In this document: positions 1 through 27,528 of the stretch, in pieces | How positions within the stretch are numbered: the first letter of the stretch is position 1 | How the letters are laid out: every line of letters begins with the position of its first letter | Virus record (IMG/VR): IMGVR_UViG_3300019828_000483 | Span: 1 to 27,528 of that record | From: a virus | Direction: 5' to 3' (one strand) | DNA: 27,528 nucleotides | Program-made: the position numbers and the translations under genes | The notes under the pieces: generated by a model | Seen by the model: the letters and a program-made list of their open reading frames with translations, nothing else | What the model was told of the DNA's origin: nothing | Databases searched by the model: none

Positions 1-16
1 GCACCTTTCAAGCCTT

Positions 17-398
17 AACATTGTTCCCTATAATTAAAGATAACGGTACAATGTTATGAACAATTCAACTACTTAGAGTACAATGTTCACTACAATGTAA
101 CGATATAAGCCATACCTATAGTAGGGTCATACTGTTTGGAGGGCTTAGAAGGGCTGTGAGAGCCTCGCTAAGTTGTTGATATTGTATAGCTCTTAGTATA
201 TTAATAAGATTACAGGTAGATACAGTGTTCAATACAATGTTCGGAGATTCCAGAGATTTTGATAGAGAGTTTTTAAATTGAAGGGGGGTGGGTCAAAAAA
301 TCAAAGCTGTAGGATGTGTGTAAGGGTGCAACAGATACCCTACGCAATTTTTGATTAACTTCTTCCTATAGAACATTGTTAGTAACATTGTACCGTTA
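17..398. repeat. Array of paired ACAATGTT half-sites in the non-coding left end
   Basis: No gene is seen from 1 to 488. Exact ACAATGTT (or its complement AACATTGT) starts at 17, 48, 80, 234, 372 and 384; near matches start at 60 (ACAATTCA), 92 (ACAATGTA) and 222 (ACAGTGTT). Eight of the nine form pairs whose starts are exactly 12 bases apart: 48/60, 80/92, 222/234 and, in the opposite orientation, 372/384. The 16-mer TAACGGTACAATGTTA at 41-56 recurs as an exact inverted copy at 383-398. Such phased direct half-sites look like a protein-binding array. Position directly before terS suggests a packaging (pac/cos) site bound by TerS; a replication iteron array or regulator operators are alternatives. 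The repeats are seen; the role is inferred. Confidence 0.85.
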
Positions 399-424
399 CT
401 GATTCACCACTCTAATGAAGAAAA

Positions 425-462
425 TTGACTAACCCTTATATAATTTTTTAAAATATTATATA
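425..462 (+). promoter_or_regulatory. AT-rich palindrome and possible promoter before terS
   Basis: A TTGACT hexamer at 425-430 is followed by an AT-only tract. Within it TATATAAT (437-444) is mirrored by ATTATATA (455-462), an 8-bp perfect inverted repeat with a 10-base spacer. TATAAT- and TATTAT-like hexamers occur at 439 and 454, but neither lies 16-18 bases from TTGACT, so a standard sigma-70 promoter is not clearly formed. The tract could be a promoter, a melting region or a transcript hairpin for the late operon. Confidence 0.3.
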
Positions 463-488
463 GCGAAAAATCCTACGAGGAATAAGAC

Positions 489-1163
489 ATGACCATGCCA
501 ATACCTATACCAATTAAAAATGATGGAGAGATTGAGAGAAACGAGGCAGAGTTTATAATGGACTCCACTCTTAAGGACAAACATAGAAGAGAGCCTACTA
601 TCTTGGCTTTCATAAATTCTTTCATGAGGTGTAAAAGTATTAAGCAAGCTTGTGATGAGTCAGGTATAAAATATTCTGTTGGTTATTCTTATCGTCATCG
701 TAAAGACATTGCTAATTGTATAACTAAGCTCATTGGGCTTTCGGCTGTGAAGTATGGTTACGATGCGACTGAAGTGTTTGAGAGAGCCAAGGAGATAGCA
801 GAGTTTGATCCTATTGAAGTAATGAATCCAGATGGTACTTATAAAAGTAATTTATATAATGTCTCTCCTGAGGCTCGTCGATGTATTAAAAAGATGAAGG
901 TTAAAAATATATGGTCTAAAGAGAGTGACATAAATGGAGTCGAGACTAAAATTATTATTGGTGAGATGATAGAGTATGAGTTCCACGACAAGATGAAAGG
1001 TATTGAGCTTGCAGGTAAAGAGAAAGAGATGTTTAAAAATACTACGAAAGTTGAACACTCTGTTACTAAAGACATGGCTAATTTATTATTAGCTTCGGCT
1101 AAGAGAGCTGATGACCAAGTTAAAACTATTACACAAGCCGAGGTTATAGATGTTACTCCATAA
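489..1163 (+). CDS. terS: Terminase small subunit (TerS)
   Basis: This 224-aa protein should be the DNA-recognition subunit of the packaging motor; it would bind the packaging site and hand DNA to TerL. The N-terminal third (about residues 35-80) is a helix-turn-helix-like region (repeated short helices around SIKQACDESGIKYSVGYS). The middle holds the DP-(x)n-PDGTY and 'SPEARRCIKKMKV' segment, and the C-terminal third has the EYEFHDKMKGIELAGKEKEM pattern, all typical of terminase small subunits in which residues near 'K..ALE.LGRHLGLF' close the fold. A GAGGA ribosome site ends 7 bases before the ATG. It is the first gene after the repeat array at 17-398, which is a natural candidate for its target. 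The family call rests on these patterns and on the position upstream of TerL; no search was run. Confidence 0.8.
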   Translation: MTMPIPIPIKNDGEIERNEAEFIMDSTLKDKHRREPTILAFINSFMRCKSIKQACDESGIKYSVGYSYRHRKDIANCITKLIGLSAVKYGYDATEVFERAKEIAEFDPIEVMNPDGTYKSNLYNVSPEARRCIKKMKVKNIWSKESDINGVETKIIIGEMIEYEFHDKMKGIELAGKEKEMFKNTTKVEHSVTKDMANLLLASAKRADDQVKTITQAEVIDVTP

Positions 1164-1395
1164 AGGTATTAGACCTGAGTATGAGACTGAATTTGTAGTA
1201 GCTACTAAGAAACGTAAACTCTTTGATTATTTATTAGAGACTCTCCCTGACGGTACTAAACGCTATTGGAATCAGAGGATGCTTAATAGTGGATGCAATG
1301 AAGAGAACGAGGGACTTGTTAGAAGAGATGGACTCATATATTGTGAGAAGTGTGATGAGTGGTTTGATGAAAAACAATTTGCGGAGATAGAGTAA
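1150..1395 (+). CDS. Small protein with a CxxC zinc-ribbon-like end
   Basis: I do not recognise this 81-aa protein. It begins inside the last codons of terS (14-base overlap) with GAGG 6 bases upstream, and its stop overlaps the next ATG, so it is translationally coupled on both sides. The N-terminal half is basic (VVATKKRKLFDYL). The C-terminal half carries three cysteines: one in 'NSGC' and a CEKC knuckle followed by aromatic and acidic residues (CDEWF). That could be half of a zinc ribbon or treble clef, but a fourth ligand is not obvious. Small HNH-type nucleases are often found beside terminases, yet no HNH motif is visible here, so no function is assigned. Confidence 0.75.
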   Translation: MLLHKGIRPEYETEFVVATKKRKLFDYLLETLPDGTKRYWNQRMLNSGCNEENEGLVRRDGLIYCEKCDEWFDEKQFAEIE

Positions 1396-1589
1396 TGGTT
1401 CATTACTTATATAAAAAAGCAGATGTAGAATATTTAGATACTCTTAATGAGGGTAACATTATTTTTATTGGTGATAATAAAAAGAAACGCTATTACTTGT
1501 CTCGTTACGGTGACATAATTAAATACTATGATTACAAAGGCACTGAAAAGGAAGCCGATATTGATGATGTCTGGAGGAGAGCGAGATGA
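1395..1589 (+). CDS. Hypothetical small protein, 64 aa
   Basis: An unrecognised 64-aa protein, rich in Lys, Tyr and Asp, without membrane segments or cysteines. The centre (NEGNIIFIGDNKKKRYYLSR) reads as alternating hydrophobic/charged residues, which suggests a small beta-rich fold. GGAG lies 9 bases before the ATG, the ATG overlaps the stop of the gene before (TAATG), and its TGA overlaps the next ATG (ATGA). This tight coupling supports it as a real gene of the terS-terL operon. No function can be given. Confidence 0.7.
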   Translation: MVHYLYKKADVEYLDTLNEGNIIFIGDNKKKRYYLSRYGDIIKYYDYKGTEKEADIDDVWRRAR

Positions 1590-1846
1590 AGTGTATAATT
1601 TTAGGAGTGAATACTAAGAAGAGATGGAAAGGTAAACCATTAAGTGAAGTAGTTATAAGCCTTGCTAAGTTTGAAAGAGAAGCTACTAACATTGATCGAC
1701 TTAAACCTTTAGCACTTAGAGAAGTATTTAAGAAGATTCAATTATCTTTTAATAGTGCTAAACTTAAATTCTTCAAAGGTAAAGAGCAAGTAACAAACCA
1801 AGAGTATGTTGATTTTGTTAATGTATGGATTAAAAACGTAAGTTAA
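1586..1846 (+). CDS. Hypothetical basic protein, 86 aa
   Basis: An unrecognised, lysine-rich 86-aa protein. It starts with a strong GGAGGA site 7 bases before an ATG that overlaps the previous stop as ATGA. Residues 20-60 look helical and amphipathic (LAKFEREATNIDRLKPLALR), followed by a basic stretch and a short hydrophobic end (VDFVNVWIKNV). No signal peptide, membrane helix or metal motif is visible. The basic charge would allow nucleic-acid binding, but nothing specific supports that. Its place between TerS and TerL is the only functional hint. Confidence 0.7.
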   Translation: MKCIILGVNTKKRWKGKPLSEVVISLAKFEREATNIDRLKPLALREVFKKIQLSFNSAKLKFFKGKEQVTNQEYVDFVNVWIKNVS

Positions 1847-1889
1847 GTCTTGAGACAAGTGAACAAAGAATGAAGCGCAGGTTAGAAGT

Positions 1890-2039
1890 ATGAAAGAGTA
1901 TAAATACAAATGGGATAATCACCCTATAGAGCCATCTTGGTATGAGCCTGTGTTCTGGTTAATAGTGTTATCTATTTTCCTTATTGTAACTTGTGCTTTA
2001 TGGTATGTAGTATTTAGAGCAATAGGGATAGTAGTTTAA
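1890..2039 (+). CDS. Small single-pass membrane protein, 49 aa
   Basis: This short gene has an ATG at 1890 and TAA at 2037-2039. The product has a polar, aromatic N-terminus (KEYKYKWDNHPIEPSWYEP) and one long hydrophobic helix from about residue 21 to 41 (VFWLIVLSIFLIVTCALWYV), ending with a short basic/hydrophobic tail. Only a weak AGG lies upstream, and a 7-codon reading frame (1870) ends on its ATG, so coupling is possible. The proline-tryptophan-rich head before the helix and the strong helix make a real membrane protein likely. It could be an inner-membrane modulator (lysis timing or superinfection exclusion); that is inference only. Confidence 0.6.
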   Translation: MKEYKYKWDNHPIEPSWYEPVFWLIVLSIFLIVTCALWYVVFRAIGIVV

Positions 2040-2064
2040 AAACCCGACACAAAGGAGTCAATGG

Positions 2065-2337
2065 GTGAAAAAGATATTAGAAATATTAAATGAATTGTAT
2101 AATAACAAAATAAATTTCTGTCTACAGAGTCGAACTGCTGAAAGCTATTACAATCTAAAAGTCAATACCCCTCAAGGTAAAGAACATTATTTTCATTCAA
2201 ACAATTTACAAGAGATAGAAGAAGGTCTTACAATAATGTGGGAACACTTAATCGGTAGTACGATGACTGTCATAGAAACCTCTGCACCTTTAAGTGTTCC
2301 CATTCCTCCACCAATGCCACCACCACCTTTAGGATAA
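2065..2337 (+). CDS. Hypothetical protein with a polyproline tail (GTG start)
   Basis: A 90-aa protein of unknown function. The start is taken as GTG at 2065, because AAAGGAG ends 7 bases before it; the ATG at 2061 lies in another frame and meets a stop after ten codons. Residues 1-70 form a mixed alpha/beta region (LEILNELYNNKINFCLQSR; later an acidic helix LQEIEEGLTIMWEHL). The last dozen residues are almost all proline (VPIPPPMPPPPLG). The stop is 3 bases before the terL ATG, and the terL ribosome site lies within the last codons, so the two genes are coupled. The tail may bind a partner or stall ribosomes. Confidence 0.7.
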   Translation: MKKILEILNELYNNKINFCLQSRTAESYYNLKVNTPQGKEHYFHSNNLQEIEEGLTIMWEHLIGSTMTVIETSAPLSVPIPPPMPPPPLG

Positions 2338-2340
2338 TTT

Positions 2341-3927
2341 ATGAGCGGAGTAACTCAAGAGCAAGCAGCACTATTTAAAAAGATGATTGATGAGAATAGA
2401 TATGACTTTTGTAAGTTAGTCTATCTCATCTTTCCATTTGGAGAAGCTGAAACTGACTTAGAACACATGGCTCCTTATGAATGGCAAATGGAAGAGTGGC
2501 GTAAACTCTCCGATCATTTATCAAACATAGAAACTCGTTACGAAACTTATCGACTAATTATAAGCTCAGGTAACGGTGCTGCTAAAACTGCTTTCGGTGC
2601 AATGACTTTAATGATGTTGTTGTTCACTCAAAGATTGAAAGCAAGAGTAACTGCTAACACTGATCCGCAACTCTCTCAAATTATATGGCCGGAGTATGAT
2701 TTATGGTTTAACAGAGCTAGGTTCGTTGATCACTTCTTTGAAAAGTTTGGAACAACTATTAAAGCCAAGAACCCTAAGTTCGCTAATAACTGGAAGATCG
2801 ACAGGTTCACTTGGAATGAACAAAACCCTTCTGCAGTATCAGGACTTCACAATAAAGGTGGAGCTTGTGTTTATGTATTTGAAGAGGGCGCAGGTATTCC
2901 TGCTAAGATATGGCAGTACGCTTCAGGTGCATTTACTGAGACAGAAACTATCAAGTTACATTTAGCTTTTGCTAACTCTGATGATCCTGAATCTAAATTT
3001 GAACAGAACATGACTTCACCAATTTGGAGGTCAAGAAGAATTGATACAAGAGAGTTATCACATATTGATCCGAAACAAATTGAAGCATGGCTTATTGACA
3101 GTGGAGGAGATGAGAACTCAGACGACTTCAGAGTCCGTGTAAGAGGTTTACCAAGAAAGTCAGCTAAAGACTCGATTATTAAATTAGAAGCAGTGGAGGC
3201 AGCTCTAGCGAGACGTAAGGACTTCGATAGAGCAAGTGTCTCACATTTCCCTGTCATTCTATCCTGTGACCCTGCTTGGACAGGTGGAGATGAGACAACA
3301 ATCTGGTACAAGCAAGGACATTATAGTTGTCTACTTGAGCGTTATAAACTTAATAAGCAAATGGGAGAGACTCACCAGAATACTTATAACAAGCTTTGTT
3401 ATTGGGAGAGACAGTTAGGTGCTGATTCAGTTCACATAGATCAAGGTGAAGGTACAGGTATTTTTACTCTTGCAATGAACGCTCAGAAATATCATTGGGT
3501 ATTAGTTTCTTTTGCTAACTCTCCAACAGATCAACCTGATCCTAAAGAGTCTGAGTTCGGAAACATTAGAGCTATGATGTATTACAAATTACAAACTGCT
3601 TTATTCCAAGGTGGGGTACTTGATTCTAAAAACGAAGATTGGATTGAAGACATTAAGAAACAATTATGTTGGACCAAGGGAACTCGTCACAGAGTAACCC
3701 ATAAGAAAATGGCTGAAGCTAAACAGGACATTAAAGATCGCGTTGGTAAGTCTCCTGATATTGCTGATGGTGCTGTACTTTTATTCGCACATGAGATTAT
3801 TGATCGTCTTCCGCAAAATGAAGTCGGTGCTGATGGAACAGCTTTTAGTGTTGGTGAAGAAACATTTAAAATGCCTGATCATAACATTGAAGATATTTAT
3901 GGAGACGATGATGACTTATACGATTAG
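2341..3927 (+). CDS. terL: Terminase large subunit (TerL), packaging ATPase and nuclease
   Basis: This 528-aa protein drives DNA into the prohead with its N-terminal ATPase and cuts the concatemer with its C-terminal RNase H-like nuclease. The Walker A region is SGNGAAKT (K82, T83), the usual form being SGxGxGKT, so the glycine before the lysine is alanine here. The Walker B strand VYVFEEGAGIP places Glu181-Glu182 where Asp-Glu is usual. The nuclease acids can be followed as Asp310 (ILSCDPAWTGGDETT), Asp367 (VHIDQGEGTG) and Asp473/Asp476 (SPDIADGAVLL). Length and domain order fit large terminases. AGGA lies about 7 bases before the ATG. The C-terminus is very acidic (DDDDLYD) and overlaps the next gene by 17 bases. 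Confidence 0.95.
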   Translation: MSGVTQEQAALFKKMIDENRYDFCKLVYLIFPFGEAETDLEHMAPYEWQMEEWRKLSDHLSNIETRYETYRLIISSGNGAAKTAFGAMTLMMLLFTQRLKARVTANTDPQLSQIIWPEYDLWFNRARFVDHFFEKFGTTIKAKNPKFANNWKIDRFTWNEQNPSAVSGLHNKGGACVYVFEEGAGIPAKIWQYASGAFTETETIKLHLAFANSDDPESKFEQNMTSPIWRSRRIDTRELSHIDPKQIEAWLIDSGGDENSDDFRVRVRGLPRKSAKDSIIKLEAVEAALARRKDFDRASVSHFPVILSCDPAWTGGDETTIWYKQGHYSCLLERYKLNKQMGETHQNTYNKLCYWERQLGADSVHIDQGEGTGIFTLAMNAQKYHWVLVSFANSPTDQPDPKESEFGNIRAMMYYKLQTALFQGGVLDSKNEDWIEDIKKQLCWTKGTRHRVTHKKMAEAKQDIKDRVGKSPDIADGAVLLFAHEIIDRLPQNEVGADGTAFSVGEETFKMPDHNIEDIYGDDDDLYD

Positions 3928-4342
3928 TCGGCAACGTTCAATGGACGATGATTTAGAATACTTCATCTTAGAAAATGCTCCTGACTTGAATGAACAATTT
4001 GGAAATCTCTTCGACTTTAGAAATGCTGATTATAAATTAATGATGGAACGAGGTCTATTCTTGGTAGTTAGAAGAGACGGGGAAATTAGAGGATGGATGA
4101 TAGCTTTTAAAACTCCGAGCATCTTTGACACAAATGTTACGATATTGCAACAACAGTCATTCTTCGTTAAACCTGACTCTGGAAGGGCTGCTTACCATCT
4201 ATTTAAGAAATTCATTGACATAGGAAAAACGGAGGCTGATCATATAATTACTATGTTGACAAGTCAAACCAACATAAAACCTCAGACTTTAAATAAGCTA
4301 GGTTTTAAAGAGTTTGAAACATTATATCGGATGGAGTCTTAA
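3911..4342 (+). CDS. GNAT-like acyltransferase-fold protein
   Basis: A 143-aa protein whose layout resembles the GNAT N-acetyltransferase fold: 'GEIRGWMIAF' (beta strand with conserved Gly), 'QQQSFFVKPDSGRAAYHLFK' (the strand and loop where acetyl-CoA binds in GNATs), and a C-terminal LNKLGFKEFETLYRME that matches the usual 'L.K.GF...' end. A clean Q/RxxGxG/A acetyl-CoA loop is not seen; 'DSGRAA' stands in that place, so catalysis is uncertain. The frame stays open far upstream, but GGAGA 5 bases before the second of two tandem ATGs favours 3911 (3908 also possible). It overlaps the terL end. Such proteins occur between terminase and portal in several podoviruses; the role is unknown. Confidence 0.65.
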   Translation: MTYTISRQRSMDDDLEYFILENAPDLNEQFGNLFDFRNADYKLMMERGLFLVVRRDGEIRGWMIAFKTPSIFDTNVTILQQQSFFVKPDSGRAAYHLFKKFIDIGKTEADHIITMLTSQTNIKPQTLNKLGFKEFETLYRMES

Positions 4343-4343
4343 A

Positions 4344-4730
4344 ATGAGTACAGGTGGTGGAAATAGCTTTTTAGAAAGCGCACTAGATATTGCAGCTCAA
4401 GCCTTTACTGGTGGAGCTGTAGGGTTTAAATCTGATGAAGGCGGAGTAGGAGCAGGTGTCACTGGACAAGCAGGTGTTGATGTTCTTAAAGAAGTGACAG
4501 GAGCTAAGGCTGCTGAAGAAGCAAATGAAGAATCACGTAAACGCTTTGAAGAATCGAAAGCAAACGCAGAACAAAAGAGAAAAGATAATCAAGCTCTATC
4601 AGCTAGAGATGAATTACAGAAATCCCGTTCAGCAGGTAATGCAAGAGGAGGAGTTAAGTCGTCAGCCTCAAAAGGTAACTCTAGGTTTTCTGATCTAGGT
4701 ACTGACGAACAAGACTTTCTAGGATTATGA
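4344..4730 (+). CDS. Small virion-associated protein upstream of portal
   Basis: A 128-aa protein with a glycine/alanine-rich N-terminal half (FLESALDIAAQAFTGGAVGF) and a charged helix of about 45 residues rich in Glu, Lys and Arg (EEANEESRKRFEESKANAEQ), then a Ser/Gly/Arg-rich end finishing in DEQDFLGL. GGAG 8 bases before ATG 4344 sets the start. The stop overlaps the portal ATG (ATGA). This composition and a place beside the portal resemble small podovirus head-tail proteins such as T7 gp7.3, but the match is by position and composition only. Confidence 0.6.
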   Translation: MSTGGGNSFLESALDIAAQAFTGGAVGFKSDEGGVGAGVTGQAGVDVLKEVTGAKAAEEANEESRKRFEESKANAEQKRKDNQALSARDELQKSRSAGNARGGVKSSASKGNSRFSDLGTDEQDFLGL

Positions 4731-6424
4731 AAAGTACAAAACAAAATTGCGAATTTTTAAGACACCAAGCTAAGAACACTTTTAATAATGTTCGTAGAGA
4801 TTGGTGTGATCTTTTACGTTGGGGTTTACCTCATCGTTCATCATGGATTTTATCTCAGACTCAAGGTGAGAGAAAGAATCAACACATAGTTGATGCTACT
4901 CATGTTTTAGCACTTAGGTCTTTCGTTGCAGGTTTCTTAGAAGGTAACACTTCAGCTTCTCGTCCTTGGGCGCGTATAGGAACTAGAGACGGTGAGATGG
5001 ATGAGAACTTTGAAAACAAAGAATGGCTTCAGCATTTTACAACTAGAGTAATGAATTATTTAGGTACTTCAAATTTCTATCATGCTGCAGGTACATTTTA
5101 TTATGACTATGGAGTTGTCAACACAGGCGCACATTATTTTGAAGTGCTTGAGAATAACTTCCACGTTCATACTCTTATGCCCGGCTCTTACTATGTAATT
5201 AATGATTCATACGGTGAAGCTAAAGTTCTTGTAAGAGAATTTTCAATGAACGTTAAGTCTATTGTAGATTCATTCGGACTTCAAAAAGCTACTGGTCAAA
5301 TTGAATGGAGTAATATTTCTCATGGTGTGAAGAAAGCATATCAAGATGGTAACTACTCAATGTGTATGGACATAGTTCATGTAGTTAAAGAGAATCCTGA
5401 CTTCGATCCACAAGACCCTGATAATATCGAGAATAGAAAATGGTTAGAGCTTACTTACGAAACAGGTAGTTCTAATAAAGGTTCAGACTCAGGTAATCTT
5501 CAGACAGGTGATACAGCTCGTCTTGATGACACTATCTTCTTAAAGAGATTCACTTCCAAGAGAAAACCTTTTGTAATTGGAAAGTCTACTAACTCTTCAG
5601 AGTATGGAGAGAAGGGACCAACTATAGATGCTCTTGGTTGTATTAAATCTCTTAACAAGAAAGCTATAGGTAAAGATCAAGCTCTTGAACAAATGCTAAG
5701 ACCTACATTACAAGGTCCTGCCAGTTTAAGAAAAAGTTATATCAGTAATGCTCCAAACACTTTCATCCCTTTAGATGCAAGGTCAGTAGGTGCAGGACAT
5801 AAGTTAGAATCAGTCTTCCAAATTAATCCTGCTATCGGTGCTGTGATTCAAGATGTAGAAGACTTAAGAGGTCAAGTAGATAAACTTTATTATGCTGACT
5901 TTCTTTTATACCTTTCTAAAAATCCTAAGACTCGTACTGCTACAGAAACTTCAGCCATTGTTGAAGAACAGCAACGAATCATTGGACCTAATTTACAGTC
6001 TCTAAATTCAACTTATAACGTTCCTGTTCTTGAGTGGGTAATGGATTATGTTTTATTTGAAGACCCTTTCTTAAGACCGCCACCAGAATCTTTAGCAGGT
6101 CAATCTCTGAAGCCTGAGTTCATCTCAGTTTTCGCTCAAGCTCAAAGAGCTGCAGATTTACCTTCTATTGATCGTTACGTTCAAGCTATGAGTAACGTTG
6201 CTCAACTTGATCCTAGAGTTTTAGATAAAATTAACTTAGATAAGTTTGCCGATCTTTACGAAGATCGTTTATACTTACCTTCAGGATTAAATAATCCGCA
6301 GAGTAAGGTGGACGCTATGAGAGAGCAAGCCCAAGCTCAAGCCGCTAAACAAAGAGAGTTAGAGCAAACGCTACCTGCAGTAGCAAAAGCAGCTAAAGAT
6401 ATGTCAGGATTACAACAACAATAA
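4727..6424 (+). CDS. Portal (head-tail connector) protein
   Basis: A 565-aa portal protein of the podovirus head-to-tail connector type. It should form the dodecameric ring through which DNA enters and leaves the head. The N-terminal part has the family pattern: an early helix with 'W.DLLRWGLPHRSSW', then ATHVLALRSFVAGFLEGNTS leading into a 'RPWARI' segment, and 'DYGVVNTGAHYFEV' for the core strand. Later 'RTATETSAIVEEQQRIIGPN' matches the conserved TA-E-----R motif of these connectors. The C-terminus is rich in Gln and Ala (EQAQAQAAKQRELEQ), as in the portal crown. Coupled to the gene before by an ATGA overlap. Its last 30 coding bases are duplicated at 6652-6681. Confidence 0.9.
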   Translation: MKSTKQNCEFLRHQAKNTFNNVRRDWCDLLRWGLPHRSSWILSQTQGERKNQHIVDATHVLALRSFVAGFLEGNTSASRPWARIGTRDGEMDENFENKEWLQHFTTRVMNYLGTSNFYHAAGTFYYDYGVVNTGAHYFEVLENNFHVHTLMPGSYYVINDSYGEAKVLVREFSMNVKSIVDSFGLQKATGQIEWSNISHGVKKAYQDGNYSMCMDIVHVVKENPDFDPQDPDNIENRKWLELTYETGSSNKGSDSGNLQTGDTARLDDTIFLKRFTSKRKPFVIGKSTNSSEYGEKGPTIDALGCIKSLNKKAIGKDQALEQMLRPTLQGPASLRKSYISNAPNTFIPLDARSVGAGHKLESVFQINPAIGAVIQDVEDLRGQVDKLYYADFLLYLSKNPKTRTATETSAIVEEQQRIIGPNLQSLNSTYNVPVLEWVMDYVLFEDPFLRPPPESLAGQSLKPEFISVFAQAQRAADLPSIDRYVQAMSNVAQLDPRVLDKINLDKFADLYEDRLYLPSGLNNPQSKVDAMREQAQAQAAKQRELEQTLPAVAKAAKDMSGLQQQ

Positions 6425-6442
6425 ATATAACTTGGAGGTTAT
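6390..6442 (+). repeat. Direct repeat copy 1: portal end plus leader
   Basis: This 53-base stretch holds the last portal codons, the stop, and the leader with the GGAGG site for the 6445 gene. It recurs at 6652-6705 with one inserted T (after position 6681) as the only difference. Confidence 0.95.
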
Positions 6443-6444
6443 AC

Positions 6445-6639
6445 ATGGCTAAAGTAAAGAAAGGGAAAGGAAAAGAAATTGCAAAGAAAATGAATAGTAT
6501 CCCTAGATATTTAGATGGTGACGGTAATGCTATTTTTACTGAAGGTGGTAAGATAACAAGACTTCAGAACTCTGTAAAATTACATATAAAAATAGCCAAG
6601 CAGAAAAAAGCTAGAGCTGCTATTCAAAAGAAAAAATAA
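6445..6639 (+). CDS. Small lysine-rich protein, 64 aa
   Basis: An unrecognised, strongly basic protein: 'KVKKGKGKEIAKKMN' at the start and IKIAKQKKARAAIQKKK at the end, with a short central DGDGN turn that could be a loop or calcium-like site by chance. GGAGG lies 6 bases upstream of the ATG. The charge would suit DNA or acidic scaffold binding inside the head. It is the first of two genes (with 6707) that share the same copied leader, which suggests that the two were alternatives at one locus in related phages. Confidence 0.7.
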   Translation: MAKVKKGKGKEIAKKMNSIPRYLDGDGNAIFTEGGKITRLQNSVKLHIKIAKQKKARAAIQKKK

Positions 6640-6640
6640 T

Positions 6641-6657
6641 AAGTGAAGTAACAGCTA
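6641..6657 (+). pseudogene. Remnant of the start of the 7276 gene
   Basis: The 17 bases AAGTGAAGTAACAGCTA match 7281-7297 exactly, which is codons 2-7 of the downstream 120-aa gene. The preceding AATAAT (6635-6640) also matches the bases around that gene's ATG, with GAA absent here. The last six bases, CAGCTA, are also the first six of repeat copy 2 at 6652. This is the scar of a recombination that joined the beginning of the 120-aa gene to the end of a portal gene. Confidence 0.75.
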
Positions 6658-6705
6658 AAGATATGTCAGGATTACAACAACTAATAAATATAACTTGGAG
6701 GTTAT
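6652..6705 (+). repeat. Direct repeat copy 2: portal-end remnant plus leader
   Basis: Second copy of 6390-6442, differing by one inserted T. It no longer encodes portal sequence in context, but supplies the GGAGG ribosome site for the 6707 gene. The near identity implies a recent event. Confidence 0.95.
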
Positions 6706-6706
6706 T

Positions 6707-7276
6707 ATGAAGTTTTTAATGGTTACAATTTTCGCATTATTTTCCCTAAATGCTTCAGCAGGATTTGAAGGTCTAGCTGATGGTACAAGTCTTAAGATTT
6801 TTAATCGTATCAACTGTGGAACAGGTCTTAGTTGTACTAAGATTGGAGATAAATTTAATCTCGATGCAGGTGAAGCTTCACAAGTTTCTCAAGATGAAGG
6901 TCTTAATTTAGGTCGTATAGCTATTTTTGATTATGACTTTGCTGTTGATGGTGGTGTTATAGGTACTATCGCTACAGGCGTTAGCTTACCTGCTAAAGCT
7001 ATCATTGAGAAGTGTTGGTTCAGAGTAGAAACTCAAATTGTAGATGCAGGATCAGGTACTCTAGCTGTTCAGTGTGAAGACGCTAACAACATTCTTTCAG
7101 CAGCCGATCAATCAGCAGTAACAGATGGTTCATTCTTAGCAAGTGCAGTTACAGGTACAGCAGCAAATATGGTTGATGATATTGCAGCATCTTGTGATAT
7201 TAGTTTCGTCATCGGTGGTGCAGCTATTAGTGCAGGAAAACTTAGAGGGTACTGTAGATATAGTGTTCATGAATAA
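6707..7276 (+). CDS. Secreted virion-type protein with Sec signal peptide
   Basis: A 189-aa protein. Residues 1-18 form a classical signal peptide: Lys2, a hydrophobic core (FLMVTIFALFSL) and an ASA cleavage site before Gly19. The rest carries 'RINCGTGLSC', a common phage tail/head surface motif, and then a beta-rich domain containing DGGVIGTIATGVSLPAKAII, which resembles decoration-type structural proteins found near phage capsid genes. Six cysteines in the mature part would suit disulfides formed after export. ATG 6707 is chosen because GGAGG lies 6 bases before it; a TTG at 6695 lies inside the ribosome site. The stop overlaps the next ATG. Export of a protein encoded among head genes is odd. 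The domain likeness is from memory, not a search. Confidence 0.75.
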   Translation: MKFLMVTIFALFSLNASAGFEGLADGTSLKIFNRINCGTGLSCTKIGDKFNLDAGEASQVSQDEGLNLGRIAIFDYDFAVDGGVIGTIATGVSLPAKAIIEKCWFRVETQIVDAGSGTLAVQCEDANNILSAADQSAVTDGSFLASAVTGTAANMVDDIAASCDISFVIGGAAISAGKLRGYCRYSVHE

Positions 7277-7638
7277 TGAAAAGTGAAGTAACAGCTACAG
7301 ATTATTACAATGAAAAAGCTCGCCAAGAAAGTATCGAACATAGAGATGCTCTCTTGGCTATTGCTTCTATTCTTCAAACCAAGGAAGGAGAGAAACTTTT
7401 TAGATTCTTATTTAAGAACTTTGAAGTTAACAATCTTCCTGAAAGAAATTTAAAAGGTGATGATTTATTTGAGTGCTTAGGTTTTCTAAGAGCAGGTAAT
7501 TCAATTTATAAACTCGTATGCGAAGCTGATGCAGAAAAAGCAGCAAGCATATTATCTAAACTAGAGAGAGAAAGATATGACAACAAACTCGAAGAGTACC
7601 GAATCGAAAGAGATGCCAACACCACCAGTAACGACTGA
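7276..7638 (+). CDS. Bbp19-like head-region protein
   Basis: A 120-aa protein matching the pattern of the Bbp19-like phage domain (named for Bordetella phage BPP-1): 'T.EGEKLFRFLFKNFEVN' near residues 34-51, then a 'F..GR..lG'-type helix, here LFECLGFLRAGNSIYKLV, then a helix with 'AEKAASIL'. The usual GRR is replaced by RAGN. It lies just upstream of scaffold and major capsid genes, as in BPP-1-like head clusters. The ATG overlaps the previous stop (TAATGA). The end is hydrophilic and overlaps the scaffold gene by 62 bases. The function of this family is unknown to me. Confidence 0.6.
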   Translation: MKSEVTATDYYNEKARQESIEHRDALLAIASILQTKEGEKLFRFLFKNFEVNNLPERNLKGDDLFECLGFLRAGNSIYKLVCEADAEKAASILSKLERERYDNKLEEYRIERDANTTSND

Positions 7639-8356
7639 AAATGAAGTTGATGATTTAGGTTACACAACTCCTGAAGAGAAGACACCTATTGATCTTGAAG
7701 AAGAAACTCCAGAGGATAAGTCTGATGAAAAACCTACACCTACTGACGAACTTACTGTCGAGAAAAAAGCTACTGGTTATGGAGAAGAAGACGAACCTGA
7801 AGAAAAACCTGCGGAAAAAACTGCCGAAGAACTTGCTCAAGAAAAGGAAGACGAAGAAAACAAAACGGACGAAGAGAAAGCTGCAGATAAAGCCGCTAAA
7901 GAAGTAAAAGAAAATATCAAAAAACATATTGACGAATTACCCGACTCTGTTAATAAAGAAACAGTAGCTAAATTTGCTGAAGAGAATGGTCTAAATGACA
8001 AGCAAGTAGAAGCCTATGTCAAGCTTGCCAAGAGTGATAATGATTCCTTGGTAACTGAAAGAGAAAATGCTGTTAAAGAGCAGAGAAAGGCTTGGAAGAG
8101 TGAATTAGAGAGTGATGCTGATTTCGGAGGAGAAAACTTCGTTAAAAATGTTGACCGAGTTGAAAAGGTATTAGACAAATATATGCCTGATACTAAAAAA
8201 GTCTTGACAGAGCGAGGTACAATGCTGCCTCCTTATATTATGAGGGATTTTTTGAAGTTGGATAAGATATTAAACCCAACAACGAAACTAACCACAGGTG
8301 AACCTCCTACTGTAAAAAAGGAAGAGGTAAGTTTGTTAGATGAATTATATAGTTAA
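7577..8356 (+). CDS. Capsid scaffolding protein
   Basis: A 259-aa, very acidic protein that should guide capsid assembly and then leave or be degraded. Residues 20-110 are low-complexity Glu/Lys/Asp/Pro/Thr repeats. The middle is helical, and the C-terminal half carries the scaffold pattern 'W...L..DADFGGENF', followed by a helix (NVDRVEKVLDKYMPDTKKVL) and a short C-terminal segment that would contact the capsid protein. It is directly upstream of the major capsid gene, the usual place. The ATG at 7577 overlaps the previous gene by 62 bases and has only a weak AGAGAG site. ATG 7613 (residue 13) is an alternative start. Confidence 0.85.
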   Translation: MTTNSKSTESKEMPTPPVTTENEVDDLGYTTPEEKTPIDLEEETPEDKSDEKPTPTDELTVEKKATGYGEEDEPEEKPAEKTAEELAQEKEDEENKTDEEKAADKAAKEVKENIKKHIDELPDSVNKETVAKFAEENGLNDKQVEAYVKLAKSDNDSLVTERENAVKEQRKAWKSELESDADFGGENFVKNVDRVEKVLDKYMPDTKKVLTERGTMLPPYIMRDFLKLDKILNPTTKLTTGEPPTVKKEEVSLLDELYS

Positions 8357-8375
8357 TTAAATTCGGAGGAATATT

Positions 8376-9398
8376 ATGGCAGCAAAAGGCGCACAATTTT
8401 TAACTTTAGCAGATGTAGCTAAAAGCAAGAACAAAGTTATCGGTGGAGTTGCCGAGGTTCTAATGAATCAAAATGCTATGCTAGAAGACATGATGTACAC
8501 AGAAATGAATGAAGGAACTATCCATAAAGAAGATATTCGTTCAGCACTTCCTGAAGTATATTACAGAAAAGCTAACCAAGCTATTCCTTCAAGTAAAAGT
8601 ACAATCGAAGAAAGAAGCTTTACAGCTACTCACTTTGAATCTAAGTCTCAAGTTGATCGTGCCGTTGCAGAACGTGGTGGGATGGACAGAGTAGCTTACA
8701 ACAGATGGAACCAAGCTCAAGGTCATCTTCAAGCTCATGCGAATGAACTTGCTGATCTTATGATTTACGGTTCTCCTGCTCTTGCTAATCGTAAAACTGC
8801 AGGACTTTTCGATATTTATTCAACTCTTTCAGCTTCAGAAGAAACATCTAATCAAATCATTGATGCAGGTGGAACTGATTCTGATAACTGTTCAATTCTT
8901 AAAGTTCATCATGGTGAACGTTCGATCTTTGGAGTTTACCCAAAAGGTACAACTGCAGGTCTTACAAGAAATGATCACTCAAAAGGTGGAAAGGTTATTA
9001 AGATTGAAGCTCTTGATACAAACGGAGCTGCAGGTTCACTATGGGGTTATGAAGAAGAATTTCTAACTGACCATGGTTTAGTTGTTAAAGATTATAGGCA
9101 AGCTGCTCGTATCTGTAACATTGACGTATCGAACTTAGTTTCTGGTACTGGTGCTGCTGATCTTATTGATCTTATGATTTCTGCTAACTACAAAATTGAA
9201 AACGTACAAAACGGAAAAGGTGTTTGGTATGTTAACAGAACTGTAGAAGCTCATCTTCATAAGCAAGCTCTAACGAAAGTTGGTGCAGGTGGTGGTCTTA
9301 ACTTTCAAAATGTTGAAGGTAAACAGATTCTTCATTTCCTTGGTGATCCTATCAAGAGAATGGATGCCTTAGTTAACAGTGAAGCTAGAATCGTTTAA
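8376..9398 (+). CDS. Major capsid protein
   Basis: A 340-aa capsid protein, probably with the HK97-type fold in the form found in podoviruses such as BPP-1. Recognisable segments include an N-terminal 'TLADVAKSKN...VAEVLMNQNAMLEDM', then 'ALPEVYYRKANQAIPSSKST', the ERSFTATHFESKSQVDRAVA region of the E-loop side, and 'AHANELADLMIYGSPA', seen in many podovirus capsid proteins. The protein lacks membrane segments. CGGAGGA is 5 bases before the ATG, and gene-wide use of Ala/Lys-rich codons fits high expression. It sits between scaffold and cement genes and is followed by a terminator-like hairpin. Confidence 0.9.
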   Translation: MAAKGAQFLTLADVAKSKNKVIGGVAEVLMNQNAMLEDMMYTEMNEGTIHKEDIRSALPEVYYRKANQAIPSSKSTIEERSFTATHFESKSQVDRAVAERGGMDRVAYNRWNQAQGHLQAHANELADLMIYGSPALANRKTAGLFDIYSTLSASEETSNQIIDAGGTDSDNCSILKVHHGERSIFGVYPKGTTAGLTRNDHSKGGKVIKIEALDTNGAAGSLWGYEEEFLTDHGLVVKDYRQAARICNIDVSNLVSGTGAADLIDLMISANYKIENVQNGKGVWYVNRTVEAHLHKQALTKVGAGGGLNFQNVEGKQILHFLGDPIKRMDALVNSEARIV

Positions 9399-9403
9399 GT
9401 TTT

Positions 9404-9440
9404 AAGGGAGTCGAAAGGCTCCTTTATTTATTTGCTTTAT
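9404..9440 (+). terminator. Hairpin terminator or attenuator after the capsid gene
   Basis: AAG and GAGTC (9404-9412, one G bulged) pair with GGCTC and CTT (9417-9424) around a GAAA tetraloop (9413-9416). A T-rich tract follows to about 9456. As the cement gene has no clear promoter of its own, partial termination is likely. Confidence 0.75.
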
Positions 9441-9470
9441 TTTTTATTTAATTTTTCGGAGGTTACTATA

Positions 9471-9905
9471 ATGAGATTTGATTCAGAAAACCAGTTGTCA
9501 ATCGCGCAAGCCTTTACAGGTTCGGCTACTGTTTCAACTCACTCTTATAAGAAACAATCTGCAGCCCAAGATATTAGTATTGGACGTAGAATGGCTCTTT
9601 TAGTTTTACCGACTGTTGCTCAGGGAGCAGGATCGACTATGACTGTTGAAGTAATTCAATCAGCCGCAGCAGCTCTTACTTCTCCTGATGTATTGTCTAC
9701 AGTTACTGTTCTTGCAGCAGCTATGACTCTAGGTGATCAGTTAGAAGTTCCAATCCCACAAGGGACAATGAGTAAACAGTACCTAGGTGCTAGAGTTACT
9801 CTTAGTGGTGGAACAACTACTATTACTACTGATATTTACTTAGTACCTCAAGATGAGATTGCTCAGTATAAGTCATTTGTAAAAGTAAATGACGCTACAG
9901 TTTAA
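9471..9905 (+). CDS. Capsid cement/decoration protein, Bbp16-like
   Basis: A 144-aa protein that should bind the outside of the capsid and stabilise it. The N-terminus RFDSENQLSIAQAFTGSATV matches the 'D..N.FSDAQA.T.TA.ST' opening of Bbp16-type cement proteins of BPP-1. The body alternates beta strands: 'STMTVEVIQSAAAALTSPDV', 'QLEVPIPQGTMSKQYLGARV' and a Thr-rich strand TLSGGTTTITTDIYL, giving the jelly-roll-like sandwich expected for these proteins. GGAGG lies 8 bases before ATG 9471. Terminator-like hairpins lie on both sides of the gene, leaving it in its own expression unit or under attenuated read-through from the capsid gene. Confidence 0.8.
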   Translation: MRFDSENQLSIAQAFTGSATVSTHSYKKQSAAQDISIGRRMALLVLPTVAQGAGSTMTVEVIQSAAAALTSPDVLSTVTVLAAAMTLGDQLEVPIPQGTMSKQYLGARVTLSGGTTTITTDIYLVPQDEIAQYKSFVKVNDATV

Positions 9906-9924
9906 TAGTTAAATATTAATTAAC

Positions 9925-9951
9925 AAGCCCTTCTTCGGAGGGGCTTCTTTT
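9925..9951 (+). terminator. Rho-independent terminator with UUCG loop
   Basis: AAGCCCTTC (9925-9933) pairs with GAGGGGCTT (9938-9946) over nine pairs, one of them G-T, closed by TTCG. CTTTT follows. This is a strong, typical terminator after the cement gene. Confidence 0.85.
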
Positions 9952-9967
9952 CGTTTAAGGATAAATT

Positions 9968-10321
9968 ATGAGTGAAATGCCAGTACAAGCTGTCATCACC
10001 CCTTCAGATTCTGAAGAGAAAATTGGTGAGAGTTCGTCAGAAGGTTTAATACCTCCTGCACATGAAGAAAAAGTCAAAATAGAGTCTCCTGAAGATGACA
10101 ACGACAGTATTGTTCCTGTACAATTAAACAAGCAAGGGATTGAAGTTATCGCTGACAGGAAAGGATTCTTTGGACAACAGAGAATTTCTAAAGGTGAAAA
10201 GTTTAACATCAAATCAGAAGAGCAATTTGGTGAATGGATGATTTGCACTGATCCAGAAATGGAAAAAAGAGAAAGCAATACTTTAAAGAAAAAAGGCGAA
10301 GAAGTAACTCTCGCCTTTTAA
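9968..10321 (+). CDS. Small virion-region protein with a GFFG-type domain
   Basis: A 117-aa protein. The first half is an acidic, Ser/Glu/Pro-rich, probably disordered leader. The second half (from about residue 57) contains IEVIADRKGFFGQQRISKGE followed by 'KFNI...FGEWM', a short beta domain seen in several podovirus head-tail regions as 'V.A...G.Y...R.R.GD.F.V......W'. I know no proven function for it. AAGGA is 7 bases before the ATG. The end of the gene forms half of a hairpin that covers the ribosome site of the next gene. Confidence 0.65.
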   Translation: MSEMPVQAVITPSDSEEKIGESSSEGLIPPAHEEKVKIESPEDDNDSIVPVQLNKQGIEVIADRKGFFGQQRISKGEKFNIKSEEQFGEWMICTDPEMEKRESNTLKKKGEEVTLAF

Positions 10322-10329
10322 GCGAGGGT
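10307..10329 (+). promoter_or_regulatory. Hairpin masking the adaptor gene ribosome site
   Basis: ACTCTCGC (10307-10314) pairs with GCGAGGGT (10322-10329), eight pairs with one G-T, around a 7-base loop that contains the TAA stop of the preceding gene. The 3' arm contains the GAGGG ribosome site used by ATG 10334, so a ribosome ending the upstream gene would open it. Confidence 0.6.
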
Positions 10330-10333
10330 GAAA

Positions 10334-10954
10334 ATGAGTTCTACAAAAGTACAGATTTATAATTTAGCATTATCCGCATTACTACTCGCCAGTGAGATTT
10401 CAGATACTGAAACAGATGAAAGTCTTGAAGTAGCTATCTTGAATACTCATTGGGATGTAGCATTAGAAACTACCCTTAAAGATTTAGATTTAGATTCAAC
10501 TTCTGAAGAAGTCACCTTAGAATTAATCGAAACTTTACCTACAAATCACTTGTGGACTTATGCTTATAAATATCCTACTAACGCAGCTTTCTTCAGAAGA
10601 TTGAAGTCATGTGTTGCTAGAGATACCAAGAGAACTCACATTGCAAAGGCCGTAAAGATTTACAATGGTGTTAAAGTTATCTTCACTGATGAAGCTAGTG
10701 CAGTAGCAGAAATTATTCCTAAAGATGTTTTAATTGAATCACTATGTTCAAATGCAATCATGGCTTTATCTTACAAACTAGCTTATTTATCAGCTCCACT
10801 CTTGGTAGGTAAGGGAGCTAAGACTTTAAGAAAAGAAATTAAAGAAGATTATATCATTGAGAAGATCGAAGCTCAAGAGACTGACACTAGAGAGAACTTT
10901 GTTTACGAAGCAGATTATGAAAGTTCAGAATGGGTACAGGAGAGAATGTCGTGA
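10334..10954 (+). CDS. Tail adaptor protein (T7 gp11 / tail tubular A-like)
   Basis: A 206-aa protein that should bind beneath the portal and connect it with the nozzle. It begins with the family's 'STKVQIYNLALSALL' helix, followed by 'ILNTHWDVALETTLKDLD', the central 'LWTYAYKYPTNAAFFRRLKS' signature (W-YAYKYP with an Arg helix), and 'IYNGVKVIFTDEASA' strands, which are the usual order of podovirus adaptor proteins. ATG 10334 fits GAGGG 5 bases upstream; a GTG at 10328 lies within that site. The stop overlaps the nozzle gene start by four bases (GTGA). Confidence 0.85.
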   Translation: MSSTKVQIYNLALSALLLASEISDTETDESLEVAILNTHWDVALETTLKDLDLDSTSEEVTLELIETLPTNHLWTYAYKYPTNAAFFRRLKSCVARDTKRTHIAKAVKIYNGVKVIFTDEASAVAEIIPKDVLIESLCSNAIMALSYKLAYLSAPLLVGKGAKTLRKEIKEDYIIEKIEAQETDTRENFVYEADYESSEWVQERMS

Positions 10955-13452
10955 GTTTAAAACCTTTAAATAGTTTCTCATCAGGAGAGCTTGATCCTAT
11001 TCTTCACGATCATGTAACTTTAGATAAGTTCAAGAAAGGTTTAGCTACTTGTAGAAATACTTTAGTCTCTAAGACAGGTGGTTTACTTTCTCGTTTCTCA
11101 AGAGGTTATTTTAAAAACGGTAAGAACTCAGGCGAACAGATTAAATTATTCTCACCGCCTAACTCTTCAGCTCTCTTGGTATGGGGAAATCTTTATGTTA
11201 GAACTTATGCCTTTGATGGAACTTTAGTCAATGAAGTAGCTCATGCTTATAATGAAGCTCAAGTTCAAACTATGCACTTCACAGCAAGTGGAAAATATGT
11301 TTATGCTTTCGTTGCAGGTCAGGAGATGCTTAAGTTTCTTTACGATGATGCAACTCCTGCTTTCGTAACTTCAGCAGATGTATTTGCAATAACTGAAGCC
11401 CCTACATCAATGTCTATTACTGCTAACGGTACTCCTACAGGTTACTCGGTAGATTATCTAGTCACTAAAGTTAAAAATGGTGAAGAGTCTTTACCTGTAG
11501 CTATAACTGGTACTACATATAAAAAACCACTGGCGGCAGGTGAATCTAATACAATTACTGTAAATATAAATACAACGTTTGCAGGTGATATAGATGAATA
11601 CTCAGGTATTAGAGTATATAGAAGACCTAACAACGGTGGTTCTTATGGTTTCATAGGTTCAAGTTCAATCACTCGTAGTGTTAGTACTAATTTATTTTCA
11701 GACTTTGAAGACTTAGGAGGTAATGCCGACTTTACAAATAATCCTCAAGAGTTAATTACTAAATCTAATTTTAGTGGAGTTGATTTAGATACTCTAAACC
11801 CTAAGACAGGTGTTGTTTATCAACAGAGATTATTAATCGGTAATATAACTGACGATGAAGAAGCGATCTTAGCTTCACGTCCTGCTTTCCAAAATAACTT
11901 CTATCGTGATCGTCCTTATGATGCTGACTCAGCTTTAAAATTTAAGTCAGGTACTTCAGGTAAAGCTTCAGTATTAAGAATGGTTGAGAATGATGGACTA
12001 ATAGTTTTTACTAACGTTGGTGTTTTCGTTTCTGTAGGTTCACTCTCAATTGATAACATTGCTCTTGAGAAAAAAGGCAATTGGATCATTGATGAAAATG
12101 TAGAACCTCTAGCAGTTCCTGGCGGTGTATTCTTCGTTGATAAATCTACTAACAGTGTTAGGCAATTAATTTATTCTCAAGACATTTTAACTTATCAAAG
12201 TTTAGATCAATCTATATTCAGTGATCATTTATTTAAAGAGAGTATTATCACTTCTTGGGCTTATCAAAGTGGTGTTGTACCAATGATCATCGTTACTTTT
12301 AATGATGGAACTTTCGCTTCATTTACTTATCATTATGAACATCAAATGAGAGCGTGGACAAGACATGACTCAGTTTATCCTGTTGAGTCTGTAATTGGTA
12401 CTGGTGTTGCGGATTCTACTTTCTTTGTAACTAACAAATCAGGAGTCAGACAAATAGAAGTCACGTTACCAAGACATACACCTGCAGCAACGATCTTAAG
12501 TAACCCTGATTATAAGATGTTTTCTTCTCATGCTTTCATGGATGCTATTAAAACTTATTCTTATTTGTTAAATGATAGTCTAGTAGGAACTGATGTATTC
12601 ACTTTAACTCCTGTAGTGGCTAACACATGGGATGGAGATTTAACTTTAGATTGTGGAACTTCAGCATTATTAACTACAGGTGGAGCCACAGCTTACCTAG
12701 ATGATGCAGGAGATGTAGGAGCAGTACATAGAGTATTCGCTTCCGATGGTACTGCTATTGATTTAACAATTACAGCAAGAGCTAGTAATAATTCAGTAAC
12801 AGTTACTCCTGACTTTGAATATCCTTCAACTGAAGCTTCAAGTTTTAGACTCTATCAGACCTTCTCTAGTATTAATAATCTTGATCATCTTGAAGGTGAG
12901 CAGATAAGCTTACTAACAGATGGCGCAGTAGCTAAGTCTCCTAATAATGATATTGAAAATTATGGAACTACTACCATTTCATTAGGGGTATTAATATTAC
13001 CTAAACCTTCTGAAGCAGAAGTAGCAGAAGTTGGACGACATGCTATAGTAATAGCAGGTCGTCCAATTACTGCAGATATTAAAACTTTAAATATTAGTAC
13101 AGTATCTCAACAGCCTACTTTAATTGAGTCTATAAATATTAATAAACTTTATATTAGAGTCCATAAGACTAGAGGACTTTATGTTTCAAATGAGTTCCCT
13201 GAAGAAGCTGAAAATGGAGTTGACGGTTCTAGTGTCCTTGGTATGGAGAACTTAGATATTTACCAAGTACCAAGAGGAAATGATATTCTAGGGAACCGAT
13301 TCCTTGCAGCTCAGTCAAAAAGAATTGAACAAGTTTTAAAAGGATCATGGAAATCACAAGGGCAAATTGCTCTTAGGCAAGTTGATCCAGTACACTTTGA
13401 AATACTATCAATCATCCCTGATGTTGAAGTACTTAACAGGAGTAATAGATAA
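10951..13452 (+). CDS. Tail nozzle protein (T7 gp12 / tail tubular B-like)
   Basis: An 833-aa protein expected to form the nozzle of the short tail. The N-terminus (LNSFSSGELDPILHDHVTLD, then KFKKGLATCRNTLVSKTGGL) matches the 'S.GE..P.L..R.D...Y..G...C.N....P.GG' opening of nozzle proteins. Long beta-rich repeats follow, with 'VYQQRLLIG' and a later 'VFFVDKSTNSVRQLIYS' propeller-like strand pair. GTG 10951 is preferred: GGAG lies 8 bases before it and it overlaps the adaptor stop. ATG 10930 has no ribosome site. The gene ends with TAATG overlap into the next gene. Confidence 0.85.
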   Translation: MSLKPLNSFSSGELDPILHDHVTLDKFKKGLATCRNTLVSKTGGLLSRFSRGYFKNGKNSGEQIKLFSPPNSSALLVWGNLYVRTYAFDGTLVNEVAHAYNEAQVQTMHFTASGKYVYAFVAGQEMLKFLYDDATPAFVTSADVFAITEAPTSMSITANGTPTGYSVDYLVTKVKNGEESLPVAITGTTYKKPLAAGESNTITVNINTTFAGDIDEYSGIRVYRRPNNGGSYGFIGSSSITRSVSTNLFSDFEDLGGNADFTNNPQELITKSNFSGVDLDTLNPKTGVVYQQRLLIGNITDDEEAILASRPAFQNNFYRDRPYDADSALKFKSGTSGKASVLRMVENDGLIVFTNVGVFVSVGSLSIDNIALEKKGNWIIDENVEPLAVPGGVFFVDKSTNSVRQLIYSQDILTYQSLDQSIFSDHLFKESIITSWAYQSGVVPMIIVTFNDGTFASFTYHYEHQMRAWTRHDSVYPVESVIGTGVADSTFFVTNKSGVRQIEVTLPRHTPAATILSNPDYKMFSSHAFMDAIKTYSYLLNDSLVGTDVFTLTPVVANTWDGDLTLDCGTSALLTTGGATAYLDDAGDVGAVHRVFASDGTAIDLTITARASNNSVTVTPDFEYPSTEASSFRLYQTFSSINNLDHLEGEQISLLTDGAVAKSPNNDIENYGTTTISLGVLILPKPSEAEVAEVGRHAIVIAGRPITADIKTLNISTVSQQPTLIESININKLYIRVHKTRGLYVSNEFPEEAENGVDGSSVLGMENLDIYQVPRGNDILGNRFLAAQSKRIEQVLKGSWKSQGQIALRQVDPVHFEILSIIPDVEVLNRSNR

Positions 13453-14021
13453 TGGCAGCAGCAATGTTAGGTCTAGCAGGACTTCAATTAGCAGGTGGTT
13501 ACTTCGCAGCTCAGAACATCAGAGATACCGCAGAGTTAAATCAAGAGATAGCAGATATGAACGCTGAGTTCGCAGAGCTTGATGCTCACGATGCTATTTT
13601 AGACGGTGAGACAGCAGCAGCGAATTATCAAAAAACTGTAGATGCTACTCAGTCACAACAGAGATTAAATGCTGCAGTAGCTGACGTTGATATTAATTAT
13701 GGAAGTGTTGGAGAATTAGTTAAAGAGACTAACTTCATTGCTGAAATAAATAAAATGGAAATTGAGAAGCAAGCACAAGAGAAAGCTCTAGGTTATGTTC
13801 GTCAAGCTAGAGACTTTAGATTGGGTGGTGACGTTGATAGAGCAGCAGCAGAAGGTAGAGCTTCAGCGACTGAGTTCGGAGCTATCACAGGAGCTGCAGG
13901 TACGGCTCTCAAGTCAGGTTACAGAGGTCCATCAAGATCAACAGATAGTTACAATGAGACAACTACTTTAACAGGTTACAGAGGTAATGGTGGAAGCTCA
14001 TCATTATCAGGAGATTTTTAA
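13452..14021 (+). CDS. Internal virion protein (T7 gp14-like position)
   Basis: A 189-aa protein, first of three ejection-protein genes. An N-terminal hydrophobic Gly/Ala stretch (MLGLAGLQLAGGYFAAQN) is followed by long Ala/Glu/Asp helices (residues 25-75 and 95-145) and a Ser/Thr/Gly-rich end. This is the usual build of the small internal core protein that enters the host outer membrane at ejection in T7-like phages. AGGAG lies 9 bases before the ATG, which overlaps the nozzle stop. The match is by composition, length and gene order. Confidence 0.7.
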   Translation: MAAAMLGLAGLQLAGGYFAAQNIRDTAELNQEIADMNAEFAELDAHDAILDGETAAANYQKTVDATQSQQRLNAAVADVDINYGSVGELVKETNFIAEINKMEIEKQAQEKALGYVRQARDFRLGGDVDRAAAEGRASATEFGAITGAAGTALKSGYRGPSRSTDSYNETTTLTGYRGNGGSSSLSGDF

Positions 14022-14022
14022 A

Positions 14023-15810
14023 ATGGTTTCAATACCTAGACTTAAACAGATACAACCTTCAAGTGGTCTTCCTAGTAATGATAGGATCAATCTTAATGTT
14101 CGTGATCAGTCAGCTAATATTCAAAACAGAACTAATCAATTAGTTAATCTTGGTGATACAGCACTTAAAGTAGATAAGGCTTACGAGGATGACAAGATTG
14201 ATACTTTATCTTCTGAAGCTAATCAAGCTTACAACGAGTGGAGTGTTCAAAAACTTCAAGAGTTAAAGAATCATAAAGGTGATCCGACTGATGCTTACGC
14301 TCAATATGATTTAGATGAGAAAGAGTTCTTCGATGGTCTAAGAGATTCAAGACCTAATCTAAATGAGAGAGTTCGTAACGGTGTTGAATCTAAACTAGCC
14401 AAGAGTCAAGGTTCACAAAGAATTAGAGTTCTTAAGCAGCGTGGTTATCAAAAGGAAGTTTATGAGAATAATCTTTTCGAGTCTGATATTAAATTAGATA
14501 AGAAGCATCTCTCTGTGGACATAAGTAACTTCAAACTTGAAAACGCTACAACTACATTTCCTTTTGATAGAGGATTAATCGATCTCAAAGAAAAGATTGT
14601 CAAGAGAGGAATCAAACAGGGTACTGCTGAGATTGTAGATGACCCTGACTCACCTGCTAACTATACTTACACTAATGAAGACGGTGAGGAAATAAGAGTT
14701 AAAGTTAGTGATACGGTCACAAACAGAGTCAATAAGGAAACTAGCGAAGGTGTCTATGAAGCATTAAATACTATGATAACTTCAGGTGAACTTGATAAAG
14801 CTAAAGCATTAAATGTTAAATACGCACCTCATTTAACGTCAACTCAACGTACTAGGATCAATACCAAGTTAGGTAAAGAAGATATTAAGAAGCAAGCTAG
14901 TGAGAAATTAGCTAAGTTATCTAAATTGACCGAAGAGAAAAAGATTCAAGCTATTGAAAATGAAAAAGACCCTGTAATGAAGAAGGAAATGGCATCGTTG
15001 AAACTACATGGTGATAATGCAATTAAAAGTCTTAGGAATAATCTGTATGATAATAATACTAAGAAAGCTCTTACCATCATTGCTGAAATGGATAAACAAG
15101 GTAAGGTAATTAGCGAACGATCAATCACTGAAGATAAAAAACTTAAAGCTTTAATGTCTGAAGGTAGAATGAGTTCTACACAAAGAGAAATGATACTAGA
15201 GAGATTTAATACTCCTAAGATAAGTAGAGATAGTTCAGTAGCCAAACTGAGTAAATTAAAAAGAGGTAAGATTGAAGGTATGGATATTAGTACTATGCCA
15301 GTTGAGAAGTTTCAAGAGTTCTTGGTAGGATTAGATGAAACAGACAAACGTAGAGAGATGAATAGTTTTAATAAAATGAATGACGTAATGAAGACCTCGA
15401 AAACTAAAGGTCAATCTTATCTAAGTACTCAATCTAACGGATTAAAACTTCTAAAGATTAAACTTAATAGTAGAGTATTTAAAGTTAAGAGTAACGCAAA
15501 CTTGAGCAAGAGAGATAAGAAAGTTATGAACGGACTACAGGATGAATTCTCAGAATTCATGTTACCTGAAGATGGTAAAACACCTACAATGATTGAAGCT
15601 AATGAGTGGTTAGATGGAAAGGTTGATAAACTCGCTAGGAATAAGACCTTTAGTATAGGTGAGTTTTTAGGAAACAAGATACGTGGTGGTGAAGAGAAGA
15701 AGAGTTTCGATGACTTGACCTACTTTGAAAAGTTTCAAATGAGCAAGAAGCTCAAGTTAATCAATAAAAGTAAAAAGTCCTCAGTAAAAAATGGACAATC
15801 CGGAATTTAA
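14023..15810 (+). CDS. Internal virion protein (T7 gp15-like position)
   Basis: A 595-aa, highly charged, mostly helical protein without cysteine pairs or membrane segments. The opening 'SIPRLKQIQPSSGLPS..R' and a long following helix are typical of second ejection proteins. Repeated Lys/Glu helices run through the middle, such as EKLAKLSKLTEEKKIQAIEN. In T7-like phages the equivalent gp15 joins gp16 to form the conduit crossing the periplasm and inner membrane. AGGAG is 8 bases upstream of ATG 14023. The C-terminus is basic (KLINKSKKSSVKNGQSG). Sequence identity with gp15 is not evident, so order and build carry the call. Confidence 0.7.
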   Translation: MVSIPRLKQIQPSSGLPSNDRINLNVRDQSANIQNRTNQLVNLGDTALKVDKAYEDDKIDTLSSEANQAYNEWSVQKLQELKNHKGDPTDAYAQYDLDEKEFFDGLRDSRPNLNERVRNGVESKLAKSQGSQRIRVLKQRGYQKEVYENNLFESDIKLDKKHLSVDISNFKLENATTTFPFDRGLIDLKEKIVKRGIKQGTAEIVDDPDSPANYTYTNEDGEEIRVKVSDTVTNRVNKETSEGVYEALNTMITSGELDKAKALNVKYAPHLTSTQRTRINTKLGKEDIKKQASEKLAKLSKLTEEKKIQAIENEKDPVMKKEMASLKLHGDNAIKSLRNNLYDNNTKKALTIIAEMDKQGKVISERSITEDKKLKALMSEGRMSSTQREMILERFNTPKISRDSSVAKLSKLKRGKIEGMDISTMPVEKFQEFLVGLDETDKRREMNSFNKMNDVMKTSKTKGQSYLSTQSNGLKLLKIKLNSRVFKVKSNANLSKRDKKVMNGLQDEFSEFMLPEDGKTPTMIEANEWLDGKVDKLARNKTFSIGEFLGNKIRGGEEKKSFDDLTYFEKFQMSKKLKLINKSKKSSVKNGQSGI

Positions 15811-15889
15811 GAAATTCGTAGAAGGTGAACTAAATGGATAAATTTCTCAAGCGAAAATACAGATCAAGAAGTAGCAGACATTTTAAGAA
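15791..15889 (+). other. Frame-broken start region of the giant ejection protein
   Basis: The giant frame has no ATG, GTG or TTG before 15889, and that ATG lacks a ribosome site. Yet the frame is open from 15829 and reads INFSSENTDQEVADILR just before the ATG, which looks like real protein. AGGTGA (15823-15828) lies 5 bases before ATG 15834, but from there the frame is AAA TTT CTC; reading TTT-C as TTC (+1) enters the giant frame and gives MDKFSSENTDQE. A second candidate, ATG 15791, gives MDNPEFKKFVEGELNG before a stop, and would need one added base. Confidence 0.6.
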
Positions 15890-18800
15890 TGACTCCTACT
15901 CACTCTCCTGAAGATTCAGTTAAGAATATTGAAAGAGCTACTAGAGCAGGTGTTCATCCTGATGAGTATGTTAAAATGAAAGAAGACTACGATCCTGAGT
16001 TTGACATTCAGGATAGAGTTCCTGCTTCAGTTGACCCTGTGATAACTAGAAAAATGTCTGAGTCTTCTGAGGATGCTAACTTAATTAAAGAAGATTTAGG
16101 ATTATGGGGTGAAATTAAAAAGCGTGTTGATTATATCGGGTACAATCTCCTTGGTAAGAGAGAACTAGAAACAGAAATTACAAAATTACAAATTGAAAAC
16201 TGGAGGTCAGAAACTCCTCTATCTGAAGATAAGCAAGAGTTTCTTCAATTCCTAAAAGAACAACGTCAATCAGAACTTGAACCTTTTGAAGACTTAGGAA
16301 CTACTGCTGAAGTAGTAGGTCAAGGTGTAGGTGTTGTAGGGGATATGGTTCAAACAATCTTCGACAACAAACTCGAAATTGCTTCTATAACTGCAGCAGG
16401 GTCTGTCATTCCTGGGGTTGGTACAGGTGTTGCATTCAGTGCAGCTACTACAGCAGCTTTCATGGCTGATGCGTATAAGAAAACTTCAGCAGCTACATTT
16501 GATGAAATTAGTAATATGACTGATGAAGAAGGTAAACCTTTAAACTTACCAAGGAATCAAGTTAACAATATATCCACAGGTGTTGGAGCTGCTGCAGGGG
16601 CTTTAGAAGCTATTACAGGTAAGTTCTTAACTAAAGGGTTAGGGAAGTTAATCAAACCTAAAGACCTTGTTAAAATGGTTGTGAAGAGTCCTGCCAAAGT
16701 AGCAATGATGAACGCTTTTGGTGAAGTCAGTAAGACAGCTATCGCCAGTGGTGGTGAAGAAGTATCGGCTGAGATAGCTTCCATACTAGGTGAAAATTAC
16801 GCTAGAGGAGCTTTAACTGAAGAAGGATTATTTAATGCTATTGTAGAAACTACTAAACAGATTGGAACAGATAAAGAAACCCAGAAACGTCTAGGTATGA
16901 CTTTACTTGTAGGAGCTGTAGCGAGTGGTGGTATTACTGGAGTAACTGGCGCAGCTACATTTAAAAGAAATGTTAAAGCTATTGAAAATAATAATCAATT
17001 CATCGAAGAACGTACAATCTTTGAAGAAAAGAATAAAACTAAATTAAAGAAAGTAAACGAAACTATTAAAGTAATAGAAGCTCAGAACGATTTTCTAAAT
17101 ACTGCTCACAGCTTATCTCAAGCTAAGATCAATGAATTATCTCCTGAGAAAAGAGGGGAATTATTAAAAGACATGTTCGACTCAAATGAGTTTGAAGGTA
17201 AGGTTCATTTCAATCAATCTGATTTAGATATGCTTGCTAAAACTGATCCTGAGTTATTAGCTAAGATGAGAGAGTTAGACATTACTGAATCTACAGAGAG
17301 TGAAACAGAATCAGGATTAGCTCTTGATCCTCATAGGTTTTTAGAATTAGTTACTGAAGCTCCTAGCTTAACAGAGTTTATGAGAATGAACCCTACAGCT
17401 CCGAATCCCTTGGAGTCTAAAGTCCTTCTTAAGAAATTAAAAGAAACTGAAGCTAAGAAGCAAGCTATATTTGAAGCCAAGGGTGTTGAGGGAGAACTTA
17501 CTCCTGAGCAAATTAAAACTTTAGATGAATTAGATGCTGAAGTTGAAGCTACTTTAAACGATGGTCTAGATGGTTACATTGATGACTTTAAACCTTCTCC
17601 TGTCCTTAACTTAACTCTTAATAAGGAGAAGGGTGGTACTAACTTCCTAAGTGATCAGGGTGACATTAGACTTGAAGTGGCTAACATAATGGTTGATAAG
17701 TTTAATAGAGATGAGCGTTTAATTGAAAATAGAATTATCAAAGCAAATGATAAAATATTATTAGAACAACAGTTAAGAGATAATAAAGAAGCTAATGAGG
17801 TACTTACTAAATTTAAACCAGTAGGTGATCAGACTCATTCTGATTTAGCTATCGACCTTAAGAAGTTATCACCAGAACTTAGAGAGAAGTACGGTAAAGA
17901 TAAAAAGCTAAGATCAAGGAAAGTATTCAAGAAAGATGGTATGTCACTTGAGGAATCAGCAGCATTAGCAGGTTTTAAAAGTGGTGAGGAACTACTTCAG
18001 GTTCTCTCTGAGACTCCTAATAAGAATGATCTATTCATAGCTAGACAGGACACTCTTAGAAAGATTAGAAAGCAAGTTAAAGAGGTCAGGGAGAAGTCGT
18101 ATGAAGATAGACTCAATAAGGTATTTGATCAGGTAGTTAAACTCCACGCTGAGGAGATGAAGGTTATCAAGAAGAATAAATGGGGTGTCTTCAAAAGTGG
18201 TCTTAGAGATACGCAAAAGATTCCTAACTTCAGAGATGTAGATTTCAAGAATAGTAAGAGAGTTATTAATTTACCTGACCCTATCTTGGCAGAGTTAAAC
18301 AATAAGGCTCGTTCTATTGTTAAGAAGACTAAGGTCGGTAACATATCTCCTAAACAGTTCAATGCTGCAGAAAGAGTTCTTCAGAAGAGATACTTGGATC
18401 ACATGATGAACAATGAGGTTGAGCAAGGTTACGCTACTAAAGAGAAAGTTATTCTTAATGCTGAATTAACTAGAGAATCTCTCAAAGCCAAGAAAAGAAT
18501 AGGTGACGCTAAGACCTTTGTTAAAAGATTAACTAATAAACGTACACAGAAAATGCTCAAAAAGTCAGGACTTGATGTGCAGGTTAATGAACTGTTAGAT
18601 ATTTTTGACATTGATCCTTCAAAGAGAAAAAGAAACGATAGACAAGCAAATTACTTTGAACACTTAGCAAGACTTGAAGCTAATGGTGAAAGTATAATAG
18701 TACCTGATACTCTAACTGATGTTAGACAACGTGGTGCTGATATGACAGTCGATCAATACTTAATGGTGATTGATAAACTTAGACACTTAGAACATCAGGC

Positions 18801-21681
18801 TAAGTTGGTAAACAAACTAACTGTGATAAATGATAAAAGAGAGAAGGCTAATAAACTTAATACTCTCGAAGCTGTCAGCAATGATCTATCTGAAGACTTA
18901 GTTTTAAATCATCCTAAGCACGACTCCAGTAAGACGGCTGAAGATGTTGATAATCCTAACTCTAAAGGTTTAAGACAGTGGGTAGGAGAAAAGTTGTCTC
19001 TTGGCGGTGCTGCATTTACTAACTTTAAAAACGTATTCACTGAATTAGATCAAGAAGCTTTAAATGGAGTTCACTATGACACTGTAGTAAACAGAATGGT
19101 TGAGCGTGAAACATTTAAAAGAGAAAGATTAAGTGGCATAGTAGATCAGATAAAAGCTATCGGTGAACAATATGGTGATAAAGATTTCAAAGCGGCTTTC
19201 AATGAGTTCGTAACTATCGAAGAGTTTAAAGGGTACAAGGCACTAGGTAATGGTAAGATGGCTAAGTCTGATTTATGGACACTCTTAGCTTACATGGGTG
19301 ATCCTGATGCACTTAACAGGATGGAGAATTTCAAACACTCTATTACTGGTGACACATTATCTAGTGCAACTATCATGCAAGCCTTAGAATCAAGCCTAAA
19401 TGATAAAGATGCTTTATTAGTTCAGAACTTCGCTAACATATTTAAAAGCTTTGAGAGCGAAGCTAAGGACTTACATCTTAGAACTACAGGTGTTGAGCCT
19501 ACAATGATTGTAGGTGTACCATTTACTTTCAAAGGTAAAGTTTATGAAGGTGGGTATATACCTAACAATTATTTAAACAATACTACTGAGCAAAGGATTG
19601 AACAATTCCAAGAAATAATGGGTGAGAAGTCTGCTGCATTTTTCGGAGAGACTGATGGTAGAATAATCGCTCAAATGAGAGCGGCTGAACAAACTGATCA
19701 AGGTAGATTAATTCAACGTAAGGGGTCGAATAGTCAACTAGACACAGACTTCAGAAAGATTCTCCAATCCTTTGAAGAACATGTTCACGATGTTGCGTAT
19801 CGTGAAGCAGGATTAGATACTCTTAAAATATTAAAAGATAAGACTTATAAAATGGCAATAATAGATACAGTAGGTGAAGCAAAATATAACACTGCTGTAA
19901 GTGCTGTTATTGAAACTATAGGGAAGGCTGATAATACTGATAACAATGGTGTGTTCGGAGCAGAGACTAAATTTATTAATGATATGTTTAAAGCTTTTGA
20001 GCAGAACTTCGCAGTAAACGCACTAGGTGGGAACTTAAAATCTGTAGCTATGCAACCTCTTTCCCTTGCTACTGCAGCACTTAGAATGGGTCCTAAAGGT
20101 AAAAGATATTTAGCTAAGGCTGTAGGTGTAGCAATACAACAATTATTAACTGGTAAATATAATAGTGAATATTTCAATAGAGCTATCGAAGTTAATAACG
20201 ATCTAAAAACTAACAGAGATGGAATAGATGATACTCTTACCTCATCTACTTTCGATCATCTTGACGTTACTACTAACTTACCTCCTAAATTGAGAGGACT
20301 TAAGAATCTTAGAAAGAAGTATGTTGAGAAGATGATGATTGGATTAAGTACCTTCGATCTACATTTAAAAGCTGCTACTTCTCTTGCGGCTCATGCTCAA
20401 TTTATTAATGGAGATGTTAAAAATTTCGATAACGCTACGTTAGCTTCAATGTCTCAAGCCGACATTGATGTAGCTGCTAAAAAATATGTTAAACAGTTAT
20501 CAGATTTAGCATTAACTACAAGTGCCACTATTGATAAGTCTGCTGTAGAAAAGATTACACAAATGAGAATGTTCACTAGGTTCTACACCGATGTTAGATC
20601 ACAATTAAATACTGGGTTATCTCAAGGTAGAAAGATTAGAAACGCAACATCTCAAGGAGATTATAAATCAGCTATGAGAGATGCAGGTAATCTATATTTA
20701 GTTTATACTCTTAATAAATTGTATGTTGATCTTCTATATCAGGAAGAAGAAAACATCGTTACAGAGTTTTTAGACATTAGAGACTTTGATGATGTTAAAA
20801 GTTTCGCACTCTCTGCAGCTTTAGGTCCTGCTAGTGTCTTCACAGGTTCAATACCTGTAGTAAGAGATATTCAATTCGCAGCTCAAAGTTATTCAAGTAG
20901 AAAAGATGTTAACACTTGGTTAGGTAGAGCATTGACTGATGTTACTATGGGAGGTCTTGCGGTTTACGATTATGTAACTGAAGGTGAGACTTCTGATAGT
21001 AGAGAGAAAGGTTTCTACAATACAGGAAGTGCTGTAACAGGTATACCTACTAAAAAGATTAGAGACTATTATGAGTTCATCTCTGATGAGACAGGTGTTG
21101 ATCCTGTTGAACTTATATCTGATCAAATGAGTAGAACTTCTGAAGCTATTATAGAATATATTTTAAAGAACGAAGGTGATCCTTCAAAGGCTGAAGAAAT
21201 TGAAGCGTTGAAAGAATACCAAGGGCAAATAGCTCCGCAAGATGTTCAAGGTTTAGTTCCTGAGAATACTATTGAAAGTTTAAAGCTTAACTCTTGGCAA
21301 GATGTAAACCCTGATACAGGTGCTGCAGGAGTATTTCAATTTACTGAAGCAAGGTGGGAAGAGATTTCTGAAGAAGCTGAAGACTTAGAATTAAGTGAAG
21401 AAGGTAGAATTTCTAAAGATGATTCTGAGCAAGTTAAAGCAATGGAATGGAGTCTTGAGCAAAACGCTAGGACTCTTAACGCTTTCGGTATGGAGACTAC
21501 TACAGACAATTTATACGGTACTCACAGGTTCGGAGCTGATGATTTTACTGCTATACTATTTGCGAAGGACTCTGACAAGTTAGAAGGTATAGTGTCAGAT
21601 ATGGGTCTATTTAAAGGTTTTAAGACAGTTAAGCAAGTTAAAGATTTCATTGCTAAACAGGTTAAAAATGTCAATAATTAA
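15889..21681 (+). CDS. Giant ejection protein with C-terminal lytic-transglycosylase-like domain
   Basis: A 1930-aa internal virion protein, the likely counterpart of T7 gp16. Hydrophobic Gly/Ala-rich segments near residues 138-195, 232-250 and 335-360 (for example LEIASITAAGSVIPGVGTGV) would insert into membrane. Long charged helices fill residues 360-1000. A middle region with 'EGGYIPNNYL' and 'NALGGNLKSVAMQPLSLA' resembles large podovirus ejection proteins. Near the end lies an SLT-like motif set: Glu1796 in 'NTIESLKLNSW', GAAGVFQFTEARW from 1811, and NLYGTHRFGADD from 1874, the order seen in soluble lytic transglycosylases, though the Glu-to-GAAG spacing is a few residues long. T7 gp16 has this domain at its N-terminus, so placement differs. 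The true start is probably upstream at 15834, with a one-base frame break. Confidence 0.85.
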   Translation: MTPTHSPEDSVKNIERATRAGVHPDEYVKMKEDYDPEFDIQDRVPASVDPVITRKMSESSEDANLIKEDLGLWGEIKKRVDYIGYNLLGKRELETEITKLQIENWRSETPLSEDKQEFLQFLKEQRQSELEPFEDLGTTAEVVGQGVGVVGDMVQTIFDNKLEIASITAAGSVIPGVGTGVAFSAATTAAFMADAYKKTSAATFDEISNMTDEEGKPLNLPRNQVNNISTGVGAAAGALEAITGKFLTKGLGKLIKPKDLVKMVVKSPAKVAMMNAFGEVSKTAIASGGEEVSAEIASILGENYARGALTEEGLFNAIVETTKQIGTDKETQKRLGMTLLVGAVASGGITGVTGAATFKRNVKAIENNNQFIEERTIFEEKNKTKLKKVNETIKVIEAQNDFLNTAHSLSQAKINELSPEKRGELLKDMFDSNEFEGKVHFNQSDLDMLAKTDPELLAKMRELDITESTESETESGLALDPHRFLELVTEAPSLTEFMRMNPTAPNPLESKVLLKKLKETEAKKQAIFEAKGVEGELTPEQIKTLDELDAEVEATLNDGLDGYIDDFKPSPVLNLTLNKEKGGTNFLSDQGDIRLEVANIMVDKFNRDERLIENRIIKANDKILLEQQLRDNKEANEVLTKFKPVGDQTHSDLAIDLKKLSPELREKYGKDKKLRSRKVFKKDGMSLEESAALAGFKSGEELLQVLSETPNKNDLFIARQDTLRKIRKQVKEVREKSYEDRLNKVFDQVVKLHAEEMKVIKKNKWGVFKSGLRDTQKIPNFRDVDFKNSKRVINLPDPILAELNNKARSIVKKTKVGNISPKQFNAAERVLQKRYLDHMMNNEVEQGYATKEKVILNAELTRESLKAKKRIGDAKTFVKRLTNKRTQKMLKKSGLDVQVNELLDIFDIDPSKRKRNDRQANYFEHLARLEANGESIIVPDTLTDVRQRGADMTVDQYLMVIDKLRHLEHQAKLVNKLTVINDKREKANKLNTLEAVSNDLSEDLVLNHPKHDSSKTAEDVDNPNSKGLRQWVGEKLSLGGAAFTNFKNVFTELDQEALNGVHYDTVVNRMVERETFKRERLSGIVDQIKAIGEQYGDKDFKAAFNEFVTIEEFKGYKALGNGKMAKSDLWTLLAYMGDPDALNRMENFKHSITGDTLSSATIMQALESSLNDKDALLVQNFANIFKSFESEAKDLHLRTTGVEPTMIVGVPFTFKGKVYEGGYIPNNYLNNTTEQRIEQFQEIMGEKSAAFFGETDGRIIAQMRAAEQTDQGRLIQRKGSNSQLDTDFRKILQSFEEHVHDVAYREAGLDTLKILKDKTYKMAIIDTVGEAKYNTAVSAVIETIGKADNTDNNGVFGAETKFINDMFKAFEQNFAVNALGGNLKSVAMQPLSLATAALRMGPKGKRYLAKAVGVAIQQLLTGKYNSEYFNRAIEVNNDLKTNRDGIDDTLTSSTFDHLDVTTNLPPKLRGLKNLRKKYVEKMMIGLSTFDLHLKAATSLAAHAQFINGDVKNFDNATLASMSQADIDVAAKKYVKQLSDLALTTSATIDKSAVEKITQMRMFTRFYTDVRSQLNTGLSQGRKIRNATSQGDYKSAMRDAGNLYLVYTLNKLYVDLLYQEEENIVTEFLDIRDFDDVKSFALSAALGPASVFTGSIPVVRDIQFAAQSYSSRKDVNTWLGRALTDVTMGGLAVYDYVTEGETSDSREKGFYNTGSAVTGIPTKKIRDYYEFISDETGVDPVELISDQMSRTSEAIIEYILKNEGDPSKAEEIEALKEYQGQIAPQDVQGLVPENTIESLKLNSWQDVNPDTGAAGVFQFTEARWEEISEEAEDLELSEEGRISKDDSEQVKAMEWSLEQNARTLNAFGMETTTDNLYGTHRFGADDFTAILFAKDSDKLEGIVSDMGLFKGFKTVKQVKDFIAKQVKNVNN

Positions 21682-21700
21682 TTAAACAAGGATATACAAC

Positions 21701-22621
21701 ATGTCACGTTCTACTTACGCACCTAAAGAAAGCTACACTGGTAACGGTACAGTTTCAGCATACACTTTTGATTTCAAGATTGAAGCTACGTCTCAATTAC
21801 TAATTGTTATCTTAGATAATGCAGGTCTTGAGATTCAGCGAGGTTATGGAACTGCAGCAGCTTTAGTTTCATCTATTGCATTTAATGCAAATGGTGGCGG
21901 TACTGTAACACTAACAGGAAACTTAACTGCATTATATAAAATACATTTACTCTTAGCTAACGATGCTCCTACTCAACCTTTTGAGTTTCGTAACAAGACT
22001 AGCTTTACTTTAAAGCGTTTTGAAAATGCTCTTGATTGGATTCTTGGTACTGTACAGAGATTAAGTTTCTTATCACTGTCGTCAATTAGACTTCATGATG
22101 CTGACAATGAAACAGCTTTCAATGCTCAACTTCCAATAGATGCTGCAGTTACAGGTGCTGATAAAGTTATCGCTATAAACGCAGCAGGTACAGGACTTCA
22201 ATTCGGTCCTACCATTGCTTCGATTAGTACTCTTGTCGCTGATGCTGCTGCTGCTGCAACGGCTGCTGTGATAACTGCTCAAAATGCTGCTTACGCTCCT
22301 ACAGCACTTCAAACTTTATCTTCAGGTGAACCAATTGTGATTACTCTTTTAAACAGACAGCACGTTAGAGTTCAATCTGATGGTGGTAACGTTGCAATTT
22401 CAAGTACACCTTTTGGAAGTAACGCTGCACTTTTTCAAGACGGTATGGAGATTGTAGTTGAAGCGGATAGCGCAACAGACTTTTTAACTCTGTTAGAAAA
22501 TAATGCTAACTACGGTATGCAAGGTAACGGTGGAATAGAAGTTAAATTTCCTAACGTTATCACTTTTGTCTACAATGCAACTAAACTTAGATTTCTTGTT
22601 AAATCTACAGGAGCTTTTTAA
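21701..22621 (+). CDS. Tail fibre base protein (T7 gp17 N-terminal-like)
   Basis: A 306-aa protein. Residues 1-125 fit the T7-type tail-fibre attachment domain: 'ESYTGNGTVSAYTFDFKI' then strands with LLIVILDNAGLEI, GGGTVTLTG and 'QPFEFRN', followed by a helix 'FENALDWILGTVQRLSFLS' that leaves the tail. The middle has an Ala-rich coiled coil (about residues 180-200). The C-terminal part (from about 205) is a beta domain, 'GEPIVITLLNRQHVRVQSDG' through 'FVYNATKLRFLV', common at the ends of phage adhesins. It is shorter than T7 gp17 (553 aa), so the next gene may supply the rest of the fibre. AAGGA lies 8 bases before the ATG. Confidence 0.8.
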   Translation: MSRSTYAPKESYTGNGTVSAYTFDFKIEATSQLLIVILDNAGLEIQRGYGTAAALVSSIAFNANGGGTVTLTGNLTALYKIHLLLANDAPTQPFEFRNKTSFTLKRFENALDWILGTVQRLSFLSLSSIRLHDADNETAFNAQLPIDAAVTGADKVIAINAAGTGLQFGPTIASISTLVADAAAAATAAVITAQNAAYAPTALQTLSSGEPIVITLLNRQHVRVQSDGGNVAISSTPFGSNAALFQDGMEIVVEADSATDFLTLLENNANYGMQGNGGIEVKFPNVITFVYNATKLRFLVKSTGAF

Positions 22622-22622
22622 T

Positions 22623-25600
22623 ATGAAAACATTATTTAATTTACTACTCTTAGTAGTAATAACCTTTTGTACTCTTGGTAACGCTAGAGTCATTAAGTCC
22701 CTTGAAGATTTATATTTAGAACCTGCTAGTGGTAATAGTGTCATAATCACTAGTCCTTCGATAACTGCTAATCAACCTTTAAAGTTCGGAGCTTCCAAGG
22801 AAATAACCTCTGGACTCATTGACCTTACTAGTGATGTTACATTGGTTTTACCAGTACTTAATGGTGGTACAGGAACTTCAGCTACAGCTCATACTAACTT
22901 AACTACAAACGTTAATGGTATCTTACCAGTAGCTAACGGTGGTACAGGTAGTACGACTCAGAACTTTGTAGACTTAACAAGTAATCAAGCTGTCTCAGGT
23001 ACTAAAACTTTTAACAATAAGTTCTCAGTAGTAAGTACGACTGAACCTTCAATTCCTTGCCCTACTCAAACAACTACTCAAAGAGATGCAGTAGGTTCTC
23101 CTGTAAGTGGAGACTGTGTTTATAACTCTACAACTAATGCTCTTAATATTTACAACGGATCATCATGGACTGCAGTAGGTTCAGGTGGTGGTGGAGGTGG
23201 CATAGCTGAGTGGGTAACTTCTACAGGTTACTCTATTGATGATGTTATCTTTACCGATGATAAAATATATGTAGCTCTTACAAATCATACAGCAGGAACT
23301 TTCGCTACTGACCTTACTAATAATGAATGGTCAGAGTTAAGCCCTTTCTTAACTGATGCTCAGGTGAAAACAGCTTATGAAAATAATGCCGATACAAATG
23401 CTCTTACTGATGCTTTCGTCACAACACTTAATGCTACATCAGGAACTAATACAGGTGATCTATCTAACGCTCAAATTAAAACAAACTACGAAGCTAATGC
23501 TGACACTAATGCTTTAACCGATGCAGCTCTTGTTATTCTTGGGAATACATCAGGAACTAATACAGGTGATCAAGATTTAAGTAGTTTGATGACTAACCCT
23601 TTAACTACTACTGGTGATATTTTATATGCTACGAGTGGAAGTACTACAGGACGATTAGCGATAGGTACTGATGCTCAGGTATTAACTCTAGCGAGTGGAG
23701 TACCTACGTGGGCATCTCCTGCGGCCGCAGGAGTAGGATCAGGAGGATCGTCTACAGACAACACATTACCAAGATGGAATGGAACAGCAGGTGATACTCT
23801 TCAAGACAGCTCAGTACTTCTTAGTGACCTTGATGCACTTACAGGGATAACTTCTGTTTATGTTTCAGGAAGTGATGCTTCAGTAATTCCTTTTACAATT
23901 AGAGGAGCTAATCAAACTGCTAACTTTTTAGAAGTTGAAACGCACGATGGAACTAACGTACTTGAAGTGGACAGTAATGGACATTTAAGAGGTAAAGTTT
24001 TCGCTACTAATGCTGACGGATTTAATCTTGCTCCGATAGGTGGAGATAGTAACATAGGAATAGTTTTTGCAGGTACAGGTAATAACTCTACAGTTACTAT
24101 TAGAGCAGGTGCTGATAATGTATGGACATTTGGAACTAACGGTTTAACTTCTTCAGGTTCAGGAATTTATGGTTTTAGATCAGGAGTGGATGGTCTTTCA
24201 ACTTCGCCCGGCTATACATTTGACAACGATAGAAATACAGGAATGTATAGGAATGGTAGTGACACTTTAGCTTTCTCAGCAGGTGGTACAGGTAACATAA
24301 TACTTACCACTACAGAGGTTCAATTTGGTTTACCTTTAGAATTATCGGATGAAGAAACTGCAGCAACTCCTCCGAGTGGAGAGATTTCGATACATAATGA
24401 TAGTGAAGTTTTAAAAGTTACTAATGATGCAGGAATAAAAAGAAGAGTAAGTCACTTCGAGCCAAGAGATGTATTCACTAATCCTAGCTTTGAAGATTCA
24501 GATATTGATAATGGATGGACTATTACAAGTGGTACTGCATCAGCAGAGCTTACTACGATAGTTCCTTCAGAAGGTGAGCAAGCTTTAGAATTAGCTGTTA
24601 GTGCTTCAGCTTTTGAAATGTATCAGACTTTTGATTGCTCTGATTACGATGGTATTCCTTTAGGTTTCTCAGCTTATGTAAGTGCTACTCCTTCATCAGA
24701 GTTAGAAATATGTGGGTTCGATGGAACAACTGATTTAAATTGTACTTCACTTTACACCTCTTCAACATCAACAGCTATTCTTGGTTATCAGAAAGTTCTT
24801 GCCGAGAATACAGGTGGAGGTACTTGTGGAATCAAGTTTAAATCTGATGCTACAATAACTGAAACAATTCATATTGATGGTGTTCAGTTTACTGATACTC
24901 CTTACTTGTACGTTAACCTCGCTACAAGTAATGATTTCAGAGCTAGATTAACAAGTGGTGGTGTAGTCTCTGATGAGAATGAAGATTTTATAAACGGTAA
25001 TTGTACTAATGCCCACCCTTCTGTATGTACTTTTGTAACTGGTAAATTTACTGAACCTCCTCACTGTACTGCTGAACATACTCAAGATGCTTCAGCTTTC
25101 TGTTTAGCTTATGATGTAACAGCTACAGGACTTAATATAAAATGTTATACAGATGCAGGTGGTAGTGCGAGTAACTCTTACTCGAAAACACTACAGTGTT
25201 CAAATACAGGAGCCGATTACAAAACTACAGAGTCTAACGTGGTTACTCCTACCAAGAGTAATATGACAGGATGGACAGCTTATACTCCTACTACTCAAGG
25301 TTTCGGAACTGAGACTTCTACTCAATACTTTTATAAAGTAATTGGTGATGGAGTAATGATAGCAGGTAACTTTGATTCTGGTACAGTAGCCGCTTCAGAG
25401 GTTCAGCTAGGTCTACCAAGTATTGATGGTACTCAACTTACTGTTAACTCGGCTTTCACTATTGCAACAGTTATAGGTGAGTTTCATAGAAACACTTCTA
25501 CAAGTACAGATATTAGAGCTACTATTACAGGTGGTGACGCTTTCATAAATGCTTCTCAGGATGATGCAGGATATAAAACTGCTCAAAATGGTTCAACCAT

Positions 25601-25955
25601 CTTCGGCTCTACTGAGAGTATTACCTTCTCTACAATACTTATCCCTACTAATGAGTTATCAGGTGAAGATTATTTCTTAAGTATGATTCCAATACTCACA
25701 CCTAGTGTAAACGTTAGTGCGACTGAAGTACTTACTGAAAACGATAACAATTTCATTACTTCCTGTACTAACGCTGATCCTTCAGTGTGTACATTTAGTA
25801 CATCATATTGGAAAGCTGATCCTAAATGTTGGGCTAATCCTACTACTGCAGGAGAGATCGCAACAGTTACTTTAGATACTACAACTTCAGTTACAATAGA
25901 TAGGACTAGTGATGCAGGACCGTTTACTGTATTTTGTACAGGTAAGAAAAACTAA
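22623..25955 (+). CDS. Fibre-like adhesin with Sec signal peptide
   Basis: A 1110-aa fibre-like protein. It opens with a signal peptide (Lys2, LLLLVVITF core, GNA before Arg22). Next come phage-fibre linkers LPVLNGGTGTS and LPVANGGTGSTT, a Gly6 hinge, a repeated 37-residue unit (SGTNTGD), 'GDILYATSGSTTGRLAIGT' and a 'YTFDNDRNTGMYRNGSDTLA' segment. From about residue 620 there is a jelly-roll-like domain ('TNPSFEDSDIDNGWTI') as in carbohydrate-binding modules. Two cysteine modules follow, near 784-862 and 1039-1110, each with 'CTNAxPSVCTF'. No C-terminal S74-type chaperone is seen. AGGAG lies 9 bases before ATG 22623; an earlier in-frame ATG (22566) lies inside the previous gene without a ribosome site. 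It may be a host-recognition fibre or a phage-encoded surface adhesin. Confidence 0.8.
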   Translation: MKTLFNLLLLVVITFCTLGNARVIKSLEDLYLEPASGNSVIITSPSITANQPLKFGASKEITSGLIDLTSDVTLVLPVLNGGTGTSATAHTNLTTNVNGILPVANGGTGSTTQNFVDLTSNQAVSGTKTFNNKFSVVSTTEPSIPCPTQTTTQRDAVGSPVSGDCVYNSTTNALNIYNGSSWTAVGSGGGGGGIAEWVTSTGYSIDDVIFTDDKIYVALTNHTAGTFATDLTNNEWSELSPFLTDAQVKTAYENNADTNALTDAFVTTLNATSGTNTGDLSNAQIKTNYEANADTNALTDAALVILGNTSGTNTGDQDLSSLMTNPLTTTGDILYATSGSTTGRLAIGTDAQVLTLASGVPTWASPAAAGVGSGGSSTDNTLPRWNGTAGDTLQDSSVLLSDLDALTGITSVYVSGSDASVIPFTIRGANQTANFLEVETHDGTNVLEVDSNGHLRGKVFATNADGFNLAPIGGDSNIGIVFAGTGNNSTVTIRAGADNVWTFGTNGLTSSGSGIYGFRSGVDGLSTSPGYTFDNDRNTGMYRNGSDTLAFSAGGTGNIILTTTEVQFGLPLELSDEETAATPPSGEISIHNDSEVLKVTNDAGIKRRVSHFEPRDVFTNPSFEDSDIDNGWTITSGTASAELTTIVPSEGEQALELAVSASAFEMYQTFDCSDYDGIPLGFSAYVSATPSSELEICGFDGTTDLNCTSLYTSSTSTAILGYQKVLAENTGGGTCGIKFKSDATITETIHIDGVQFTDTPYLYVNLATSNDFRARLTSGGVVSDENEDFINGNCTNAHPSVCTFVTGKFTEPPHCTAEHTQDASAFCLAYDVTATGLNIKCYTDAGGSASNSYSKTLQCSNTGADYKTTESNVVTPTKSNMTGWTAYTPTTQGFGTETSTQYFYKVIGDGVMIAGNFDSGTVAASEVQLGLPSIDGTQLTVNSAFTIATVIGEFHRNTSTSTDIRATITGGDAFINASQDDAGYKTAQNGSTIFGSTESITFSTILIPTNELSGEDYFLSMIPILTPSVNVSATEVLTENDNNFITSCTNADPSVCTFSTSYWKADPKCWANPTTAGEIATVTLDTTTSVTIDRTSDAGPFTVFCTGKKN
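23355..23570 (+). repeat. Tandem 111-base repeat within the fibre gene
   Basis: Two in-frame units of 37 codons, beginning DAQVKTAYENNADTNALTD and NAQIKTNYEANADTNALTD and both ending SGTNTGD. DNA has drifted more than protein, which fits an old duplication kept by selection for a fibre shaft. Confidence 0.8.
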
Positions 25956-25970
25956 TTAAAGGTGATTACT

Positions 25971-26204
25971 ATGAAGATTAATTGGAACTCAGTAGTTACA
26001 ACTCTAACAGGGATTGCAATTTTAGCTTTCCTTGGTGGAGTCTGGGATTTTCAAAATATTAAAGCAGAAGTAAAGAACATTAAAGAACACAATATTCGAG
26101 TTGATAGAACTATCAAAGCTATTGGAATCATTGTATGCGGTTATGCGATCAAGGACAAAATGACTAATGCAAGAGAAATATGCAAAGATGTTTTTACAAA
26201 TTAA
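25971..26204 (+). CDS. Small membrane protein, holin- or spanin-like
   Basis: A 77-aa protein with one strong N-terminal membrane helix (about residues 8-25, VVTTLTGIAILAFLGGVW), followed by a charged helix FQNIKAEVKNIKEHNIRVD and a second weaker hydrophobic patch (AIGIIVCGYAI). With the N-terminus inside, the charged part would lie in the periplasm, as in inner-membrane spanins; a holin role is also possible. AAAGGTGA lies 5 bases before ATG 25971, so the in-frame GTG at 25962, inside that site, is not used. First gene of the lysis-like cluster. Confidence 0.65.
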   Translation: MKINWNSVVTTLTGIAILAFLGGVWDFQNIKAEVKNIKEHNIRVDRTIKAIGIIVCGYAIKDKMTNAREICKDVFTN

Positions 26205-26223
26205 ACACTCCAAGGAGGAGACT

Positions 26224-26403
26224 ATGAACAAAAGCTACTTAACATCTAAAACATTATGGACTTCGTTAATAACATTGTTATTACCATTAAGTCCTGAGCT
26301 TATGGAATTAGCTAAAGAGAATCCTGAAATAGCTACAACTATTGTAGGTTTAGTTTTCGGTATTCTTAGATTCTTCACTAGTAAGAAGTTAGGTAAGAAG
26401 TAA
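26224..26403 (+). CDS. Holin-like membrane protein, 59 aa
   Basis: A 59-aa protein with two hydrophobic segments: TLWTSLITLLLPLS near residues 10-23 and TTIVGLVFGILRFFT near 39-53, separated by an acidic turn (PELMELAKENPE) and closed by a basic tail KKLGKK. 'SKT.W.....ALL' at the start and 'I..ILRF.T.K..G' at the end are a pattern I associate with small phage holins, which time lysis by opening the inner membrane. AAGGAGGAG 5 bases before ATG 26224 is the strongest ribosome site of the window. The stop overlaps the next ATG. Confidence 0.65.
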   Translation: MNKSYLTSKTLWTSLITLLLPLSPELMELAKENPEIATTIVGLVFGILRFFTSKKLGKK

Positions 26404-26648
26404 TGACTAAGATAATCTTAGAATTATTATTAGGTGGGATGCACATCTTCTCTGATGAGAGACGTAGACATTTCTCTAAAGAGTTAAGAGAGTTAGACAC
26501 TGAAGTTAAGAAGCAAGAGAACGCACGTTTTCCTGATTACAACGGTGACAAGTTAGGACTTGCTAAAGAAGCTCTATCAACTTTCTTAGTAGCTTACAAA
26601 ACTGAGTTCGATATGGAACTTGAAAAGAAGGAGACGCAAAATGCTTAA
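26403..26648 (+). CDS. Hypothetical soluble protein in the lysis cluster
   Basis: An 81-aa, helical, charged protein without signal or membrane segment. Apart from a short hydrophobic start (KIILELLLGGMHIF) it is rich in Glu, Lys and Arg (SDERRRHFSKELRELDTEVK). I see no lysozyme, amidase or endopeptidase motif, so it does not fill the missing endolysin role. The ATG overlaps the holin-like gene's stop (TAATG), and the end overlaps the next gene by 8 bases. Function unknown. Confidence 0.65.
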   Translation: MTKIILELLLGGMHIFSDERRRHFSKELRELDTEVKKQENARFPDYNGDKLGLAKEALSTFLVAYKTEFDMELEKKETQNA

Positions 26649-26961
26649 GCTTATTATGATTGTAACATTGTTGTTAACTTCGTGCAGTTCTATATCAGGT
26701 GAGTGGGGACCGTACAAGCGTACAGGTGTTGCTCAGTCTAAAGAGGTGTGGCATTTCTGTAATAAAGAGTTACATGGTGAAGCTCTCCATGGGACAGGAG
26801 TTTGTTATCCTGCTCAAGAGTGTAAATTTAGAAAGACTATTCTTGGTAACGAGAAAAGAGAGTGCAGAACTAAAATGTTATTTTGTAAGTGGGGAGACGT
26901 ACAATGTCTTCACGATAACAATATTTTTAACAATGTTATTTTGAACAAAGGAGTTCAGTAA
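26641..26961 (+). CDS. Cysteine-rich lipoprotein, 106 aa
   Basis: A 106-aa lipoprotein: basic start (Lys3), hydrophobic core LIMIVTLLL and lipobox L-T-S-Cys15. Serine after the cysteine would allow outer-membrane sorting in the usual Lol rule. The mature part has seven further cysteines (such as HFCNKEL, GVCYPAQEC and LFCKWGDVQC), so disulfides are likely. AAGGAG 8 bases upstream favours ATG 26641. Outer-membrane lipoproteins in phage lysis clusters can be spanin partners or receptor-blocking exclusion proteins. The cysteine-rich, globular look fits the latter better than a short Pro-rich Rz1. Confidence 0.75.
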   Translation: MLKLIMIVTLLLTSCSSISGEWGPYKRTGVAQSKEVWHFCNKELHGEALHGTGVCYPAQECKFRKTILGNEKRECRTKMLFCKWGDVQCLHDNNIFNNVILNKGVQ

Positions 26962-27338
26962 TGAAAGGTTTTATTTTAATGGTTTGTTTAATGTTAGTCG
27001 CATCTTGTTCACTATTTGAAAGTGCCAAGAAGCCTGTAGTTAAGAAAGCTTCTACTATTGCTAAAGAATTATCAGTTAAACATTTAAGTTGTGAAACTGG
27101 TGATGCTGTTTATGCTGACGTAGAAAAACAACTTAACAAAATGCTTAAGGTTAAGAGTGAAGGTTTTAAATCAATTGGTGGAACATTGTGTTTACTATCT
27201 GTAGGTCCAGTGATTGCTGAATTAATTGATTTAGGAAATAAAGAGTTACCAGAATCATGGTCCAAGGATGGATGTTCATTAGAAGGATTTTCAGGTGATG
27301 CTTCAGATTTGGCAAACAAACTCTGCGGTAAGTTATAA
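26961..27338 (+). CDS. Lipoprotein, 125 aa
   Basis: A 125-aa lipoprotein with Lys2, the hydrophobic core GFILMVCLML and lipobox V-A-S-Cys16. The mature chain starts with a flexible basic stretch (ESAKKPVVKKAST), followed by a helical, cysteine-bearing domain (Cys in 'HLSCETGDA', 'GTLCLLS', 'DGCSLEG' and near the C-terminus). GGAG is 8 bases before the ATG, which overlaps the previous stop (TAATG). It is the last gene before the strong hairpin at 27341. As with the gene before, it may act in lysis or alter the host outer membrane; no family was recognised. Confidence 0.7.
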   Translation: MKGFILMVCLMLVASCSLFESAKKPVVKKASTIAKELSVKHLSCETGDAVYADVEKQLNKMLKVKSEGFKSIGGTLCLLSVGPVIAELIDLGNKELPESWSKDGCSLEGFSGDASDLANKLCGKL

Positions 27339-27340
27339 AC

Positions 27341-27370
27341 AATTGGAGGAGTTTAATCGCTCCTCCAATT
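27341..27370. terminator. Perfect 11-bp hairpin ending the late operon
   Basis: AATTGGAGGAG (27341-27351) pairs fully with CTCCTCCAATT (27360-27370) around an 8-base loop. The downstream run is TATCTT, short of a good T tract, but the arms end in AATT, so it may work in both directions. It follows the last lysis-cluster stop by two bases. Confidence 0.75.
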
Positions 27371-27380
27371 TATCTTAAAT

Positions 27381-27441
27381 ATTAGGTAACTATCCCTTGA
27401 CAACAAGTAAAAGTCAAGGCCTAATATAATTAAATAGTTAC
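27381..27441 (+). promoter_or_regulatory. Pseudoknot-like or operator element before the methyltransferase
   Basis: ATTAGG (27381-27386) pairs with CCTAAT (27420-27425), and CCTTGAC (27395-27401) with GTCAAGG (27413-27419), forming one hairpin with an 8-base bulge. The bulge TAACTAT (27387-27393) is complementary to ATAGTTA (27434-27440) downstream, which would close a pseudoknot. As DNA it also holds TTGACA (27397) and TATAAT (27425), but 22 bases apart, or TAATAT at 19, so a promoter overlap is uncertain. Confidence 0.55.
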
Positions 27442-27451
27442 AAGATAGCAT

Positions 27452-27528
27452 ATGAAAAGAAAATTGATGCTTGGAGACTGTATAGAACGAATGATGGAAC
27501 TGCCCGATAATTCGATAGACTTGGTGAT
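27452..27528 (+). CDS. DNA methyltransferase (N4/N6 type), 5' fragment
   Basis: The first 25 codons of a gene cut by the window end. The peptide begins MKRKLMLGDCIERMMELPDN and continues SIDLV, the typical opening of N6-adenine or N4-cytosine DNA methyltransferases ('GDc.e.l..lpd.svDLv'), in which a DPPY or similar motif usually follows a few residues later. Such phage enzymes modify phage DNA against host restriction or replace a host mark. No good ribosome site precedes the ATG; the structured element ending 10 bases upstream may control translation. It stands outside the late operon, beyond its terminator. The family call rests on this short stretch only. Confidence 0.8.
   Translation, partial: MKRKLMLGDCIERMMELPDNSIDLV

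Follow-up and report, generated by a model that had tools for sequence, protein, structure and literature searches.

Palindromic sites upstream of terS in an uncultivated podovirus family, probable operators of an early helix-turn-helix regulator

Background

The divergent control regions of phage lambda, with the operators OL and OR, carry multiple sites for a single repressor of the phage. The stoperators of mycobacteriophages also provide several sites for a single phage repressor (PMC6550527, PMC9283540) and are described as asymmetric and dispersed through the genome. Small XRE/HTH antitoxin-repressors offer a second point of comparison: MqsA reads AACCT-N3-AGGTT (PMC4894380), and the HigA2 operator overlies the -35 and -10 promoter elements (PMC11006873). 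Restriction-modification controller (C) proteins of the C.Esp1396I type are small HTH dimers that bind GAC/GTC boxes around a short spacer, with cooperativity between adjacent dimers (PMC3758141). Finally, the iteron origins of plasmids and phages are built from tandem direct repeats; some of the phages considered here have tandem direct repeats of 16-20 bp.

The array described in this study resembles the lambda operators and the stoperators in offering multiple sites that would serve one phage repressor. Unlike stoperators, the sites here are palindromes that keep to a single region and, in contrast to phage immunity systems, no integrase or evidence of lysogeny was found here; a TerL profile search of GTDB genomes returned no relatives and no prophage. 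With MqsA and HigA2, the locus and its candidate reader share the HTH fold, dimer-type palindromes and a predicted operator over -35/-10, but here many sites occur in one region, where those systems have one or few, and the palindrome is shorter. The C proteins are alike in being small HTH dimers on short palindromes; no restriction-modification genes are implied here, however, the palindromes are paired 12 bp apart and the likeness is one of fold only. Compared with iteron origins, copy number in some relatives falls as low as one to four, the motif changes independently of the primase-helicase and GC skew is unsupportive. A literature search found no phage iterons in proximity to terS.

Results

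The window (the whole stretch of DNA analysed), a virus record of 27.5 kb, represents part of the genome of an uncultivated podovirus. Judging by its portal, capsid (GP7) and terminase proteins, this phage is related to the epsilon15-like phages, and the closest isolates have, as best matches, a TerL about 34% identical and a major capsid protein about 39% identical. The early arm of this phage, including its own HTH gene, lies outside the contig. In relatives, the intergenic gap between a divergent early arm and the terS-led late arm is filled by the array. No Rfam match and no tRNA were found in the window. The features up to and including terS are as follows.

17 to 25: site AACATTGTT, a full AACAWTGTT palindrome
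41 to 56: TAACGGTACAATGTTA, outer copy 1, in inverted repeat with 383-398
47 to 55: site TACAATGTT, whose claimed partner at 60 (ACAATTCA) is degenerate
79 to 99: 12-bp pair TACAATGTTCACTACAATGTA, with a matching pair region in contig L007
221 to 241: 12-bp pair TACAGTGTTCAATACAATGTT, both members of which are exact in L007 (2870-2890)
about 280 to 359, plus strand: conserved single-copy G-rich element (GGGGGGTGGGTCAAAAA ... AATTTTTGATT), which goes with terS and is separate from the putative operator array
372 to 392: 12-bp pair AACATTGTTAGTAACATTGTA, the end of the array nearest terS
383 to 398: TAACATTGTACCGTTA, outer copy 2, inverted, in inverted repeat with 41-56
425 to 454, plus strand: weak promoter-like TTGACT-18-TAAAAT before terS
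489 to 1163, plus strand: terS, terminase small subunit (Terminase_2, phrog_51), first gene of the late arm

Sites in the window

The word ACAATGTT occurs in six exact copies spanning 17-391, which start at 17 (minus strand), 48, 80 and 234 (plus strand) and 372 and 384 (minus strand), and no other 8-mer in the window clusters as densely. Order-2 Markov simulation of 382 bases gave a mean of 0.019 copies under whole-window composition and 0.065 under local composition, with maxima of 1 and 2, respectively, in 3000 draws. The excess over chance reported in the initial annotation is thus borne out, with 0.02-0.06 copies expected. That annotation had also grouped the copies into four pairs with starts 12 bases apart, of which the pair at 372/384 is exact on both sides, while those at 80/92 and 222/234 carry one mismatch each, in the second member (ACAATGTA) and the first member (ACAGTGTT), respectively; at 48/60 there is no pair, since position 60 differs from the word at three bases. 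The inverted copies of TAACGGTACAATGTTA said to link the outer pairs are indeed exact and sit within a 24-nt inverted repeat that is 92% complementary.

The word itself is the core of AACA-W-TGTT, often GAAC-N3-GTTC, a palindrome save for its central base. Whether a copy is scored as direct or inverted is, therefore, mostly a matter of the central A or T, and each claimed 'half-site' is already a complete dimer-type site. The proposal of one dimer reading direct half-sites a helical turn apart does not survive this reinterpretation; a 12-bp pair would instead correspond to two adjacent dimers.

The array in relatives

The start of the window cuts into the array, a longer version of which is known from the near-identical contig L007, where the upstream continuation comprises five 18-bp iterons TGAACATTGTAGTCTTAA and a further 12-bp pair, followed by leftward small genes. 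In relatives the array is nearly confined to the divergent intergenic region: AACA-N-TGTT occurs 18 times in the 3 kb before terS and three times elsewhere in G003, and 10 times against three in G001. Such enrichment of repeated palindromic sites at a control region is as expected for operators of an HTH regulator. Arrays reach 20 or more sites with tandem iterons, which are present in L007, G001, G017 (as AACATAGTTAAGT) and others and absent from G005 and G039; tandem direct repeats of 16, 18 and 20 bp are found in some relatives. At the other extreme, the 48 kb of G005 contain a single AAACAATGTTT, which lies some 70 nt ahead of the first early gene. Six of the 24 phages together have 14 consecutive 12-bp spacings, where 1.8 were expected and 5000 simulations gave seven at most. 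The 12-base phasing noted in the window consequently recurs across the family, but it is not strict, as spacings of 13, 16, 18, 20 and 30-32 are also present.

The motif differs among phages with its form kept. Arms of GAAC or TAAC are found in G001, G003, G025 and G026, AAAC in G028 and G005, and TAC in G004, G010, G027 and G035, while the motif of G024 is CNACANTGTNG. Such differences between one phage and another suggest that the reader is encoded by the phage. In G002 (L064), dense GATGTAGAGATGTAG / TTACATATC repeats at about 26.1-27.4 kb replace the AACAWTGTT array, and no palindrome was resolved in these repeats.

Placement over promoters

Early promoters were called as consensus matches, and in relatives, since the window has no early arm. 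In G001, G003, G025 and L022 a site spans the -35 hexamer together with the spacer in a sigma-70-like promoter (TTGAAC, N16/17, TATTAT-like) and begins 54-63 nt ahead of the start codon of the first early gene; G005 comes near this arrangement, and L007 and L015 have looser versions of it. On the terS side there are four promoter-like matches against 2.8 expected. A late promoter with a site at its -10 element, attractive in L015 and L016, matches poorly in the window and was set aside.

Candidate readers in the early arm

Close together in the early arm are encoded two DNA-binding proteins, a ribbon-helix-helix (RHH)/winged-helix protein of about 180 residues and an HTH protein of about 70. 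The closest PDB matches of the latter, by sequence and fold, include HigA2 and MqsA, and its relatives also include C.Kpn2I and Aca1, all four being dimeric operator binders. The HTH protein of G005 passed the cut-offs for both MqsA_antitoxin (44.3 bits, cut-off 30) and HTH_3 (35.4, cut-off 23), those of G001, G002 and G003 scoring below them. The larger protein, exemplified by L077:13797-14327 (minus strand) and its homologs, has a CopG-like ribbon-helix-helix joined to a winged-helix domain. Short tandem repeats, noticed as repetitive translations (TVTATA..., FRSLFRSL...), lie directly upstream of its gene in G001 (1-204; L057) and G026.

When the HTH proteins were sorted by the recognition-helix residue that we aligned to residue 33 of the 434 repressor, Leu accompanied GAAC/TAAC arms in five phages (G001, G003, G025, G026 and G039), Tyr accompanied AAAC arms in two (G005 and G028) and His accompanied TAC arms in three (G004, G027 and G035), an association across about ten phages whose classes were refined during the analysis and whose relatedness is only partly controlled. 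Outside these classes, G024 (His; CNACANTGTNG) is a loose fit and G002 (Tyr, plus other helix changes) has no clear palindrome. In a Prim-Pol tree, G026 (Leu) groups with G005 (Tyr) and G024 (His), while G002, in which helix and motif have both changed, falls inside the Leu clade; on these placements we argue that the association is not the effect of a single clade.

A prediction made in advance was that, if the HTH protein is the reader, G038-G043, which are neighbours by DNA polymerase and lack AACAWTGTT, should also lack QAVxLW. The helix found was PQAVRLW, and the prediction failed as worded. In G039, four GAAC-N3-GTTC palindromes, recognised after this failure and sharing the arms though not the AWT centre, are packed into the 400 bp that immediately precede the RHH-HTH operon, while the remaining 46.7 kb hold two, a distribution that fits the same arms being read. 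G039 (L272-L274), like G040, G041 and G043, combines the same early module (RHH, HTH, Prim-Pol and polymerase) with an unrelated late module, in which, for G039, no TerS or TerL of the window family was found; this amounts to a module exchange.

A G-rich element linked to terS

Within the G-rich element of the window, GGGGTGGG is nearly invariant among relatives. With E values of 3e-4 or lower, a profile of 16 copies matched 27 distinct contigs, upstream of terS and on the terS strand, about a dozen of them outside the set from which the profile was built; weaker matches occurred in others. The same search gave no convincing match in G026 or G028 and found the element absent from G038-G045 and other polymerase relatives, and an exact-pattern scan of viral contigs returned family members only. 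An RNA element was considered and rejected, there being no consensus pairs and no RNA structure. Presence with the terminase, and absence where that module differs, make the element a candidate cos/pac or late-control site.

Most relatives have a site at the position equivalent to 372-392, after the G-rich element. Just upstream of terS in G003, G004, L013, L040, L034 and L016 there is, in addition, a tandem unit of about 35-45 bp in two or three copies, consisting of a AAATTTTGAC-like sequence, about 20 nt and then a site.

Discussion

On balance, the sites are probably operators of the phage-encoded HigA2/MqsA-like HTH protein of about 70 residues, lying in the central control region of an uncultivated podovirus family; of the readings put forward in the initial annotation, regulator operators, listed there as an alternative, are the best supported. 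An HTH dimer encoded in the early arm would bind each 9-13-bp palindrome (T)GAAC-AWT-GTTC(A), and dimers on sites 12 bp apart, lying on nearly the same face of the helix, could cooperate. Through the site over the early promoter, rising levels of the protein would switch the early genes, among them probably the operon of the regulator itself; the additional sites would sharpen or buffer this response, and the terS side may be a further target. We infer binding, the direction of regulation, cooperativity and any effect on terS from sequence comparison, and by the same reasoning the HTH protein of the window phage would be of the Leu type. Against this assignment count the failed prediction for G038-G043, the small sample of phages with G024 and G002 fitting loosely or not clearly, and the weak promoter matches beside terS. 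In addition, a pair of HTH dimers would have little room at a spacing of 12 bp, which may be better suited to an RHH protein, and the array is bigger than a simple promoter switch requires.

The same operators could, with a smaller though appreciable probability, be read by the neighbouring CopG-like RHH/winged-helix protein, either alone or in opposition to the HTH protein as a CI/Cro-like pair. The two genes adjoin in most relatives; the best solved sequence match of the RHH protein is the plasmid repressor CopG (E 0.03), and its model shows a helix-helix plus winged helix. In the Arc/CopG/MetJ family, RHH dimers suit nine-base palindromes about 12 bp apart, a geometry like that of the paired sites here, and four of five phages, on our reading of the alignment, combine the strand residues K-x-F/Y with the AACA motif. 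G025, however, has an AACA array yet different strand residues, and the RHH assignment itself depends on weak profile scores. Moreover, G028 has an array and an HTH protein but no detectable RHH protein, and for this reason the HTH protein is preferred as the reader, short of proof.

It is unlikely that the sites are iterons of a replication origin, bound by a phage initiator such as the winged-helix-like C-terminus of the Prim-Pol/helicase or the RHH protein. The tandem direct repeats of some relatives, the AT-rich and intergenic location of the array, the conserved Prim-Pol/helicase of the array-bearing phages and a cumulative GC-skew minimum at or near the array in most genomes would all suit such an origin. 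The skew, however, follows transcription: of five genomes, four show it reversed across the early-arm primase block, which reads leftward, and in the fifth it vanishes there, and no switch in strand composition beyond transcription was found; as skew tracks gene orientation, its minimum was dropped as evidence. The Prim-Pol/helicase is strongly conserved (54-71% identity) while the motif changes, which makes it a less likely reader, and the single site of G005 and the four of G039 also sit poorly with iterons.

We give still less weight to the notion that an early-regulator site beside the G-rich element directly gates packaging initiation or late transcription; if true, one locus would couple the early switch to genome packaging.

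Recognition of the sites by TerS as pac or cos sites, the first guess in the initial annotation, is very improbable. The array does adjoin terS, a site follows the terS-linked G-rich element at a near-constant distance in most relatives and several of them carry two or three copies of the unit AAATTTTGAC-N20-site. Packaging sites should, however, occur only with their cognate terminase, and G039 has sites (palindromes without the AWT centre) but no homolog of the window-type TerS or TerL, the strongest argument against TerS as the reader. Conversely, L019 has a TerS 67% identical, yet ACAWTGT does not occur in the 1.5 kb that precede terS; on these two cases TerS was rejected as the reader. 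Furthermore, the site arms appear to follow the HTH helix, and it is the G-rich element, not the sites, that stays with terS. That element thus appears the better packaging-site candidate than the ACAATGTT sites, and the packaging idea may apply to the stretch at about 280-359, which falls in the same span and was missing from the initial annotation. Binding of the sites by a host protein, or their being functionless repeats, is equally improbable, given that the change of motif between phages appears to go with a phage protein and that placement and enrichment are far above chance.

Two functions would then be interleaved in one intergenic region, the early-regulator sites and a terminase-linked single-copy element. 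An uncultivated phage family thereby gains a regulator-operator pairing that is open to test and whose natural variants suggest an association between one helix position (Leu, Tyr or His) and the outer operator bases.

A second cluster of the motif lies at 26271-27190 of the window, within small coding genes where the late arm ends, with three copies of AACAWTGTT (26271, 26664 and 26929) and two more ACAWTGT cores. Codon usage of membrane/lipoprotein segments may account for part of it; three AACAWTGTT inside 700 bp occurred in 0 of 300 simulated sequences.
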